Shown piece by piece: positions 1 through 64,000 of a stretch of 64,000 bases of DNA; positions within the stretch are counted from its first letter, which is position 1; each line of letters opens with the position of its first letter. Under the pieces are notes generated by a model. It was not told where the DNA came from and ran no database searches. It was given only the letters and a program-made list of their open reading frames with translations. This DNA comes from Mariprofundus sp. NF (GTDB lineage Bacteria > Pseudomonadota > Zetaproteobacteria > Mariprofundales > Mariprofundaceae). A program made the translations under genes and the position numbers. The DNA is taken from contig NZ_VWNC01000001.1 in assembly GCF_013387455.1 (NCBI RefSeq), positions 186,001 to 250,000 on the forward strand, in the 5' to 3' direction.

Positions 1-1
1 T

Positions 2-205
2 CGGGCCACCTTTGAATCTCTGGGTCAGGGTTTTGTCTTTGAGAGTATCGGAGAGCGGGATATTAAGGGTGTGACTGTAGAGCTTGAACTGGGTGTGGTA
101 AGTATAAAGAGCAAGCAGGTGGCACGAAATATCGAACATGTCGTTGGTCTGGCATTTGATCTTGATCTTCCCGAGGATGTGCGTCAGATGGCAGGGGAGA
201 TATAA
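2..205 (+). CDS. C-terminal fragment of an unidentified protein
   Basis: The frame is open from the left edge and ends in TAA at 203-205, giving the last 67 residues of a protein whose start lies outside the window. The tail is soluble-looking, with alternating hydrophobic and charged residues, and ends in VRQMAGEI. It stops only 4 bases before the next start, so it is probably the upstream member of the lipoprotein-ispG-hisS operon. I do not recognise the family. Confidence 0.6.
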   Translation, partial: RATFESLGQGFVFESIGERDIKGVTVELELGVVSIKSKQVARNIEHVVGLAFDLDLPEDVRQMAGEI

Positions 206-209
206 GCCG

Positions 210-1334
210 ATGAAACGTCTTCTGCTATTTGCCCTGCTGGCTCTGCTTCTCTCTGCCTGTGCTGCCACCAAAAGCAGTATGTTTGAAAAAGGTATGCGCT
301 TCCAGGTGATGAATCCTTATGTGGAGATCAAGTATGATTTCGAGCGGGGCCGAATCATGCAGGCCCGGCTGCGGGTGCTGGCTCTGGATAAGAAGCATCA
401 GGATTATGCTGTAGCACACAGGTATTTGAAAAAGACCATCGAACCGGCCCGCAGACGACTTTTTGTTCACTATCTGCGCACTGCCAAGCGGTTGGAGAGG
501 GCGAAGCGCTGGGCTGATGCGATGGAGGCTTATGCTCAGGCCAAGTCGGTGACCATCAAACCTGAGGTGATGGAGAAAAAACGCTCTGAGATGGAGTTCA
601 GGATGCGCCAGCTGCGTCTGGATCGGCTGCTGAAATTGCGCCGCAACGAGGATTCAGTATGGCTGGGTAACCTGCCGGCATATGAACCACCACATGGCTT
701 GAGTGGCAAAGATGATGTCTATCAGCACCAGCGGGAGGTCTACCTTGAGGGGTTGGATGAACGTGCTGATGCCGCATATCAGGGCGCTAAATTCTATCTG
801 CGCAGAGATCAGCCTGAAATTGCCTATGTCGAGGTCGAATCCCATCTGAGATTGCAGCCCGACTCAGGGCGAGGCAAAAGGATGTTGGCTGAGATCAGCA
901 AAGAGATGCCGAAACAGATAACCATCCATGGTAATATCTATAAAAAGAGAACGAATAACAGCAGTAAGCGTGCTTCAACAGCCACAGCCGCTACAGCCGA
1001 GCAGATTCAAACAGCCATGAAGCGCGGTGATCTGCTGGAGGCGAGACGGCTGGCGCATAGCTATCGCCGTGGTGATGGCAAGGATGCAGAGAAGCTGTTG
1101 AGTCAGGTGCAGAAGAAGATCGAGGCGAAAGCGGCCGAAAAATTCACCGCAGGTAGCCAGGCCTTCCGCAAAGAGAAGCTGGATGAGGCGATCAGTTACT
1201 GGAGTGATAGTGTTGCCCTGATGCCGGAGCAGGCGGAATATGTCGAAGCGCTGCACCGCGTTCGGCAGTTGAAAGAGCGCTTGAACCTGCTTCGTGAGCA
1301 GAAAGATTCCGACCCGGTTCCAGAAGAGGAGTAA
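210..1334 (+). CDS. TPR-like helical lipoprotein upstream of ispG
   Basis: A 374-residue protein. The start at 210 is chosen over an in-frame ATG at 138 because it follows an AGGGGAGA ribosome site and begins a clean lipoprotein signal ([10 protein letters not shown]..., lipobox LLSAC with Cys17). The mature part is almost entirely charged amphipathic helix with TPR-like stretches (around residues 90-160 and 310-360). A low-complexity Ser/Thr/Ala linker lies near residue 250. A membrane-anchored scaffold role in the envelope is inferred; no specific family is recognised. The stop lies one base before ispG, so the two are probably co-transcribed. Confidence 0.7.
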
Positions 1335-1335
1335 G

Positions 1336-2448
1336 ATGCGCGATCAGATCGTAGCGAGCAGAAGAAAAACCAGAGAAATTGATGTTGGCGGTGTAAAGGT
1401 TGGTGGTGATGCACCGATCGCTGTGCAGTCGATGACCAATACACTGACCACTGATATTGATGCCACCGTGGCGCAGGTGCAGCGGCTGGAGAGTGCAGGT
1501 GCGGACATTGTGCGCATCTCTGTGCCCGATCCTGAGTCGGCCGCAGCGATGCCGGAGATTCTGTCCCAGACGAGTGTGCCGATCATCGCCGATATCCACT
1601 TCAGTTATAAGATGGCACTGGCCTCTCTGGAAGCTGGCGTGCATGGCCTGCGTCTGAATCCGGGCAATATCGGTTCACGTGATCGCGTGGAGCGGGTGGT
1701 GAAAGCTGCTGCTGAACGTAATATCTCGATTCGTATCGGAGTGAATGCCGGTTCGCTTGAGAAAGAGTTGAATGAGAAATATGGCGAGCCGTGTGCTGAT
1801 GCCATGGTCGAATCTGCTCTGCGCCATATTCATATTCTTGAGGAGATGAACTTCTCCGATATCAAGGTCTCTCTGAAAGCGAGTAACATCCCGATGACCG
1901 TTGCGGCGTATCGTAAACTGGCAGCGCAGGTGGATTATCCACTGCATCTGGGCATCACTGAATCTGGCAGCCTGTTTGGCGGCACAGTGAAATCTTCAGT
2001 GGGTCTTGGCCTGCTACTGGCTGATGGTATCGGTGATACCATTCGTGTCTCACTGGCGGCGGAACCTGAAGAGGAGGTGAAGGTCGGTTTTGAGATCCTT
2101 AAATCACTCGGTCTTCGTCATCGTGGCGTGAATCTGATCGCCTGTCCAAGTTGCGCCCGTCAGAAGTTCAATGTGATTGAGACCGTGGCTGAGCTGGAGA
2201 AGCGCGTGGCGCATATCCATGAGAATATTGATGTCGCTGTGATTGGCTGTGTGGTCAATGGGCCGGGTGAGGCCAAAGAGGCTGAGGTGGGTATCACCGG
2301 TGGTTATCCGGTGCATATGCTCTACCGTGATGGTGAAAAGGCTGAAAAGATTAAGCAGGACAAGATCCTCGATATGCTGGTTGAGGATATTGAGAAGCGT
2401 GCTGCGGCCAAACGGGCTGAAATGGACGCAGATCAGGAGAAGAGTTAA
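1336..2448 (+). CDS. ispG: 4-hydroxy-3-methylbut-2-enyl diphosphate synthase (flavodoxin)
   Basis: 370 residues, the usual bacterial length (about 372 in E. coli). IspG converts methylerythritol cyclodiphosphate to HMBPP in the non-mevalonate isoprenoid pathway using a [4Fe-4S] cluster. The TIM-barrel part has VQSMTNT and [10 protein letters not shown]. The C-terminal cluster domain carries the Cys ligands in ACPSCARQ and [11 protein letters not shown]. The start at 1336 removes 14 residues that overlap the preceding gene. hisS follows after 2 bases, the conserved ispG-hisS pairing. Confidence 0.97.
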
Positions 2449-2450
2449 CC

Positions 2451-3692
2451 ATGGCTGGAAAAAGTTTACAGAGTATTCGCGGCATCCATGATGGTCTGCC
2501 TGATGAGGTGAGGCGTTTTCAACGTGTAGAGCAGGCGGCACGTAAAACCTTCGCTACCTATGCCTGTTCAGAAGTGCGGCTGCCGATATTGGAACCGACT
2601 GAGCTGTTTGTACGTTCGATCGGTGAAGAGACCGATATCGTATCCAAAGAGATGTACAGTTTTATCGATCAGGGCAATGATAATATCTGTCTGCGTCCTG
2701 AGGGTACGGCCGGAGCGGTACGTGCCTATCTGCAGGGTGGATTGACCCGTGCCGGTGCCCAGCGCTGGTATTATGCCGGCCCGATGTTTCGCCGTGAGCG
2801 GCCACAGAAAGGACGCTTAAGGCAGTTCCAACAGATTGGTGTGGAGTGGTTTGGTGTTTCCGGCCCTGTTGAAGATGCTGAAGTGCTGGCTATGGCGCAT
2901 GCCTTTCTTACTGAACTGGAAATTTCAGATCTCAGGCTTGAGGTGAACTCATTGGGTTGCAAGGAGTGCAGACCCGGTTATCGCGACAGACTGGTTACCT
3001 ACCTGGATGCAAAAAAAGAGCAACTGTGTGAAACCTGTAACGCTCGTATCGCCAAAAATCCGATGCGTGTGCTCGATTGTAAGGTGGCTTCGTGCCAGGT
3101 CGCACTGAGAGATGCGCCGGAGATGGTGGATCATCTTTGCGAGGCGTGTGAATTCCATTTCGATGGTCTGAAACAGGGTTTAGCTGCTTTGGCTGTGCCG
3201 TACGTGATCAATGCCCGCATTGTGCGCGGTCTGGACTATTATAACCGCACGGCCTTCGAGTTTGTCACTGATAAACTCGGTGCACAGGGCACGGTTCTGG
3301 CCGGTGGTCGCTACGATGGTCTGGTTGAGAGCCTTGGTGGCCCGGCTACCCCTGCTATCGGTTTTGCTGCAGGTGTTGAGCGACTCTCCATGCTGCTGGA
3401 TGACAAGGAAGAGAGAGGCATTGATGTTGCCGTAGTTGCGCTTGGTGCCGATGTATTGAGTTACTCGCTTACTCAGGCAGCAGGCCTGCGAGCAGCAGGG
3501 CTCTCCGTTGTGCATTGCGGTGGCGGGGCAGCCAAACGCCAGTTCAAGATGGCAGATCGTGAGTCGGCCCGTTTTGTTGCAGTGATTGGCGGTGATGAGA
3601 TGGAATCCGGCAAGATCGCTTTGAAAAACATGGCCAATGGTGAGCAGCAGTTGCTTACACTTGATGAGGTTGTGCTGCTCATCTCAATCTAA
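2451..3692 (+). CDS. hisS: Histidyl-tRNA synthetase
   Basis: 413 residues, class II aminoacyl-tRNA synthetase that charges tRNA-His. Visible signatures are motif 2 (YYAGPMFRRERPQKGRLRQF), the histidine-binding LVRGLDYYNRTAFEF-like stretch (here VRGLDYYNRTAFEF), AGGRYDGL, and motif 3 AIGFAAGVERL. A C-terminal anticodon-binding domain follows from about residue 325. It starts 2 bases after ispG and is closed by a strong terminator, so it ends the operon. Confidence 0.97.
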   Translation: MAGKSLQSIRGIHDGLPDEVRRFQRVEQAARKTFATYACSEVRLPILEPTELFVRSIGEETDIVSKEMYSFIDQGNDNICLRPEGTAGAVRAYLQGGLTRAGAQRWYYAGPMFRRERPQKGRLRQFQQIGVEWFGVSGPVEDAEVLAMAHAFLTELEISDLRLEVNSLGCKECRPGYRDRLVTYLDAKKEQLCETCNARIAKNPMRVLDCKVASCQVALRDAPEMVDHLCEACEFHFDGLKQGLAALAVPYVINARIVRGLDYYNRTAFEFVTDKLGAQGTVLAGGRYDGLVESLGGPATPAIGFAAGVERLSMLLDDKEERGIDVAVVALGADVLSYSLTQAAGLRAAGLSVVHCGGGAAKRQFKMADRESARFVAVIGGDEMESGKIALKNMANGEQQLLTLDEVVLLISI

Positions 3693-3718
3693 GTTTCCCG
3701 GGAAGGGGAAAGAAAAAA

Positions 3719-3746
3719 GGAGCTGCAAATGCAGCTCCTTTTTTTT
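3719..3746 (+). terminator. Bidirectional rho-independent terminator, hisS / ppk2
   Basis: GGAGCTGC-AAAT-GCAGCTCC forms an 8-bp perfect stem with a 4-base loop, followed by eight T on the plus strand. A run of A precedes it at 3712-3718, so it can also work on the minus strand. It lies between the convergent hisS and ppk2 genes. Confidence 0.92.
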
Positions 3747-3769
3747 ATGCGGTTAGACTTTCTCTGTTC

Positions 3770-4600
3770 TTAATACTTCTTGGGAACGAAGTGCTGATCA
3801 TTGATGTCCGGGCGTTTGTAGTCCGGCTGCTCTTTTCTCGGGCGCAGCGGTTTCGGTGCAGGCATCACGTCCTTATATGGAACCGATGAGAGGATATGGC
3901 TCAGGCAGTTGAGTCGAGCCCGTTTTTTGTCATCTGAATTGACCACATTCCATGGCGCTTCATCGATGTCGGTATAGAAGAACATCTCATCCTTGGCTTT
4001 GGAGTACTCCATCCAGCGATCACGCGACTCCAGATCCATCGGGCTGAGTTTCCAGTGTTTGGTTTTGTCGGTGGCACGTTTCTGGAAGCGGCGTTCCTGC
4101 TCTTCATCACTGACTGAGAACCAGTACTTGATTAGGATAATGCCGGAGCGAACCAGCATACGTTCAAACTCAGGGCAGGAGCGCATAAACTCGCGGTACT
4201 CTTTGTCGGTACAGAAGCCCATCACATGCTCAACACCAGCGCGGTTGTACCAGCTGCGGTCAAAGACAGCGATCTCGCCTGCTGCCGGAAGATGTTCAAC
4301 ATAACGCTGGAAATACCACTGGGTTTTCTGGCGGTCGGAAGGGGCTGGAAGTGCAACCACATTACAGCCACGAGGATTCAAAGGTTCCATCAGGCGTTTG
4401 ATGGTGCCGCCTTTGCCTGCGGCATCGCGGCCCTCAAATATCAGAACAACCTGTAGTCCCTGATCCTTGACCCAGTGCTGCCATTTCACCAGCTCCACAT
4501 GGATATCTGCAAGGGCAGCATCATAATCTTTTGTAGCCAGTTTCTTAGGCTTGGCAGGCTTTTGTGCCTGCATGACTGGCTGTTTTACCTGTTCTGTCAT
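3770..4600 (-). CDS. ppk2: Polyphosphate kinase 2, class I
   Basis: 276 residues. PPK2 enzymes transfer phosphate between polyphosphate and nucleoside diphosphates in the cytoplasm. Walker A GRDAAGKGGTIKR lies near residues 55-67, Walker B/lid AVFDRSWYNRAGVEHVMGF near 115-133, with the KYWFSVS and RDRWMEYSKAKDEMF signatures after it. The start (complement of 4598-4600) was preferred to one 27 bases upstream because GGAGACGTTT sits correctly before it. The single-domain length fits class I, typically NDP-phosphorylating. Confidence 0.93.
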   Translation of the reverse strand: MTEQVKQPVMQAQKPAKPKKLATKDYDAALADIHVELVKWQHWVKDQGLQVVLIFEGRDAAGKGGTIKRLMEPLNPRGCNVVALPAPSDRQKTQWYFQRYVEHLPAAGEIAVFDRSWYNRAGVEHVMGFCTDKEYREFMRSCPEFERMLVRSGIILIKYWFSVSDEEQERRFQKRATDKTKHWKLSPMDLESRDRWMEYSKAKDEMFFYTDIDEAPWNVVNSDDKKRARLNCLSHILSSVPYKDVMPAPKPLRPRKEQPDYKRPDINDQHFVPKKY

Positions 4601-4739
4601 AAACGTCTCCCTAAATAAGGGGGGCACTATAACACACGATCATGGGATTAAAAATAATAGAAACAGAACCGGGATAACTCAGCGTTCCGAGCTTGTTGTG
4701 AGCGATCCGGCTTGCGTAAGTCGGTTGCTCTTGTTGCTA

Positions 4740-4850
4740 TCAGGAGCTTACCCAGAGGGTGACCAGGGCAGTGACGGCCAGGAGTGCAATAAGCACACCC
4801 AATGTGATGTTCTGGTATTTTACTTTTTTGATTTCGTCCTGCTCGTTCAT
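4740..4850 (-). CDS. Small single-span membrane protein (36 aa)
   Basis: A 37-codon frame starting ATG at the complement of 4848-4850, directly behind a strong GAGAGGAGAGATC ribosome site. A charged N-terminus (MNEQDEIKKVKYQN) is followed by one hydrophobic span (LGVLIALLAVTALVTLW). The stop is TGA at 4740-4742. It lies between cysM and ppk2 on the same strand. Family unknown; the ribosome site and clean topology make it likely to be expressed. Confidence 0.6.
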   Translation of the reverse strand: MNEQDEIKKVKYQNITLGVLIALLAVTALVTLWVSS

Positions 4851-4915
4851 GATCTCTCCTCTCTGATGCTGTTCGTGTTACGGAAGCAGAAACAGGATTA
4901 TATAGTGTTAATAGC

Positions 4916-5857
4916 CTAAATGCCTTCAGCGTAAGTGACGCGATCACTGCCTGCAAATACAGGTGTGGAGAGGTACTTTTCTCCACCATCCGGGAAGATG
5001 GCCACTATTTCACCCGGCAGACTCTGCTCCGCCAGATTTTCTGCAACCTTCAGTGCAGCAGCCAGTGCACAACCGCATGACTGACCACAGAGAATGCCCT
5101 CTTCAGAGGCCAGTCGCTGGGTAAAGGTGTAGGCGACATCGGTGTCGATGCCGATCTTCTGATCGTAAACGCTGGCGTCATAAACCCCAGGTACAATACT
5201 TGATTCGATATGTTTCAGCCCCTCAATGCCATGGAACGGTGAGTCAGGCTCGGCAGCAATAATCTGAACACTACTGCTCATGCGTTTGAGGTAACGGCCG
5301 GTACCAACCAGCGTGCCGGAGGTGCCCATCGAAGCGATGAAGTGGGTCACCTTACCACCCGTATCGCGCCATATTTCAGGGCCGGTCGACTCTTCATGGG
5401 CACGAGGATTGGCCGGGTTGTTGTACTGATCCGGTTTGAAATAGTGATCAGGGTCGGCTTCATAGATGTTGCGCGCATCGATGATGGCACCGTCGGAGCC
5501 CTCCAGCGGATCGGAGAAGATCAATTCTGCACCAAAAGCGCGGCAGATGCGTTTGCGCTCATCGGAGACATTACCCGGCATCACCAGACGAACACGAAAG
5601 CCCATGCTTGCACCGATCATTGCCAGCGCGATGCCGGTATTGCCTGATGTGGAGTCGAGGATGACTTTGCTCTTGTCCAGCTTGCCGTTTTTCAACCCTT
5701 CACGGATCATCCACAAGGCAGGACGATCTTTGACCGAACCACCGGGGTTGAAGCGTTCAAGCTTGGCGTGAATACGGATATTAGCGGGAAGATGGCTGGT
5801 GATATGCTGTATCGTTGCCATGGGCGTATTGCCAATCAAATCTAATATTGAGTTCAA
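4916..5857 (-). CDS. cysM: Cysteine synthase B-type, PLP-dependent
   Basis: 313 residues, fold type II PLP enzyme making cysteine from O-acetylserine (or a related acceptor) and a sulfur donor. NPGGSVKDRPA carries the PLP lysine, STSGNTGIALA the phosphate/substrate loop, and MGTSGTLVGTGRYLK the glycine-rich phosphate cup. The start codon appears to be TTG (complement of 5855-5857), preceded by TAAGGTGATATT, a good ribosome site. CysM rather than CysK is inferred from the RIHAKLERFNPGGS region and the C-terminal CGQSCG; thiosulfate or O-phosphoserine use cannot be excluded. Confidence 0.88.
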   Translation of the reverse strand: MNSILDLIGNTPMATIQHITSHLPANIRIHAKLERFNPGGSVKDRPALWMIREGLKNGKLDKSKVILDSTSGNTGIALAMIGASMGFRVRLVMPGNVSDERKRICRAFGAELIFSDPLEGSDGAIIDARNIYEADPDHYFKPDQYNNPANPRAHEESTGPEIWRDTGGKVTHFIASMGTSGTLVGTGRYLKRMSSSVQIIAAEPDSPFHGIEGLKHIESSIVPGVYDASVYDQKIGIDTDVAYTFTQRLASEEGILCGQSCGCALAAALKVAENLAEQSLPGEIVAIFPDGGEKYLSTPVFAGSDRVTYAEGI

Positions 5858-5939
5858 AATATCACCTTAGAAATCTGTTTCCATCTACAGTGAAGAGGCA
5901 AAGCCTCGTGCTGTGATGGCGGCCAATGATGGCATGGAA

Positions 5940-6854
5940 TCAGCGCTTGCCAAGCAGGCGCAGGATTTCGCTGCTCTGGGTGCTGCTTTCCTGCTGCACA
6001 AACGGCCAGATCAGTTGCGGCAGAGCAAGCAGACAGCCCCTCAGTTTTTCCGGGTCAACACCCATGCCACGCAGACTTGCCAGCGTGGTTGCGCCATTGC
6101 GTTTAGCAAGCCGTTCACCACTGGTAGTATGAATCAGTGGATGGTGGATGTAGATCGGTTCGGGTAGTCCGAGCAGTTGCTGCAGCAGGCGGTGGATGCC
6201 GGTACTCGACTCAAGATCCTTGCCGCGAATGATATGAGTGATGCCTTGAATGGCATCATCAACCACGACCGAGAGGTGATAGCTGAAGGAGATGTCCTTT
6301 CGACCGATCACCTCATCATGATCAATGTCAGCCATGTGGGAGATTCCCTGATCATCGTGCCAGCAGAGTGGGGCATCTATCAATGCCATGGCCTTGATCG
6401 CATTCAGCCGCCAGGCAAATGGGGAGGTCTGCATGCGCCGCTCCTGTTCTTGATGGCAGAGGCCACGGCAGATGCCGGGATAGATATTGGCTGCATCCTC
6501 TGCGTGCGGCGCGATAGCCATGCGTTCGATCTCCTGCTGTATGCTTCTGCGGGTACAGAAACAGGGGTAGATCACCTCCAGTCTGCGCAGTTGATCGATG
6601 GCAGCGCGGTAATCCTGCAGATGAGAGCTCTGCAGGCGTACCGGTTCTGGCCAGCTTAGTCCAAGCCACTGCAGGTCTTCATAGATGCTATCAATAAAGT
6701 GAGGGCGGCAGCGGGTGTGATCAATGTCCTCAATTCTGAGCAGCAGTTCTGCGCAGTTGGCTTTGGCCCACTGGGCGCATAACAGTGCTGAATATGCGTT
6801 GCCGACATGCAGAAGCCCGGTCGGGCTGGGGGCAAATCTGCTGCGCAGTTGCAT
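5940..6854 (-). CDS. gluQ: Glutamyl-Q tRNA(Asp) synthetase
   Basis: 304 residues, a truncated GluRS paralogue that glutamylates queuosine in tRNA-Asp. RFAPSPTGLLHVGN is the HIGH-type ATP site and GERLAKRNGAT the KMSKS-like loop. YPCFCTRR with the later YPGICRGLC supplies the Cys zinc site, and there is no anticodon-binding domain, as expected for GluQ. It lies 8 bases downstream of the antiporter gene on the same strand, so probably shares its transcript. Confidence 0.93.
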   Translation of the reverse strand: MQLRSRFAPSPTGLLHVGNAYSALLCAQWAKANCAELLLRIEDIDHTRCRPHFIDSIYEDLQWLGLSWPEPVRLQSSHLQDYRAAIDQLRRLEVIYPCFCTRRSIQQEIERMAIAPHAEDAANIYPGICRGLCHQEQERRMQTSPFAWRLNAIKAMALIDAPLCWHDDQGISHMADIDHDEVIGRKDISFSYHLSVVVDDAIQGITHIIRGKDLESSTGIHRLLQQLLGLPEPIYIHHPLIHTTSGERLAKRNGATTLASLRGMGVDPEKLRGCLLALPQLIWPFVQQESSTQSSEILRLLGKR

Positions 6855-6862
6855 TGTATCTG

Positions 6863-8716
6863 TCAGGCGTCTGTTTTTACTTTCTTTGAGGGTGGAAGGA
6901 TGAGGGCCTGTCCCTCTTCTGTACGTTCAGGGCGCATCAGCAGCTTGATCTCATCACCGGCTTCAAATATCAGGTTGTCATGAGGAATCAGGGTTTTGCC
7001 TTCACGCACGATAGCAATGGGCTGCACGCCATGCGGGATGCGTGCATCAACCATTTTTTCACCAATAAGTAGTGACTCCTGCTCGACAGTGCGAGCCTCA
7101 TACAGCAGTCGTTTGCGGTAGGCCTGATCGTTCCAGTAGGTGAAGTTGTAGGGTTTGGCAAACAGTCTGCGCGCCTGCAGCTGGTGGATCAGGCTGGCAT
7201 GTTTCTCAGCAGCATCCTCCTGCAGAGCAATGTAGATCTCAGGGGTATGATAGTTCTCATTGGCAAGGCTGGCGATCAGCAGGTTATGATCGGATGAGCC
7301 GGTCATCACAATCACCACACCGATCTCCTCGGCATGAATAATCTCCCAGTAGAGCGGATCCAGTGCATTGCCGCAGATGGCGGTATAATTTGATCGTTTC
7401 AAGCTGTTGATCACCTCTGCATTGAGATCAAGGAAGCGTACCTCGCGATCTTCGCCCAATGCGCGACCAAGCTCAGCGCCAATCTGACCGCCACCGATGA
7501 TCAGTACAGAGCGTTCGTCACCACCATCAATGGAGAGCATGGTTTTCAAAGGGCGAGCAACAAGACTGTAGATCAGAATGGATGAGATAATAACGATATA
7601 CACCAGTGCCATAAGCAGCTCGCTCTGAGGGTTGCCACTCTCCTGCAGAATAAGAACGAACAGTGAGGTGATGGCGGCTGCGACCACACCTCGCGGTGCC
7701 ATGCCGGCCAGATAGAGACTTTCACTGGTATTCAGATGGCTACCCATGGTTGAAAAGAGTACGGCAAGCGGGCGCGCATAACAGGCGAGAATGACAAAGA
7801 TTATCAGGCCCGGATAGAGATATTCGCGCATCACAGCCAGATTCATATTGGCAGCCAGCAGCACAAACAGTACCGAGATCAGCAGCATGGAGAGACTGCC
7901 TTTAAAGTGTTTCAGGCGTTGAATGTCGTGCACTTCCATACGCTGCAGTACCGCGCCCATCATCAGTACGGCCAGCAGTCCTGCCTGCTCACTGATGGAG
8001 TCGGAGAGCAGGAATACCCCCCATGCAGAGGAGAGGGTGAGGATGGTTCTGATCTCAACATCCTTGGCCCAGCTGCTTGAAAGCAGCATGGCAAGCAGGC
8101 GGCCACCTGCCAGTCCGATGAAAAAGCCGACAACAATTTTTAACAGGATATCCTCGGCAATGAGCATGCCGGACATCTCAGGTGTGAGCGCGACCTGCAG
8201 GAATACAATGGCAAGAATCGCACCAACCACATCAATCAACATCGCTTCAGCCGTTAAAATATGGCTGATATTGCGCCCCAACCGCATCTGACGGATGATA
8301 GGAAGAATCACAGTAGGGCCACCAACAGATACCAGTGCGCCAAACAGCAGGGCCAACGGCCAGTCGATACCGGTCATCATGTGCGCAGTTGTAGCTCCGA
8401 TAGCGATGGTTAGTAGCGGCCCGAAAATGACCATGCGTCCGACCACCCAGCCATTGGCGCGCAGTTCTTTCAGATTCATGCTTAAGCCACCCTCAAAGAG
8501 GATAATGGCAAGGCCAAGTTCGATCAGGGTGTGCAGAGCGCCTTCCATCGACTCGACATGCATCACATGCAGGCCGAACGGGCCGAGTGCCATGCCGGCC
8601 AGCAGCCAGAGCAGGATCGGTGGAAAGCGAAAGCGATTGGCCAGCATCTGGGCTGCCGTCGCAATGAGAACGGCAACAACAAAGGTGGTGGTAGGTGTGG
8701 CAGTTTCAGGAAACAT
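6863..8716 (-). CDS. CPA-family cation/proton antiporter with C-terminal TrkA domains
   Basis: 617 residues. About 12 hydrophobic spans fill residues 1-390, with conserved ALLFGALVSVGGPTVILPI and AEAMLIDVVGAI, the second carrying the transport Asp. A Rossmann NAD-binding TrkA-N domain begins at VLIIGGGQIGAEL (near residue 400), followed by a TrkA-C domain (about 530-605). This layout is that of Na+(K+)/H+ antiporters gated by a regulatory nucleotide. Exact ion unknown. The ribosome site is weak. It is divergent from the MFS gene across a 162-bp promoter region. Confidence 0.88.
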   Translation of the reverse strand: MFPETATPTTTFVVAVLIATAAQMLANRFRFPPILLWLLAGMALGPFGLHVMHVESMEGALHTLIELGLAIILFEGGLSMNLKELRANGWVVGRMVIFGPLLTIAIGATTAHMMTGIDWPLALLFGALVSVGGPTVILPIIRQMRLGRNISHILTAEAMLIDVVGAILAIVFLQVALTPEMSGMLIAEDILLKIVVGFFIGLAGGRLLAMLLSSSWAKDVEIRTILTLSSAWGVFLLSDSISEQAGLLAVLMMGAVLQRMEVHDIQRLKHFKGSLSMLLISVLFVLLAANMNLAVMREYLYPGLIIFVILACYARPLAVLFSTMGSHLNTSESLYLAGMAPRGVVAAAITSLFVLILQESGNPQSELLMALVYIVIISSILIYSLVARPLKTMLSIDGGDERSVLIIGGGQIGAELGRALGEDREVRFLDLNAEVINSLKRSNYTAICGNALDPLYWEIIHAEEIGVVIVMTGSSDHNLLIASLANENYHTPEIYIALQEDAAEKHASLIHQLQARRLFAKPYNFTYWNDQAYRKRLLYEARTVEQESLLIGEKMVDARIPHGVQPIAIVREGKTLIPHDNLIFEAGDEIKLLMRPERTEEGQALILPPSKKVKTDA

Positions 8717-8878
8717 TGCGAAAAAGGCTGCCGTCGAGGGCGCGCACGGGCAAGTTAAGTTTTTACCCTTACGATAGTTAGGGTAATGGCGCGCTTATCC
8801 TGCATGCGTCCAGCCCGCTCTGGTGCTATCATGCCGCGCTGCTGTTTTGCAGCGGAAATAGTTGAGGTGTCGTCTTAA

Positions 8879-10261
8879 ATGAATTCAGCCGAAAGAAGTA
8901 GTGTTTTTTCCATCGCGGGTATCTATGGCCTGCGTATGCTGGGACTATTCCTTATTCTTCCCGTTTTTGCGCTCTATGCCGAAGGGCTGGAGGGGGTAAC
9001 ACCTACCACAATCGGTTTGGCGTTGGGTATCTACGGCTTTACCATGGCGATGCTGCAGATTCCCTTTGGCTGGCTCTCTGATCGTATCGGCAGGAAACCG
9101 GTGATAGCCGGTGGGCTGCTTATTTTTGCCGTCGGTAGTGTGGTCGCGGCGATGGCTGACTCGATCTGGATGGTGATTCTCGGACGTGCCCTGCAGGGCT
9201 CAGGTGCGATTGCTGCTGCGATGATGGCGCTACTGGCTGATCTTACCCGTGAAGAGGTGCGCACCAAGGCGATGGCTGTGGTCGGCATGACCATCGGCAT
9301 GTCCTTTACGGTGGCACTGATTGCCGGGCCTCTGCTCAGTGTATGGGTCGGTGTGGATGGCATTTTCTGGTTTACCGCTCTTTTTGCACTGCTCAGTATC
9401 GCCGTGCTCTATCTACTGGTTCCCGATCCTGATCATCTGAGTATGCACAGGGATGTTGAAGCAGTACCCGGTGAGTTCGGACGCATTCTCAAGGATGGCC
9501 AGCTGCTGCGCCTTGATTTCGGCATTATGATTCTGCACGGCATTATCATGTCACTGTTTATCGGCTTACCGTTTGTATTGCGCGATCATCTCGATATTGC
9601 AGCTGTTGATCACCCGTGGGTCTACCTGCCGGTGCTGCTGGTAGCTATTGTGTTTATGGTGCCACTGATCATCGTGGCCGAGAAGAAGGAGAAGATGAAA
9701 CAGGTGTTTCTCTTCTCCATTAGCCTGATCGCGCTCTCCTGTATACTGCTCGGTCTCTGGCATGACTCGATGTTTTCCGTGATGGCAGCCCTGCTACTCT
9801 TCTTTATCGCCTACAATGTGCTGGAGGCGACACTGCCGTCGCTGATCTCGCGGATGGCTCCGATTGACGCCAAAGGGACCGCCATGGGCGTCTACTCCAC
9901 ATCGCAGTTTTTCGGTGCTTTTCTGGGTGGTGCTGTGGGTGGCTGGTGTTACGGCCAGTATGATGTGCAGGGGATCTTCTTTGGCGCCGGTTCACTGGCG
10001 CTGCTCTGGCTGCTGGTTGCATCGGGCATGACGATGCCTGTGATGCGCTCAAGTGTGATGGCGCACGTTGAGTCTGATGTGGATGCACTGGCGCTGGAGG
10101 TTTCGATTCTTAAGCTGGCGGGTGTCTTTGAGGCTAAAGTGGTGCCGGAAGAGAATGCGGCCTTTTTGAGGGTGGATAAAAAACTGTTTGATGCCAAAGC
10201 GCTGGATGCGTTGCTGAAGCCGGAGTCGGTCGGGCAGCCATCAGAGATAGAGGTCGGATAA
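8879..10261 (+). CDS. MFS transporter, YajR-like, with C-terminal YAM-like domain
   Basis: 460 residues. Twelve hydrophobic spans occupy about residues 10-390. Motif A is GWLSDRIGRKPVI after span 2, and ALQGSGAIAAAM is typical of drug/H+ antiporters. The extra ~65-residue soluble tail (from about 395) looks like the ferredoxin-like YAM domain of E. coli YajR. Substrate unknown. The stop is 3 bases before gpmI, suggesting co-transcription with a glycolytic enzyme. Confidence 0.85.
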   Translation: MNSAERSSVFSIAGIYGLRMLGLFLILPVFALYAEGLEGVTPTTIGLALGIYGFTMAMLQIPFGWLSDRIGRKPVIAGGLLIFAVGSVVAAMADSIWMVILGRALQGSGAIAAAMMALLADLTREEVRTKAMAVVGMTIGMSFTVALIAGPLLSVWVGVDGIFWFTALFALLSIAVLYLLVPDPDHLSMHRDVEAVPGEFGRILKDGQLLRLDFGIMILHGIIMSLFIGLPFVLRDHLDIAAVDHPWVYLPVLLVAIVFMVPLIIVAEKKEKMKQVFLFSISLIALSCILLGLWHDSMFSVMAALLLFFIAYNVLEATLPSLISRMAPIDAKGTAMGVYSTSQFFGAFLGGAVGGWCYGQYDVQGIFFGAGSLALLWLLVASGMTMPVMRSSVMAHVESDVDALALEVSILKLAGVFEAKVVPEENAAFLRVDKKLFDAKALDALLKPESVGQPSEIEVG

Positions 10262-10264
10262 GCC

Positions 10265-11893
10265 ATGAGTAAGGAAACAGTAAAACCTGTATTGCTGATT
10301 GTGATGGATGGTTGGGGTATCGGCACTGGCGGTCCCGAGGATGCCATTGCGCAAGCCAACACGCCGGTGTTTGATCGTCTCTGGTCAGATTATGCACATA
10401 CCACGCTAATGACCCACGGCCCCTATGTCGGTCTGCCTGCCAAAAATGATATGGGCGGCTCTGAAGTGGGGCACCTGACCATGGGGGCGGGAGAGATTCT
10501 CGATCAGGGGCCGACACGTATTAATAAGGCTGTTGCCGATGGCTCATTCCTTAAATCTGATGCGCTGCAGCAGGTGATGGCAGCTGGTGAAACCGGCGGA
10601 ACGATTCATCTCATGGGGCTGCTCTCCGATGGCAACATTCACTCCCACATCAACAATTTCAAAGCGCTGATCAACGCTTCTTTTGAGCGCGGTATTAAAT
10701 CTTTACGGGTGCATGCGCTGCTCGATGGTCGCGATGTAGGTATCCAGACTGCGCAGAAATATGTTTGTGAGTTGGAAGAGGATTTCACCTTCATCAATAG
10801 CAGCGATGGTTTTGACTACTGTTTTGCCAGCGGTGGCGGCAGGGAACGTATCGTGATGGATCGTGATCGCGACTGGTCCAAGGTGGAACAGGGCTGGAAT
10901 TTGATGGTGCATGGTCAGGGTGATCAGCGATTCCCTTCAATGATGGCGGCAATCGAGCATATGCGCGGAGAGAATCCGGACCTGATTGATCAGGATATGG
11001 ATGGTTTTGTCATCGTGGATGATCATGACGAGCCGCGCGGTGCGATGCATGATGGTGATGCTGTGGTGATGGTTAACTTCCGCGGTGATCGCGCCATTGA
11101 GATCACTGAAGCCTTTGAGCTGGATGATTTTGACGGCTTTGATCGTGGCAGTCGTCCTGATGTGGTCTATGCCGGTATGATGGTTTACGACGAAGATCGC
11201 AATCTTCCTGAGTTGCAGTTGATGGGGCCAAGCAGTGTTGCCAATCCGTTTGGCAGACGCATTCTTGAGTTGGGTATCAAGCAGTTCCGTCTGACAGAGA
11301 CGCAGAAATACCCGCATGTTACCTTCTTCTTTAATGGTGGTTACCGTCAGCCACTCGACGCCTCAATGGAAGATTATATTCTGATTCCATCGGATAAGGG
11401 TGTCTCCTTTTCCGACGCGCCTGAGATGAAGGCCAATGAGATTGCCGAGAAGGCGATCGAGCTGGTGAACTCGGGTGAATACGGTTTTGGTCTGATCAAT
11501 ATTGCCAATGCCGATATGGTTGGTCATTGCGGCATCATGGCGCCGGCGATACGTGCGATTGAGACAGTGGATGCAGCAGTTGGACGCATTATTGAAGCGC
11601 TGTCAGCAGTGGGTGGCTCAGCCCTGATTACTGCTGATCACGGCAATGCCGAAGAGATGATGGTGTTTGCCAAAGACGGTGAGTCTGAAGCCTGCACCAA
11701 ACACTCGATTAACCCGGTACCATGCATCCTGTTTGATCCGGCTTATGACGGCTCCTACAGCCTGCGTCAGCCGGATGATGAGCAGACCATACTGACTCAG
11801 CCCGGCCTCGCCCATCTGGCAGGCACGCTGTTTGAGGCGATGGGATTACCGGTTCCCGATGATATCTACCCTTCACTGATCGAGCGGAATTAA
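10265..11893 (+). CDS. gpmI: 2,3-bisphosphoglycerate-independent phosphoglycerate mutase, long (plant-like) form
   Basis: 542 residues; interconverts 3- and 2-phosphoglycerate using two Mn2+. LLIVMDGWGIG holds the first metal Asp, MGGSEVGH the phosphorylated Ser, HALLDGRDVG and FASGGGRERIVMDRDRDW the substrate site, and NADMVGH, TADHGNAEEM and TKHSINPVP further ligands. Length and the FASGGGRxxxxMDRxxDW wording resemble the ~550-residue plant/trypanosomatid form more than the ~510-residue E. coli type. The family motif is usually MGNSEVGH, so the Gly at the Asn position is unusual. Confidence 0.95.
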   Translation: MSKETVKPVLLIVMDGWGIGTGGPEDAIAQANTPVFDRLWSDYAHTTLMTHGPYVGLPAKNDMGGSEVGHLTMGAGEILDQGPTRINKAVADGSFLKSDALQQVMAAGETGGTIHLMGLLSDGNIHSHINNFKALINASFERGIKSLRVHALLDGRDVGIQTAQKYVCELEEDFTFINSSDGFDYCFASGGGRERIVMDRDRDWSKVEQGWNLMVHGQGDQRFPSMMAAIEHMRGENPDLIDQDMDGFVIVDDHDEPRGAMHDGDAVVMVNFRGDRAIEITEAFELDDFDGFDRGSRPDVVYAGMMVYDEDRNLPELQLMGPSSVANPFGRRILELGIKQFRLTETQKYPHVTFFFNGGYRQPLDASMEDYILIPSDKGVSFSDAPEMKANEIAEKAIELVNSGEYGFGLINIANADMVGHCGIMAPAIRAIETVDAAVGRIIEALSAVGGSALITADHGNAEEMMVFAKDGESEACTKHSINPVPCILFDPAYDGSYSLRQPDDEQTILTQPGLAHLAGTLFEAMGLPVPDDIYPSLIERN

Positions 11894-12024
11894 GCCCTTT
11901 TCAGCCCGTTCGGGGTAGAGGTTGGGGTAGAGATTCCCCCCGCATCGAACAATAAACCGTTGCAGGTCTAGCCGGTATTAGGGATCATGGCTCTAAACCT
12001 TGATGATTGAACAGGAGTGTAGCC

Positions 12025-12756
12025 ATGGAACAGCTTGATCAGGTCGCAGCGATACTCGCCATGACAATGGGCGCAGCCTGGGCCAGTGGCATCAATCTCT
12101 ATGCCGCGATTCTGGTGCTTGGCCTGATGGGCTCGACCGGCAATGTCGATCTTCCTCCGGGCCTTGAAATACTCTCTGATCCACTGGTGCTCTTTGCTGC
12201 CGGTGCGATGTACTGCGTTGAATTCTTTGCCGATAAGATTCCCGGAGTCGATACCGGTTGGGATATGATGCACACCTTTGTACGTATTCCGGCAGGTGCG
12301 ATGATGGCCATGGGAGCGGTTGGTGAGGTGGATCCGGTTGTCGGACTTGCCGCAGGTATTATGGGTGGTGGCCTTGCTGCCACGACACATGCCGCCAAAA
12401 CGGGGTCGCGAGCTATTATCAACACCTCCCCCGAACCTTTTACCAACTGGACCGCTTCGGTGGCAGAGGATGTGGCTGTGGTGGCCGGTCTGTGGACTGC
12501 ACTGAACCATCCTGTGCTCTTCCTTGTGCTGATGGTGCTGTTTATTGTGCTGATGATCTGGATGCTGCCCAAGTTGTGGCGTGGTATTAAACGGGTGGTC
12601 GCGAAGCTGCGCTCTCTCTTTGGTGGTAAAGAGGTGCCTCCCGAACCGGAACCGGTGGTGCCGGCCAGTGTCACAGCAGAAGCTGTTGACCCTGAACCCA
12701 AAGAACCACCTGACAAATCAGCAGGAGCAAGCAGCGGCGATACCGCTGCGCGATAG
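12025..12756 (+). CDS. DUF4126-type integral membrane protein
   Basis: 243 residues. The start at 12025 is used because AGGAGTGTAGCC precedes it. Several small-residue-rich hydrophobic segments (ASGINLYAAILVLGL, VVGLAAGIMGGGLAATTHAAKTGSRA) match DUF4126 proteins, whose function is unknown. A strong span (HPVLFLVLMVLFIVLMIWML) precedes a basic stretch and a Pro/Glu-rich cytoplasmic tail. The stop lies 14 bases before the repeat array, which could be part of this gene's 3' untranslated region. Confidence 0.75.
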   Translation: MEQLDQVAAILAMTMGAAWASGINLYAAILVLGLMGSTGNVDLPPGLEILSDPLVLFAAGAMYCVEFFADKIPGVDTGWDMMHTFVRIPAGAMMAMGAVGEVDPVVGLAAGIMGGGLAATTHAAKTGSRAIINTSPEPFTNWTASVAEDVAVVAGLWTALNHPVLFLVLMVLFIVLMIWMLPKLWRGIKRVVAKLRSLFGGKEVPPEPEPVVPASVTAEAVDPEPKEPPDKSAGASSGDTAAR

Positions 12757-12770
12757 GCCTTTATCGATAG

Positions 12771-13130
12771 TCGCCCGTAGGGTAAGGAGTAGGGATGACC
12801 CGAATCACAATCCGGCAGGATAGCCGGATTGGACGAGCTTGAACTTGCCCTTCGGGTGAGGGTCATGGATGCCCCGAATCACAATCCGGCAGGATAGCCG
12901 GATTGGACGAGCTTCAGCTTGCCCTTTGGGTGAGGGTCATGGATGCCCCGAATCACAAATCTACAGGACAGTAGATTTGGACGAGCTTTAGCTCGCCCGT
13001 AGGGTGAGACCCATGGATGCCCCGAATCACAAATCTACAGGACAGTAGATTTGGACGAGCTTTAGCTCGCCCGTAGGGTGAGACCCATGGATGGGTCGAA
13101 TCACCATTAGGCAGGATCGGCAATCCGAAC
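12771..13130 (+). repeat. Tandem 74-bp hairpin repeat (four full units plus partial ends)
   Basis: Full units begin at 12799, 12873, 12947 and 13021 (exact 74-bp spacing). A partial leading unit starts at 12771 and a diverged fifth at 13095. Each unit has a 9-bp perfect stem. Units 1-2 use CAATCCGGC/GCCGGATTG and units 3-4 use CAAATCTAC/GTAGATTTG: four base pairs changed on both sides with pairing kept. The six-base loop is AGGATA or AGGACA, so CAGGA is presented in the loop. A second small stem, CGAGC-TTTA-GCTCG, also shows G-T to G-C exchange between units. This points to selection on structure. A structured RNA that binds CsrA is one reading; a dispersed REP/MITE-like element is the alternative. 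Confidence 0.85.
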
Positions 13131-13200
13131 CGGAGCAAGTGGCACTTCAAAAGCCATCTGCCCAACTCTGTTGTTCCCGCTAACCCTCGATAAGCCAATC

Positions 13201-13240
13201 AAAGGCCATCGTGATAGTGGTCTTTCAATTTTATATATTT
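13201..13240 (+). terminator. Terminator-like hairpin after the 74-bp array
   Basis: AAAGGCCA (13201-13208) pairs with TGGTCTTT (13218-13225) with one G-T wobble and a 9-base loop, followed by the T/A-rich CAATTTTATATATTT. Its place about 70 bases after the last repeat unit suggests that a plus-strand transcript spanning the array ends here. Confidence 0.5.
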
Positions 13241-13253
13241 AAAACGCTATTTT

Positions 13254-13268
13254 CAGAGTGTTACTCTG
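13254..13268 (-). terminator. Short hairpin downstream of the periplasmic phosphatase gene
   Basis: CAGAGT-GTT-ACTCTG is a perfect 6-bp stem. Read on the minus strand it is followed by AAAATAGCGTTTT, so it may be a weak terminator for the gene ending at 13290. There is no long T-tract. Confidence 0.3.
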
Positions 13269-13289
13269 ATTGATAGCTAAAAGCGAAGG

Positions 13290-13991
13290 TTACTGATTGA
13301 TGCCGAGAAGGCGGAAGGTGCCCTGGTTGTTCTCACGCAGGTGGGCGATTTTGGCATTGGAGAGCTGGAATCGACCTTCAGGCTCTAACCCCTGCAGGAT
13401 TTCGATCAGTCGACCACCTGAGTGGTAGTGGGAAACAATCAGGATGTTTTTGCCACTGCCACCAAACATGCGGGTCACTTTATCGGATGATTTGAAGATC
13501 ATCAGTACACCGTCAGAAAATGAGGTTGGCATATAGACACGCTCAGATTCTTTATCAGGGAAGATGAAGTAGGGGCGCATGGCGGACTCAATCTTGATCA
13601 TTTCACCGCGCTCAATGCGGAACGCATAGTTGGAGTCTCTCTTCTTCTGCCAGCAGCACTCATCCAGCTCAGGCCAGATTTCGGCTTTAAGATTATTCTT
13701 TTTCAGATAGGGGAAGATGGTATTCATTGCCCGGTATTTGGGGCTGACCAGGATTCTGTCAAAACGGGTGCGTTCGAGTTTCTGTGTTAACTCGGCCACC
13801 TGCTGCTCTCCTTTTTTTGAAAAGGTGCGGTCATTTTCAGCGCTATGGTTGCCAGTTGTATTACCCAATGTTTCGCCATGGCGCACGATATAGATATTAA
13901 GGGGGGAGAAATCCTCTGCAAAAACAGGAGCAGAAAGCTGTGGTAGCAGGCTGACGATAAAGGTGATCAGGATGGCAGCTCTGAAAATCAT
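13290..13991 (-). CDS. Exported histidine phosphatase superfamily protein
   Basis: 233 residues. The start (complement of 13989-13991) sits behind GGAGGAGAATT and begins a signal peptide (MIFRAAILITFIVSLL..., cleavage near VFA-ED), so the protein should be periplasmic. YIVRHGETLGN is the catalytic RHG motif with the phosphohistidine, SPKYRAMNT the second Arg, and VSHYHSGG the distal His. Substrate unknown. It lies downstream of the cupin gene on the same strand, with 94 bases between. Confidence 0.82.
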   Translation of the reverse strand: MIFRAAILITFIVSLLPQLSAPVFAEDFSPLNIYIVRHGETLGNTTGNHSAENDRTFSKKGEQQVAELTQKLERTRFDRILVSPKYRAMNTIFPYLKKNNLKAEIWPELDECCWQKKRDSNYAFRIERGEMIKIESAMRPYFIFPDKESERVYMPTSFSDGVLMIFKSSDKVTRMFGGSGKNILIVSHYHSGGRLIEILQGLEPEGRFQLSNAKIAHLRENNQGTFRLLGINQ

Positions 13992-14085
13992 AATTCTCCT
14001 CCATACGCGTCTACAGATGCGCTGATATAACGTACCATATCCTAGTGAAACAGACTCTGCAAAAAGAGGATATATTTCACAGCTA

Positions 14086-14430
14086 TTATGTTTCGTCATG
14101 CATGGCATGCGAGGTGAAAACTGCCAGCCAGATTGTCTTCTCTTGCGGGGCAGTCCAACTGATGCGGTGCTTTCTGTGCGCAGGGATCAGGGTATAATCT
14201 CCGGCTAAGAGTTTCAGTTCAGAACCATCACCTTCAAATTGCAGCGTTGCTGCCCCCTGCAGAAGTATCACCCACTCATCCTCATGTTGATCGTACCAGA
14301 ACCCCTCTGGCGAGACCTGCCCCTCAGAGACGATTCTCTCAATGCGAAGATTACTGTTGTCGGCAAGGGTAGAGGTCATCTCATCAGGCAGGTCGATCGG
14401 GATATCTGCAAAAATATTTTGCGACTGCAT
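14086..14430 (-). CDS. Small cupin-domain protein
   Basis: 114 residues starting at the complement of 14428-14430, four bases after the upstream gene's stop, so probably translationally coupled. A single beta-barrel cupin is indicated by HEDEWVILLQGAATLQF (motif 1 with His and Glu) and GDYTLIPAHRKHRISW (motif 2 with His). Such proteins bind a metal or small ligand; the substrate is unknown. It belongs to the polA-DUF2726-cupin minus-strand cluster. Confidence 0.8.
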   Translation of the reverse strand: MQSQNIFADIPIDLPDEMTSTLADNSNLRIERIVSEGQVSPEGFWYDQHEDEWVILLQGAATLQFEGDGSELKLLAGDYTLIPAHRKHRISWTAPQEKTIWLAVFTSHAMHDET

Positions 14431-14434
14431 GAGG

Positions 14435-15079
14435 CTATTCGGTATAGAGCTCGACACTGGCACACTCCGGGTACTCTGCGCATACCCAGAAGAGCATGCC
14501 TGTATGTGGCCCGGCACTGGCGCGTTTGAGCACCATCGGAGACTTACATTTTTTGCACTGGCGGAAGGCTTTTGTTGAGATAGTGGCAATCATCTCATCG
14601 GGCGTGGCTACCGGTTTCTCAAGGTAGCTATCAAGTAGCTGCCTTATACTGGAGATCGAGTAGCTGCTTTTGCGGGGCAGCCTGTAAAGTCTGATGCCAG
14701 CCTTCAGCAGAGCCTGCTCAGCAGAAGATTCATCACGCTGGGTAACCGATTGCAGCTGGATAACGCAGGCCGCTTTGCTGCTCTCTTTACTGAACAGCAC
14801 AAAATCCAGAAGTTTCTGAGAATCCTTTTTATGGCTGGTGGCAACTGCGCAGAGTGCTACCTTGCTGCGGATATGATACTCCTCTCCGGCAACCTGCTGC
14901 AGAGTTTGCAAGCAGCACTGCTCAACCACGCTGAGCTCTCCTGCAGTAGCCTGCATCATCGGTAGCATATCAGCTTGAACACCTTTGTTACTGCCTTTTT
15001 TCTTGCGTAAAAGCTGTATTAATACCGCTGCGACAAGCGCGGCGAGAATGATGGCAACAATGGCAGCCTGATCAGGCAT
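14435..15079 (-). CDS. DUF2726 protein with membrane anchor and C-terminal zinc ribbon
   Basis: 214 residues. One N-terminal span (AAIVAIILAALVAAVLIQLL) is followed by basic residues, then a DUF2726-like domain (about 55-155, with LLDFVLF and IRLYRLP). A topoisomerase-type zinc ribbon closes it: CKKCKSPMVLKRASAG... FWVCAEYPEC (about 175-208), the classic four-Cys finger with an aromatic CxxYPxC end. DUF2726 has a nuclease-like fold in some predictions; function unknown. It lies 11 bases after polA on the same strand, hinting at a nucleic-acid role. Confidence 0.8.
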   Translation of the reverse strand: MPDQAAIVAIILAALVAAVLIQLLRKKKGSNKGVQADMLPMMQATAGELSVVEQCCLQTLQQVAGEEYHIRSKVALCAVATSHKKDSQKLLDFVLFSKESSKAACVIQLQSVTQRDESSAEQALLKAGIRLYRLPRKSSYSISSIRQLLDSYLEKPVATPDEMIATISTKAFRQCKKCKSPMVLKRASAGPHTGMLFWVCAEYPECASVELYTE

Positions 15080-15090
15080 ATATATTCTCC

Positions 15091-17844
15091 CTAAAGTTGA
15101 TGGGCATCATACCAACTGCTGCCCATGCCAATATCAACAATCAGCGGCACATGCAGTTGCACGGCAGATTCCATCGTCTCTTTCATGATTGTAGCAACTT
15201 TTTCTGCTTCTGCAGCAGGAGCCTCAACAATCAGTTCATCGTGCACCTGTAGTGTGATCGTTGCTGCGGGCATCTCATCAAGCAGACGCCGGTGCAGGTT
15301 AATCATCGCTACCTTGATAATATCAGCCGCCGAACCCTGCAGTGGCGCATTAATCGCTGTACGCTCCGCATAAGCACGATGCATGCCATTTTTTCCATTA
15401 ATTTCAGGCACATAAACACGGTGACCGAGCAGTGTCTCAACATACCCTAACTGGCGTGCGCTCTCCAGTGTATCGTCCATAAAGGCACGTACGGTAGGGT
15501 AGCGGGCAAAGTAGGTTTCAATGAAGGTCTGGGATTCGGACCGGCTGATGCCGAGCTGTTTGGCCAGGCCAAAGGCGCTCATGCCGTAGAGAATGCCGAA
15601 GTTGATCACTTTGGCGCGCCTGCGCATCTCACCAGTCACATCAGCAAGATCGATATCGTTCACCGCAGCGGCCGTGGCGGCATGGATATCCTCACCCTTG
15701 GCAAAGGCACTGCACAGGGCTGCATCCTGAGAGTAGTGGGCCATCAGTCTGAGCTCAATCTGTGAATAGTCGGCAGCAATCAGTAGATTACCCGGCTCGG
15801 CAATAAAGGCTTTGCGAATCTCACGCCCCTCACTGCTGCGGATGGGGATATTCTGTAGATTCGGATCGGAGGAGGAGAGGCGACCTGTGGTGGTGATCGC
15901 CTGATTAAAAGAGGTGTGAACACGGCCACTGTCTCGATGGATCAGTTTTGGCAGAGCATCGGAGTAGGTCGATTTGAGTTTGGAGAGTTGGCGCACCTCA
16001 AGAATCAGGCGTGGCACCTCATGCTCATCAGCCAGTTTTTCCAGCACATCCTGACCTGTAGCCCACTGTCCCGACTTGGTTTTCTTGCCACCGGTTATGC
16101 CAAGCTTGTCGAACAGCAGTTCACCCAGCTGTTTGGGCGACTGGATATTGAACTCCTCACCTGCGGCAGCATGGATCTCGCTCTGCAGTTCACTGATGCG
16201 ATCACCGAAACGACTTGAGAGTTCAGCCAGTTTAACTGCATCGATACGTGTGCCGCGCCACTCCATATCGGCCAGTACCCGAGATAGTGGCAGTTCAATC
16301 TCATCATGGCGGTTTAGTCGTGACTCATCATTCAGTTTCTCGCTCAGCAGTCGGCTAAGGCGCAGGCTGATATCGGCATCTTCGCAGGCGTAGGGGATGG
16401 CCGTTTGCAGCGGCACCAGATCAAAACAGATCTGTTTGGCCCCTTTACCAGCCACATCTTCAAAACTGATGCAGTTGTAACCGAGATAATCTGCAGCCAC
16501 GGCATCCATCTTCGGCGCATATTTGGCCGGGTAGAGGCAGTATGCGAGCAGCATCGAATCGGCCTTGATTCCGGCCAGTTCAATGCCGGCCCGGCGCAGC
16601 ACCTGCGCATCATATTTCAGGTTATGGCCGCACTTGGCTCTGCTGGCATCCTCAAGAATCGGTCGCAGTGCTGAGAGTACAGTTGCCAGTGGCAGCTGCT
16701 GGGGTGCGGGTTCGAGCAGATCGGCTGCGCGATGGCCGACAGGGATATAAAAGGCTTCCCCCTCTTTGACTGCAAAAGAGAGACCGACCAGCTCAGCATC
16801 ATGGGTGCGCAGTGATGTGGTCTCTGTATCCATGGCAATCAGTTCGGCACTGCTTAGTGCCTGAATGAGTTGATCCAGTTTCTGCGTATCATCCACGACG
16901 ATATCGGTGCGGTTAACGACCAGAGGTTCTACAGGTTTATCTTCAGCAGTATGAACCTCTTCAGAGGTCACTGCTGCTGTCGCGGGTTCGTTGCCATCAT
17001 CAAATTCAGCCAGCAGGCGACGGAACTCCAGACGGGTGAACAGTTCGGTGAGCCGCTGCCGGTCAGGGCCAGCTATCGCAAGGTCATCGAGTTTCACATC
17101 AACAGGTGTTTCATAATCGAGTGCCACCAGCCGGTAGGAGAGGCGGGCATCTTCAGCAAATTCAATCAGATTTTCACGGCGTTTATTCTGTTTGATTTCA
17201 GGGGCATGGCTGAGTACACCTTCAAGATCACCATAGGCCTCCAGCAGCTGCACTGCAGTTTTCGGGCCGATGCCGGGCACACCGGGGATGTTATCGGCCG
17301 AGTCACCGGCCAGGGCCAGCAGATCCTGAATGCGATCAGGGCCTACGCCCCACTTCTCTTTCACCTCATCCGCGCCGTACTCCACCCGTTTCATGGTATC
17401 GAGCATCCAGACCTTGTCGCTGACCAGCTGCATCAGATCCTTATCGGTGGAGACAATAGTCACATCCCAGCCTTTGGCTTCGGCCTGCTTGGCCAGTGTG
17501 GCGATGACATCATCGGCCTCGTAGTTCTCGATGCAGATACGGTTGAGTTTGAAGGCGTCGGTAACCTCATGTACCCACGGCCACTGTGCCGCCAGCTCCT
17601 CCGGCATCGGAGGACGATGTGCCTTGTAGTCGGCATACATCTGGTTGCGGAAGGTGCCACCTTTGGGATCGAAAGCGACCGCCACATGCGTAGGGCCAAG
17701 ATCCTTAAGAATGCTGCGTAGCATCTGCACATAACCGAATACGGCATTGGTCGGTTCACCTTTGGAGTTGGTGAGATTATGGCGCACAGCATGAAAAGCG
17801 CGGAATACGTAATTGGGTCCGTCGATGAGAACTAAATGAGGCAT
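15091..17844 (-). CDS. polA: DNA polymerase I
   Basis: 917 residues, full length. The N-terminal 5'-3' exonuclease domain opens with LVLIDGPNYVFRAFHAV and contains the YEADDVIATLA and GDSADNIPGVPGIG metal and helix-hairpin motifs. The 3'-5' proofreading domain is intact (MDTETTSL). The polymerase domain has motif A AADYSQIELRLMAH, motif B RRAKVINFGILYGMSAFGLA and motif C LQVHDELIVEAP. No clear ribosome site precedes the ATG at the complement of 17842-17844. It leads the polA-DUF2726-cupin cluster. Confidence 0.97.
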   Translation of the reverse strand: MPHLVLIDGPNYVFRAFHAVRHNLTNSKGEPTNAVFGYVQMLRSILKDLGPTHVAVAFDPKGGTFRNQMYADYKAHRPPMPEELAAQWPWVHEVTDAFKLNRICIENYEADDVIATLAKQAEAKGWDVTIVSTDKDLMQLVSDKVWMLDTMKRVEYGADEVKEKWGVGPDRIQDLLALAGDSADNIPGVPGIGPKTAVQLLEAYGDLEGVLSHAPEIKQNKRRENLIEFAEDARLSYRLVALDYETPVDVKLDDLAIAGPDRQRLTELFTRLEFRRLLAEFDDGNEPATAAVTSEEVHTAEDKPVEPLVVNRTDIVVDDTQKLDQLIQALSSAELIAMDTETTSLRTHDAELVGLSFAVKEGEAFYIPVGHRAADLLEPAPQQLPLATVLSALRPILEDASRAKCGHNLKYDAQVLRRAGIELAGIKADSMLLAYCLYPAKYAPKMDAVAADYLGYNCISFEDVAGKGAKQICFDLVPLQTAIPYACEDADISLRLSRLLSEKLNDESRLNRHDEIELPLSRVLADMEWRGTRIDAVKLAELSSRFGDRISELQSEIHAAAGEEFNIQSPKQLGELLFDKLGITGGKKTKSGQWATGQDVLEKLADEHEVPRLILEVRQLSKLKSTYSDALPKLIHRDSGRVHTSFNQAITTTGRLSSSDPNLQNIPIRSSEGREIRKAFIAEPGNLLIAADYSQIELRLMAHYSQDAALCSAFAKGEDIHAATAAAVNDIDLADVTGEMRRRAKVINFGILYGMSAFGLAKQLGISRSESQTFIETYFARYPTVRAFMDDTLESARQLGYVETLLGHRVYVPEINGKNGMHRAYAERTAINAPLQGSAADIIKVAMINLHRRLLDEMPAATITLQVHDELIVEAPAAEAEKVATIMKETMESAVQLHVPLIVDIGMGSSWYDAHQL

Positions 17845-17929
17845 ATGCGCAGCATGCCCTACAATCGCCGCCGGTCAATTTGTGTTTTCAGCATCAGGCA
17901 AGTCTTCTATGAATTTCTCGCAAGCACTA

Positions 17930-18793
17930 TCATTTCAGAAGGCTTTTAACGGCGGCAAAATCCCGGTCGAGCAGTTCATCAGGCGCATTCGGATCAAACA
18001 ACTCGGCAAGTTGATTGGCCACGGGCAGTGAAATGCCGGATTGCTGTGCCTCTTCCACGACATACTGCATATCTTTGGCCATGTGCCGGAAAGGGAACTG
18101 CGGCGGATAACTGTCTGTAATCAGCATCTGCTCTTTGATCTTGAACAGTGGGCAGGCCAGCGCACCTGCACTCACCACCTCCAGAAAAGTTTCAGTCGCC
18201 AGTCCTGAAGCTTCAGCCAGATGTGTTGCTTCAGCCAGCCCCTCCATCATGGTGCCAAGTAGCAGATTGATCGCCAGCTTCATGCTTGAACCTGTGCCTG
18301 CTTCACCACAATAGATCACGCGGCTGCCCATGCTCAGCAGCAGCGGTTCAAGTTGTTTGATCGCTGTTTCATCGCCACCGGCCAGAATCACCAACGTTCC
18401 GAGCTCTGCTGGTATCTTTGAGCCTGAGACAGGGGCGTCGATAACAGTGATGCCGTGAGCCCCCAGTTGTTGCGCCAGTTCACGCGAGTAGGCCGGTGGT
18501 ACGGTGCTCATGTTGATAATGGTTTTACCTTTGCAATCTGCGGAAAGCAGGCCGTTTCCTCCACCAAGAATGGCATCCACAGCCTCAGGGCCGGTTAGCA
18601 TCAGAATGATGATCTCACAACGTTCAGCCAGCTCTTTTGGCGAGAGCGCAACCGTGGCACCGGCAGTAGCTAAAGCTGCTGCCTTGTGGCTTGAACGGTT
18701 ATAAACCGTCAGCTCATATCCCGCCTTGAGAATATTGCCTGCCATAGCCTGACCCATAATGCCGAGTCCGATAAATCCGATGTGTTGCTGCAT
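17930..18793 (-). CDS. Beta-hydroxyacid dehydrogenase (glyoxylate/succinic semialdehyde or tartronate semialdehyde reductase-like)
   Basis: 287 residues. The start (complement of 18791-18793) follows AGGAGAAGGAT; an upstream in-frame ATG is less good. GFIGLGIMGQAMAGN is the NAD(P) Rossmann motif, DAPVSGSKIPAELGTL the substrate motif, and GTGSSMKLAINLLLG carries the catalytic Lys. These define the 3-hydroxyisobutyrate dehydrogenase superfamily; GarR/GLYR-type reductases are closest by eye. The exact substrate cannot be read from sequence. Divergent from metA. Confidence 0.85.
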   Translation of the reverse strand: MQQHIGFIGLGIMGQAMAGNILKAGYELTVYNRSSHKAAALATAGATVALSPKELAERCEIIILMLTGPEAVDAILGGGNGLLSADCKGKTIINMSTVPPAYSRELAQQLGAHGITVIDAPVSGSKIPAELGTLVILAGGDETAIKQLEPLLLSMGSRVIYCGEAGTGSSMKLAINLLLGTMMEGLAEATHLAEASGLATETFLEVVSAGALACPLFKIKEQMLITDSYPPQFPFRHMAKDMQYVVEEAQQSGISLPVANQLAELFDPNAPDELLDRDFAAVKSLLK

Positions 18794-18844
18794 ATCCTTC
18801 TCCTTTACATGAAAGAGCAAGGTTAGCTCCGTGAGCTGTTTTAG

Positions 18845-18896
18845 CGACCATGAAAGCTAAATTCTGTTCAGCGATGAACAGAGAGAGATGTGGTCG
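18845..18896 (+). promoter_or_regulatory. Structured leader upstream of metA
   Basis: CGACCA (18845-18850) can pair with TGGTCG (18891-18896). Inside lies a perfect 8-bp hairpin, TCTGTTCA-GCGA-TGAACAGA (18863-18882), with a GNRA tetraloop. A further AGCTC-CGT-GAGCT hairpin lies just upstream. The position, about 110 bases before metA, suits a 5' regulatory RNA. It does not match the SAM-I or SAM-II consensus as I remember them, so no riboswitch class is assigned. Confidence 0.35.
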
Positions 18897-19005
18897 AAAC
18901 TCTGGCGATCTGATGTTCATGACTTTCCATCAAGAGGAAAAAAATCTAGGCTGTCATTCTGCTTTCGCTTCTGTTGCGAGGCAGTTGAGGGAGGGGCCTT
19001 CATTT

Positions 19006-20046
19006 ATGCCATTGGTTGAGCATACAGCACTACCTGCATTCGAGAAGCTGCGTCAGCGCGGCGAGAAGGTGCTGACACTGAAGCAGGCGTTGCATCAGGA
19101 TATTCGCGAGTTGCATGTCGGTCTCTTAAACATGATGCCCGATGCCGCCCTGATCGCCACTGAAATTCAGTTCATGCGTCTGGTGGGCAGCTGCAATCAG
19201 ATCGTTCAGTTTTATGTGCACCCTTTCACGGTTGAGGGGCTGCCGCGCAGTGAAGAGAGTCAGGAGTACATCGATCACTACTACAACACTTTTGCAGAGA
19301 TCAAAGCCATGGGGCTGGATGCGCTGATTGTTACCGGTGCCAATGTCTCCAATCCATCACTGGACCGGGAACCTTTCTGGGAGCCACTCAAAGAGGTGGT
19401 TGAATGGGCGCAGGATCATGTCACCTCCGTGCTCTGCTCCTGCCTGGCCACGCATGCACTGGTCAAACAGCTCTACCATATTGATCGCCAGCCGATGGCT
19501 GGCAAGTTGTGGGGTGTCTATCCGCATCGTATCAAACACCAGGAGCATCCGCTGTTGCGTGATATCAATACCCGCTTTGATGTGCCGCACTCGCGTTTTA
19601 ATGCCATCCACAAAGAGCCGCTGGAGCGTGCCGGTCTGACCATTCTGATTGAGAGTGATGTGGCAGGAGTGCATATGGCTGTCAGTCCGGATCAGTTCAG
19701 CCTTGTCTATTTCCAGGGGCATCCTGAATATGACACCAACAGCCTGCTCAAAGAGTACAAACGAGAGGTGTGCCGTTTCAAATTGGGGCAGCGCCAAGAT
19801 TATCCACCACTGCCTGAAGCCTATTTCTGTGATGATGCCATCGCGATTACACAGCGCCATCAGCAGGAGATTCTTGATGCGCTGGCGCAGGGCGTTGAAC
19901 CACCTGCTTTCCCTGAGGCGCACCTTGAGCCGCTGCTGGATAACACCTGGCGCGATACTGCCAAGTCGATTGTAAACAACTGGCTGGGGCTGGTGTATGA
20001 GAAGACCAATTTTGAGCGGCAACGCTCGCAAAACAGATCTGCCTGA
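19006..20046 (+). CDS. metA: Homoserine O-acyltransferase, MetA (succinyltransferase) family
   Basis: 346 residues. MetA acylates homoserine as the first committed step of methionine synthesis. It has a class I glutamine-amidotransferase-like fold: HVGLLNMMPDAAL, ALIVTGANV, SVLCSCLATHAL with the nucleophilic Cys, and YFQGHPEYD with the catalytic His and Glu. The start at 19006 is chosen because GAGGGAGGGG precedes it and the N-terminus fits the family; longer in-frame starts read into the leader. Succinyl versus acetyl specificity cannot be settled by eye. metY follows after 25 bases. Confidence 0.92.
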   Translation: MPLVEHTALPAFEKLRQRGEKVLTLKQALHQDIRELHVGLLNMMPDAALIATEIQFMRLVGSCNQIVQFYVHPFTVEGLPRSEESQEYIDHYYNTFAEIKAMGLDALIVTGANVSNPSLDREPFWEPLKEVVEWAQDHVTSVLCSCLATHALVKQLYHIDRQPMAGKLWGVYPHRIKHQEHPLLRDINTRFDVPHSRFNAIHKEPLERAGLTILIESDVAGVHMAVSPDQFSLVYFQGHPEYDTNSLLKEYKREVCRFKLGQRQDYPPLPEAYFCDDAIAITQRHQQEILDALAQGVEPPAFPEAHLEPLLDNTWRDTAKSIVNNWLGLVYEKTNFERQRSQNRSA

Positions 20047-20071
20047 TGCAGGCAACATGTGAGGAGAGAAG

Positions 20072-21346
20072 ATGAAAACTGAAACTATTGCTATCCACGC
20101 CGGTTACGAAACCGACCCGACCACCAAATCCGTAGCTGTGCCGATCTATCAGACGGTGGCTTATGAATTTGATAATGCCCAGCACGGTGCTGACCTTTTC
20201 AATCTTGCCGTGCCCGGTAATATCTATACTCGCATCATGAATCCTACCAACGACGTGTTGGAGAAACGCTGTGCGGAACTTGATGGCGGCATTGCCGGTC
20301 TTGCCGTCAGCTCAGGTAGTGCAGCGATCACCTATGCGATTCAGACCATCGCCAAAGCGGGCAACAATATTGTCACCATTCCGATGCTCTATGGCGGCAC
20401 CTACACCCTGTTTGCACATATGTTGCCAAGTCAGGGCATTGATGTGCGTTTTGCCGAGGACGATAGCCCGGCAGCACTCGAAGCGCTGATCGATGATAAA
20501 ACATCGGCGATCTACTGCGAGTCGATCGGTAATCCGGCCGGTAATATCGTCGATATTGAAGCGATCTGTGCGATGGCTGACAAACACGGCATTCCGGTGA
20601 TTGTCGATAATACGGTAGCCCCATCACTGATCCGCCCGATCGATTACGGTGCATCGATTGTGGTCTATTCGTTGACCAAATATATGGGCGGTCACGGTAA
20701 CTCGCTCGGCGGCATGATTGTCGATTCAGGTAAGTTCCCGTGGGCAGAGCATGCCGATCGCTTCCCGATGCTCAATGAGCCTGAGGCGGCCTATCATGGC
20801 GTGGTCTATACTGATGCGCTTGGCCCTGCAGCCTTTATCGGACGCGCGCGCACCGTGCCGCTGCGTAATACCGGTTCTGCATTGAGCCCGATGAACGCAT
20901 TTCTACTTCTGCAGGGTATTGAGACGTTGACCCTGCGTATGGAGCGTCACTGTGATAATGCCATTGTAGTTGCCAAGCATCTGCAGGCACATCCGGATGT
21001 AGCCTGGGTGCAGTATGGTGGTCTGTCCGATTCGCCTTATCACGAGCTGGCACAGAAATATACCAATGGCCGACCTTCAGCGCTGCTAACCTTCGGAGTT
21101 AAGGGTGGTTTTGAGGTGGCTGAGAAGTTCTATGATGCACTCGGCCTGTTCAAGCGACTGGTGAATATCGGTGATACCAAATCACTGGCTGCACATCCTG
21201 CCTCCACCACGCATCGTCAGCTTAGTGAGGATGAGCTGGTCTCCGCCGGTGTAACTCCGGATATGCTGCGTCTCTGCATCGGTATCGAGCATATTGATGA
21301 TATCCTTGCCGATATCGATCAGGCACTGGCTGCAGCAACTGCTTAA
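20072..21346 (+). CDS. metY: O-acyl-homoserine sulfhydrylase, PLP-dependent
   Basis: 424 residues, the usual MetY length. It converts O-acylhomoserine plus sulfide to homocysteine. Cys/Met metabolism PLP family signatures: YTRIMNPTNDVLEKR, SSGSAAITYAIQ, and SLTKYMGGHGNSLGG with the PLP lysine. GDTKSLAAHPASTTH is the typical C-terminal motif. It sits directly behind metA with GAGGAGAGAAG before the ATG, so metA-metY makes homocysteine by direct sulfhydrylation. A strong terminator follows. Confidence 0.95.
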   Translation: MKTETIAIHAGYETDPTTKSVAVPIYQTVAYEFDNAQHGADLFNLAVPGNIYTRIMNPTNDVLEKRCAELDGGIAGLAVSSGSAAITYAIQTIAKAGNNIVTIPMLYGGTYTLFAHMLPSQGIDVRFAEDDSPAALEALIDDKTSAIYCESIGNPAGNIVDIEAICAMADKHGIPVIVDNTVAPSLIRPIDYGASIVVYSLTKYMGGHGNSLGGMIVDSGKFPWAEHADRFPMLNEPEAAYHGVVYTDALGPAAFIGRARTVPLRNTGSALSPMNAFLLLQGIETLTLRMERHCDNAIVVAKHLQAHPDVAWVQYGGLSDSPYHELAQKYTNGRPSALLTFGVKGGFEVAEKFYDALGLFKRLVNIGDTKSLAAHPASTTHRQLSEDELVSAGVTPDMLRLCIGIEHIDDILADIDQALAAATA

Positions 21347-21364
21347 TCGGCTGACTGTTGAATC

Positions 21365-21394
21365 AAAAGGGCGTAGCGAAAGCTGCGCCCTTTT
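21365..21394 (+). terminator. Rho-independent terminator after metY
   Basis: AAAAGGGCGTAGC-GAAA-GCTGCGCCCTTTT forms a 13-bp stem with one wobble pair and a GAAA tetraloop, ending in TTTTCTGTTT. Confidence 0.92.
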
Positions 21395-21430
21395 CTGTTT
21401 GGAGGGGGCTTTTCAAAAAAACATAAAATC

Positions 21431-21460
21431 GAACCACGAATGCACGCGAATTAACACGAA
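21431..21460. repeat. Three-decamer repeat (ACGAA type)
   Basis: Three consecutive 10-base blocks end in the same pentamer: gaaccACGAA, tgcacGCGAA, ttaacACGAA. The exact 10-base period matches the arrays at 46591-46700 and 60856-60929, although the words differ. It lies in the non-coding stretch after the metY terminator. Confidence 0.6.
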
Positions 21461-21499
21461 TAGGAGTTGTAGTGCTGCCTGAAGCGGATAATAAGAGAA

Positions 21500-21570
21500 A
21501 TCGGAACATCGAACACTTTTAGCTCTTCAGAGTCAGATGACCAGTTTTCGAGGATAAAGTGCTCTATGTG
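21500..21570 (-). pseudogene. Decayed fragment of a yaaA-like gene
   Basis: Read on the minus strand, this stretch encodes HFILENWSSDSEELKVFDV. It aligns to [19 protein letters not shown] near the C-terminus of the intact YaaA encoded about 460 bases away. At the nucleotide level roughly 40 of 50 core positions agree. No start or flanking similarity remains, so it is a remnant. Origin by partial tandem duplication of yaaA, or from another yaaA copy, is possible. Confidence 0.7.
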
Positions 21571-21638
21571 AAATAGTTCACGAAAGTTTCAAGCTACTTA
21601 CATCTATACTCCCCACCAATTGATGAGGCGGAAACGAG

Positions 21639-21875
21639 ATGGGTATTGATATAGAGCCACCAGAAGAGACGAAAGGAATTGAGAACTGCAAGTTCAGGGC
21701 TTCAAATGATCAATGCTGTTATGCACTTAATCCACTGCGGCCGCATCTGTGCAATAGATATTGTTCAGAGAGACTTTATACGTGGTTGAAAACTACACAT
21801 CCGGAACTTGATGAAGTATCCAGGCTGGATGTGATTATTGAACTGACAAAGGTAGAGCTTGAATCTCCTGCTTAA
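21639..21875 (+). CDS. Small Cys-rich hypothetical protein (78 aa)
   Basis: 78 residues, soluble. Cysteines cluster in the middle (NCKFRASNDQCCYAL, then HLCNRYCSERLY), a spacing that could bind a metal ion. GAGGCGGAAACGAG before the ATG is only a fair ribosome site. It lies between the yaaA remnant and intact yaaA, convergent with the latter. No family recognised; it could be a genuine small zinc- or iron-binding protein or part of the debris in this region. Confidence 0.45.
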   Translation: MGIDIEPPEETKGIENCKFRASNDQCCYALNPLRPHLCNRYCSERLYTWLKTTHPELDEVSRLDVIIELTKVELESPA

Positions 21876-21900
21876 AGCAGAGGTGATTCAGTAGCTTCTC

Positions 21901-22665
21901 TTAGCGGGTAAATACGAACTCGTTGCTCGATGAGAGCTCTTCATTAAAAGCGTAATCGGCAACATCAAATGATTTAAGCGCTTCAGGGTCAGATAACCTG
22001 TTCTCGATGATAAACCGACTCATATAACCACGAGCCTTTTTGGCGTTGAAGCTGATGATGCGATAACTCCCTTTGCGCAGCTCTTTGAATACAGGCGTGA
22101 TAATGGACCCTTTGATATTGGCCGTTTTTACCGCACTGAAATATTCAGTGGAGGCGAGGTTGATCAGAATATCATCACCCTGTTCGGCCAGTGCTTTATT
22201 CAGGCTCTCTGTAATAATGTTGCCCCAGAACTCGTAGAGATTGCGTCCGCGTTCATTGGCAAGGCGTGTTCCCATCTCAAGCCGGTAGGGCTGCATCAGA
22301 TCAAGCGGGCGCAGTGTGCCGTAGAGGCCGGAGAGGATGCGCAGGTGCTGCTGTAGAAAGGCAGTTGCATCACCATCCAGTGTGCCTGCATCCAGTCCCT
22401 GATAAACATCACCGGTAAAGGCAAAGATCGCCTGTTTGGCATTATCCGGGGTAAAGGGGGTGTGCCACTGTTGGAAGCGCTCCATATTCAGATCAGCCAG
22501 ATTCATCGATAGCTTCATCAGATCGGCAATCTCAAAGCTGTCCTTCTCCTGCATCACCGCGATCAGTTCAGCGGCATGGTCAAGATGATCCGGCTGCGTG
22601 AAATCACTGACAGGCGCAGCGCTTTTGAAGTCGAGTTTCTTGGCAGGGGAGATAACAATCAGCAT
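21901..22665 (-). CDS. yaaA: YaaA family peroxide-stress protein (DUF328)
   Basis: 254 residues, the normal length. [13 protein letters not shown] at the N-terminus, [37 protein letters not shown] and the C-terminal [13 protein letters not shown] match YaaA throughout. In E. coli YaaA lowers free iron during peroxide stress and binds DNA; that role is carried over by homology only. A related decayed fragment lies at 21500-21570. Confidence 0.93.
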
Positions 22666-22761
22666 AGGGCGACTATAAAGATGGTGATAAAAAGATGCAC
22701 CCCTTCAGCCACACAGGTTTTTCGACTTGATTTGGAAAAAGGAAAAGATCATTCTCATCGG

Positions 22762-23859
22762 ATGCTGACGGAACTTGAGCGCACCCATCACGAAATCTTT
22801 ATGAAGCAGGCAATTAAACTGGCCCGCCGTGGTATCGGCTCCACACACCCTAATCCGCGTGTCGGTGCGGTGGTGGTCAAAAACGGTCTTATTGTCGGTG
22901 AAGGGTGGCATGAGTTTCCCGGTGGCCCGCATGCCGAGGCGATGGCCATTGAGAAGGCCGGTGAGAAGGCCAAAGATGCCACCCTTTATGTAACGCTGGA
23001 GCCGTGTGCCGCCCATGGCCGGACACCGGCCTGCACCGATGCCATCCGCAGCTCCGGTATCGCGCATGTGATCTACGCATCCTCTGATCCCAATCCGAAA
23101 ATGGCCGGTGGTGCTAAGGTGTTAACAGCTTCCCATATCGATGTGATTGGTGGTTTTATGGCAGAAGAGGCCGATAAGTTGAATCTGCCTTTTTTCCACT
23201 ATATGCGTACCGGACGCCCCTATGTCACTGCCAAGGCGGCGATCTCTCTTGATGGCAAACTGGCTACGCGCACCCACAATTCACAGTGGATCAGTGGTGG
23301 AGAGTCACGTATGCATGCCCAGGGCATCAGAGCGCAGGTGGATGCCATTGTGGTTGGAGCTGGCACCCTGCAATATGATAACCCATCGCTGACTGTTCGT
23401 GATGTTGAGATCAAGGGCAAGCCACCTTTGAGGGTGGTTCTCTGTTTTGAAACACCGCGTTTTAATGCCGATAGCAAACTTCTCACAGGCGATGCCGTAA
23501 CCCGTTTTTATGTGCGTAGCAGTAACGAACATACCGAGAAGTGGCAGCAGGCTGGTGTTGAGATTGAGCAGTTGAGTTCTCTGGATGCGATCCTCAAGCA
23601 TCTGGCTGAAGATGGTTATCTGCATCTGCTGCTGGAGGGTGGTGGTTATCTGCACGCCTCATTCTTTGAGGGTCACTTCACTGATGAGCTGGTGCTCTAT
23701 CAGGCACCGATCCTGATCGGTGGCCGTGATGCCATCTGCCTCTGGAACGGATTGGGTGTGGAGAGCGTTGGTCAAGCCCTGCATCTTGCAGACATCAAAC
23801 GCCGCGTACTCGGCGATGATGTCATGATCCGAGGTCGGGTTGTTTACTTCGAAGATTAA
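22762..23859 (+). CDS. ribD: Bifunctional riboflavin deaminase-reductase
   Basis: 365 residues, the standard RibD length from this start; two longer in-frame starts overlap yaaA or its promoter. Deamination and reduction of the pyrimidine intermediate are steps 2-3 of riboflavin synthesis. The zinc deaminase motif is PHAEAMAIE with LEPCAAHGRTPACTDAI (about residues 55-95). The reductase domain follows from about 150 (TAKAAISLDGKLATRT, LLLEGGGYLHASF). No good ribosome site is visible. No FMN riboswitch was recognised upstream, and no other rib genes are adjacent. Confidence 0.93.
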   Translation: MLTELERTHHEIFMKQAIKLARRGIGSTHPNPRVGAVVVKNGLIVGEGWHEFPGGPHAEAMAIEKAGEKAKDATLYVTLEPCAAHGRTPACTDAIRSSGIAHVIYASSDPNPKMAGGAKVLTASHIDVIGGFMAEEADKLNLPFFHYMRTGRPYVTAKAAISLDGKLATRTHNSQWISGGESRMHAQGIRAQVDAIVVGAGTLQYDNPSLTVRDVEIKGKPPLRVVLCFETPRFNADSKLLTGDAVTRFYVRSSNEHTEKWQQAGVEIEQLSSLDAILKHLAEDGYLHLLLEGGGYLHASFFEGHFTDELVLYQAPILIGGRDAICLWNGLGVESVGQALHLADIKRRVLGDDVMIRGRVVYFED

Positions 23860-23936
23860 GCGCCAGTCATTGTTTGTGTCGTAAACCGGCCCAGAGTGTT
23901 AGTTAAATATCAATTGAATCTGACACCATTGAAACT

Positions 23937-25742
23937 CTATGCGTTGAGTTGTTTGTTGATGGCATGACTAAGTTCATCAATGTTATATGGTTTAGTAAGA
24001 ACTGTGGGATTGATTGAATTGGTTTTAGTCAGGACAGCTTTTTTGTCATAGCCAGTAGAATAGATAACTTTCGTATCAGGCTTAATTTGATGAATTTGAT
24101 CCATAGCTTTCACACCACCAAACCTTGGCATGACCAAATCCATAATGATGAGGGAGATGACATTCTTGTGGGCAGTAAATTTATCAATGGCTTCTATGCC
24201 GTCTGATGCTTCCAGAACTCGATAGCCCAGTGACTCAAGCACTTGTTTTCCTGTTGAGAGGATATGTTTCTCATCATCAACAAGTAAGATTGTTTCTCCA
24301 TGCCCTTTAACAATTCCTTTACCCTGTTTTTCTACTAACGTAACAGCCTCTTCAGTCAAAGGGATATAAATGTGAAAGGTGGAACCTTCGTCCACGTTGC
24401 TTTCCACTTCCACATAACCATTGTGAGTTTTTATTGACCCAAAGACCATGGCTAAACCAAGGCCTGTTCCTTTGCCCTGCTCTTTAGTGGTATAGAACGG
24501 TTCAAATAGATGTTTGATTTGATCTTCAGGGATTCCATGTCCGTTATCTTCAACACTAAGGTGAGCATAGAGAGCAGCTGTAGAGTCCGGGTGTCGGGCA
24601 AGGAACCCATCATCCACGTTATACGACTCAAGCATAATATTGATAAATGGCTCATCAACATTTTCAACTGCATCGTGAGCATTGCTGATTAAGTTAACTA
24701 GAACTTGATGGATTTGGGCCGCATCCCCATTTACCGGTAAAGGTTGGCTGCATAATTTAGAGTTCAGAGAAATGTTTTCAGGAATTCCTGTGCGGACAAG
24801 TTTAAGTGTCTCCTTGATATAAGGGGTTAATGGGAATGATTTCATTTTAACTATGCCTTTTCGAGCAAAGGTAAGCAGCTGTTGAATTAAACTGGCAGCA
24901 CGAAATGAGAGGTTTTCAATGCTAGTTAGATGTTGAACTGTATCTGGGTTGTCGCGAGCACTTATTTTGGCCAGGTAAATGTTGCCGGTTATGCCTGCCA
25001 AAGTGTTGTTGAAGTCATGGGCAATGCCTCCAACCAGCGTTCCTAATGCTTCCATTTTTTGTGCCTGATTGACTTGCTGGATCAGACTCAGTTGTTTCGC
25101 CAGATCAGATCTGCGGCGATTATCAAAATAGACAAAGCCAATAAGAATAATGATGGCAATCACGCTGAAGCTCACAATGAGTGTGATTGAAATAAAATCA
25201 TACCATTTTTGATCCCTGGCAATTGTTGAAAGAAGCTCTGTTTCTACTTTGTCTGCTTGCTCAATCATTGCATTAAATGATTCATCAAATTTTTGATCCA
25301 GTTGACTTCCAATGCCACTTTCATTGGTGTTATTCAGCCGGTCATTACCTGCTTTTCTTAAGGCGGCAATCTTCTTAAGAGTCTCTATGACTTCTATACG
25401 AAGCTCCGGATTCGCTAAAGGAATATATGTGCCTTCTGCATTCTTACCACCGAATAGCATTGCTTTTGCATACCATTCACTGGCGTCAAGATATGACCAG
25501 ACGTCTTGAGCATTGATAGATGAATCACCCTGAATAAGCTCTTCGAGCCAAAGGTGGTGCATGGTGGCGTTGAGTTTCACTTCCATACTTGCATCGACAA
25601 GTGGGGATTGCTGCTTAGCCATTTTATGGCCAATATTGCTAAGGAAACCTAATGCTGCAAGGAAACTTAAGAGTAAGAAGGTAATGGAAATGAATGGTAC
25701 AATACGTACCTTCTCATGTAGTACTTTAGGCAAGAACCCCAT
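23937..25742 (-). CDS. Membrane hybrid sensor histidine kinase with C-terminal receiver
   Basis: 601 residues. TM1 is about 14-36. An extracytoplasmic helical sensor with a WLEEL... WSYLDASEWYAKAMLFGG stretch reaches TM2 (about 184-205). The HisKA box is GGIAHDFNNTLAGI, followed by the ATPase domain (NAHDAVENV, DNGHGIP, GKGTGLGLA). The receiver has VDDE, phospho-acceptor IIMDLVMPRFGG and LTKPYN. A strong AGGAGGG site precedes the ATG. Codon use is A/T-richer than neighbours, suggesting a more recent arrival. No dedicated response regulator lies nearby; the signal is unknown. Confidence 0.9.
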   Translation of the reverse strand: MGFLPKVLHEKVRIVPFISITFLLLSFLAALGFLSNIGHKMAKQQSPLVDASMEVKLNATMHHLWLEELIQGDSSINAQDVWSYLDASEWYAKAMLFGGKNAEGTYIPLANPELRIEVIETLKKIAALRKAGNDRLNNTNESGIGSQLDQKFDESFNAMIEQADKVETELLSTIARDQKWYDFISITLIVSFSVIAIIILIGFVYFDNRRRSDLAKQLSLIQQVNQAQKMEALGTLVGGIAHDFNNTLAGITGNIYLAKISARDNPDTVQHLTSIENLSFRAASLIQQLLTFARKGIVKMKSFPLTPYIKETLKLVRTGIPENISLNSKLCSQPLPVNGDAAQIHQVLVNLISNAHDAVENVDEPFINIMLESYNVDDGFLARHPDSTAALYAHLSVEDNGHGIPEDQIKHLFEPFYTTKEQGKGTGLGLAMVFGSIKTHNGYVEVESNVDEGSTFHIYIPLTEEAVTLVEKQGKGIVKGHGETILLVDDEKHILSTGKQVLESLGYRVLEASDGIEAIDKFTAHKNVISLIIMDLVMPRFGGVKAMDQIHQIKPDTKVIYSTGYDKKAVLTKTNSINPTVLTKPYNIDELSHAINKQLNA

Positions 25743-25816
25743 TAACCCTCCTATTCATGCAGGTATTATAGCAACATTTAACCCAAATGCTGAATATTCG
25801 TTAGCAAGCGTTATGA

Positions 25817-28273
25817 ATGACTGATGCGTCACACTCGGCTTGTTGGGCAGTGGACGTTAAAACCGTCTATGATCTGATTAAGATGGAAGGAAACGTTTTC
25901 GATGTTCGGCGATTGCCGTTGCTCTGGCCTGTCGTGGTATGGGCTGTGGGGCTGGCACTGGTGCGAACTGATCTGTTTGCGCCAATGATTGCTGCAATCA
26001 CTCTCTCTGCTCTTCTTGTTCTGCTTTTGGTTCTCAGGAAAAAAACACTGGCTGCTATTCTTCTGGTTGCCGCGCTTTGGGGTGGTGCTGATCTACTGAT
26101 TGATGCGCGGCATGTGGCAGTAGGTGAGCCTTGGTTAAGCGGCAATGTTCATTTTAGTGCCTCGGTTGAGAAGGTGGAGAAAACAGGCATATCCACGCGA
26201 CTGCTGCTGGATTCCCCTGTCCGGGATGATGGGCAATCTATCTCCGGCAAGGTGCTGCTCTACAGTTATGGCAAACAGGAAACGATGCCCGTGGCAGGTC
26301 AGAGGATTGAGGCCACGGCGCGCTGGCGTCTTCCCCGCAACTATCGCAATCCCGGATCATTTAATTACAAGGCGTGGTGCTTTGATCAACAGATCGCGCT
26401 GATTGGTTCTGTGCGTGGTGAGATTAGCACTGTCGATGCAAACATCCCGTGGCTGGAGGTCGCGCGACAGCGCATTCGTACAGCAATCAGCTTTGCCGAC
26501 AAAGATGAGCAAGGGGTGTTATCGGCACTGCTTCTGGCAGAGCGTTATCGGGTGAGTGAAGCGGTGAATCGTGCCTTTTCTGCGACAGGCACAGCGCATC
26601 TGCTGGCCATATCAGGTATGCATGTCGGCATGGCGGCGGCATGGATGTTTGCACTGCTCTGGTGGCTGTTGACCCGACGTGAGGCCTGGATTGTGAATCT
26701 TCCGATTCGATCCATTGCTTTGAGTGGTGGTTTTGTCGCTGCTTTTGCTTATGCGATGATGGCGGGCTGGCCTGTACCGGCTATTCGGGCGGCGGTGATG
26801 CTGGCCGCTGCTGTGCTGGCATGGCAGCTCTCAACACGTCATGAGCCGATCAATATCCTGCTGGCAGCCTTGGGCCTGATTCTGCTGGTTGATCCGGCTG
26901 CCATTGCATCACTCTCGCTCTGGCTCTCTTTTGTTGCGACTGCAGCACTGCTGTTGTGGGGCGTTCACGCATCAACGGCGGTCGAATCGTCATGGTCTGA
27001 TCGTTTGCGCAGGTCACTGCGGCTGCTGCTCTGGAGTTCACTGCTGGCGATGCTGGCCACGCTACCAATGGTGGTGACTACATTCGGCTCGCTACCGGTC
27101 TATGGCCTACCCGCCAATCTGGTATTAGTGCCGCTGTTTGGAATGTTTGTGCTGCCTGTGGCGCTGCTGGGTGAACTTGCTGCACTGATCGGATTTGAGT
27201 CACTGGCCTCACTGCTGATGCAGGCCAGTGGTTGGGGCGCAGGTTTCGGGGTGAAGATCATCACTGCGATATCAGAGCTGCCTGCCGGGTCACTTAAAAC
27301 GGTGGTGCCGCAGTTGTGGCTGTCGCTGCTCTATGGTGTCGGACTTACTATTGCAGGTGTGCTCTGGTGGCAGAAGAAAAGGGTTCTCTCGGCAGTTGTC
27401 GTGTCATTGTTGCTTGCCGCTTATCTGACGGCACTGCTGCATGAGTCGGATGTGAATCAACCAACCTGGGTGGTGTGGGATGTCGGACAGGGGGCCTCCT
27501 CGACACTGCTGTTGCCGGGCAAGCAGGTCATGGTGATCGATGCGCCGGGGCGGGCGGGCAGTCGCTTTAATGGCGGTACAACAGTAGCTGAGGGATTGCG
27601 GGCAATGGGTGTGACCCATGTTGATCGGCTGGTCTTATCACATGCGCAGTCTGATCATCTCGGTGGCGCTCTCTCATTGATCGACAGGCTGAACGGTGTA
27701 GGGGAGGTCTGGTTGCCCGACGTTCCATCGGCACGTCAGCACAGGCTTGTGCGCAGGATAGTTGAGCAGGGGAAGATTCCGATCCGCTGGCTTGCCCTTG
27801 CAGATCGGATTGAGGGCGATGGTTATGCGGTGGAGGTGCTGTGGCCACCGCGAGGTTTCACACCGAAAAACCGCAACAACTCATCACTGGTCTTAAGAGT
27901 GACGCTGGCTGGCGGCAAGTCGTTGCTGCTGCCGGGTGATATTGAGCAGGAGGTTGAGCACGAACTGCTGCAGGGGCCTGAACCTGTTGATCTCATGCTG
28001 ATGCCACATCACGGCAGTCGCTCATCCAGCTCTGCTGCCTTTGTGCAAGCGCTGCAGCCGGATATGGCCATTGCCCAGACAGGGGTGGGCAATCGCTACG
28101 GTTTTCCTGATGCCAGGGTGCTGTCGCGCTATCGCGAAATCGGTGCAGAGATAGCCAATACAGCCGATGGAGCAGTGCTGGTTGGATTCTCTGAAACGAT
28201 GCAGTGGCAGCAGTGGGGTTTCGGTGGCGAGAGTCGCCGCGAGATGGCGCTGGAGTGGTGGCAGAAGCAGTGA
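25817..28273 (+). CDS. comEC: ComEC/Rec2 DNA-uptake channel protein
   Basis: 818 residues. An N-terminal membrane and DUF4131/OB-like region contains LPRNYRNPGSFNYKAW. The competence membrane domain follows (about 245-520), with TGTAHLLAISGMHVGM and GWPVPAIRAAVMLA. A C-terminal metallo-beta-lactamase domain starts at WVVWDVGQGASSTLL (about 555) with LSHAQSDHLGG and MPHHGSRSSS. All three parts are present, so the protein should be functional in transporting single-stranded DNA into the cytoplasm. The start is uncertain: neither 25817 nor the in-frame ATG at 25883 has a good ribosome site. Confidence 0.92.
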   Translation: MTDASHSACWAVDVKTVYDLIKMEGNVFDVRRLPLLWPVVVWAVGLALVRTDLFAPMIAAITLSALLVLLLVLRKKTLAAILLVAALWGGADLLIDARHVAVGEPWLSGNVHFSASVEKVEKTGISTRLLLDSPVRDDGQSISGKVLLYSYGKQETMPVAGQRIEATARWRLPRNYRNPGSFNYKAWCFDQQIALIGSVRGEISTVDANIPWLEVARQRIRTAISFADKDEQGVLSALLLAERYRVSEAVNRAFSATGTAHLLAISGMHVGMAAAWMFALLWWLLTRREAWIVNLPIRSIALSGGFVAAFAYAMMAGWPVPAIRAAVMLAAAVLAWQLSTRHEPINILLAALGLILLVDPAAIASLSLWLSFVATAALLLWGVHASTAVESSWSDRLRRSLRLLLWSSLLAMLATLPMVVTTFGSLPVYGLPANLVLVPLFGMFVLPVALLGELAALIGFESLASLLMQASGWGAGFGVKIITAISELPAGSLKTVVPQLWLSLLYGVGLTIAGVLWWQKKRVLSAVVVSLLLAAYLTALLHESDVNQPTWVVWDVGQGASSTLLLPGKQVMVIDAPGRAGSRFNGGTTVAEGLRAMGVTHVDRLVLSHAQSDHLGGALSLIDRLNGVGEVWLPDVPSARQHRLVRRIVEQGKIPIRWLALADRIEGDGYAVEVLWPPRGFTPKNRNNSSLVLRVTLAGGKSLLLPGDIEQEVEHELLQGPEPVDLMLMPHHGSRSSSSAAFVQALQPDMAIAQTGVGNRYGFPDARVLSRYREIGAEIANTADGAVLVGFSETMQWQQWGFGGESRREMALEWWQKQ

Positions 28274-28516
28274 AAAAAGGTGATCACAGGCGGTTTAACT
28301 GTTATCAACGCAGAAACTGATACTTTTTTCTCCTGTGGTGGGTGACTTCTGCCTCTAGCCTCACCATAATTGCCGCCACTCTGCAGATGGGCTGAGTCGA
28401 AATGTCTATCCATTGTTGTGCATGTTGTTCGATCTTGATGAGATCGCAGGCGCAGTTTCATTGGCAGAAAAGAGAGATGCTGCAGCAGTATTGATTGTTT
28501 GCGCATGGAGGCTTGA

Positions 28517-29125
28517 GTGATTGAATTTATCCAGCAGGGCGGCGTTGTTATGTACTTCCTGCTTGCGGCATCTGTGCTGTCGTTGACCATTATTATCGAG
28601 CGCGGCTGGAGCCTGCGCCGTTCCGTGGTGATTCCGCTGGGCGAAGTGAAAAAGATTGAGACAGCTGTGCGCTCAGGTGATGTGAAGGCTGCGATGCAGA
28701 CTTGTCAGGGCCATAACACGGCCATGAGTCGTATCCTCTGGGTGGCGCTGGCCAATCGCGGTGTGCACCGCTCTGTGATCAAGGAGATTCTTGAGGAGTC
28801 CGGTCGTCAGGAGGTGGCGCACATGGATCGCTTTATCGGCGTATTGGGTGTGATCGCTGCAGTTTCACCGCTGCTTGGTCTGCTCGGTACGGTGATCGGC
28901 ATGATCGAAGTGTTCCAGCAGATCTCACTGGTGGGTGTCGGTAAAGCTGACGTGCTGGCCGGTGGTATCTCCAAGGCTTTGAACACCACGGCATTCGGCC
29001 TCTCGGTAGCGATTCCGTCACTGGTGGCCTACCGCTTTTACGAATCCCGCGTGGACAGATTTGTACTGGAGATCGAGCAGCATGCGCTGCGCTTTGTTGA
29101 GCTGTTGAAAGGCGAACGTGCATGA
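28517..29125 (+). CDS. exbB: MotA/TolQ/ExbB proton-channel protein
   Basis: 202 residues starting with GTG at 28517, placed by GGAGG six bases upstream. Three membrane spans: residues about 10-28, then GVLGVIAAVSPLLGLLGTVIGMI, then ALNTTAFGLSVAIPSLVAY, both hallmark helices of the proton channel. Together with ExbD it energises an outer-membrane process through TonB or a Tol-like partner; no tonB is adjacent. The stop overlaps the exbD start (ATGA). Confidence 0.92.
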   Translation: MIEFIQQGGVVMYFLLAASVLSLTIIIERGWSLRRSVVIPLGEVKKIETAVRSGDVKAAMQTCQGHNTAMSRILWVALANRGVHRSVIKEILEESGRQEVAHMDRFIGVLGVIAAVSPLLGLLGTVIGMIEVFQQISLVGVGKADVLAGGISKALNTTAFGLSVAIPSLVAYRFYESRVDRFVLEIEQHALRFVELLKGERA

Positions 29126-29541
29126 AGCTTCGCCAGAAATCACGGGCCGATTACCTGGTGGATATCACGCCACTGGTCGACGTGGTGTTTTTGATGCTGA
29201 TCTTTTTCATGGTTTCCACCAGTTTCAATCTCTCATCCAGTCTCAAGCTTGATCTGCCTACCAGCAAGGCCACTGCCGCACAGAGTGAGTCCAAACAGGT
29301 GACCATCGCCATCAATGCCAAAGGTCAACTCTATGTTCAGGATGAGGCGGTGGATGATAAGGATCTGCGCAAACGCATTCTTAATGTGTCCAAGGGTGAC
29401 CCGAATATGCGGGTGGTGCTGCGGGCTGATTCGGATGCAAGGCATAAACGGGTAGTGCTCGTGCTGGATACCCTGCGCGAGCTTGAGATGACAAAGGTCG
29501 GTATTGCAACAGTTGCAGCCGATGATGCGGAGACGCACTGA
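29122..29541 (+). CDS. exbD: ExbD/TolR biopolymer transport protein
   Basis: 139 residues. One N-terminal span carries the proton-relay Asp (ITPLVDVVFLMLIFFMVSTSF), followed by a periplasmic ExbD/TolR domain (LDLPTSKA..., VVLRADSDARHKRVVLVLDTL). It overlaps exbB by 4 bases, and its stop overlaps the lysC start by one base, so three genes are tightly coupled. Confidence 0.92.
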   Translation: MKLRQKSRADYLVDITPLVDVVFLMLIFFMVSTSFNLSSSLKLDLPTSKATAAQSESKQVTIAINAKGQLYVQDEAVDDKDLRKRILNVSKGDPNMRVVLRADSDARHKRVVLVLDTLRELEMTKVGIATVAADDAETH

Positions 29542-30767
29542 TGCGTATTGTACAGAAATATGGCGGAACCTCGGTCGGTAGTGTTGATCGTATCCGCAGC
29601 ACTGCAGATATTATTGAGGGCGAACTAAAACGCGGTAATCAGGTCGCCGTGGTTGTTTCGGCTATGAGTGGTGAGACCAATCGGCTACTGGCACTGGCTG
29701 GAGAGATCTCCAGTGATCCGGCCTGTCGTGAGCTTGATGCGCTGGTGGCAACCGGTGAGCAGGTGAGTGCAGCGCTGCTGGCAATGGAGCTACAGAAGCG
29801 CGGTGTTGCCGCCTACTCCTTTACAGGCGCTCAGGCTGGCGTCAAAACTGATAGCAGTTATGCCCGAGCACGCATTACCGATGTGCAGAGCGATCATCTG
29901 ATTGAACATCTGGAACGTTTTGAGGTGCCGGTAGTGACCGGTTTCCAGGGTACGGATGAAGCTGGCAACATCACCACGCTGGGACGCGGTGGCTCCGATA
30001 CCTCAGCGGTGGCTTTGGCCATCGCTGTGAAAGCTGATGTCTGCGATATCTATACCGATGTTGATGGTATCTATACCACCGATCCGCGCATTGAGAGCAA
30101 GGCGAGCAAGATGGATCATATCTCCTATGAGGAGATGCTGGAGTTTGCCTCACTGGGTGCCAAGGTGCTGCAGACCCGCTCTGTTGAGCTGGCCATGCGT
30201 TATGATATGCCGATTCATCTGCGCTCCAGCTTTGATCTGGTGCAGGGAACAATGGTTTCGAAAGAGGATGATACGATGGAAAGAGCTGCTATTTCAGGCG
30301 TAGCCTACAATCGCGACGAAGCGAAAATTACCATTATGGAGATTCCCGATCATCCGGGCATTGCCAGCAATGTCTTCGGCCCTGTTGCCGCGGCGGGCAT
30401 CAATGTCGATGTGATCGTGCAGAACGTCAGTGAAGAGGGTCATACCGACATCACCTTTACCGTGCCGCGCAGCGATTACGCACCAACCATGAAGATCATG
30501 GCCGACCTCTGCAAAGAGCTGGGCGCCAGCGGTTACAAGGGTGATAACACCGTTGCCAAGGTGTCGGTGATCGGTGTTGGTATGCGCTCACATGCCGGTG
30601 TGGCGCAGAAGATGTTTCAGGCGCTGGCAGCTGAGCGTGTGAACATTCAGATGATCACCACCAGTGAGATCAAAATCACAGTTGTCATCGAAGAGAAGTA
30701 TGTCGAGCTGGCGGTGCGTTCTCTGCATGCGGCCTTTGAGCTGGAGAGTGTCTCCGGCGATTGCTGA
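29541..30767 (+). CDS. lysC: Aspartate kinase
   Basis: 408 residues. It phosphorylates aspartate, the first step to lysine, threonine and methionine. VQKYGGTSVGS is the kinase entry motif, FQGTDEAGNITTLGRGGSDTSA the substrate/ATP site, and two ACT domains occupy about residues 265-405 for feedback control. Length and composition match monofunctional aspartokinases. It is fused by overlap to exbBD and followed by csrA, as in the lysC-csrA pairing seen in other Pseudomonadota. Confidence 0.95.
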   Translation: MRIVQKYGGTSVGSVDRIRSTADIIEGELKRGNQVAVVVSAMSGETNRLLALAGEISSDPACRELDALVATGEQVSAALLAMELQKRGVAAYSFTGAQAGVKTDSSYARARITDVQSDHLIEHLERFEVPVVTGFQGTDEAGNITTLGRGGSDTSAVALAIAVKADVCDIYTDVDGIYTTDPRIESKASKMDHISYEEMLEFASLGAKVLQTRSVELAMRYDMPIHLRSSFDLVQGTMVSKEDDTMERAAISGVAYNRDEAKITIMEIPDHPGIASNVFGPVAAAGINVDVIVQNVSEEGHTDITFTVPRSDYAPTMKIMADLCKELGASGYKGDNTVAKVSVIGVGMRSHAGVAQKMFQALAAERVNIQMITTSEIKITVVIEEKYVELAVRSLHAAFELESVSGDC

Positions 30768-30827
30768 TTAATCCCAACCTTGCGCTTTCCGATATATTAG
30801 TCTATTAAAGTAAGCAGAGGAGAACCC

Positions 30828-31010
30828 ATGCTTATATTGACACGAAAAAAAGGCGAATCGATTGCGATCGGGGATAACATTCAGATTCAGGTGCTGAACG
30901 TGAAGGGCGGACAGGTGCGCATTGGCATTGAAGCTCCACGTGAAGTCAGGGTCAATCGCGAAGAGCGCGTTGAAGCTTCCGGAAGCGAAAATCTCGTATC
31001 TGCTGCATAA
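30828..31010 (+). CDS. csrA: Carbon storage regulator CsrA
   Basis: 60 residues, the normal size. [16 protein letters not shown] and [18 protein letters not shown] are near-invariant in CsrA, including the RNA-binding strand 1 (Leu4, Arg6) and the conserved Arg-Val-Asn-Arg-Glu stretch. CsrA dimers bind GGA motifs in hairpin loops of mRNA leaders. AGCAGAGGAGAAC precedes the ATG. GGA-presenting hairpins occur in this same window (12771-13130, 57699-57713, 59464-59473). Confidence 0.97.
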
Positions 31011-31230
31011 CAGAGATCGAATATCTGCTCTCCGCGCTGATGGCTGCGGCAGGGTGAACTGTATCTAAAATATGCAGAGATTTTCTCTCTCTGTAGCTCC
31101 CACGTTTAACCTTACAAGATCATCATCATAGCCCATTTCCATCTTTTGTAGATGGGTGGTGAGAACTGTCGACTGAGATGGTGCACCTCAGGGCTATCTG
31201 AATGGTGGAAGCGCCGCTATCCTTCAGCGC

Positions 31231-32955
31231 ATGCGTTATTCAAGACTGTTCGTCCCCACTCTCCGAGATGATCCGGCCGATGCCGAGGTGATCTCGCATA
31301 AACTGCTGCTGCGTGCCGGTTTTATCCGCCGCGTCACCTCCGGTATTTACGACTATCTTCCCGTTGGTCTGCGTGTGTTGCGCAAGATCGAGGCTGTGGT
31401 GCGTGATGAGATGAACCGCGCCGGTGCTCAGGAGCTGCTGATGCCGATGGTGCAGCCGGGTGAACTGTGGGAAAAATCGGGGCGCATGGAGAAGTATGGC
31501 CCTGAACTGCTGAAGTTTGAGGATCGCCACGGTCACCAGTCATGTCTGGGCCCGACCCATGAAGAGGTGATCTGTGATCTGGTAAGTCGTGAGTTGCGCT
31601 CCTATAAACAGCTGCCGATGAACCTCTACCAGGTTCAGGCCAAGTTCCGTGATGAGATCAGACCGCGTTTCGGTCTGATGCGTGGGCGTGAGTTCATTAT
31701 GAAGGATGGCTACTCGTTCCATGCTGATGATGAGTCTCTGACAGCCGAGTATCAAAATATGTTTGAGGCTTACAATCGCATCTTCACACGTCTGGGTCTT
31801 AAATTCCGTCCGGTTGAAGCCGATACAGGCTCGATCGGTGGCAACAATTCACACGAGTTCCACGTATTGGCTGAGTCAGGTGAAGATCTGATTGCCCATT
31901 GTTCGGCCTGTGATTATGCAGCCAATGTTGAGAAGGCAGAATCTTCGCGCATTCTGCCTGAGGGAGCTGCGGCTGAACTGACTGAAGTAGACACACCGAA
32001 TGTGACCAGTGCTGAAGATGTGGCCGGCTTCCTCTCTATCGATATTGCACAGCTGGTGAAAACGCTGGTCTATCGTGCTGTCGGTGGCGACTCCGATGGT
32101 GAGATCGTAGCGGCCTGTGTGCGCGGTGATGATCAGGTGCAGGAGATCAAACTGGCCCATGCTGTGGATGCGGATGGGCTGGAGCTGGCAACAGATGATG
32201 AGATCAAAGCAGTTGGCGGCGTGACCGGTTTTGTCGGCCCGAAAGGGTTGAACTGCAAAGTGGTTGTCGACAGCTCTCTCACAGACGCAGTCGGGCTGGT
32301 GGCTGGGGCCAACCGTCGCGACAGCCATCTGAGTGGTCTGGATATGCAACGTGATCTGGAAAATGTCGTGTTTGCTGATCTGCGTGAAACCCGTGCCGGT
32401 GATCTTTGTGGTCGCTGTGGTGGCAGCATTGAACTATCGCGTGGTATTGAAGTGGGACACATTTTTGAGCTGGGCAGACGTTACTCCGAGCCTATGGAGG
32501 TGATGTTCCAGGATCCCAATGGCCGACGTGCCGTAGCCACCATGGGCTGTTACGGTATTGGAATATCACGGTTGATGGCTGCGATTGTTGAGCAGTGTAA
32601 TGATGATTCGGGCATAAAATGGCCTGTTGATATGGCACCATTTCATGTTGCCCTGATCACCATGGGTAAATCTGATGAGGTGAACGAAGCGTCTGAATCG
32701 GTCTATCGCCAATTGCAGGATGCCGGTATCGATGTGCTCTGGGATGAGCGCAAAGTCAGTCCGGGTGTGAAATTTAAGGATGCTGAGCTGATCGGCTTGC
32801 CACTGCAGGTGGTGGTCGCAGATCGAGGTTTGGCTGATGGCGTTGCCGAGATTGGCCTGCGCGGTGGTGATCGCATTACAGTAAAACTAAGCGATACAGT
32901 CACGCAAACCATCGAGATGTTGAACAGCGTCAGGGCGCAGGGAGCCTCTAGCTGA
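31231..32955 (+). CDS. proS: Prolyl-tRNA synthetase, bacterial type
   Basis: 574 residues. Class II synthetase with MRYSRLFVPTLRDDPADAEVISHKL at the start, motif 2 KFRDEIRPRFGLMRGREFIMKD, and GSIGGNNSHEFHVLAESGED. The bacterial editing insertion (YbaK-like, about 225-395) is present. Motif 3 is MGCYGIGISRLMAA and the anticodon domain follows from about 475. The ribosome site is poor. The 220 bases before it hold only small hairpins (one CCATCT-TTTGT-AGATGG); no tRNA gene was found there. Confidence 0.96.
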   Translation: MRYSRLFVPTLRDDPADAEVISHKLLLRAGFIRRVTSGIYDYLPVGLRVLRKIEAVVRDEMNRAGAQELLMPMVQPGELWEKSGRMEKYGPELLKFEDRHGHQSCLGPTHEEVICDLVSRELRSYKQLPMNLYQVQAKFRDEIRPRFGLMRGREFIMKDGYSFHADDESLTAEYQNMFEAYNRIFTRLGLKFRPVEADTGSIGGNNSHEFHVLAESGEDLIAHCSACDYAANVEKAESSRILPEGAAAELTEVDTPNVTSAEDVAGFLSIDIAQLVKTLVYRAVGGDSDGEIVAACVRGDDQVQEIKLAHAVDADGLELATDDEIKAVGGVTGFVGPKGLNCKVVVDSSLTDAVGLVAGANRRDSHLSGLDMQRDLENVVFADLRETRAGDLCGRCGGSIELSRGIEVGHIFELGRRYSEPMEVMFQDPNGRRAVATMGCYGIGISRLMAAIVEQCNDDSGIKWPVDMAPFHVALITMGKSDEVNEASESVYRQLQDAGIDVLWDERKVSPGVKFKDAELIGLPLQVVVADRGLADGVAEIGLRGGDRITVKLSDTVTQTIEMLNSVRAQGASS

Positions 32956-32975
32956 ACTCTGATGGCCTGAAACGC

Positions 32976-33641
32976 TTGCTGGGCGGGGTCTCCCCTAAAG
33001 CCCTGCTTGCCGGTGTGATGGTTGCATGTTTTCTGGTCTCTATTCCGATCTGGCTGACCAGTAGCCCGGAAGATAAGCAGCATCTGGCCCAGACCGCCGT
33101 GAAGAAGATGGTAGAGACGAATGTTGATCTGCTCGACTTCAAACCGGAAGAGAAAGAGGAGCTGCGCAACATGCTCAAGCCGGAAGAGCCGGCCAAGCAG
33201 CCGGACTTTGAGCAGACGGTATGGGTAAAAGATATCATTCAGACCATTCAACCATGGGTCTCTGATGAGAGTGAGGCCGAAGCGATTGCCCGCTGGGTTT
33301 ATGTCTACAGTAAACGCTCTAACCTCTCTCCTGAGCTGGTATTGGGTGTGATTGCTGTAGAGTCGCGCTTTGACCATTTTGCCGTGAGTAATGTCGGTGC
33401 CATCGGTTTGATGCAGGTGATGCCCTTCTGGAAAGATGAGCTGGGTCAGCAGAAAGATAACCTGCTGGAGATCGAAACCAACATCCGCTACGGCTGTGCC
33501 ATTCTCCGCATCTACATCAATCGCTACAAAACACTTAGCCGCGCACTGGGTGCCTACAACGGCTCTCTCGGCAGGATGAAATATCCGAATAAAGTTTTCG
33601 CCGCCATGAAAAGATTCAAAGCCACCGATTACGGCATCTAG
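32976..33641 (+). CDS. Membrane-anchored lytic transglycosylase (SLT domain)
   Basis: About 221 residues. An N-terminal hydrophobic span (ALLAGVMVACFLVSIPIWL) anchors or exports it. The SLT domain (about 110-200) has GVIAVESRFDHFAVSNVGAI with the catalytic Glu, then GLMQVMPFW and GAYNGSLGR, as in enzymes that cleave peptidoglycan to anhydro-muropeptides. The start is uncertain. TTG at 32976 lacks a ribosome site, while CTG at 32952, overlapping the proS stop, has AGGGAG seven bases upstream. Confidence 0.85.
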   Translation: MLGGVSPKALLAGVMVACFLVSIPIWLTSSPEDKQHLAQTAVKKMVETNVDLLDFKPEEKEELRNMLKPEEPAKQPDFEQTVWVKDIIQTIQPWVSDESEAEAIARWVYVYSKRSNLSPELVLGVIAVESRFDHFAVSNVGAIGLMQVMPFWKDELGQQKDNLLEIETNIRYGCAILRIYINRYKTLSRALGAYNGSLGRMKYPNKVFAAMKRFKATDYGI

Positions 33642-33782
33642 CTCTCCGTTTTCAAGTTGCCTTTATACGATTGAATTCGGAAATGCTGATACTGGCTTCT
33701 ATAGCGAATATCTGCCTGTTCGAGAGAGCATTTGTAGCAAATATCTGCTAAACTAATCACATAGGTAAAGGGGGTGACTGCT

Positions 33783-34199
33783 ATGGAAGTGTCGCCATGG
33801 AGAATTGAGTGGTCAGATGAGCTGAGCATGTCGAATTCAGAGATTGATGCTGAACACCGGAACTTCATTAGATTGGTCAACGAGCTAAATAACGAAATCA
33901 TGAGCCAGCAGCGTGATAAAGCTGTTGTTGTGCGCATCTTGAACCAGATATTGGATGATGCCATTGCCCACTTCGCGCATGAGGAGCGGCTGTTTATCGA
34001 AAAATCGTACCCTGCCAGAGAGGAGCATGCACAACTTCATGCCGAACTGATCAGCAAGTTCAAGCAGGCTCTTAAAGATATTCACGCAACCGAGTATGGC
34101 CGCATATGGATTGCAACAGGGCTGGAGATCAGGAGCCTGCTGGTTAACCATGTACTGTTTGAGGATACGCAATACATTGAATATCTACGAACTGAGTAA
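33783..34199 (+). CDS. Bacteriohemerythrin
   Basis: 138 residues. The ATG at 33783 follows AAGGGGGTGA. Iron ligands are visible in order: AEHRNFI, HFAHEERLF, EEHAQLHAEL and NHVLFEDTQY, the His/Glu/Asp set of the di-iron hemerythrin bundle. It should reversibly bind O2 (or NO) in the cytoplasm. It stands alone between the transglycosylase and the udg-rdgB-rph cluster, so its role (O2 delivery, sensing or storage) is not shown by context. Confidence 0.92.
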   Translation: MEVSPWRIEWSDELSMSNSEIDAEHRNFIRLVNELNNEIMSQQRDKAVVVRILNQILDDAIAHFAHEERLFIEKSYPAREEHAQLHAELISKFKQALKDIHATEYGRIWIATGLEIRSLLVNHVLFEDTQYIEYLRTE

Positions 34200-34227
34200 G
34201 CAAAAGTACTTCGATTGTTTCTAACTG

Positions 34228-34848
34228 TTAACGGATAGCCTGTTTTAGAACGTCGCTGAACATCTCTGGAGTCAGGCGTCTGGTCTGGGTGTTGTAGCGG
34301 GAGCAGTGGTAGGAGTCGATCAGCCATCTGCCATCGGGAAGGGTGTGGTTTGCGGCGTGTCCGAATTTCAGTGCAGATAGCTTTAATCCGTATGCACGCA
34401 GTACAGCATCGTGTGCAAGTTTTCCCAGAGCAAGAAGGTTGCACGATTCCGGCAGGTTTTTGATTTCATCAACAAGATAGGGGAGACAGTTCTTAACCTC
34501 TTCGGTTGTCGGGGCATTCTGCGGCGGTAGACATTTCACGGCATTGGTGATGCGAACGCCGAAGAGTTGTAGACCGTCATCTGCATCTTTTGATTCAGGC
34601 GCAGAAGCCAGCCCGAGATCAAACAGGGTTTGAAAGAGCAGTTCGCCGGAAGCATCACCTGTAAACGGTCGGCCGGTTTTGTTGGCGCCATGCAGGCCCG
34701 GCGCAAGTCCGACGATGAGTAGCTTTGGATTAGCATCCCCGAAGGAGGGGACAGGTGCGGCATGATAAGTCGGTTGTTCTCTCTTTGTTTGCTTTAGGTA
34801 GGAGGCAAGCCGGGGGCATGTTCTGCATCCGGCATTGAACTCAGACAC
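34228..34848 (-). CDS. Uracil-DNA glycosylase, family 5 (UDGb), Fe-S type
   Basis: 206 residues from a GTG (complement of 34846-34848) that overlaps the rdgB stop by eight bases. A start 84 bases further upstream would run deeper into rdgB and does not fit the family. GLAPGLHGANKTGRPFTGDASG is the UDGb active-site motif. It has Ala where family 4 has a catalytic acid, and YHCSRYNTQT is the C-terminal motif. CRTCPRL, AVKCLPP and NCLPYL supply the [4Fe-4S] cysteines. It removes uracil and hypoxanthine from DNA, a natural partner of the pool-cleaning RdgB next door. Confidence 0.9.
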   Translation of the reverse strand: MSEFNAGCRTCPRLASYLKQTKREQPTYHAAPVPSFGDANPKLLIVGLAPGLHGANKTGRPFTGDASGELLFQTLFDLGLASAPESKDADDGLQLFGVRITNAVKCLPPQNAPTTEEVKNCLPYLVDEIKNLPESCNLLALGKLAHDAVLRAYGLKLSALKFGHAANHTLPDGRWLIDSYHCSRYNTQTRRLTPEMFSDVLKQAIR

Positions 34849-35425
34849 GGTTTTTGAGTCGTTCTGCCATTGCGCGCAGGGCGCGACCACGATGGGATAC
34901 CGATGCTTTCTCTTCAGGTGTGGAATCCGCAAAGGCTTTGCCTAGTTCAGGGCAGTAGAAAAGCGGGTCATATCCGAAACCTGTGTTGCCTGATAGTTCA
35001 CGAAGAATGGAGCCATCAACACTCCCTTCTGCTGTTAAGGGAGACGAGGAGTCAGGGAAGGCAAGGTGAAGGGCGCAGACGAAATGGGCGCTGCGCTCTT
35101 CTGTGCCGTTCAGATCAGCGAGCAGTTTTATGTTGTTATCGGCATCAGTGGCATTTTCACCAGCAAAGCGGGCGGAGTAGATGCCCGGTGCACCATTTAA
35201 GACATCAACACAGAGGCCTGAATCATCGGCCAGTGCCGGTGTGCCATTAGCTTTTGCAAAGGCGTCGGCTTTTTTTTTGGCATTACCAGCGAAGCTATCG
35301 GCATCCTCAACTACTTCGACGGAGATGGTCTGCTCTGGTGAAACAAGTTCGATACCTAAAGCACCCAGAATAGCCTGGATTTCAGCGCGTTTCTTTTTGT
35401 TGTTGCTGGCAACGACGATTTTCAT
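34841..35425 (-). CDS. rdgB: XTP/dITP pyrophosphatase (non-canonical purine NTPase)
   Basis: 194 residues. VVASNNKKKRAEI at the N-terminus, ALADDSGLCVDVLNGAPGIYSARFAG and NTGFGYDPLF are diagnostic of the Ham1/RdgB family. The enzyme hydrolyses dITP and XTP to keep deaminated purines out of nucleic acids. It is 13 bases downstream of rph and overlaps the UDG gene, forming an rph-rdgB-udg operon. Confidence 0.96.
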   Translation of the reverse strand: MKIVVASNNKKKRAEIQAILGALGIELVSPEQTISVEVVEDADSFAGNAKKKADAFAKANGTPALADDSGLCVDVLNGAPGIYSARFAGENATDADNNIKLLADLNGTEERSAHFVCALHLAFPDSSSPLTAEGSVDGSILRELSGNTGFGYDPLFYCPELGKAFADSTPEEKASVSHRGRALRAMAERLKNRV

Positions 35426-35438
35426 CGGTAGTCGCTCA

Positions 35439-36155
35439 TCAGGCGTTTGCTACAGCCTGTTTCTGGATCTCGGCCAGATCAGAGATGCCCTTATCGGCCA
35501 GAACCTTCAGCTGCATGAACTGATCCCAGTGCAGGGGTTTATCTTCAGCTGTGGCCTGTACCTCGATCACACCACCGATTGGTGTCATGATAAAGTTGGC
35601 ATCCATCTCAGCTTGTGAATCTTCCGAATACTGAAGATCGAGAAGTGCCTGCCCCTCCACAAAACCGCAGCTTACCGCTGCCAGCTGATCCATCACCGGA
35701 TCCTCTGTAAGTGTGCCATCGGCAAGTAGTTTGTTTACAGCGATACGCATGGCGACCCATGAACCGGTAATGGCTGCTGTGCGTGTGCCACCATCAGCCT
35801 GCAGTACATCACAGTCGATGCTGATAGAGCGGGGGCCAAGCAGATCAAGATCGACAACTGCGCGCAGCGAGCGGCCAATCAGGCGCTGGATCTCGACGGT
35901 ACGACCACCCTGTTTGCCACGAGCGGCTTCACGCCCGCCACGGGTATGGGTAGCGCGTGGCAGCATGCCATATTCAGCAGTGGCCCAGCCCTTGTCGGTG
36001 TTTCTCAGAAAGGGGGGCTGCTTCTCCTCCACACTGGCTGTGCATAATACGCGGGTATGGCCGAATGAGATCAGGGCGCAACCCTCTGCATAGCGGTTGA
36101 ATGATGTGTCGATGGAGACGGGGCGAAGTTCATCCGCCTGGCGAGTGTCGCGCAT
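35439..36155 (-). CDS. rph: Ribonuclease PH
   Basis: 238 residues, full length. A phosphorolytic 3'-5' exoribonuclease that trims tRNA 3' ends. [48 protein letters not shown] and [18 protein letters not shown] are the conserved RNase PH stretches, including the phosphate-binding Arg residues. First gene of the rph-rdgB-udg group; dsbC ends 18 bases upstream on the same strand. Confidence 0.97.
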
Positions 36156-36173
36156 ATTTGATCCTTGTAATCG

Positions 36174-36887
36174 TTATCTGTTTTCCAGCCACTTCTTGAT
36201 ATCAGCAGCGGCTTTACCACCGGCAACCATGCGGCCATCACCGGCGATCAGGGCAGGTGTGCCGTTGATATTCAGTTTCTTGGCCAGAGCCGCGATCGCA
36301 TCAAGTGGTGTGTCGCAGGTGGCTGCTTCAGGGGTGAAGTTTTCCAGCATCACCTTCTGCAGCATTTCATGCTGATCTTTGCTGCACCAGATCGATGCTG
36401 ACTTGGCACGGGCATTGGGATGCAGCTGTACCAGCGGATAGAGGAAGGTGTAGACCTTAACGCCTTCCAATATTTTCAACTCCTCTTCCAGCTTGCGGCA
36501 GTAGGGGCAATCAGGGTCGGTGAAGATAGCCAGCTTCAGCTTGGCGTTTTTGTCACCGGATAGCACAGCTTTTTCCAGCGGCAGGCTGGACCAGTCGATA
36601 CGATTGATCTCCTCTTTACGTGCACTGGTCAGGTTCTTTTTGGCAGCGGTGTCAATGATGCTGGCGCCGAGTACAAAGTAGTCACCTTTGGCGTCGGAGT
36701 AGTAGATGTTTCTGCCACTGCGTACCTCAAAGAGTCCCTTGATCGGGGTCTTGCGTACCTCATCCACCTGCTCAACACGCAGTAGTTCAGCAGAATGTTT
36801 TGTGATGGCTTCGATATCAGCCTTGGATGAACCGGCAGAAGCCAGGGTTGGCATCACCAGTAAGAGTAGAATAAGAATTGATCGCAT
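36174..36887 (-). CDS. dsbC: DsbC/DsbG-type periplasmic thiol-disulfide isomerase
   Basis: 237 residues. The start (complement of 36885-36887) has GGAGGTTTT directly before it and begins a signal peptide (MRSILILLLLVMPTLASA). An N-terminal dimerisation domain (about 25-85, PIKGLFEVRSG) leads to a thioredoxin domain with DPDCPYCRKLEEEL (active CxxC). INGTPALIAGDGR holds the cis-Pro loop. It isomerises wrong disulfides in the periplasm. It follows the TlpA gene and is oriented away from the copper cluster. Confidence 0.92.
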   Translation of the reverse strand: MRSILILLLLVMPTLASAGSSKADIEAITKHSAELLRVEQVDEVRKTPIKGLFEVRSGRNIYYSDAKGDYFVLGASIIDTAAKKNLTSARKEEINRIDWSSLPLEKAVLSGDKNAKLKLAIFTDPDCPYCRKLEEELKILEGVKVYTFLYPLVQLHPNARAKSASIWCSKDQHEMLQKVMLENFTPEAATCDTPLDAIAALAKKLNINGTPALIAGDGRMVAGGKAAADIKKWLENR

Positions 36888-36926
36888 AAAACCTCCGGAA
36901 ATTTCAACTGTATGAATCATGATTTG

Positions 36927-37418
36927 TTAACGCTGAGCGTGAAGGGGGGCGTTTTGCGCCTCGGGGAGCAGGCTTTTAAGTAGCTGATCCGAATAAGCTT
37001 TGCTGCTCCAGTCGCGCGGCCCTCTGTGCAGCTGGCTGACTTCACCATCGGCATCAATAATGATGGTGGTGGGCAGGGCCTGAGCGCCGAGCTTGCGTGC
37101 CTGATTCTCATCAGTAAGCAGAAGCGGCATGTCGATGCCGGCCTCTTGCAGAAAAGCTGTGGCGTTGGCTGCTTTTTGATCCAGCGTTACGGATATTGTC
37201 TTGATTTGCGGGTGATTGCTTACCCACTGCGCAAAGGCGGGCATCTCTGCACGGCATGAGGGGCACCATGAGGCCCAGAAGTGGACCAGTGCAGGTTTCC
37301 CTTTGAGTGAATCCAGCGTGTAGGTCGTGCCACTCTCATCCATCCATTTGAATTCGGCAGTATGGGCTGGAGTCCATGCCAACAGTGTAATGATCAACAC
37401 TGTAATCCAACGAATCAT
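36927..37418 (-). CDS. TlpA/ResA-type periplasmic thioredoxin
   Basis: 163 residues. Signal peptide MIRWITVLIITLLAW...AHTA, strong AGGAGAGCC ribosome site. HFWASWCPSCRAEMP is the TlpA-type active site and ALPTTIIIDADG the cis-Pro loop. Such proteins reduce apo-cytochrome c or copper-site cysteines. Being paired with dsbC and divergent from the copper genes, reduction of exported Cys proteins or copper sites is a reasonable inference. Confidence 0.9.
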   Translation of the reverse strand: MIRWITVLIITLLAWTPAHTAEFKWMDESGTTYTLDSLKGKPALVHFWASWCPSCRAEMPAFAQWVSNHPQIKTISVTLDQKAANATAFLQEAGIDMPLLLTDENQARKLGAQALPTTIIIDADGEVSQLHRGPRDWSSKAYSDQLLKSLLPEAQNAPLHAQR

Positions 37419-37498
37419 AAGGCTCTCCTCTTCTGTAGCAGTTGTTACAAGCGCCCGAATCTTGCAGATAACGTTGCACTACGCCATCATTCCGCGCC

Positions 37499-37900
37499 AT
37501 GCGAAAAGTACTTGCTCTGTTTCTGACTGCAACACTGTTGTGTGTCAGCTCTGTTCCTGCGTTAGCGGAAGCTGCAAGTTGTGCTGGACCTGAACTTGCC
37601 GTCAGCCTGGCGATGGGCGATGAACATGCTTCTCACCATGATGACGGGCTTGAAGAGGCCCATCTTGGTCATGATCATCACAGAGGTCTGCAGGATGATT
37701 GGCAGAAAGAGCGTATTGAGTGCGGCTGCGGCTGTCACAATAGCATCGACTCGCTACCGCATCTTCTCGCCCCGCATAATATCGACACCGCTGTTTTTCA
37801 TATGGGTGTCGACTCGCTGGCTGCCGCAGTGAGGTTTGAACCGGTGTTCTTTTACCGCGCTGCCCGCATCCCAGTCCCGCCTCCACAACTCATCTCCTGA
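37499..37900 (+). CDS. Exported His-rich protein with CGCGCH motif
   Basis: 133 residues. Signal peptide MRKVLALFLTATLLCVSS...ALA, then a His/Asp-rich stretch (DEHASHHDDG, HLGHDHHRG) and a central CGCGCHNSIDSLPHLLAPHN with clustered Cys and His, well suited to metal binding. No ribosome site is obvious. It opens the plus-strand cluster with the outer-membrane, Csp1 and PCuAC genes, so copper binding is inferred. Not a family I can name; a CopL-like regulatory or sensing role is conceivable. Confidence 0.6.
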   Translation: MRKVLALFLTATLLCVSSVPALAEAASCAGPELAVSLAMGDEHASHHDDGLEEAHLGHDHHRGLQDDWQKERIECGCGCHNSIDSLPHLLAPHNIDTAVFHMGVDSLAAAVRFEPVFFYRAARIPVPPPQLIS

Positions 37901-38125
37901 TTTCTTAAATTCTGAACGCCATCTTTTTTGATGGTCTGCTTGCGTATGCTGTCGGATATTCTATCTCCGTTCAGTTGCGCCATACCTGTATTGATTATGA
38001 TTGCTGTTAAACATGGCTTCGAGCACTCTCTTGGCAACTGTTTGTGAACAGAACGCCGTCTTAGAGATCGTGACGATTGATGCATCATACAGGTTAGAGA
38101 TGATGAAAATTAATTTGGAGAGAAC

Positions 38126-39211
38126 ATGAAAATCGCAAAATCTTTGGCCATCGCGAGCGCGCTGGTTTTATCAACTGCAGGTATGGTGCAGCAATCTGAA
38201 GCCAGTGAGTGTGGCCTCTCATGCTGTATTGCTGCCGGTGTTGACGGTGTCGGTTCGGCAACCGGTCTGACCGTCTCACTGCAGTACGACACCATGCTGA
38301 TGAAAACCAACAGACAGGGGACATCAAAAATCAGCCCGCAGCAGATTATCATTAATAATCTTGCAGCACGCGGATTTGGATCGATGTATGCCGTATCCAC
38401 CAAAATGACCATGCAGAAGATTGTTGCCAACATGGCTTATCGCATGGATGAGGATAATGTCTTCATGCTGACTGTACCGTATATCATCAACGATATGGAG
38501 ATGATGATGGGCATGAAAACTCCGGCAGGCATCCGTTACTCTAGCAATACTATGGATACCATTCAGGGACTTGGCGATGTGACTGCGATGTATCTGCGTG
38601 ATGTGTATAAAGATACCGATATCCGTACTCGTGAGCGTCTGACCCTCGGTCTGGGTATTAAAGCGCCTACCGGCAAATCCAAAGCGCGCAACGGAAGGGG
38701 TGATCTGGTACATATGATGATGCAGGCAGGTACCGATTCATGGGATGCGTTCCTGGTAGCCAACGGTACATTTGCCTTTGGTGAGCATGAAGATGGTGGT
38801 GCGCAGTGGATGCTCTCACCTTCTGCAAGTTACCATGCCACTACGCGCAACAGCCTGGGTTATAAAGTGGGCGACCGTCTGAATGCCGACATTTCTGCCC
38901 GTTACCGCATCACCTCCAAATTTAATGTGAAACTGGATGTGAATAGTGTCTACTCACAGAAGGATGACACCGATGGCACCATTGATCCTACCTCAGGAAA
39001 AATCGCTTATCAGAATGTAAATGGCAATGTGCTCGATAATGTGGCCAACACCGGTCTGGCTTCCGTTTTCATCTCACCCGGCTTCCAGTGGATTGCTGCT
39101 GATGGACTGATTCTAAGTGGTGAGTACCGTATGCCTGTATATCAGAACGTAAGAGGCATTCAGCAGGTCACCGATCACTGGTTCTTCCTGCGCGCCACGA
39201 CTTACTTCTAG
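38126..39211 (+). CDS. Met-rich outer-membrane beta-barrel protein of the copper cluster
   Basis: 361 residues. Signal peptide to about residue 27, then Cys-containing SECGLSCCIAAG at the mature N-terminus. The rest alternates as beta strands and ends in a terminal Phe (RATTYF), the usual barrel signature. NDMEMMMGMKTP and HMMMQAG are Met-rich loops that could contact Cu(I). TTG-free ATG start behind TTGGAGAGAAC. csp follows 16 bases on. A copper-related transporter or porin is inferred from neighbours; the family is unassigned. Confidence 0.7.
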   Translation: MKIAKSLAIASALVLSTAGMVQQSEASECGLSCCIAAGVDGVGSATGLTVSLQYDTMLMKTNRQGTSKISPQQIIINNLAARGFGSMYAVSTKMTMQKIVANMAYRMDEDNVFMLTVPYIINDMEMMMGMKTPAGIRYSSNTMDTIQGLGDVTAMYLRDVYKDTDIRTRERLTLGLGIKAPTGKSKARNGRGDLVHMMMQAGTDSWDAFLVANGTFAFGEHEDGGAQWMLSPSASYHATTRNSLGYKVGDRLNADISARYRITSKFNVKLDVNSVYSQKDDTDGTIDPTSGKIAYQNVNGNVLDNVANTGLASVFISPGFQWIAADGLILSGEYRMPVYQNVRGIQQVTDHWFFLRATTYF

Positions 39212-39227
39212 GCTAAGGGGAATATAG

Positions 39228-39701
39228 ATGAGTAACGATAACTTTTCTGAACAGCGCCGCAGTATGCTCAAAGGGGCAGGTGCGCTTGGTGCCACTGCCG
39301 TGGCAGCAACTGCTCTGGGTGGCAGTGCCATTGCGGCAGGTATGGATGCACACCATCACCATGCCGCTGGCGCAAAACATCTTGAGTTGGCCAAATCACT
39401 GCATCACTGCGTGGCAACTGCCGAGGCTTGTATTGACCACTGTCTTGATTCGTTCAAGACCGGGGATACAGTGCTGGCGGATTGCGCTATCAGTGTGCAG
39501 GAGACGATGGCTTTCTGTACGGCTCATGCCAAGCTGGCTTCGTATAACTCAAAACATCTGAAAGCCATGATTGAGCTGGGGATTCAGGTTTGTGCTGATT
39601 GTGAAAAGCAGTGTCGCAAACATGAAAAACATGCTTCGTGCAAAGCGTGTGCAGATGCGTGTGCAACATGCATCAAGGCGTGCAAAGCTTACACCGCATA
39701 A
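39228..39701 (+). CDS. csp1: Csp1-like copper storage protein, Tat-exported four-helix bundle
   Basis: 157 residues. A twin-arginine signal (QRRSMLKGAGALGATAVAAT) is followed by a His run (AHHHHAAG) and a helical domain with 13 cysteines, the number known for Csp1 of methanotrophs. Spacings include CIDHC, CADCEKQC, CKACADAC and CIKAC. In Csp proteins these line the core of a four-helix bundle and hold many Cu(I) ions. The Tat signal implies folding before export to the periplasm. The neighbours (Met-rich barrel, PCuAC chaperone) support a copper role. Confidence 0.9.
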   Translation: MSNDNFSEQRRSMLKGAGALGATAVAATALGGSAIAAGMDAHHHHAAGAKHLELAKSLHHCVATAEACIDHCLDSFKTGDTVLADCAISVQETMAFCTAHAKLASYNSKHLKAMIELGIQVCADCEKQCRKHEKHASCKACADACATCIKACKAYTA

Positions 39702-39711
39702 GAGAGGTAGA

Positions 39712-39739
39712 AGCGGGGTAGCCTCTTGGCTGCCCCGCT
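39712..39739 (+). terminator. Hairpin between csp1 and PCuAC genes (attenuator or weak terminator)
   Basis: AGCGGGGTAGCC-TCTT-GGCTGCCCCGCT is a 12-bp stem (one G-T pair) followed by ATTTTCGG. The short T-run suggests partial termination that would set csp1 above the downstream chaperone gene. Confidence 0.55.
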
Positions 39740-39764
39740 ATTTTCGGAACACCGAGAGGATGAT

Positions 39765-40250
39765 ATGAGAATTAAAACGTTATTACTGACAGTTGCGATG
39801 ATGATTGCGCCAGCATTGGCTGCGGCAGAGATCACTGTGGAAAATGCCTGGGTGCGCATGCCGCCACCTGTTGCTGATACTGCAGCAGGTTACCTGACGC
39901 TGAAAAATAGTGGTGATGCAGATATCGAAGTGGTTGCAATTGAATCCTCAGCTGCCGCCAAACCTGAATTTCACAGCATGTCGATGCATGATGGTATGAT
40001 GCATATGATGAAGATGGAGAAGGTGGTTGTGCCGGCCCATGGTGAGCTGCACTTTGCAACAGGTGGTAATCATCTGATGCTGACCGAGCTGACAGGCGCA
40101 CTGAATGCCGGTGACCATGTGATGCTGACACTGAAAATGTCCGATGGCAGCTCAGTGATGGTACATGCAGAGGTGCGTGATATGCGTCAGCAGAGCTCGG
40201 GTGAGAATGAGTCGAATGGTGAGGGGCACGGTGGTCATCACGGTCACTGA
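39765..40250 (+). CDS. Periplasmic Cu(I) chaperone, PCuAC family
   Basis: 161 residues. ATG at 39765 behind GAGAGGATGAT; signal peptide MRIKTLLLTVAMMIAPALA. ITVENAWVRMPPPVADTAAGYLTL and the H...M...HxM copper motif (FHSMSMHDGMM ... HLM) place it in PCuAC, which delivers Cu(I) to cytochrome oxidase or other sites. The C-terminal GEGHGGHHGH tail adds more metal ligands. Its place right after csp1 suggests it trades copper with the store. Confidence 0.93.
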   Translation: MRIKTLLLTVAMMIAPALAAAEITVENAWVRMPPPVADTAAGYLTLKNSGDADIEVVAIESSAAAKPEFHSMSMHDGMMHMMKMEKVVVPAHGELHFATGGNHLMLTELTGALNAGDHVMLTLKMSDGSSVMVHAEVRDMRQQSSGENESNGEGHGGHHGH

Positions 40251-40287
40251 TATAAGCTGACCCTTTTATTATTGGCGCTACGGATAG

Positions 40288-40323
40288 ATGGCGCAGATTA
40301 CGATTTGATGTAATCTGCGCCAT
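40288..40323. terminator. Perfect 14-bp inverted repeat after the PCuAC gene
   Basis: ATGGCGCAGATTAC (40288-40301) and GTAATCTGCGCCAT (40310-40323) pair without mismatch across an 8-base loop. No T-tract follows at once (ATCTGTTTATAG), so it may be a terminator, an RNA-stabilising stem or a regulator site. Confidence 0.5.
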
Positions 40324-40375
40324 ATCTGTTTATAGACTACTTTTTAGGCATGTTTTTCCAATATAGGGGGGCAAT

Positions 40376-41020
40376 ATGAGATTTGTGATACGGCTTGTGC
40401 TCTGCTTCTCTCTATTAAGCTTTACGGCCTGCGAGTTTGATCGCCATGAGATGCATCAGGCACGCCAGAACCTCTCCTATACGACCAAGCTGCATCACCT
40501 GCATATGCTGATGAACCACTCCCTGCAGATGGCCACACAGGGCGCAGATATGAATCTTCAGGGCATCGAACATGGCCCGGCGATGTTGGTCAAGTCTTCT
40601 GAACTGCTGAAACGCGCGATGAGTGGGCCTGAGATGGCACGCATGCATAAATATGGCAGTGGTAACAAGCCCTTGATGAAGATGACCCAGGAGCTTGCCG
40701 ATAAAGCTTCTGTACTGATTGAAGCGATGAAAGCGATCTCAACCAAAAGCGAGGATAAAAACGCCATCCGCATGCTCAATCACGCGGTTGAGGTGGCAGC
40801 TACCGGCAGCAGCCTGATTATGCTGGGTCAGCAGGGTATGGCCGGAGATATTGATGCGGTGATGGTGAACCATGGCCAGTTGATGCTTGGCGAAGCTTCA
40901 GGGCTTCTGCATGACACCACCGGAGCCCCGGAGTACCGGTTGCTGGTCAGTGGTGTGGTACAGATGCTGATCGGGATTCCCGATATGCCGGTGGATAGTG
41001 AAGATGACGAAAGTAAGTAA
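40376..41020 (+). CDS. His/Met-rich helical lipoprotein
   Basis: 214 residues. Lipobox LLSFTAC (Cys19) after a short signal; AGGGGGGCAAT precedes the ATG. The mature part is helical and unusually rich in His and Met (HEMHQARQ, KLHHLHMLMNHSLQM, EMARMHKYG, VMVNHGQLML), again suggesting copper contact. It closes the copper gene group and is followed 19 bases later by ftsY. Family not recognised. Confidence 0.65.
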   Translation: MRFVIRLVLCFSLLSFTACEFDRHEMHQARQNLSYTTKLHHLHMLMNHSLQMATQGADMNLQGIEHGPAMLVKSSELLKRAMSGPEMARMHKYGSGNKPLMKMTQELADKASVLIEAMKAISTKSEDKNAIRMLNHAVEVAATGSSLIMLGQQGMAGDIDAVMVNHGQLMLGEASGLLHDTTGAPEYRLLVSGVVQMLIGIPDMPVDSEDDESK

Positions 41021-41039
41021 AGGTTTCAGGGAGTAAATC

Positions 41040-41933
41040 ATGACTTCGTTCTTTTCCAGACTAAAAAATGGTCTCTCCCGTAGTCGTGATGCGCTCTCGC
41101 AACTGGTGCCCGGAGGTTCAGTTGATGCGCTCTCGGAAGAGGAGTGGCTCGATATCGAAGATGGGCTGATTATGGCCGATTGCGGCGGTGAGCTGGCCGG
41201 TGAGCTTGTACACAAAGCAAGAAAGCGTCGCGGTGGTTCAGTGCAGGCACTGAAAGAGTCGATGATCTCCATGCTGCCTGAGGTTGAGCCGGTAAATATG
41301 CCTGCCGGCGGGCCATTTGTACTGCTGGTGGTTGGTGTCAATGGCACCGGCAAAACCACAACCATTGGTAAGATTGCAACGATGTTCCGCCAGCAGGGCA
41401 AGTCGGTACTGGTGGGTGCGGCTGATACCTTCCGTGCGGCAGCGGTTGAGCAGCTGGCTGTATGGGTGGAACGTGCCGGTGCTGAGATGGTACGTCAGCA
41501 CGAGGGCGCTGATCCGGCTGCTGTTGCCTTTGATACGATTCAGCGCGGTGTGGCGCGCAATTATGATGTGGTCATCATCGATACTGCCGGGCGTGTACAG
41601 ACTGATCGTGGCCTGATGGATGAGTTGGCCAAGGTGCGTCGTGTGATCACCAAGGCATATCCGGAGGCTCCGCACGAGGTGTGGCAGGTTGTTGATGGCG
41701 GTACAGGCCAGAATGCTGTCATGCAGGTGGATAAGTTCCGTGAAGTGGCTGGCACTTCAGGTTTGATTGTCACCAAACTCGATGGATCGGGTAAGGGTGG
41801 CATTGTGCTGCAGCTCTCACACCGGTTCGGACTGCCAATCCGTTATGTCGGCGTGGGCGAAACACTTGAAGATCTGATGGAATTTGATGGCGAAGCATTC
41901 ATCAATAGCCTGCTACCTGATCAACCCGAATAA
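41040..41933 (+). CDS. ftsY: Signal recognition particle receptor FtsY
   Basis: 297 residues: the NG domain only, without the long acidic A domain of E. coli FtsY. VVGVNGTGKTTTIGKIA is the P-loop, AADTFRAAAVEQL, DTAGRVQTD and TKLDGSGKGG the remaining GTPase motifs, and GVGETLEDLMEFD the C-terminal signature. It docks SRP-ribosome complexes at the membrane. GGGAGTAAATC precedes the ATG. Confidence 0.96.
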   Translation: MTSFFSRLKNGLSRSRDALSQLVPGGSVDALSEEEWLDIEDGLIMADCGGELAGELVHKARKRRGGSVQALKESMISMLPEVEPVNMPAGGPFVLLVVGVNGTGKTTTIGKIATMFRQQGKSVLVGAADTFRAAAVEQLAVWVERAGAEMVRQHEGADPAAVAFDTIQRGVARNYDVVIIDTAGRVQTDRGLMDELAKVRRVITKAYPEAPHEVWQVVDGGTGQNAVMQVDKFREVAGTSGLIVTKLDGSGKGGIVLQLSHRFGLPIRYVGVGETLEDLMEFDGEAFINSLLPDQPE

Positions 41934-41999
41934 ATCAGACGATAAGCCCTTCATCAAAGGTGGCTGCGCGCAGCTCAATATTTCTGCTATGGTTTGCAT

Positions 42000-42632
42000 A
42001 TGAATGAAACTGTTACAAAAACCTGGTTGTCTCCCTCCAAAGTTCCTTCCGGTGATCGACTTATCCCGTTTATCTCGCGCGAAAAGTCTTTGATGATTCG
42101 CTTTCCGGCGATGTTTTCTGCGCGGCTGGTTGAAGACCATATCAACTGGTTAAAAGAGGAGGTGCCGGAGAATTACGAGGTTTTTGATGCAGGCTCCACC
42201 ACTATGTTTCATCGCATCACCATTATCCAGCTTATCTCCGAAGAGGAGGTGATGGCTGTGGCCGATGATCTGATCGCAGCGGCCAGACGTTTTGCCAAAG
42301 ATGCTACTCAGCTTGCTTATATGGTTGCTGAAGCCAATGGCATTGAGGCAGATACGCTGGCCAAGCATATGTTTACACTGGAGCAGAGCCCGGATGGCTG
42401 GGAGCTCTTTCCGCATGGTAAACATCTTCGCTGCACCGATCTTGAAAGTGGACAGGAGATCGAAATTTCTCTGGCCGGAAACGGTTTCGCCATGCTCGAT
42501 GCAGAGTTTTTCTGCCGTTATCTGGAGAGCACACCCGATCTGGAGTTGCCCGATACATTCGTAGAGCCGCAAGCTGATATGGCGCGTGCATTTGATATCC
42601 TTGAACACAATGGAAAATTCAGAGGCGGCTGA
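42000..42632 (+). CDS. Hypothetical protein, 210 aa
   Basis: ATG at 42000 (a TTG two codons earlier is also possible); no clear ribosome site. Soluble, acidic, mixed alpha/beta with no signal or membrane span. Recognisable blocks are IRFPAMFSARLVEDHINWL, a helix-rich middle, and ELFPHGKHLRCTDLESGQEIEISL. I cannot assign a family. It lies between ftsY and a small lipoprotein gene. Confidence 0.6.
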   Translation: MNETVTKTWLSPSKVPSGDRLIPFISREKSLMIRFPAMFSARLVEDHINWLKEEVPENYEVFDAGSTTMFHRITIIQLISEEEVMAVADDLIAAARRFAKDATQLAYMVAEANGIEADTLAKHMFTLEQSPDGWELFPHGKHLRCTDLESGQEIEISLAGNGFAMLDAEFFCRYLESTPDLELPDTFVEPQADMARAFDILEHNGKFRGG

Positions 42633-42680
42633 TCGATAGCTAGCTAACGGCCTTGTTTAGGGCCGTAAGGCGAGCATCTG

Positions 42681-43079
42681 CTAAGAAGCGTTGAGTAAGC
42701 GAATCTCATCCAGTGACATGTTTTTATCGATTAGCGTTGAGCTGGCATCCAGATCGACCTGTATATCGAACTCCTGATCGAGCATCGCCTCGAGATATTC
42801 GTTGTCGATCTCTCTGTCGGTAGTGACAACTTTGACCCCTTTGTCATTACTACCATATCGAGGTGGCAGATAGATCGAACCATTATTGAAATCAACAGCA
42901 AATGCGATGAGACCGGGCACAATGAAAAATAGCAGGCCAATACCGTCGGCTACGGCAATTTTAATGTCCACCTCATTGGAGTGGCGCTGCCCGATACGTT
43001 CAGGATAAAAGAGCGTGCCGCAGGCGGTAAGGTTGATGATTAGCGCCAGGAGAATGAGTTTGCTTGTGATCTTTTTCAT
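42681..43079 (-). CDS. Small lipoprotein, 132 aa
   Basis: A lipobox at INLTACG (Cys20) follows a good signal sequence. GTLFYPERIGQRHSNEVDIKIAVADGIGLLFFIVPGLIAFAVDFNNGSIYLP contains one further hydrophobic stretch and resembles the short YceK/YidQ-type lipoproteins in layout. Acidic C-terminus. Function unknown. A short ACGGCC/GGCCGT stem at 42647-42666 separates it from the convergent gene. Confidence 0.65.
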   Translation of the reverse strand: MKKITSKLILLALIINLTACGTLFYPERIGQRHSNEVDIKIAVADGIGLLFFIVPGLIAFAVDFNNGSIYLPPRYGSNDKGVKVVTTDREIDNEYLEAMLDQEFDIQVDLDASSTLIDKNMSLDEIRLLNAS

Positions 43080-43171
43080 GGCTGCCCTCCCACCGAACAG
43101 TTGTTAACTGATAGTTAAGGCCTAAAGAGCAGAATGGTCAAGTCGGAGTTGATTTTCGCCACTATAACAAA

Positions 43172-43195
43172 GAACCCCGCACCAAGGCGGGGTTC
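43172..43195 (-). terminator. Rho-independent terminator after acnA
   Basis: GAACCCCGC and GCGGGGTTC pair perfectly (9 bp) across a 6-base loop. On the minus strand the stem is followed by TTTGTTATAG, just after the acnA stop. Confidence 0.85.
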
Positions 43196-43223
43196 CTGTC
43201 GCTACAGTTAAGGTTTCTTCGAA

Positions 43224-45878
43224 TCAGCTGGAAGCGAGTTGACGCAGTACGTAGTGCAGGATGCCGCCGTGCTGGTAGTACTCGACCTCTTTCGGGGTGT
43301 CGATGCGGACATCAACGATGAAAGATTTGATCGAACCATCAGCAGCAGTAGCAGTAACACTCAGCTCTTTGGCAGAACCATCGCCAATACCAGAGAAGTC
43401 GTAAGACTCCTGACCAGTTAAGCCCAGTGATTCGGCTGATTCGCCTGCTTTGAACTGTAGAGGCAGAATGCCCATGCCAACCAGATTAGAGCGGTGAATG
43501 CGCTCATAGGTCTCAGCAATCACAGCCTGTACACCCTGCAGGCGTGGGCCTTTGGCTGCCCAGTCACGTGAGGAGCCGGAACCATACTCTTTACCTGCGA
43601 GAATGATGCTGGCTACGCCTTCATCTTTGTACATCATGGCTGCATCATAGATACTCATCTTAAGTCCCGATGGCTGATGCAGGGTTACACCGCCCTCAGT
43701 ACCCGGCGCCAGTTTGTTACGCAGACGAATGTTGGCGAAGGTGCCGCGCATCATGATCTCATGGTTACCACGACGTGAGCCGTAGGAGTTGAAATCTTTA
43801 GCCTCAACACCGCGCTCCTGCAAGAAGCGACCGGCCGGAGAGTCAGCTTTGATCGCACCGGCTGGTGAGATGTGGTCTGTGGTGACCGAATCACCCAGCA
43901 GTGCCAGTACACGTGCACCTTTGATATCGCTGATGGTGTCCAGATCGAAGGTCATGCCTTCGAAATATGGCGGATGCTGGATATAGGTGGAATCAGCATC
44001 CCATGCAAAACGGTCGCCGGTTGGTGCCTCAAGGTTCTGCCAGTTGGCGTCCCCTGCATAGACGTTGCCATAAGAGGCTTCGAACTGCTCAGCGGTTACA
44101 CATGATGCGACCACATCGGCCACCTCTTTCTGGGTTGGCCAGATATCTTTCAGGAACACATCATTACCATCACGATCCTGACCAATCGGGTCGTTGTAGA
44201 GATCGATATTCATCGTGCCTGCAATGGCGTAAGCCACAACCAGTGGTGGAGATGCGAGATAGTTCATGCGCACTTCGGCATGCACACGACCTTCAAAGTT
44301 GCGGTTACCCGAGAGTACGGATGTGACTGCGAGATTACCTTCAGCAATGGCAGCCGATACTTCCGCAGGCAGTGGGCCTGAGTTGCCAATACAGGTGGTG
44401 CAGCCGTAACCGACAGTGTTAAAACCGAGTGCATTCAGATCCTGAGAGAGGCCGGCTTTATCGAGATATTCTGTGACCACCTTTGAACCGGGACCCAGTG
44501 ATGTCTTCACCCAGGGTGCAGCAGTCAGGCCAAGGGCTGCTGCTTTTCTGGCCACTAAGCCAGCACCCAGCATCACTGACGGGTTGGAGGTGTTGGTACA
44601 GGAGGTGATGGCAGCGATGACAACTGCGCCGTCATCAATGGTGACCTCTTCGCCGTTGATTACAGTGTTTACAGCTTTGGTGCTGATGCCTGCTTCAGCT
44701 TTCACTGCCTCTACAGTTTTCTGGTAGATCGCTTTTGATTCAGTCAGTGCGATACGATCCTGAGGGCGTTTATGACCGGCCAGTGATGGCACCACGGTGG
44801 ACATATCAAGTGAGAGATTCTCGCTGTAGATCGCTTCAGGGGAGCCCGCTTCGCGGAACATGCCCTGGGCTTTGGCGTAGGCTTCAACCAGTGCGATATT
44901 CTCTTCGCTTCTATTGGAGAGACGCAGGTAGTTCAGGGTCTCTTCATCAATCGGGAAGATGCCGCAGGTGGCGCCATATTCAGGTGCCATGTTGGCGATG
45001 GTGGCACGATCCGCCAGCGGCAGTGAATCCAGACCTGAACCATGGAACTCAACAAATTTACCAACCACACCGTGGCTGCGCAGCATCTCAACGATAGTCA
45101 GCACAAGGTCAGTGGCGGTAGCTCCTTCAGGAATCTCTCCTGTCAGTTTAAAACCGACCACTTTAGGAACCAGCATGGATACCGGCTGACCGAGCATCGC
45201 TGCTTCAGCTTCAATACCACCCACGCCCCAGCCCAGTACACCAAGGCCATTGATCATGGTGGTGTGAGAGTCGGTGCCGACCAGTGTGTCGGGATAGGCT
45301 ACGCCCTCATCATTAACGAATACGGTTCGGGCCAGGAACTCGAGGTTGACCTGATGCACAATGCCGCAGCCCGGAGGGACTGCCTTGAATGTTTCAAAGG
45401 CATTTTGTCCCCATTTGAGGAAGTTGTAACGCTCGCGGTTGCGCTGAAACTCAATCTCGGTGTTTTTGGCGGCTGAATCGGCATGGCCGAAGTTATCCAC
45501 CTGTACAGAGTGGTCGATCACCAGTTCTGCAGGGGCCAGCGGCTCAATCTTGCGGGTATCACCACCAAGGGCTGCCATCGCATCGCGCATGGCAGCCAGA
45601 TCAACGACGGCAGGTACACCGGTGAAATCCTGCATAAGCACACGCGCAGGCATGTAGGCGATCTCGTGACTGGGTTCAGCTTTCTCATCCCAGTTGGCCA
45701 GGAAATTGATATCATCAGCAGTAACATTGATGCCATCTTCGCGGCGCAGTTGGTTTTCCAGCAGCACCTTCATCGAGTAGGGCAGGCGGCTTACATCACC
45801 CGCCGCATCCAATCGATAGTAGGTGTAGGCCTTGTCGCCAACCTGTAAAGAACTCTTCGCATCAAAACTATTACTCAC
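43224..45878 (-). CDS. acnA: Aconitate hydratase A
   Basis: 884 residues, standard AcnA/IRP-type length. It isomerises citrate to isocitrate in the TCA cycle with a [4Fe-4S] cluster. The Cys ligands appear in [11 protein letters not shown] and [28 protein letters not shown], and in the swivel domain [12 protein letters not shown] and [12 protein letters not shown], are family hallmarks. It starts with GTG (complement of 45876-45878) behind GCAGGAGTGCCC. Confidence 0.97.
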
Positions 45879-46021
45879 TGGGCACTCCTGCTTGCTTGAT
45901 CACTTTAACTCAAAAAAGAGGCCGCAACCTAGCGCCTGCGACCTGATTTCTAAAGCAGTATGGCTTTTTTTCTGCGGCAGGCAGCAGTAGCGTCGTGCCA
46001 CTGGCTTTGCGGAGGGGAATA

Positions 46022-46564
46022 ATGGATGTGCTGATTGCCTATCATTCTGACTATGGAAACACGAAAAAGATGGCCGATGCCATTGCTGCAGGCATGAAGG
46101 TGGCCAATCCGGCTGTCGCGGCAAAGTTGCAGACGGCAGAGGCGACATCACTTGATGATCTGGTTGCTGCGGATGTGATTGTCTTTGGTGCCCCGGTGCA
46201 TATGGGATCGATGGCGTGGCAGATGAAAGAGCTGATAGATCGGGCTGGAAAACTCTGGATGGAGGGTGCGCTGGAAGGCAAGGTCGGCGGCGTGTTTGCT
46301 ACCGGTGGCGGTTTCGGAGGTGCCGGTGGTGGTGTTGAGACAACGATGATCGCGCTGCACTCCAACTTTATGGAGCACGGACTGATTACGGTCGGTTTCC
46401 CTAAATCGCTACCCGGTTATGCCGATGGCGGATTGCAGTGGGGGCCATACGGCCGCAGTGGTAATCACGAAGGAATGCCGGGCTCGGTCTCAGAAGGTGC
46501 ACTGGCTGCGGCGCGCAGCTACGGCGCGCATCTGGCTGAAGTGGCGGAGAAGTTTCTCGATTAA
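46022..46564 (+). CDS. WrbA-like flavodoxin-family NAD(P)H:quinone oxidoreductase
   Basis: 180 residues; start at 46022 set by GGAGGGGAATA. DVLIAYHSDYGNTKKMADAIAAG is the FMN phosphate loop, VFGAPVHMGSMAWQMKELIDR and FATGGGFGGAGGGVETT the isoalloxazine loops. It matches WrbA-type enzymes, cytoplasmic two-electron quinone reductases. Divergent from acnA across about 140 bases. Confidence 0.88.
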   Translation: MDVLIAYHSDYGNTKKMADAIAAGMKVANPAVAAKLQTAEATSLDDLVAADVIVFGAPVHMGSMAWQMKELIDRAGKLWMEGALEGKVGGVFATGGGFGGAGGGVETTMIALHSNFMEHGLITVGFPKSLPGYADGGLQWGPYGRSGNHEGMPGSVSEGALAAARSYGAHLAEVAEKFLD

Positions 46565-46590
46565 AGTATCTTTCAGTCAATCTTTAGACA

Positions 46591-46700
46591 CAGATTGACG
46601 CAGATAAACACAGATAAACACAGATAAACACAGATAAACACAGATAAACACAGATAAACACAGATAAACACAGATAAACACAGATAAACACAGATAAACA
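46591..46700. repeat. Decamer tandem array, ten perfect CAGATAAACA units
   Basis: From 46601 to 46700 the 10-mer CAGATAAACA repeats ten times without a mismatch, preceded by one diverged unit (CAGATTGACG). It lies between the stops of two convergent genes. The remaining 46701-46857 holds nothing I can identify. Confidence 0.95.
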
Positions 46701-46857
46701 CTTTCTTTGTAGTTCGCTACTGGATCAGGAACAGTTTTCCGAATGTTGGCAAGGCATGTTCAAAACTATTCAGAATCTGCGTTCACAAGGTGAATTGCGC
46801 TGGCGCAAGAGAGGGTGCCTTGGGGCATTTGCGTCAATTTCTGGTTTCAATGGTTGA

Positions 46858-48378
46858 TCAACGTTTTGCCTCATAGATGCGCACGGGGATCGCCTCACCG
46901 AAGATTCTGGCAGGCATGCCGACAGCCACCATTCTGCGGCCTTTGTTGCGATAGAGCTGGCTGATCTGCTGTTTGGCATCGACCAGATCGGCATAGGATT
47001 TTCCTGCGCCGATATAGGGCTGTAAGCGTTTCTGGATCGCCTCTGTGGTCACCAGAGAATTGCCGTAAACCTCAAAGCTGCTGATGTTGAATGTGCCCTG
47101 TTGTGCATCCAGAATCGGGGTGACTGCCACCTCTTCAGCCGCGGCTTCTTTGACTGCCTCGGCTTTGGCCGCCGCAGCTTTAGCTTTCTCAGCTTTGACC
47201 TTCTCAATCTTAGCTCTGGCAGCGTTAGCCTTCTCCGCTTTGGCGTGAGCGATGTTCACGGCTGCTCTCTCTTTGGCTTTTTCCATTTTAGGGGTAGCTG
47301 CTTTCGCTGTGGTTGCGGTAGCTTTCAACTCAGGCTTGGCCGCGCTCTTGGCTACAGTGTTTGCCTTCTCAATAGGTGCAGTCGTTTCCACTACTGTGTC
47401 AGCAGGTTTAACTTTTGGTGATGGACTGCTTGCAACGATTACCTCTTTAGCATCGTTGTTTACTACTGTCTCTGGTGTGGCCTTCTGCGTGATTGGCTCT
47501 TTAATCTCGGCAGCAGCTGTTTCAGCTGACTCGTTGGCTGCTAAGAGGTTCTCAACGGTTGCTGTGCTTTCCGGCATATCTGCTGGTGCGGCACTTTCTG
47601 CTTCTACTGTGAGTTCAGGCTCTGGCTCAGGGAGCACAACAACGGCTGGTTTTTCAACCGGGTCCAGCTTGATGGCGTAGGTTTGAGGTCCTGTAGCTGC
47701 CTTGGCTTTGGCTGCTTTGGCGGCCGGGGCAGGCTCAGCTGGAGGTGCGGTTGCAGCCAGATCTTCGGGCGCAGCCTGTTGTTGGTGATCTGGTTGAACA
47801 ACGGCCTGTTGCGGGTAGGCATCAATATCATCTTCAAAAATTTTGACCATGACTGTGCCAGCTTCACCGGTTGTGGGGATGGCAACGGCCACGCCATCCA
47901 GATCATGGCTGCGATAGAGTTTGATAATTGCATAGCGGATACTGAACAGGTCATCTCGGGATCTGCTCTCGCCAACAAATTTTTGCAGATTTTTTTCAAT
48001 AGTTTCGACTGGTAACAGTAGGTTACCCTCAATTTCAAAGGTTGCGATGGTGAAGCTGTCGTCAACCGGCTCCTCTTCTGCTGTGATTGCACCAGCTTCT
48101 AATGTGGCTGTTTCCGTCGCTTCAGGCTGTGGTTCCATTGGGCTCGCAGCCATTGGCAGGGGCTCGGTTGCTTCGGCTGTATCCGGAGTGATGGCCTGAT
48201 CTGTGGGTGTTTCAGTTGTTGCGCTGACCTTGTCCTCAGTCGGAACGGTTTCCGGTTGCACCTGTGTCATGGTTTCAGACATTGGCATATCAGGTTCATC
48301 AGTTTCAGCGGCCTGCACACTGAAGGGCAGGCTAAGGCTAAGCAGGGCGGGGATCATGCGATGCAGTAAGCTGTTCAT
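46858..48378 (-). CDS. Secreted protein with two POTRA domains joined by a low-complexity linker, no barrel
   Basis: 506 residues. Signal peptide to about 23, then an acidic Thr/Pro-rich stretch. A first POTRA-like domain is at about 109-184 (FTIATFEIEGNLLLPVETIE, IIKLYRSHDLDGVAVAIP). An Ala/Lys/Glu/Pro-rich, TolA-like linker of roughly 245 residues follows. A second POTRA-like domain at about 430-503 (FNISSFEVYGNSLVTTEAIQ, ISQLYRNKGRRMVAVGMP) reaches the stop. Both look like the ShlB/TpsB type, yet the transport barrel that should follow is absent. A periplasm-spanning adaptor is an inference. Confidence 0.75.
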   Translation of the reverse strand: MNSLLHRMIPALLSLSLPFSVQAAETDEPDMPMSETMTQVQPETVPTEDKVSATTETPTDQAITPDTAEATEPLPMAASPMEPQPEATETATLEAGAITAEEEPVDDSFTIATFEIEGNLLLPVETIEKNLQKFVGESRSRDDLFSIRYAIIKLYRSHDLDGVAVAIPTTGEAGTVMVKIFEDDIDAYPQQAVVQPDHQQQAAPEDLAATAPPAEPAPAAKAAKAKAATGPQTYAIKLDPVEKPAVVVLPEPEPELTVEAESAAPADMPESTATVENLLAANESAETAAAEIKEPITQKATPETVVNNDAKEVIVASSPSPKVKPADTVVETTAPIEKANTVAKSAAKPELKATATTAKAATPKMEKAKERAAVNIAHAKAEKANAARAKIEKVKAEKAKAAAAKAEAVKEAAAEEVAVTPILDAQQGTFNISSFEVYGNSLVTTEAIQKRLQPYIGAGKSYADLVDAKQQISQLYRNKGRRMVAVGMPARIFGEAIPVRIYEAKR

Positions 48379-48495
48379 AGTTCACTCTCCGGTTGGCACC
48401 ATCTCCCATATTGGCAGCGGTGTCGGTTCAATCATCAGTGCGAAATTGTCTCTTGTCTGCTCTTAAATTCCGTGTTTGGGGTCACGTTCGTCGCT

Positions 48496-49086
48496 TCAGT
48501 AGATTTCACGATTGTGAAAGATTAGTTGTGAACTGCCATTATCGTGGCTGATGCGACTCCAGCAGCAGTAGGGCATGGCCAGATGGCGGGTGGTGGCGAT
48601 GGGGGCATTCAGGGCGTGAGCGATCAGCATGCGCATGCTGCCGGAGTGGGTGACCAGCAGCAGCTGTTTGCCATCATGGCTTTGGCAAACTTCAGACCAC
48701 CACTCATTGAGACGGGCCAGCAGCTCTTCGGGTGATTCGCCGCCGGGCGGGCGCATGCCCTGGGGATTGTCGCGCCACCGCGCAAGCATGTCGGGGTACT
48801 TAGCTTGCAGCTGCGGGATGGTTTTACCCTCCCACTCACCGTAATGAATCTCAGCGACGCGTGGTTCGATGATGCATTCAATGTCCGCTATTTCAGCCCA
48901 CTGTCTGGCGGGTTCTGCACAGCGGATCAGGGGTGAGGTGATGATGGCATCTACCTCTCTCTGCAGATGAGACCAGATGCTATCCATGCTGCTTCGGCCG
49001 TTAGGCGTGAGTGGGTCATCCGCCCGACCTCGATATTTGACGCCACCTTCAAGAGCTCCGTGGCGAAGTATATTCATTGTAAGCAT
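48496..49086 (-). CDS. Histidine phosphatase (CobC / phosphoglycerate mutase-like)
   Basis: 196 residues. NILRHGALEGG is the catalytic RHG motif near the N-terminus; TSPLIRCAEPA, EIHYGEWEGKT and VTHSGSMRMLIAHAL complete the active site. Layout fits alpha-ribazole phosphatase-type proteins, but no cobalamin genes are adjacent, so the substrate is open. GGAGAGCCA precedes the first ATG. Divergent from folE. Confidence 0.82.
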   Translation of the reverse strand: MLTMNILRHGALEGGVKYRGRADDPLTPNGRSSMDSIWSHLQREVDAIITSPLIRCAEPARQWAEIADIECIIEPRVAEIHYGEWEGKTIPQLQAKYPDMLARWRDNPQGMRPPGGESPEELLARLNEWWSEVCQSHDGKQLLLVTHSGSMRMLIAHALNAPIATTRHLAMPYCCWSRISHDNGSSQLIFHNREIY

Positions 49087-49212
49087 TGGCTCTCCATCTA
49101 TACCAATAGTTCAATTGCGGGCTAAAAAACGACATCCATGTGGTTTTTCAGTTCTGCATTACCCTATAATGCGCTATGGTGCCCCGCAGAACGAGAAAAG
49201 GAAGGATGTGCT

Positions 49213-49815
49213 GTGAGTGATGATTTCGACCTGAATGACCCGACCAATATCGAAGGCATGCAACATGTGCGTGGCCTGCTTGAATATATCGGTGAAGATG
49301 TGAATCGCGAAGGTCTTCTGGAGACTCCGGCACGTGTGCTGGCCGCAATGCATGAACATTTCTCAGGTTACAAGGAAGATCCACGCGAACATCTGGAGAA
49401 GACCTTTGAAGAGGTTGAAGGTTACGATGAGGTGGTTCTGGTCTCCGATATCGCTGTGCACAGCCACTGCGAACATCACATGGTGCCATTCGTAGGCAAG
49501 GCGCATGTTGCTTACATTCCGCGCGGCCGTGTGGTTGGTCTTTCCAAGCTTGCCCGCGTGGTTGAAGGTTACTCCAAACGTCTGCAGGTGCAGGAGAAGC
49601 TGACCATGCAGATCGCCAATGCCATTGAAGAGGTGCTCGATCCCAAAGGTGTGGCGGTAATCATCCAGTGCCAGCACTTCTGCATGTGCCATCGCGGTGT
49701 TCATAAACCGAACTCATGGACTACCACCTCCAAACTTACCGGCGCATTCATGAACAACCCGTCCTCACGCCTTGAGCTTTTCCAGCTTATCGGCATGAAT
49801 AAATCCGAGGCTTAA
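49213..49815 (+). CDS. folE: GTP cyclohydrolase I
   Basis: 200 residues from a GTG at 49213 behind AAGGAAGG; a longer frame from 49138 lacks support. It makes dihydroneopterin triphosphate for folate and related pterins. Zinc and catalytic residues are in [20 protein letters not shown] and [30 protein letters not shown] is the conserved substrate-binding helix. Confidence 0.96.
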
Positions 49816-49839
49816 TTCCTTAGCTGTCGTTTAAAAGCG

Positions 49840-49938
49840 TTATGAAGTGAGCCACTGGAATAAAAATACAGCTCCGGTGATCAGGCTGAGACAGATCACA
49901 CAGGCCACCAGAAGTTTAAGCGCCATGGTTTTATCCAT
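49840..49938 (-). CDS. Small single-span membrane protein (32 aa)
   Basis: 33-codon frame, ATG at the complement of 49936-49938 behind GCGGGGATTTTG, stop TAA at 49840-49842. MDKTMALKLL is followed by a hydrophobic run (VACVICLSLITGAVFLF) and a short QWLTS tail. Family unknown. It lies between folE and the cassette-like region on the opposite strand to folE. Confidence 0.45.
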   Translation of the reverse strand: MDKTMALKLLVACVICLSLITGAVFLFQWLTS

Positions 49939-49964
49939 CAAAATCCCCGCTCATCAATAAAATT

Positions 49965-49992
49965 GAATGTCCGCTTTGGAAAGCAGTCATTT
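49965..49992 (+). repeat. Hairpin repeat element, copy A
   Basis: GAATGTCCGCTTT-GG-AAAGCAGTCATTT: 13-base imperfect inverted arms matching at 10 positions. It overlaps the stop codon of the minus-strand gene 49987-50235. Confidence 0.75.
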
Positions 49993-50235
49993 AGAACCTT
50001 CCTTTTTATGGACTATAAACTCACCCTTTATTAGCTGTTTTATGCTATCATAGTCTGGACTAAGAATGATCATCGGCAATAGCAACAAGCGCACATATAT
50101 TGGTAAATCATTCCAGTTCATGGTCATAAAAATAAACATCCCAAACCAAAGAATTATATAAATCCATGCGAAGGCAATTATTTTTTCCTCTCGAGTGTTG
50201 ATGCTTAAAGAACGCATAAACTTTCGAAATAGCAC
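49987..50235 (-). CDS. Low-GC small membrane protein (82 aa)
   Basis: GTG start (complement of 50233-50235) behind GGGGGAGG, with ATG six codons in as an alternative. Two hydrophobic stretches (IIAFAWIYIILWFGMFIFM, and VRLLLLPMIILS) and a basic C-terminus; probably an inner-membrane protein. Distinctly A/T-rich compared with folE and thrB. Bracketed by repeat copies A (overlapping its stop) and B (about 44 bases before its start), which suggests acquisition as a unit. Family unknown. Confidence 0.55.
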   Translation of the reverse strand: MLFRKFMRSLSINTREEKIIAFAWIYIILWFGMFIFMTMNWNDLPIYVRLLLLPMIILSPDYDSIKQLIKGEFIVHKKEGSK

Positions 50236-50278
50236 TATTCAAACCTCCCCCTTGAAGGATAACTGCGACCTAAGCTCT

Positions 50279-50307
50279 CAATGTCCGCTTTGAAAGCAGA
50301 CACTCAA
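50279..50307 (+). repeat. Hairpin repeat element, copy B
   Basis: CAATGTCCGCTTT-G-AAAGCAGACACTCAAT, same core as copy A (ATGTCCGCTTTG, AAAGCAG). Located upstream of the minus-strand membrane-protein gene. Confidence 0.75.
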
Positions 50308-50380
50308 TCGTCTTATAATTTCTGATTGTAGACGGAATTGGCGAATACCCCAAATATAGTCTACGATCAGCTAATGAATC

Positions 50381-50412
50381 GAATGACTGCAACCGACCCA
50401 AAGCGGACATTC
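50381..50412 (-). repeat. Hairpin repeat element, copy C (inverted)
   Basis: Read on the minus strand it is GAATGTCCGCTTT, then GGGTCGGTT, then GCAGTCATTC, the same arms with a longer loop. It ends 25 bases before the SLR gene start, in opposite orientation to copies A, B and D. Confidence 0.75.
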
Positions 50413-50437
50413 AGAACTTAGAGGGAATGCGTTTATA

Positions 50438-51148
50438 ATGAACTTAGTTAAATTGATTTCTACTTTGACAATAGTGTTGTGCTGTTTTGCTTTTGAAAGC
50501 CTAGCGGACCCTTTGCAATCCAAATTTAATTTATTTGAGCTTACAAAGCTTGCTAAGGCAGGCGATGTAAAGGCTCAGTTTAGACTTGGTAGCGCATATG
50601 ATACTGGCACAGGGGTTAGAAGGAGTCGAAATAAGGCAGAGAAATGGTACCGAATGGCTGCAGAAAGTGGGTATGCAGAAGCCCAAAATAGTCTAGGCAG
50701 TGGTTATCAAGCAGAAGAAATGTATCAAGAGGCCTTCTATTGGTACGAGAAGGCTGCAAAGCAGAACCATTCTGTGGCCATTGGAAATCTAGGGTATCTA
50801 TATGACCTTGGTTTAGGAGTTCCACAAGATCGCCAAAAAGGGTATGAGTTATACCTTAGATCTGCTGAGTTAGGATGGGCACAGTCTATGTTTAACATTG
50901 GGCAAATGCTTGGCTCAGGACAGCTTGGAAAAACAGATTTAATGAGCGGCTGTGTGTGGACAATTCGAGCGTTAAAATACTCTGATCATAAAAATACAAA
51001 ACTGAGTTCAAATTATACTTATGATAAAAAGCTAAAGGAACAGGCTTCAGCAACTGTTAATTACTGTAAAAATACATTGTCATTAGATGAGTACAGAAAA
51101 GCTGAAAAAGTAGCTAATTCTTGGTCCCCATCATTTATAGATGATTGA
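50438..51148 (+). CDS. Exported Sel1-like repeat (SLR) protein
   Basis: 236 residues. Signal peptide MNLVKLISTLTIVLCCFAF...LA, then at least three SLR units: GDVKAQFRLGSAYDTGTGV, GYAEAQNSLGSGYQ, and NHSVAIGNLGYLYDLGLGV followed by GWAQSMFNIGQML. SLR proteins are helical scaffolds in signalling and host or envelope interactions. Base composition is clearly A/T-rich. It is bracketed by inverted repeat copies C and D, tight to both ends, which suggests a mobile cassette. Confidence 0.85.
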   Translation: MNLVKLISTLTIVLCCFAFESLADPLQSKFNLFELTKLAKAGDVKAQFRLGSAYDTGTGVRRSRNKAEKWYRMAAESGYAEAQNSLGSGYQAEEMYQEAFYWYEKAAKQNHSVAIGNLGYLYDLGLGVPQDRQKGYELYLRSAELGWAQSMFNIGQMLGSGQLGKTDLMSGCVWTIRALKYSDHKNTKLSSNYTYDKKLKEQASATVNYCKNTLSLDEYRKAEKVANSWSPSFIDD

Positions 51149-51161
51149 GGCAACTCGATAT

Positions 51162-51195
51162 TGAATGTCCACTTTTGGCCGTTAGCAGCCATTGA
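51162..51195 (+). repeat. Hairpin repeat element, copy D
   Basis: GAATGTCCACTTT, then TGGCCGTTA, then GCAGCCATTGAG: same arms as copy C in the opposite direction, beginning 13 bases after the SLR gene stop. Confidence 0.7.
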
Positions 51196-51207
51196 GCTTA
51201 GCTCGGA

Positions 51208-52155
51208 TTAATCAGCGTGACGATGGAAGAGAAGTTTGTTGCGGTACTCTTCCGGGTCTTTGGTCTGGGTCATGGCACCGCCACGTGGGAAGAGGGCGTC
51301 ATAGAGGCGTGAAACCCAGAAACGCAGTGCACCGAGCCTGAGCAGTAGCGGTAGTGCTTCGGACTCCTCCTCCTGCAGTGGGCGCAGGGATTCATAACCG
51401 GCCATAAATGCTTTGATACGAGACTCATCCTGATCAGAGAGTTGAACAGCCTGGGCATTGAGGGTGATGGCAATATCCATCGCATATGGGGCTGTGTGGG
51501 CGTAGTAGAAGTCGATAATGCCGGAGGCTTTGTTGCCTTCAAAGAGGATGTTGTCCACGAACAGATCGCCGTGAATCACGCCTGAGGGAAGCGAGTCCCA
51601 AGCGCAGGACTGCTGAAAATCGAGTTCATCCTGCAGAAGCTGTGCGGCATCTGCGCCGTAAGTCTCACGCGTGCCGTCCACAACTGCTGCGATATGCTCA
51701 TCCAGCCATGCCATGCCGGTTGGATTGTCGCGTGATTCGTCAAAATCACCACCTGCCAGATGCAGTTGTGCCAGTGCGCGACCTGAAGAGGTGAGCTGCT
51801 CTTCATTCAGTTCATCGAGTGTGCGGCCTGAAAGACATGAGACAATACAGCCCTGCTTGCCGTGAACCTCGAAGAGCAGTGAGCCATCGTTGCGCTGCAT
51901 CACATCCGGGCATGCCAGCTCATTATGGGCCAGATGACGCATCAGACGCATGAAATATGGGAGTTCTGTCGCATCCATGCGCTCAAATATCGTTAGTACA
52001 AAACGGGCGGCGTTGTCGTGGTCTTTGGTGGTTACGAAAAAGTTGCTGTTCTCAATGCCGGCAGCAATGCCTTCAAAACTGGCCAGTTCGCCCAGGCTGT
52101 AGCCGGCGAGGATGGCGGAGATATCGGATGCGGAGAGTTCTGTGTAGACGGACAT
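51208..52155 (-). CDS. thrB: Homoserine kinase, APH-fold (ThrB type II)
   Basis: 315 residues from the ATG at the complement of 52153-52155, which gives the usual MSVYTELSASDI N-terminus. It phosphorylates homoserine for threonine synthesis. It belongs to the aminoglycoside-phosphotransferase fold: GIENSNFFV, FMRLMRHLAHNELACP, HGDLFVDNILF (catalytic loop) and GIIDFYYAHTAPYAMDIAI (metal-binding Asp). It is unrelated to the GHMP-type ThrB of E. coli. It competes with metA for homoserine. Confidence 0.92.
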   Translation of the reverse strand: MSVYTELSASDISAILAGYSLGELASFEGIAAGIENSNFFVTTKDHDNAARFVLTIFERMDATELPYFMRLMRHLAHNELACPDVMQRNDGSLLFEVHGKQGCIVSCLSGRTLDELNEEQLTSSGRALAQLHLAGGDFDESRDNPTGMAWLDEHIAAVVDGTRETYGADAAQLLQDELDFQQSCAWDSLPSGVIHGDLFVDNILFEGNKASGIIDFYYAHTAPYAMDIAITLNAQAVQLSDQDESRIKAFMAGYESLRPLQEEESEALPLLLRLGALRFWVSRLYDALFPRGGAMTQTKDPEEYRNKLLFHRHAD

Positions 52156-52317
52156 GGGCGGGAATCCTAGCGGATGGCCGGAGCAAAAGTCATCTGCTCT
52201 TGTGAACACCCATAAATAAAACGCGTCTTTGGCATGCAAATTGCGTCATGTTGTGCCTGTTGTTGCATTAAAGTGGCAGTAAAGGTTTAACGGTCATGAA
52301 TTGAGGGGTTGGATAGT

Positions 52318-54186
52318 ATGACATTACGAAAGAAAAGTTTCTGGTTCACAACCATTATCTCATTTGTACTGATTGTGCTCTTCTCTGTTGTTACGATTAA
52401 ATCATTTAACTATTTCAGTCTGAATACCATTCGCGAGCAGGGGCGCATGGCTGCGGATATGTTGCGCATTACGCTGACTGAGCAGATGCGTACCGGTGTG
52501 ATCAGTGAGCGTGAGATGCTGGTTAAACGCATGAGTACGATTCCCGGTCTGGTTGATGTGCGCGTCTTGCGCGGTGAGCCGGTAATTCACCAGTTCGGCC
52601 CCGGTAAAGATGGTGAGAAGCCCAAACTCGATATGGAGAAGCGGGTGTTGGCAACAGGTACGTGGGAAGAGGAAGTTGTTCATTTCAATGATTCATCCAC
52701 CTATCGCATTACTATCCCTTATATCGCCACCAGCACCGGCGAGCTGAACTGTTTGAAGTGCCATGATGTGCCGGAGGGCAGTATCAATGGTGCGGTCACA
52801 CTCGGTTTCTCACTGGAGGAGCTGGAGAAATCTGAGCTGTTTGCGATCGCTCCGATTGTGGTGTTTTTGCTGATGTTTGCCCTCTCGCTCGGTTATTTTC
52901 TTAAGCGGCTGTTCACCCCTATTGTGGATACAGCCGAGAGCCTGAAAAATGTTGTAGGCAGCGCCCAAGAGGGTGATTTTACGGGGCGGATAAGTTCTAC
53001 TACCAGTGATGAGATCGGTGAGATTGCCCATCAAACGAATAGTTTGATGGATACGCTTGAGCAGAGCATGGGTAAAATTTCTACCTCTATCGGCTCACTC
53101 GGTGATTTCAGCCAGCAGAGTAGTGGCCAGAATCTGTTGACCCATACCGTACATGTGGTTGATGAGATGGTGGGTGCTGCGCGCTTTAAGCAGGCCGTGG
53201 AGAATGATCTCGATCTGGAAGAGATATTCATCCGCATTCGCCGTGTGATGAGTGACCACTTTGGCCTGCGGCGTTTTACCCTCTATCGTATTGAGGGTGA
53301 CAATCAGATGATGATTCCTGTCTTTGTAGAGGGTGTGGATCGCGATGGTGAACTCTGGTGTGATCAGGAGATCCTGGCCTGTTCAGAGTCATGCCGGGCC
53401 AAGCGCACCGCAGCCTGTGTCTCCAGCATTGACTCGCCATATATTTGCACCCGTTACGCAGGTGGTGCCAGAGGTGGCGATGATTTTGTGCATGTCTGTA
53501 TTCCGATGATGCTCTCAGGGCGTGTTGGCGGCGTGTTGCAGCTGGTGCTTTCAGATGAGGAGTTAAAGAAGCATCCTGATATTGAGCAGACAGCAAGCAT
53601 CTATCTCAATGAGGCGGCACCTGTAATCGAAGCGCGCCAGTTGATGCAGTCGCTCAAAGATACCGCCATGCGTGATCCGATGACCGGCCTCTACAATCGC
53701 CGTTTCCTTGAGGATTATATTGATACTCTGGCGGCCAATACTGTACGTCAGGGTACAACGCTGGGCGTGTTGATGGTGGATGTTGATTTCTTTAAGCAGG
53801 TTAACGATACCTATGGCCATGATGTTGGCGATCAGGTGATTATCGGATTGGCTGGTTTACTCAAAGAGAGTGTGCGTACCTCTGATATGGCGATCCGTTT
53901 CGGTGGTGAAGAGTTCATGGTGCTGCTGCCCGGTACGGATGAGAAAGGGTGCATGGAGCTGGCTGAGAAAATACGCAAGAGTATGGAGAGTACAAAGTTC
54001 CAGACGCCGCAGGGGCCGCTGACCAAAACACTTTCTGTTGGTGTTGCACTCTTTCCCGGAGATGGCGAGGGCTTCTGGGATATTGTGAAATATGCCGATT
54101 TGGCGCTCTATCAGGCTAAAGAGCAGGGGCGCAATCGTACGCTGATGTATGATGCCTCAATGCAGGTTGAAAACGGCGAGTCGTGA
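52318..54186 (+). CDS. Membrane diguanylate cyclase with periplasmic haem-c motif, HAMP and GAF
   Basis: 622 residues. TM1 about 10-30, then a periplasmic sensor to about 170 that contains CLKCH (Cys145, Cys148, His149), a covalent haem-c binding motif. TM2 about 172-190 and a HAMP segment follow. A GAF-like domain (about 290-440) has extra cysteines (CDQEILACSESCRAKRTAAC). The C-terminal GGDEF domain has an intact RFGGEEF near 529-533 and an RTSD inhibitory-site motif before it. It should make cyclic di-GMP in response to redox state or a gas bound at the haem. ATG at 52318 behind GAGGGG. Confidence 0.9.
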   Translation: MTLRKKSFWFTTIISFVLIVLFSVVTIKSFNYFSLNTIREQGRMAADMLRITLTEQMRTGVISEREMLVKRMSTIPGLVDVRVLRGEPVIHQFGPGKDGEKPKLDMEKRVLATGTWEEEVVHFNDSSTYRITIPYIATSTGELNCLKCHDVPEGSINGAVTLGFSLEELEKSELFAIAPIVVFLLMFALSLGYFLKRLFTPIVDTAESLKNVVGSAQEGDFTGRISSTTSDEIGEIAHQTNSLMDTLEQSMGKISTSIGSLGDFSQQSSGQNLLTHTVHVVDEMVGAARFKQAVENDLDLEEIFIRIRRVMSDHFGLRRFTLYRIEGDNQMMIPVFVEGVDRDGELWCDQEILACSESCRAKRTAACVSSIDSPYICTRYAGGARGGDDFVHVCIPMMLSGRVGGVLQLVLSDEELKKHPDIEQTASIYLNEAAPVIEARQLMQSLKDTAMRDPMTGLYNRRFLEDYIDTLAANTVRQGTTLGVLMVDVDFFKQVNDTYGHDVGDQVIIGLAGLLKESVRTSDMAIRFGGEEFMVLLPGTDEKGCMELAEKIRKSMESTKFQTPQGPLTKTLSVGVALFPGDGEGFWDIVKYADLALYQAKEQGRNRTLMYDASMQVENGES

Positions 54187-54314
54187 TCTGATTTGGCTGC
54201 GGCAAGTTAATCCGTAGCCCGCTTTGTCTGGCGCGTAGAAATGCAGTGTTTCTAAGCATTGTTCCCATGCTGTAGAGCGGCTAGCGTTCGCCTCCTTTAT
54301 GACACGGGAATTAT

Positions 54315-55610
54315 ATGGATAAAATTATCATTCAGGGTGGCAATGTGCTGTCCGGAACTATCGAAGCCAGCGGCGCTAAAAATGCAGCGCTGCCACTTCT
54401 TGCCGCCTCGATTCTTGTTGACGGCCCGGTGACCTATCACCGCATTCCACATCTGAAGGATATCTCGACGATGATGACGCTGCTGGCATGGCAGGGTGCT
54501 GAGGTCTCTTATGATGACCAGTACTGCCTGCATGTTGATACGCGTCCGGCCACCAAATCCGAGGCACCCTATGAGCTGGTGAAAACCATGCGTGCATCAT
54601 CGCTGGTACTCGGGCCGCTACTGGCCCGTTTTGGTGAAGCCAGAGTGAGTCTGCCCGGTGGTTGTGCCATTGGTGCGCGCCCGATCGATATGCATCTGAA
54701 AGGGCTAGAGGCGATGGGTGCGGAGATTGAGGTGGAGCAGGGTGACATTATTGCCCGTGCACCCAACGGTCTATCCGGTGCCTATATTCTGTTTGATCAG
54801 GTGACTGTCACAGGTACTGAGAATCTGATGATGGCAGCTGTGCTAGCCAAGGGTACAACCGTTCTCGATAACGCAGCGAGAGAGCCGGAGATTGTTAATC
54901 TGGCCGACTCCCTGCGCGGCCTTGGTGCTAAAATCGAGGGTGATGGTGGCAATACCATTACCATCGAAGGCGTAGCGCGACTGGAAGGTGGTGAGATGAT
55001 CACCATTGCTGACCGCATTGAGATTGCCACCTATCTGGCGGCAGGTCTGATTACTGGTGGCGATGTGACTGTGACCGGTGCAGATGCCTCTATGCTTGAA
55101 GCATTCCTGGCCCGCGTTCGTGATGCTGGCGGCCTTGTGGAGACGGGTGACGATTTCATCCGCTGCAAAGCAAATGGACGCCTGAAAGCTGTGGATATTC
55201 ATACCCTGCCGCATCCCGGTTTTCCGACCGATCTGCAGGCTCAGTTTATGGCTCTGATGACGCTGGCTGATGGTACAAGTGTGGTGCGTGAGACGATCTT
55301 CGAGAACCGCTTTATGCATGTACAGGAGCTGGCCCGAATGGGAGCGAAGATCAGACTTGATGGCAATATGGCGATCGTCACCGGACGTGAAAAGATCTCC
55401 GGTGCACCGGTGATGGCAACCGATCTGCGCGCCTCTGCATCACTGGTGCTGGCAGGGCTGGCCGCTGAAGGTGAAACCACCATATCCCGCGTCTACCATA
55501 TTGATCGCGGTTATGAACGAATTGAAGAGAAGCTGAGCAAGCTTGGCGCTCAGATTGAGCGGCACAGCGCCAGTGAAAACTGGATGCAGGGAGCACGACC
55601 GGATGCCTGA
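54315..55610 (+). CDS. murA: UDP-N-acetylglucosamine 1-carboxyvinyltransferase
   Basis: 431 residues; first committed step of peptidoglycan synthesis. [32 protein letters not shown], and [15 protein letters not shown] with the catalytic Cys, plus [16 protein letters not shown] and [13 protein letters not shown], are diagnostic. Its stop overlaps the hisG start (ATGCCTGA), so it is the lead gene of the his operon. The 128 bases before it hold two small hairpins (AGAAA/TTTCT, AGCAT/ATGCT) of unknown role. Confidence 0.97.
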
Positions 55611-56271
55611 TACACGACCACTGACGATTGCCCTTTCCAAGGGGCGTATTCTGGAGCAGACACTGCCGCTTCTTGAGGCTGCCGGACTGACACCACATGA
55701 GGATGTGCAGAAGACCCGCAAGCTGATGGTGGACGGAGATGTGGATGGCAAAGCTGTTCGCTTCCTGATTATCCGTGCTGCTGATGTCTGCACCTATGTG
55801 GAGCAGGGGGCTGCCGATATCGGTGTGGCCGGACGCGATTCACTGCTGGAGTATCGTCCGCATGTCTACGAGCCGCTTGATCTGGGCATCGGTCGCTGTC
55901 GCCTCTGTGTCTGTGGCCCGAAAGCGTTGGTGGAGGCGGGGCCTGCTGAGCGTGGTAGCCGTATTCGCGTAGCCACCAAATATGATCAACTGGCGATTGA
56001 GTACTTTCAGTCGCAGGGCGTGCAGGCGGAGATCATTCATCTCTACGGCTCAATGGAGCTGGCACCGCTGGTTGGCATGGCAGAGCGCATTGTTGATCTG
56101 GTGGAGACCGGTAGCACCTTAAAGGCCAACGGACTGGTGGAGGAGATCACCCTGTGTGATATCTCCAGTCGCCTGATTGTTAATCCGGCCAGCTTTGCCA
56201 CGCGCAAATCACAGATTCAACCAATTATTGAGAAGCTGCGTTTAGCAGTGGAAGTAAGAGATAAAGGATAA
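55603..56271 (+). CDS. hisG: ATP phosphoribosyltransferase, short form
   Basis: 222 residues from the ATG overlapping the murA stop; GGGAG lies upstream. First step of histidine synthesis. [49 protein letters not shown] and [14 protein letters not shown] are family motifs. The C-terminal ACT-like regulatory domain of the long form is missing, so it should need a HisZ partner, which is not in this window. Confidence 0.95.
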
Positions 56272-56281
56272 GGGAACAGAT

Positions 56282-57583
56282 ATGAGCAACATTCTACGAC
56301 TCGATTCTCAGCAGGAGGATTTTTCAGCCAGGCTGGATGCCCTGCTTTCACGCGAGGCTGATACCGGCGCCGATGTGCAGGATCTGGTGGCGGGTATTCT
56401 TGCCGATGTTAAACAGCGTGGTAACGCTGCACTGTGTGATTATACCGAGCGCTTTGATGGCTGGGCATGCACAGGTGAAACCATTGAGATTAGCCGCGCA
56501 CGTATGCAAGAGGCGTGGAATGCCGTATCGGATATGGATCGTGAATCACTGCAACTGGCGACGGATCGTATCCGCGCCTACCACGAGAAGCAGCATCAGG
56601 ATGACTGGGAGTATACCGACGAGGTCGGCATGACCCTCGGTCAGCGCATTACCCCACTTGATCGTGTAGGTCTTTATGTGCCCGGCGGCAAGGCAGCTTA
56701 CCCATCATCGGTGTTGATGAATGCCGTGCCTGCCGTGGTGGCCGGTGTGAAAGAGATTGTCATGGTGGTGCCAACACCGGGTGGCGAGATCAATGAACTG
56801 GTACTGGCAGCAGCCTATGTCTCCGGTGTGCAGCGCGGCTTTGCGGTTGGTGGTGCTCAGGCAGTGGCCGCATTGGCTTATGGTACAGAGACTATTCCGG
56901 CTGTGGACAAGATTGTTGGTCCGGGCAATAAGTTTGTGGCAGCAGCCAAACGTCAGGTGTTCGGCACCTGTGGTATCGATATGATTGCCGGCCCTTCTGA
57001 GATCGTGGTGGTGGCTGATGGTGGTAATCCATCCTGGATTGCAGCTGATTTCCTCTCGCAGGCAGAACATGATGAGGCGGCACAGAGCATCCTGATCTCC
57101 ACTGATGCACATCTGTTGACGCAGGTGGCACAATCGATTGAGGCGCATCTACAGGTATTGCCACGTGCCAAAATCGCACGAGCCTCTGTTGAAACGCACG
57201 GTGCTTTGATTCTGGTTAAGGATTGGGCTGAGGCTGCGGATGTGGTCAATGTCATTGCGCCGGAACATCTGGAGCTGGCACTGGAGAATCCTGATGAGAT
57301 TCTTCCAAGCATCAGACATGCCGGTGCCATCTTTATCGGCCACTTTGTGCCCGAAGCGTTGGGTGATTATATTGCAGGTCCGAATCATGTCTTACCGACC
57401 AACCGTACAGCTCGCTTCTCAAGCCCGCTGGGTCTATATGACTTTCAGAAACGCAGCAGTGTAATTCGCGCCACCCGTGCGGCTGTCGAAGCGATTGGTC
57501 CGGCTGCTGCTCACCTTGCTCATCGCGAAGGATTGCAGGCGCATGCCCTGACCCTCGAGCTGCGCCTGAAAGACAAAGGGTAA
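56282..57583 (+). CDS. hisD: Histidinol dehydrogenase
   Basis: 433 residues. Zinc enzyme for the last two oxidations to histidine. [68 protein letters not shown] and APEHLELAL are conserved, including the Zn and catalytic His/Glu residues. It starts 10 bases after hisG. Confidence 0.97.
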
Positions 57584-57617
57584 TGATGTTGCCAACTAAA
57601 CAACGGAGTGCAACCTC

Positions 57618-57713
57618 CGCACACGGACGTGCGGCGGGCAAACGAAGTACGCCCGTAAGCGAAGCAAAACCACGCTTTTGCGCAGTGATCAAAAGTGAGG
57701 GGCAGGATGCTCC
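57618..57713 (+). repeat. Dispersed hairpin repeat R1 in the hisD-hisC gap
   Basis: CCGCAC-ACGGAC-GTGCGG, then GGCGGGCAAACGAAG..., AGCAAAACCACGCTTTTGCG and a terminal hairpin GGGGC-AGGAT-GCTCC (57699-57713). It shares AGCAAAACC(A/G)CGCTTTTGCG and the flanks with R2 before hisH. Its end, GTGAGGGGCAGGATGCTCCCGAA, resembles GTGAGGGTCATGGATGCCCCGAA of the 74-bp array. The loop presents CAGGATG 19 bases before hisC. Confidence 0.75.
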
Positions 57714-57731
57714 CGAACGGATCAATAAATC

Positions 57732-58766
57732 ATGATAAGAGGCGACATCAAAGCGCTGTCGGCATATCACGTGCCTGATAGCAGCGGCATGATCAAACTT
57801 GATGCCATGGAGAATCCGTTTTCCATGCCGGATGATCTGCGCAAAAAATGGGCCAGGCGACTGGCAGCGGTGGATGTGAATCGCTATCCGGATGCTGATA
57901 TGCTCGCGCTGCGTACAAAGATCGCCAAACATGAGGGCGTGGAGCCTGAGCAGGTACTGCTCGGCAACGGTTCGGATGAGATCATCCAGATGATCCTGAT
58001 TGCTACGGTGCCTGGAACCTGCGTGGTGCCCGGTCCAACATTTGTGATGTATAATCTGGTGTCGCAGTGGTTGAAACGACCTGTAGCAACCGTGCCTCTG
58101 GCGGAAGATTTCACCATGAAAGAGGAACATTTCCTGCAGGTCTGTGCACGTGAAAAGGCTGAAGTGGCCTTTCTGGCATGCCCGAACAATCCAACCGGCA
58201 ACCTGTGGCGCCAGGAGCGGGTTGAGAAAATCGCCAGAGGTATGGGCGGTATGCTGGTCATTGATGAGGCTTATGGCCCCTTCTCTGAACGTACGCACAA
58301 CTACCTGATCGCACCCAATGTCATGGTTCTGAAAACCTTCTCCAAGGTGGGCTGGGCTGGCCTTCGCATGGGTTATCTTCTCGGTGATGCAGAGGTGATT
58401 GCGCAGCTGAATAAGGTGCGTATGCCCTATAATATCAATTCGCTGACACAGGCTTCAGCAGATTTCCTGCTTGATCACTTTGAGGTATTCGAGGCTCAGG
58501 TGGCAGAGCTGCGCGATGAGCGTGAACGCATGGCGACAGCACTGGCTGAGTTTGATGGCATTGAAGTCTTTCCATCACAGGCGAATTTCCTGCTGGTCAG
58601 GGTGAATGATGCAATGCATGTGTTTGAAGCGCTCAAGAAATCGGGAATTTTAATTAAGAATATGCACGGCTCTGATAGACTTCTGGTCAACTGCCTGCGT
58701 ATCACCATTGGCAGCAGAGATGAAAACAGTGCCCTACTGGCGGCACTCCGGGAGATTCAGTTATGA
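57732..58766 (+). CDS. hisC: Histidinol-phosphate aminotransferase
   Basis: 344 residues. PLP enzyme of histidine synthesis, fold type [14 protein letters not shown] at the N-terminus, [33 protein letters not shown] and [16 protein letters not shown] (PLP lysine and phosphate Arg). The ribosome site is weak, and repeat R1 lies immediately before the start. hisB overlaps its stop (ATGA). Confidence 0.95.
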
Positions 58767-59350
58767 GTCGCAATGCATCGATAGAACGTTCAACCAAAGA
58801 GACCTCGATCAGGTTGAGTCTTGATCTGGATGGCACAGGCAAGGCTGAGCTGAACTCATCAATTCCGTTTCTTGATCACATGCTTGAGCAGATCGCCCGT
58901 CATGGTCTGATTGATCTGAGTGTGGATGCTAAAGGCGATCGCGAGATTGATGATCATCACACGGTGGAAGATATCGGTATCTGCCTCGGTGAAGCGCTGC
59001 GCGATGCGATTGGTGATAAAGCCGGTATCATTCGTTATGGCCATGCCTATGTGCCATTGGATGAGGCGCTTTCACGTGTTGTACTCGACTTCTCCGGTCG
59101 TCCGGGTCTGGATTACCATATCGATTTCCCTAAAGAGACAGTGGGTGGCTTTGATATCGATCTGTTCAAAGAGTTTTTCCAGGCTGTGAGTAATCATGGC
59201 CGCATTACGCTGCACATTGATGCAATTCGTGGTGACAATAACCACCATATTATTGAAACAGTATTCAAGGCATTCGGTCGTGCGCTGCGTATGGCAGTAG
59301 AATCGGATCCGCGCCAGAGCGGAATTCCGAGTACCAAGGGCGCTCTTTAG
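58763..59350 (+). CDS. hisB: Imidazoleglycerol-phosphate dehydratase
   Basis: 195 residues, the monofunctional dehydratase without the phosphatase domain of E. coli. [48 protein letters not shown] and [19 protein letters not shown] supply the manganese-binding His/Glu pairs. It overlaps hisC by 4 bases. Confidence 0.97.
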
Positions 59351-59378
59351 TAACAGCATGTCCATAACACAAATCCTC

Positions 59379-59473
59379 TCCATCCATGGAGGGGTGGCGG
59401 GCGAATGCAATGAGTCCGTGAACGTAGCAAAACCGCGCTTTTGCGAAGTGTCAAAAGGCGGAAGGCAGGAGCC
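59379..59473 (+). repeat. Dispersed hairpin repeat R2 in the hisB-hisH gap
   Basis: CCTCTCCA-TCCA-TGGAGGGG opens it, then GGCGGGCGAATGCAATG..., AGCAAAACCGCGCTTTTGCG and a last small hairpin GGC-AGGA-GCC (59464-59473). The middle matches R1 closely. The AGGAG in the last hairpin is also the only ribosome-site candidate for hisH (ATG at 59483). Confidence 0.75.
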
Positions 59474-59482
59474 TGTAGCCGA

Positions 59483-60118
59483 ATGAAAAAAACCGGACTT
59501 ATTAATTATGGAATGGGCAATCTGCACTCGGTGGCCAAGGCGCTGGAGAAGGCGGGTGGTGAGGTTGAGCTGGTCTCTGATGCCGCTTCACTGAAAAACT
59601 ATGATCGCATTGTGCTGCCCGGTGTCGGCGCTTTTCGTGACTGTGTTGCTGCCCTGAAAGAGAGTGGCATGGATGTTGCCATCAAAAATGAGATCGCTGC
59701 AGGCAAACCATTTCTGGGCATCTGCCTCGGCATGCAGGTGTTGATGGATCACTCACTTGAGTTCGGCCGCCATAAGGGACTTGGCTTGATTGCCGGTGCC
59801 GTCAGCCCTTTTCCCGCAGATCATGCCGAGCGTGGTTATAAAATCCCGCACATGGGCTGGAATGATGTCATCTTCTCATCAGAGAAACCGCAGCATCCGG
59901 TGCTGGCACCGCTGGCAGGCAAACAGGTCTATTATGTTCACTCCTACTGCTGCATGCCTGAAAATCCTGATCATCTATTGGCCGCCTGCTCCTATGGCGA
60001 CTACCCGTTTGCTGCCGCAGTGGGTCGCGACAATATCGTGGCAGTGCAGTTTCACCCCGAAAAAAGCCAGAGCGCAGGCCTGGCACTGATGGAGGCATTC
60101 CTGCAATGGAATCCGTAA
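59483..60118 (+). CDS. hisH: Imidazole glycerol phosphate synthase, glutaminase subunit
   Basis: 211 residues; start at 59483 gives [21 protein letters not shown], the usual N-terminus. Class I glutamine amidotransferase: [23 protein letters not shown] with the nucleophile Cys, and [10 protein letters not shown] with the catalytic His/Glu. It supplies ammonia to HisF. hisA overlaps its end by 13 bases. Confidence 0.96.
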
Positions 60119-60846
60119 ATGTATTTGAACTAATCCCCGCAATCGATCTGAAAGATGGGCACTGCGTACGTCTGAAACAGGGGCGCATGGATGATGCAAC
60201 CGTCTATGGTGATGATCCGGGTGCGATGGCTGCGCACTGGCAGTCTCTCGGCGCCAAGCGGTTGCATGTGGTAGATCTTGATGGTGCTTTTGCCGGCAAG
60301 CCGGCCAACCGTGAAGCGATTCGTGCAATTTGCGCCGAGATGCATATTCCGGTTCAGCTCGGTGGTGGCTTGCGTGATCTGGCTATGATTGAAGGGACAC
60401 TGAATCTCGGTGTCGATCGTGTGATCCTGGGCTCTATTGCCGTGGCCAACCCATCACTGGTGGAGGAGGCGTGCAAGGCGTTCCCCGGTCAGGTCTGTGT
60501 CGGTATTGATGCCAAAGGTGGCATGGTGGCTGTGCACGGTTGGGATGATGTTACTGATGTCACGGCTGTTGATCTGGCGCTCAAGTTTGAAGATGCCGGT
60601 GTCTCATCGATTATTTATACCGATATTGCTCGCGATGGCATGATGACCGGCCCGAACATTGAGGAGACGGTAAACCTGGCCAAGGCGATCTCGATTCCGG
60701 TGATTGTATCCGGCGGCGTGTCCAAAATGGATGATGTGACTGCCTGTGCCAAACATGTGGACGATGGTATCTGTGGCGCAATCACCGGCCGTGCCATCTA
60801 TGAGAACACCATCGACTTCGCTGAAGCGATGAGGATTTTGAAATGA
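60106..60846 (+). CDS. hisA: ProFAR isomerase
   Basis: 246 residues, TIM barrel. [17 protein letters not shown] with the catalytic Asp, [31 protein letters not shown], and [14 protein letters not shown] with the second catalytic Asp. It isomerises ProFAR to PRFAR. The start overlaps hisH, and an inverted repeat separates it from hisF. Confidence 0.96.
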
Positions 60847-60855
60847 AAAACATGA

Positions 60856-60929
60856 ACCGCAAAGGACGCAAAGGTACGCAAAGTTTTTTTGCTGATTATT
60901 CCTTTGCGCTTCTTTGCGTCCTTCGCGGT
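60856..60929. repeat. Decamer-periodic inverted repeat in the hisA-hisF gap
   Basis: Left arm 60856-60883 (ACCGCAAAGG, ACGCAAAGGT, ACGCAAAG) and right arm 60902-60929 (CTTTGCGCTT, CTTTGCGTCC, TTCGCGGT) are complementary at 24 of 28 positions across an 18-base spacer. Each arm has a 10-base internal period. The right arm ends 7 bases before the hisF ATG and contributes its GGTGA ribosome-site candidate. Confidence 0.9.
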
Positions 60930-60936
60930 GAAAAAA

Positions 60937-61692
60937 ATGCTGAGTAAAAGAATAATTCCCTGTTTGGATGTGGCGCACGGGCGTGTGGTTAAAGGCGTGC
61001 AGTTTGTAGATATTATCGATGCCGGTGATCCGGTTGAGGCTGCCATTAAATATGATCAGCAGGGTGCTGATGAGCTGACCTTCCTTGATATTCGTGCCAG
61101 CCATGAGAGCCGCGATACGCTCTACCATATGGTTACCGAGGTGGCCGAACATGTATTTATGCCGCTCACTGTTGGCGGTGGTGTGAAGGCCCTCTCCGAT
61201 ATTGAGAATCTTCTGCATGCCGGTGCCGATAAGGTCTCGATCAACACTGCCGCGATCTTCACCCCCGAACTGGTCAAAGAGGCTGCCGAGCGCTTCGGAT
61301 CGTCAACGATTGTTGTGGCCGTGGATGCCAAAAGCGTGGATGACCACTGGGAGTGTTTTACCCACGGCGGCAGAAAACCGACCGGTATCAATGCCGTGGA
61401 GTGGGCGAAGCGTATGTCTGACTACGGTGCAGGCGAGATTCTTCTCACCAGTATGGATGCTGACGGCACCAAAAACGGTTATGACATCCCGCTCACGCGT
61501 GCGGTCTCTGATGCGATCAGTGCTAACGTGGTGGCATCCGGTGGTGTGGGCACACTCGAGCATATGGCTGAAGGTCTGAAGGCTGGTGGTGCTGATGCGG
61601 TGCTCGCCGCCTCTATCTTCCATTTCGGCACATTCACGATTGCCGAAACAAAGGAATATCTGGCCAAACAGGGGATTCCTGTCCGCAATTGA
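60937..61692 (+). CDS. hisF: Imidazole glycerol phosphate synthase, cyclase subunit
   Basis: 251 residues; start at 60937 gives [20 protein letters not shown] with the catalytic Asp. An earlier in-frame ATG at 60889 lies in the repeat spacer and is rejected. [33 protein letters not shown] (second catalytic Asp) and [12 protein letters not shown] complete the barrel. It receives ammonia from HisH. No hisI/hisE follows within the window. Confidence 0.96.
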
Positions 61693-61753
61693 TTCATGGC
61701 ATGATTCATGCTCTATTGATGAACATTTACCGGAGAGGCATACATCTGAGCTG

Positions 61754-62395
61754 ATGTGGCTATTCATTAGGGCTTTTTCTAAAGCCGCTGTTTTGAGAGG
61801 AAGAACCTTTCTTACATACGCAAGATGCGAATGCAATCACATCTGCCAAACAGTTGTTATGGCGGCCGCTATTGCTCTGTTTGCGCTCACATCTGCGACC
61901 TCTATCGCCTCTGAGCAGACTCCGGTTCGCTCCGATGAACTGAAATCTGTATATATCTTCAATTTTATCCGTTTTACCGATTGGCCTGAAAATAGTCCGG
62001 ATGCTAATGCAACTGGAGTGCGGCTGAACGTTCTCCATGATCAAAGATTGCATGACATACTGCAGGCTATTGCAGAGAAACCGGCAGCCCGGCAACTTGG
62101 ATTGAAGCTGCTCTCATGCAAGGAGATAACTTGTCTCCGATCCAGCTCGGTTCTGTTTATTGGAGAGCCGGATCGGGGACATTTTGACCAGCTATTGAAA
62201 CTGGTTGAGGGATCTCCAGTACTTACGATTTCTGATATTCCCGGCTTTGCTGAGCAGGGCGGCATGATCGAAATCAAATATCACAACGAAAAACTCACCT
62301 TTATCGTCAATTTGCAGGCAGTCAAACGCGCTGGCCTCTATATCAGTGCGCAACTTCTGCAGCTCGGTGAGATAGTTGGGAGGGATAATGAATAG
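61754..62395 (+). CDS. YfiR-like (DUF4154) periplasmic protein
   Basis: About 213 residues; the start is uncertain (61754, with GGAGAGG somewhat far upstream, or 61859 just before the hydrophobic signal AAAIALFALTSATSIA). SDELKSVYIFNFIRFTDWP, LLSCKEITCLRSSSVLFIG, TISDIPGFAEQGGMIEI and FIVNLQAVKRAGLYISAQLLQL follow the YfiR pattern, including paired cysteines. YfiR is a periplasmic repressor of the sensor YfiN. The overlapping downstream sensor kinase is the likely partner here. Confidence 0.85.
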   Translation: MWLFIRAFSKAAVLRGRTFLTYARCECNHICQTVVMAAAIALFALTSATSIASEQTPVRSDELKSVYIFNFIRFTDWPENSPDANATGVRLNVLHDQRLHDILQAIAEKPAARQLGLKLLSCKEITCLRSSSVLFIGEPDRGHFDQLLKLVEGSPVLTISDIPGFAEQGGMIEIKYHNEKLTFIVNLQAVKRAGLYISAQLLQLGEIVGRDNE

Positions 62396-64000
62396 AGAAT
62401 CTTCTACTTCTATCCAGCGCCAGCTCCAGATCTTTTTCGTGTTAACACTTGGATTTACCGTGCTCGTGATGGGCGGCGTGTGGATCGGTCACAATCAGGT
62501 GTTACTCGAGAGGGAGGCTGAGAGGGTGCTGATTGTTGAAGGTGACATCATAGGCGCGGCAGCAAGGCCGGCTATGATGTTCAACGATCAGCGCATGGCT
62601 GCTGAGCTGTTGCAATCGATGCAGTTTGATCCCGACATCTCCATGGTGAAACTGTTCACCTATGACGGTCAGAGCCTGTTTACCTATGCTGCAGAAGACG
62701 ATACTGCTGCCAGGGTGCAACCGGTTAACTTTCAACAGCTGCAGAGTATCGATTTTTCTGACGGAAGATTACGCCTCTACAGGGTTGTAAAACATAAAGG
62801 TGAAGCGGTTGGTGTTATCTATCTGGAGTCCCGCCTTGACCACCTGAAAGAGAGTCAGCGTACCGGTTATATTACGGTGTTGATGGTCATGCTCGGCTCT
62901 CTGTTTCTGGGCCTAATGCTGGCATCGCGGTTGCAGAAGAGGATCGCTTCGCCGATCAGCGCACTGGCTGAATTGATGCGCAAGATGGGCCATGATCGTG
63001 ACTATTCACTCAGAGCCGATAGCCCGACCTATAACAGGGAGACTGAAGAGCTTCTGGTTGGTTTTAATCAGATGGCGGATGAGATTGAAAATAGTTTTCA
63101 CACCATCAAAGAGAATCACAGAGACCTGAAGGAGGGTGAAGTTCGCTTCAGGAATGTTGTGGAACTTGCGCCTATGCCAGTAGTGATCAGCCGACCTGCT
63201 GATGGAGAGATCCTACTTTTTAATGGTGCAGCTGCTCAGATGTTCGGCTTCGAGGGCAAGCAGAGTGAAGATACCAAGACCCTGAAGTTCTACAGGCAAC
63301 CCGAAGACCGGCAGGAGCTGCTCGGCACGTTGAAGCAGGAGGGTAAGGTTGTCGGCAAGGAGATAGAGGCTGTTGATAGTAATGGCGATCCATTCTGGGT
63401 TTCGCTCTCTATGAGCCGGATAACATTTGAGTCTGAGCCGGCACTGTTCACTGCCTTTATGGATATTTCTGACCAGAAGAGCATCGAGAAGAGGCTGGAG
63501 GAGCAGGTATCTGAAAGGACATCTGAACTCAAAAACACCCGTGATGAGTTACAGTCGACACTGGATAATATGCTCGATACCTACTACCGCCTCTCTTCAG
63601 ACGGCGCGGTTGTCTGGGCATCGAGTGCTGTTCACTCGCTGCTCGGTTACTCGCTTGAAGAGGTGACCGGTATGCCAATGAAAGCGCTGTGGCTTGATAG
63701 CTGTGGCTTTGCTCAATCGGTGGCTGCTTTGAGAGAGAACAGTGGCGTTCTGATGAACTATAAAATTCAGCTCAAACACCGTGATGGCCAGCTGATCTGG
63801 TGCTCACTATCAGCGCATCTGATTATCGATCAGCAGGGTGAGGTGGTCGGTATTGAAGGGGTGGTTCGCGATATCTCACTGCAGGTAGAGGCTGAAACGC
63901 AGAAGCAGGAGATGGAGAAGAAGATGGCGCATGTGCAGCGGCTGGAGTCGCTGGGTGTACTGGCCGGTGGCATCGCGCATGACTTTAACAATATATTGGC
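62388..64000 (+). CDS. Sensor histidine kinase, CHASE8-like/HAMP/PAS/PAS/HisKA, cut by window edge
   Basis: 537 residues are visible; open at 64000. ATG at 62388 behind GGGAGGG overlaps the upstream stop (ATGAATAG). TM1 is about 12-32. The periplasmic domain (about 33-155, REAERVLIVEGDIIGAAARPAMMFND) resembles the CHASE8 sensor of YfiN. TM2 is about 160-182, then HAMP, a PAS domain (about 255-375), a coiled coil and a second PAS (about 390-505). The last residues GGIAHDFNNIL are the HisKA phospho-acceptor box. So an YfiR-type input feeds a kinase rather than a cyclase, unless more domains follow. Confidence 0.88.
   Translation, partial: MNRESSTSIQRQLQIFFVLTLGFTVLVMGGVWIGHNQVLLEREAERVLIVEGDIIGAAARPAMMFNDQRMAAELLQSMQFDPDISMVKLFTYDGQSLFTYAAEDDTAARVQPVNFQQLQSIDFSDGRLRLYRVVKHKGEAVGVIYLESRLDHLKESQRTGYITVLMVMLGSLFLGLMLASRLQKRIASPISALAELMRKMGHDRDYSLRADSPTYNRETEELLVGFNQMADEIENSFHTIKENHRDLKEGEVRFRNVVELAPMPVVISRPADGEILLFNGAAAQMFGFEGKQSEDTKTLKFYRQPEDRQELLGTLKQEGKVVGKEIEAVDSNGDPFWVSLSMSRITFESEPALFTAFMDISDQKSIEKRLEEQVSERTSELKNTRDELQSTLDNMLDTYYRLSSDGAVVWASSAVHSLLGYSLEEVTGMPMKALWLDSCGFAQSVAALRENSGVLMNYKIQLKHRDGQLIWCSLSAHLIIDQQGEVVGIEGVVRDISLQVEAETQKQEMEKKMAHVQRLESLGVLAGGIAHDFNNIL

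Follow-up and report, generated by a model that had tools for sequence, protein, structure and literature searches.

We analyzed a tandem repeat array in the DNA of Mariprofundus sp. NF; the window is the whole 64,000-nt stretch in which it lies, and coordinates in it refer to the + strand. The array directly follows a DUF4126 gene (12025-12756; Pfam DUF4126, E=5e-63, and the list of open reading frames), and the next gene on its 3' side, coding for a histidine phosphatase, is found on the opposite strand. The window also contains a csrA gene (60 amino acids; 30828-31010; PF02599, E=5e-23, G000:C1:216828-216968), as an earlier note on this DNA had stated, which is located 3' of an aspartokinase gene and encodes the proposed binding partner of the array. 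The tandem 74-bp array described in that note is recovered by TRF at 12771-13117, with a period of 74, 4.7 copies, and 86% matches. It starts with a degenerate unit 0 (12729-12807), into which the 3' end of DUF4126 runs and which scores 32.3 bits with R1, a covariance model built from 20 units of this genome only. Four units of 74 nt follow, each reading from ACAA to GAATC: unit 1 at 12807-12880 (88.0 bits, E=5.6e-17 for the match at 12806-12881), unit 2 at 12881-12954 (94.6 bits), unit 3, with an imperfect H4 stem, at 12955-13028 (87.6 bits), and unit 4, where the fold is most complete, at 13029-13102 (97.7 bits). A truncated unit 5 (13103-13130) is recognizable in the sequence across the TRF end at 13117 and retains the 5' arm of hairpin H1 and its GGA only. 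The array already ends near 13117-13130, and not at 13240 as had been proposed. Its unit spacing is exact (74, 74, 74), but the earlier description of four exact units does not hold for the sequences, which are not identical. A terminator-like stem is indeed present 3' of the array (13201-13225), but it is weak: three of its nine pairs are G-C, and about one such site is expected by chance in our scan. Elsewhere in the window, a 10-bp tandem repeat (ACACAGATAA) occupies 46588-46701 (11.4 copies, 96% matches in TRF).

Within each unit, the initial ACAA is followed by four hairpins and then by GAATC. H1 has 9 bp and an AGGANA loop, H2 has 5 bp, H3 consists of CCC-NNN-GGG, and H4 has ~5 bp and an ANGGAN loop closed by C-G, flanked by GA/GA and an outer pair. 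An ANGGAN loop closed by C-G corresponds to the CsrA consensus. The H1 stems read CAATCCGGC/GCCGGATTG in units 1-2 versus CAAATCTAC/GTAGATTTG in units 3-4; four pairs differ, with compensating changes on both sides that keep the pairing, and the H1 loops are constant (AGGATA and AGGACA; 12817-12822 in unit 1, with equivalents at 12891, 12965, and 13039), all as read from the sequence before. Each of the four units has the recurrent ATGGATG, whose hairpin, H4, is nevertheless complete in unit 4 alone (loop ATGGAT, closed by C-G, 13087-13092) and contains mismatches in units 1-3 (equivalents at 12865, 12939, and 13013). Eight GGA loop motifs plus extra motifs (about nine GGA motifs in hairpin contexts) fall within ~350 nt, a density by which the array would rank among the denser ones. 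The segment 12757-13245 folds far more strongly than its shuffles (z = -6.7). The GGA is predicted to be unpaired with a probability of 0.99-1.0 in the four AGGA loops of H1, and of 0.95 in the H4 loop of unit 4 (0.75, 0.57, and 0.32 in units 1-3).

We assessed covariation in 98 distinct copies from many taxa. Pairing is found in 96.6% of the cells of this alignment and drops to 33-49% when the register is slid, and two-sided changes occur at all 22 pairs, which was matched by none of 500 shuffles. The alignment was fitted to the structure and hence leans toward it, and an earlier MAFFT alignment already contained two-sided changes at 15 pairs. The outer pair, formed by the T after GGG and the A of GAATC, lies outside the model and is T-A in 74 copies, C-G in 54, and mixed in 5. 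All four hairpins covary strongly, and the structure is under selection. The H4 loop across copies is mostly CATGGATG, CACGGATG, CAGGATG, or CAGGGATG; the loops keep their GGA (AGGANA in H1, ANGGAN with C-G closure in H4) while the stems turn over.

The unit is not confined to this locus. R1 yields ~44 matches in the genome, single or in tandem and on both strands, and blastn finds 13 places, the window array included. Many scattered copies lacking loop conservation would, according to the earlier note, have spoken against a sponge; copies are scattered, yet their loops are conserved. Nearly every genome of the genus contains the element (up to 78 among the matches listed), as do most of the family and most Zetaproteobacteria. 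Beyond the Zetaproteobacteria it is scattered over Gamma- and Deltaproteobacteria and Magnetococcales, the named records being from Mariprofundus, other Zetaproteobacteria, Microbulbifer, Marinimicrobium, Gilvimarinus, Idiomarina, Woeseiaceae, Chromatiales, Pseudohongiella, Lysobacteraceae, Magnetococcales, Desulfobulbaceae, and Desulfatitalea. Searches with blastn against E. coli genomes, plasmids, and phages gave no match, a pattern scan of IMG/VR gave no occurrence, and in the open-access literature we found no description of the element outside Enterobacterales. A variant of ~70 nt, which lacks H2 and has an ACGGAN loop in H4, lies on the opposite strand as an insertion within main-family units and keeps GGA in both loops (L002 1632-1703, L004 1431-1502, and L048 1599-1672, all on the - strand). 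A second dispersed repeat family of Mariprofundus genomes (GTGCAGGCCATGGATGGCCTGCCAAAATCATGCAC...AAACCACATGGACGTGGTTT) also carries GGA in hairpin loops (L196 1501-1665, L198 1415-1585, and L017 490-740); BLAST finds about ten copies in the sister genome G015 and none in the window.

Copies located 3' of tRNA-Ser, -Gln, -Arg, -Asp, -Pro, -Glu, and -Lys genes and of tmRNA share the flanks GGTTCG|ACAA...GARTC|AATCC. Of 28 copies followed by a tRNA match of at least 6 nt, 19 have this match start at a distance of 19 nt from the tRNA 3' end, which places a fixed insertion site in the T-loop, between G57 and A58. Two loci allow comparison with an empty form: at L008 the boundary GCGC|AAAGGAG lies within a 5S fragment, with an intact 5S nearby, and at L017 the boundary GGCCTGCC|AAAATC lies inside another repeat, of which G015 has empty copies (L196, L198). 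In these empty and filled pairs, ACAA...GARTC is inserted with neither terminal inverted repeats nor a target duplication beyond one ambiguous A. Insertion appears to take place after C or G and before A. We considered a Y1/RAYT transposase as the mover and rejected it, since in the loci checked the element does not lie on both sides of such a gene: R1 has no match in the Y1 loci L089 and L091-L098, and L090 has one copy ~1 kb away, on one side only. Some element-bearing genomes are without any Y1/RAYT gene.

Repeats linked to tRNA genes have been known since 1978 without a function, and RrB, the rrnB T1-T2 spacer, is part of many expression plasmids. R1 matches E. coli RrB with 35.7 bits (E=1.7e-8 in 801 nt, E-values being rough), and RrB and the array units form the same four hairpins in the same MFE layout, with H4 imperfect in units 1-3. 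From this match, we group the element with RrA/RrB/RrF and the tRNA-linked repeats (TLRs). It shares with RrA/RrB/RrF the hairpin order, the boundaries (ACAAATC...), and GGA in the H1 and H4 loops. RrB, however, is located between two terminators, within a duplicated 3' end of 5S rRNA, whereas the window array is tandem, follows a protein gene, and has no rRNA fragment. RrB co-purifies with CsrA in an MS2 pull-down and binds it with an EMSA KD of ~100 nM (Stenum et al. 2021, PMC8144298); changing three GGA abolishes the shift, and RrB deletion or overexpression in E. coli has modest, partly contradictory effects (PMC8144298). Conservation of RrA/RrB/RrF was reported within Enterobacterales only (PMC8144298). 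For the TLRs (Rudd 1999, as cited in PMC8144298), 22 of which are listed in E. coli (PMC8144298), the hallmark is a stretch of 18-19 bp equal to the end of the tRNA or rRNA that precedes them, on its 3' side, and most of those in E. coli are predicted not to bind CsrA (PMC8144298). Insertion at one T-loop position accounts for this hallmark. Like TLRs, tRNA-linked copies of our element end in a tRNA 3' end; the window array differs in being unlinked to tRNA or rRNA, there being no tRNA in the window, no rRNA match, and no 18-19 bp of a tRNA or rRNA 3' end. Three other copies in the same genome follow tRNA-Ser, tRNA-Gln, and tmRNA. TLR-like tandem arrays also occur behind tRNA-Ser and tRNA-Gln in non-enteric bacteria (L162 3250-3850, L153 100-700), where the units carry a long palindrome, part of which is complementary to the tRNA 3' end.

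Other known RNAs resemble the element in part. CsrB-type RNAs are arrays of CAGGA(N)G motifs in hairpin loops that titrate CsrA. CsrB/CsrC and RsmX/Y/Z share with our array the GGA in successive hairpin loops and the proposed titration of CsrA, but each of these is a single gene that depends on GacA and has a promoter of its own, whereas here we find a mobile repeat without such signals. No Rfam family matches the window at gathering score, RtT (RF00391) included, and nothing useful appears at E<=10. RtT overlaps an R1 element after tRNA-Lys in L253 (53.1 bits, gathering score 45), and R1 finds weak matches only (15.6 bits) in the E. coli tyrT/rttR region. AaHKsRNA22 of Aggregatibacter (RF02902) has the same four-hairpin layout and covers the whole L214 element just above its cut-off, but the H4 loop of the Rfam consensus lacks GGA and the window array is unmatched. 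TwoAYGGAY (RF01731), a predicted CsrA binder (PMC4333381), resembles the element in its AYGGAY loops and the tandem GA in its stem, but has two terminal loops only and is found in other taxa; its covariance model has no match in the window. A predicted binding of CsrA to the element is well supported by analogy and pattern.

We compared the occurrence of the element with that of csrA. Among 397 Pseudomonadota genomes, 198 contain csrA and 64 the element; 62 of these 64 have csrA, and none of the 193 csrA-less genomes outside the family of Mariprofundus has the element (Fisher p ~1e-13, uncorrected for phylogeny, which confounds this co-occurrence; copies within one genome are likewise not independent). 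The family itself includes six csrA-less genomes of at least 90% completeness. At the threshold used, no element is found in four of them (G023, G031, G035, and G094); G027 has 56 copies and G028 has 6. In G027 and G028 together, GGA is found in 5/24 H1 and 8/24 H4 loops, compared with 25/29 and 27/29 in Mariprofundus sp. NF and, in a hand tally of Zetaproteobacterial copies of similar bit score, 12/16 and 14/16 (p ~0.001). The Enterobacteriaceae-like, csrA-positive G198 and G290 carry many copies (~56 in G290, as in G027), in which GGA is mostly lost among those read. GGA is therefore not needed for dispersal. One H1 subtype of csrA-positive Zetaproteobacteria has ACGA instead of GGA. In G027 (L236-L241), the H1 loop often reads AGTCCT, the reverse complement of AGGACT, as if a palindromic hairpin had flipped.

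A selfish mobile DNA element would be expected to show several of the features seen: insertions that are clean (in a 5S fragment, in another repeat, and before A), presence or absence between sister genomes, tandem arrays, and many copies in both orientations. Its hairpins would then be the single-stranded substrate of a recombinase, its GGA loops would serve that enzyme, and the array would be a local amplification with no host function. The REP/MITE-like alternative raised earlier is borne out insofar as the unit is dispersed and mobile, but it has no terminal inverted repeats or target duplications. We consider the selfish explanation unlikely: GGA is dispensable for dispersal in G027 and G290, yet it is kept elsewhere and tracks csrA, and no Y1/RAYT gene flanked by the element was seen in the loci checked, the gene being absent in some bearers. 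The element also prefers the sense strand of upstream genes. Upstream ORFs share its strand in a ratio of 53:26 (p=0.003; ORFs of at least 150 codons between stops) and upstream tRNA/tmRNA genes in a ratio of 18:0, with no strand bias of downstream ORFs, which favors a role in sense RNA. A rival explanation is that the hairpins protect or process mRNA and tRNA 3' ends (RNase E, exonuclease block), the tRNA 3' fragment of TLRs being a processing signal. Copies do lie 3' of genes and directly after tRNAs, and RNase E recognition of the 3' repeat has been proposed (PMC8144298), but we regard this explanation as improbable: the window array contains no tRNA 3' fragment, and neither the loop-specific conservation of GGA nor the link to csrA would be predicted. 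At two sites, L003 1470-1770 and 12700-12760 of the window (AACAAATAA; GACAAATCAGCA...), the upstream ORF has the element at its 3' end, and its final codons or stop seem to come from the element.

The GGA motifs in hairpin contexts and the terminator-like stem would fit a dedicated sRNA gene of the CsrB type, as proposed before, transcribed at this site from a promoter of its own. A scan upstream of the array gave promoter hits no better than those in shuffles, none of them convincing, and no GacA/UvrY-type site with up to two mismatches (one spacing tested); no CsrB-type family of Rfam matches. In the sister genome G015, whose DUF4126 is 95% identical, the same place holds one degraded copy only (L167), equivalent to unit 0, and no copy was found beside DUF4126 in other members of the genus. 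The array is thus a recent amplification (or was lost in G015), and it is not a conserved regulator, since the sister genome lacks it. A free-standing CsrB-type gene is accordingly very improbable. What survives of the sponge idea is the part that concerns CsrA, in favor of which we have the GGA pattern, the analogy to RrB, and the tracking of csrA.

We favor, with a probability of roughly 60%, the interpretation that the array is a CsrA-binding decoy in an mRNA 3' UTR. A mobile structured RNA element of ~74 nt has recently been amplified in tandem to give the window array, and in each four-hairpin unit H1 (AGGANA) and H4 (ANGGAN, closed by C-G, with the tandem GA and outer pair behind) present GGA. 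If the units are transcribed, they would form the 3' UTR of the DUF4126 mRNA, and the array may bind CsrA of Mariprofundus at multiple sites and titrate it, the titration being the probable benefit. Compared with RrB and the TLRs, the window array is new in that it is not tRNA-linked, is tandem and mobile, and lies far outside Enterobacterales. What matters is likely to be a whole family of CsrA decoys that is spreading, and not a single sponge gene in isolation. More tentatively, at somewhat less than even odds, a class of mobile RNA elements across Pseudomonadota and reaching Desulfobacterota may carry pairs of CsrA-binding hairpins, with RrA/RrB/RrF and TLRs as settled members, the TLR hallmark as an insertion footprint, and copy number as a CsrA decoy load that tracks csrA. 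The analysis ties an anonymous repeat of iron-oxidizing bacteria to RrB and to TLRs, whose hallmark gains a concrete explanation in the fixed T-loop insertion and for which a testable function, that of mobile CsrA decoys, can be proposed. If this is true, regulatory evolution would have a route that the papers we found do not describe, in which CsrA activity could be tuned by short RNA elements that transpose into 3' UTRs and stable-RNA operons.

Follow-up and report, generated by a model that had tools for sequence, protein, structure and literature searches.

Leader peptides that sense copper have come to light only recently, and the worked examples, CruR and CutF, respond in differing directions. 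CruR (DUF2946, PF11162) heads the cruR-crtA/bfrG operon of Bordetella pertussis, and a cruR homologue also heads a copper-starvation oxidase-biogenesis operon in Bradyrhizobium (PMC9426467); in cruR-crtA, the leader precedes a TonB-dependent receptor (PMC12914433). CutF, the Sec-exported leader of cutFOG in Rhodobacter capsulatus, is accompanied by a stem that hides the Shine-Dalgarno (SD) sequence of the next gene (PMC9973294). Direct demonstration of stalling in copper-sensing leaders was said to be lacking in 2024 (PMC10987492). Here we analyse a locus of Mariprofundus sp. NF, a member of the Zetaproteobacteria, which are marine iron oxidisers, within a window of 64,000 nucleotides (the whole stretch of DNA that was analysed), in which genes for a leader, an outer-membrane barrel, Csp1, PCuAC, a lipoprotein, DsbC and TlpA were all found where an earlier note had placed them. 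Features lie on the plus strand unless indicated.

The first gene of the operon (37499–37900) encodes a 133-residue protein with a signal peptide (called by eye), a His-rich linker, the motif ECGCGCH (codons of the putative CGCGCH metal-binding motif at 37721–37738) and the C-terminal sequence PPPQLIS, in which a stall-like PPP motif encoded by CCG-CCT-CCA (37877–37885) lies four residues before the stop. Homologues occur in ~41 of 78 Zetaproteobacteria, and a search of ~320 other Pseudomonadota returned none that was convincing, only two weak fragments. In every one of 36 distinct CxCG homologues, PP follows the Cys motif at a distance of precisely 53 residues, with most of the intervening residues unconserved and the linker before the Cys motif highly variable; members with variant Cys motifs still place Cys at 50–53 residues from PP. 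The linker is His/Met-rich, and homologues carry up to 8 Cys, some exceeding 150 residues. In addition, PPP falls 2–8 residues from the stop (36/36), and the penultimate proline codon is CCU in 34/40 homologues, compared to 32/133 for the background. The Mariprofundus protein shares with CutF-like leaders a length below 150 residues, a signal peptide, a PP within the last 15 residues, a Cys motif, a same-strand gene within 1000 nt, and a predicted, covarying RNA stem that hides the SD of that gene. CGCGC and PPP stand in place of the CXXC and RAPP motifs of CruR. The DUF2946 profile matched 0/23 members of the leader family at E ≤ 1 and profile–profile comparison aligned the signal peptide alone, so membership of DUF2946 was rejected; one distant homologue overlaps a sub-threshold DUF2946 match (E 0.009). 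Judged from these sequence features, the protein looks like a regulatory leader peptide of the CutF/CruR kind, and we propose that it acts as a nascent-chain copper sensor.

The 225-nt region between the leader and barrel genes (37901–38125) is predicted to form a regulatory RNA, closed by a stem that runs from the 3′ end of the leader to the barrel SD. Intergenic regions of the loci compared are mostly ~70–140 nt, and this one is ~114 nt longer than that of the sister genome; the extra 114-nt segment was considered as a repeat element and rejected, being single copy in the genome. Specifically, the barrel-gene SD, UGGAG (38116–38120), is predicted to be sequestered by CUCCA at 37881–37885 within the PPP codons, with a pairing probability P of ~0.97. 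Across loci, pairing of the SD with the leader end averages 0.90, compared to 0.62 for shuffled intergenic RNA, and is weak or absent at L038, L028, L082, L022 and L118. Because CCUCC and GGAG pair readily, as the shuffled mean indicates, SD pairing by itself is weak evidence, and weight is therefore placed on the codon bias and on a permutation test. Cognate stem arms outperformed arms swapped between loci (0/100000 permutations), and did so too with the SD and anti-SD removed, and repetition on 16 held-out loci gave 0/100000, with P ≥ 0.75 in 14/16. Inside the closed region, a hairpin (GCCATC-loop-GATGGT, 37918–37935) corresponds to a 7-pair consensus hairpin in 8 relatives, among which double-sided changes occur at only 2 pairs; RNAalifold over the whole intergenic region recovered this hairpin alone since the 3′ arm in the leader lay outside the alignment used. 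The leader proline codons (CCU-CC) are predicted to be the anti-SD of the next gene, within a covarying stem. In 7/9 DUF2946/RAPP leaders examined, the downstream SD is likewise predicted to base-pair with the end of the leader, and such a placement of the anti-SD may be general.

The gene that follows (38126–39211) encodes the Met-rich outer-membrane β-barrel named in the earlier note, with a CGLSCC N-terminal motif, 6.1% Met (2.3–3.4% in four housekeeping genes) and 10 invariant Met across 7 orthologues. Its fold may be of the FapF/COG4313 kind of 12-strand outer-membrane channels (Foldseek E values of 4e-10 against FapF and 6e-9 against 4rl8, the COG4313 entry, from a model with a mean pLDDT of only 60), and a profile search of the barrel found no TonB plug domain. 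We infer that the barrel carries copper across the outer membrane. In genus g4, a TonB-dependent receptor takes the place of the barrel behind the same leader, an arrangement like that of cruR-crtA. Next in the operon, the 13-Cys protein (39228–39701) is, by family assignment, a genuine Csp1, with probable Tat export, a four-helix-bundle fold and a putative Cu(I) storage role. It scores 118 bits against TIGR04401 ('Csp1 family', cut-off 100), among solved structures it comes closest to the Csp1 entries 8r4l and 5fjd (E 9e-17 for 5fjd), and all 13 of its Cys coincide with the Cu(I)-binding Cys of Methylosinus Csp1 in a gapless 114-residue alignment. Its N-terminus is twin-arginine-like by eye (SEQRRSML; SEQRRSMLKGAGALG) and lies within the matched model region; a genome search with the DUF326 profile (PF03860) gave no match, TIGR04401 catching Csp1 instead. 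A search of the 1.5 kb around 14 Csp1 genes from outside the Zetaproteobacteria found neither a leader nor a barrel homologue, and the 'uORF-like' ORFs beside such genes were rejected as they look like out-of-frame GC-rich ORFs that carry no CxC motif. A single gene in the genome matches PF04314, that of the PCuAC periplasmic copper chaperone (39762–40250; 2.9e-33, 114 bits against a gathering cut-off of 29.4). Barrel, Csp1 and PCuAC were each as the earlier note had described them.

Upstream of the operon, TTGCAG-17 nt-CATCAT (37462–37490) is the probable leader-gene promoter, put forward because TTGCA is kept in 10/10 aligned upstream regions; a consensus promoter scan yielded nothing useful and did not list it. 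The leader ATG lies ~8 nt or less past the promoter end with no SD upstream, so the leader may be translated from a leaderless or near-leaderless mRNA. Downstream of pcuac, a terminator-like hairpin (40288–40323), with an equivalent in 7/7 relatives examined, closes the operon. The His/Met-rich helical lipoprotein with a 'RAMSGPEM' signature (40376–41020), which the earlier note had counted in the module, is present but sits behind this hairpin, and is probably outside the operon and transcribed with ftsY. It was also considered as a second four-helix copper store and rejected: the predicted structure is a bundle of helices that found no significant counterpart in the PDB.

On the minus strand, the divergent pair expected from the earlier note comprises a DsbC-like disulfide isomerase with a CPYC motif (36174–36920; PF10411 4.7e-13, PF13098 5.1e-21) and a TlpA/ResA-like thioredoxin with WASWCPSC (36927–37418; Redoxin PF08534 1.6e-19). 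Synteny of rph-dsbC-tlpA adjoining the leader and barrel recurs in many Zetaproteobacteria, and at L020 and L081, where dsbC and rph are not adjacent, tlpA keeps its place beside them. The better-known role of TlpA is the reduction of CuA and SCO. Insofar as the pair also adjoins leader and barrel where csp1 is absent, keeping the Csp1 cysteines reduced, as had been suggested, is unlikely to be its main role. Neighbourhoods proved related across relatives, and the prospect of unrelated ones, which the earlier note had named as counting against its reading, did not materialize. Many relatives retain leader and barrel (with or without tlpA) and have no csp1; the core of the operon is therefore the leader plus an outer-membrane channel, with csp1 an optional passenger rather than the centre of the module, as previously assumed.

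A periplasmic set for copper uptake, storage and delivery most likely serves a copper oxidase, in line with the earlier guess. The genome carries an aa3 operon (COX3-SCO-COX2-COX1-CyoE-SCO1, CtaA nearby) on another contig, and PCuAC lies beside aa3 genes in relatives G044, G045 and G071. Within the host genus, Csp1 occurs in 7/7 genomes with COX2 and 0/16 without, an agreement of 23/23 that supports this guess. Class-wide, 11 genomes have both, 3 COX2 only, 6 Csp1 only and 58 neither (Fisher 4e-7, an optimistic value as relatives are not independent); those with csp1 and no COX2 match are the Ghiorsea-like genus g6 (G022, G026, G035, G036), G020 and G002. These Ghiorsea-like genomes, the presence of leader and barrel in genomes without COX2, and COX1-family oxidases in 76/78 genomes would fit a module feeding other cuproproteins, such as a cbb3 oxidase or cupredoxin-like electron carriers, rather than CuA. 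However, csp1 tracks COX2 exactly within the host genus, and we consider this reading on the unlikely side, though with a real chance of being correct. It may be that leader and barrel serve several enzymes while csp1 and pcuac serve CuA.

The computational findings are the identities of the genes, the fixed Cys-to-PP distance, the biased proline codon, a covarying structure predicted to sequester the SD, the synteny and the co-occurrence with an oxidase; on this basis we consider it probable that this is a copper-responsive operon supplying a CuA-type oxidase and run by a nascent-chain sensor leader. The ribosome would translate the leader, whose exported segment would bear the CGCGCH metal site, and the 53-residue gap would place that site outside the exit tunnel just as the ribosome meets the slow PPP codons. 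Within these codons, CUCCA would be the anti-SD closing the long stem over the barrel start; a ribosome held at PPP would keep the stem open for translation of barrel, csp1 and pcuac, and the stem would re-form once the leader was finished. Metal bound to the nascent chain would alter the hold time at PPP, with stalling on the leader and copper as the ligand both inferred. The barrel would import copper, Csp1 would buffer it, and PCuAC would pass it on to SCO proteins and the aa3 CuA centre, with TlpA and DsbC probably performing thiol chemistry for the same assembly line. By analogy with cruR operons, expression under copper starvation is favoured.

The response could instead run in the CutF direction, with copper prolonging the stall and turning on an operon for copper tolerance; Csp1 would then take up the surplus, and the barrel would serve for copper export or secretion. 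The SD-closing stem does resemble the cutF-cutO design, and in Neisseria gonorrhoeae a Csp confers protection from copper (PMC12510493), but PCuAC and a channel swapped for a TonB receptor in g4 are acquisition gene content, and the sole PCuAC and the CuA-oxidase co-occurrence point to supply; we regard copper-induced tolerance as possible but somewhat unlikely. Rho-dependent attenuation, as proposed for CruR, would make the SD-closing stem secondary. CruR, whose intergenic region is long and whose motif spacing agrees, offers a precedent for this, yet intergenic regions here are mostly ~70–140 nt, the stem to the SD covaries, and most loci show no excess of C over G in their intergenic RNA, which makes attenuation by Rho rather improbable. 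Finally, in keeping with the earlier note, the CGCGCH protein could be a His/Cys-rich protein that itself carries copper in the periplasm, which would leave the intergenic structure incidental. Although its signal peptide, His/Met-rich linker, Cys content and location in copper loci suit such a role, an exact 53-residue spacing over unconserved residues, PPP so close to every stop, and a synonymous CCU bias with a covarying SD-closing stem would be unexpected of a carrier and fit a leader; a carrier therefore appears very unlikely.

Returning to the sensor leader, we tentatively suggest, while inclining slightly to doubt, that these are lineage-specific and possibly independently evolved copper-sensing arrest peptides whose arrest codons are the anti-SD of the regulated gene. 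If so, protein-level stalling and RNA-level locking would share the same nine bases. With ~40 natural variants, an exact 53-residue ruler, a predicted anti-SD within the codons of the stall-like motif and an uncomplicated operon, the family would offer a clean system for asking how the ribosome senses metal bound beyond the exit tunnel. Placing Csp1 storage under such a sensor and linking it to an oxidase, in iron oxidisers that are not methanotrophs, would also bear on the purpose of Csp1.

Comparison with the described systems clarifies what is shared. Like CruR, the proposed Mariprofundus leader has an export signal, a Cys motif and a C-terminal PP motif, and is encoded by the first gene of a probable copper operon with a putative outer-membrane importer next and, in some cases, PCuAC; the Cys-to-PP distance is 49–53 in 11/12 true DUF2946 uORFs, compared to 53 in 36/36 zetaproteobacterial leaders. 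Unlike CruR, the latter have no detectable DUF2946 homology and carry CGCGC and PPP, their loci have shorter intergenic RNA with predicted SD sequestration, the barrel is plugless in most members, and Csp1 lies inside the operon. CutF shares Sec export, a Cys motif, C-terminal prolines and a stem over the next SD (predicted here), whereas the cutF-cutO anti-SD is described in an intergenic stem-loop rather than in PPP codons, and a multicopper oxidase lies downstream in place of acquisition and storage genes. The TlpA-PCuAC-SCO pathway of Bradyrhizobium assembles CuA; here TlpA and PCuAC are encoded at the locus and the genes for SCO and COX2 lie elsewhere, but Csp1 and an outer-membrane channel are attached and the set is split over two contigs. 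The Csp1 of Methylosinus trichosporium and the Csp (NGO1701) of N. gonorrhoeae (PMC12510493) are likewise Tat-exported four-helix bundles with all 13 Cys, whereas the Mariprofundus Csp1 belongs to a bacterium that is not a methanotroph, and its gene shares an operon with those of the leader, barrel and PCuAC. As with the arrest peptides SecM, VemP and MifM, a stalled ribosome is proposed to open a stem over the next SD, although the proposed signal is metal on the nascent chain rather than secretion status.

The seven open reading frames described in the earlier note are present in the window at its coordinates, and the Csp1-like assignment (csp1, 39228-39701, + strand) held; the family score lies above the cut-off, the best matches are solved Csp1 structures, and 13/13 cysteines are common to Methylosinus Csp1. 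Pfam likewise bore out PCuAC (39762-40250, +) and the divergent TlpA and DsbC (-), and the same search placed the Met-rich barrel (38126-39211, +), the CGCGCH protein (37499-37900, +) and the lipoprotein (40376-41020, +) in no family above cut-off. Among named organisms, the closest barrels are those of Mariprofundus, with 91% identity for the protein of Mariprofundus sp. KV, which places the host in the Zetaproteobacteria. In the barrel, 10 Met and 3 Cys are invariant among seven orthologues, and its modest-confidence model is similar to FapF and COG4313 channels. Elsewhere, 51208-52239 encodes an APH-family phosphotransferase (PF01636, 1.6e-35) beside a Sel1-repeat protein in a lower-GC stretch.

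The CGCGCH protein had been listed as an exported member of the copper storage and delivery module. Its fixed 53-residue spacing, CCU bias and predicted covarying stem that closes the barrel Shine-Dalgarno (SD) sequence fit a leader peptide rather than a copper carrier. Homologues occur in about 41 of the 78 zetaproteobacterial genomes surveyed, and none was convincing among about 320 other Pseudomonadota searched. They open with a signal peptide, followed by a His/Met-rich linker that varies greatly in length, the motif E-C-G-C-G-C-[HN]...P..L.PH, ~30 unconserved residues, and PPP with the stop 2-8 residues on. Counted from the first CGCG cysteine, the last PP lies exactly 53 residues away in 24/24 distinct sequences and in 12/12 found later; where the Cys motif is altered, a Cys still lies 50-53 residues from PP. 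Spacing between CXXC and RAPP is reported to matter in CruR, a copper-sensing leader peptide (PMC9426467), and the present family similarly holds a fixed distance from Cys motif to PP. Genuine DUF2946 (CruR-type) proteins gave 49-53 in 11/12, the twelfth being a mis-assigned frame, and no detectable homology was found between the two families. Most simply, this distance would be a ruler imposed by the ribosome tunnel, such that the metal site would have just emerged once the ribosome sits at PP.

The leader PPP codons (37877-37885, CCG CCU CCA) contain CUCCA (37881-37885), predicted to pair with the barrel SD UGGAG (38116-38120) with a probability of about 0.97; class-wide, mean predicted SD pairing was 0.90 versus 0.62 for shuffled intergenic sequence. 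Since any SD would find a partner in CCUCC, three more stringent tests followed. At the penultimate Pro, 34/40 homologues use CCU, compared to 32/133 Pro codons of window genes. In a covariation test, 5' arms preferred their own 3' arms over those of other loci (0/100000 permutations as good), unchanged when SD and anti-SD were removed. The 16 loci left out of structure discovery again gave 0/100000, with pairing of at least 0.75 in 14/16. In L025, where the gene after the leader is not a barrel, the SD is still predicted to be paired. The intergenic RNA (37901-38125) spans 225 nt, versus 111 in the closest relative (L019); the ~114-nt extra stretch has ACCTGTAT/ATACAGGT-type ends and occurs only once in the genome, and the prediction of an SD lock holds all the same. 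Hairpin 1 (37918-37935), directly after the leader stop, is kept across Mariprofundus, where a few of its pairs show double changes; it could serve as an additional element for pausing, protein binding or stability. At DUF2946 loci (L121, L152-L175), the downstream SD is predicted to pair with the leader end for 7/9 RAPP/RGPP/AAPP-ending leaders; CCUCC is present in only 4/12 DUF2946 leaders.

Upstream, TTGCA is kept in 10/10 aligned regions, and 37462-37498 contains TTGCAG-17-CATCAT, without an SD. Since the CATCAT-like -10 ends 8 nt before the leader ATG, a near-leaderless mRNA is suggested. At the other end, pcuac is separated from the lipoprotein gene in 7/7 relatives by a hairpin whose tail is more or less rich in U; the lipoprotein, previously counted in the copper cluster, therefore probably belongs with ftsY. 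Its Met/His-rich, helical family, with the signature 'RAMSGPEM..MH' (40376-41020; L078:7274-7792; L082:7288-7941; L089:6635-7165), sits between copper locus and ftsY.

The neighbourhood survey proposed earlier found these surroundings kept among Mariprofundus relatives, in the order rdgB-rph-dsbC-tlpA / leader-barrel-csp1-pcuac-lipoprotein-ftsY. Class-wide, the fixed core is the leader gene followed by an outer-membrane protein gene, usually with tlpA divergent, and csp1, pcuac and the lipoprotein gene are variably present. In genome G048 the locus is complete except for csp1, which is located elsewhere; G042, G070, G076 and others have leader and barrel only; and in L025 and L028 a ~600-aa Met-containing lipoprotein-like protein follows the leader. 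In distant loci (L040:5027-8128, L025:5557-10235), a 25%-identical Met-rich barrel is followed by a small c-type-like cytochrome, PF09626-like in L040, then by a second TlpA and PCuAC; some of these loci also have Csp1. Barrel or csp1 copies outside the leader locus often adjoin a RegBA/PrrBA-like pair of histidine kinase and Fis-type response regulator (L074:6065-7973, L036:9164-11584, L028:9450 onwards, L032:6855-9571), which suggests that the copper store is subject to additional, redox-linked regulation. Within 1.5 kb of the 14 non-zetaproteobacterial Csp1 genes examined, neither leader nor barrel was found.

A copper-oxidase destination, as had been proposed, gains support, not proof. One of the genome's three COX1-family genes belongs to an aa3 operon (COX3-SCO-COX2-COX1-CyoE-SCO1); CtaA and a cupredoxin-like protein are encoded close by, the latter (L198:9129-9689; PF13473, E 2.9e-4, a weak match below cut-off) a possible further copper client. 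Csp1 and COX2 presence agrees in 23/23 genus genomes (7 both, 16 neither); class-wide, 11 have both, 3 COX2 only, 6 Csp1 only and 58 neither (Fisher 4e-7, relatives being non-independent). The genome's only PCuAC is that of the window, and three relatives have PCuAC within the aa3 neighbourhood. TlpA/PCuAC/SCO is the established pathway for CuA, which TlpA fits better than the earlier suggestion that the divergent thiol pair keeps Csp1 reduced.

Gene identities, the residue spacing, the bias to CCU, the predicted covarying structure and gene content were observed computationally. Beyond these, we propose that the ribosome would stall at PPP, that copper would be the ligand of the leader's metal site, and that the leader would control expression of the downstream genes. 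In one genus (G009, G012, G019), a TonB-dependent receptor (Plug domain 2e-13 in G019) replaces the barrel behind the same leader, paralleling cruR-crtA, where a copper importer is tied to oxidase function (PMC12914433). This swap and parallel support the barrel as a putative outer-membrane copper channel. Elsewhere copper represses CruR operons and induces cutO; here, gene content and the receptor swap make induction by copper starvation the likelier direction.

Csp1 outside methanotrophs was already known (NGO1701; PMC12510493), and copper-sensing leader peptides are a known kind of regulator. New within the literature searched are a zetaproteobacterial leader family of distinct sequence that keeps an exact ruler, and whose members may figure unnamed in CutF survey lists; a Csp1 store under proposed leader control, beside an oxidase supply line; and a predicted anti-SD written in putative stall codons. 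The predicted architecture of the leader-barrel RNA is of the SecM/CutF type. The CutF anti-SD is described as sited in an intergenic stem-loop (PMC9973294), whereas that of the zetaproteobacterial leader would lie inside the putative arrest codons themselves.
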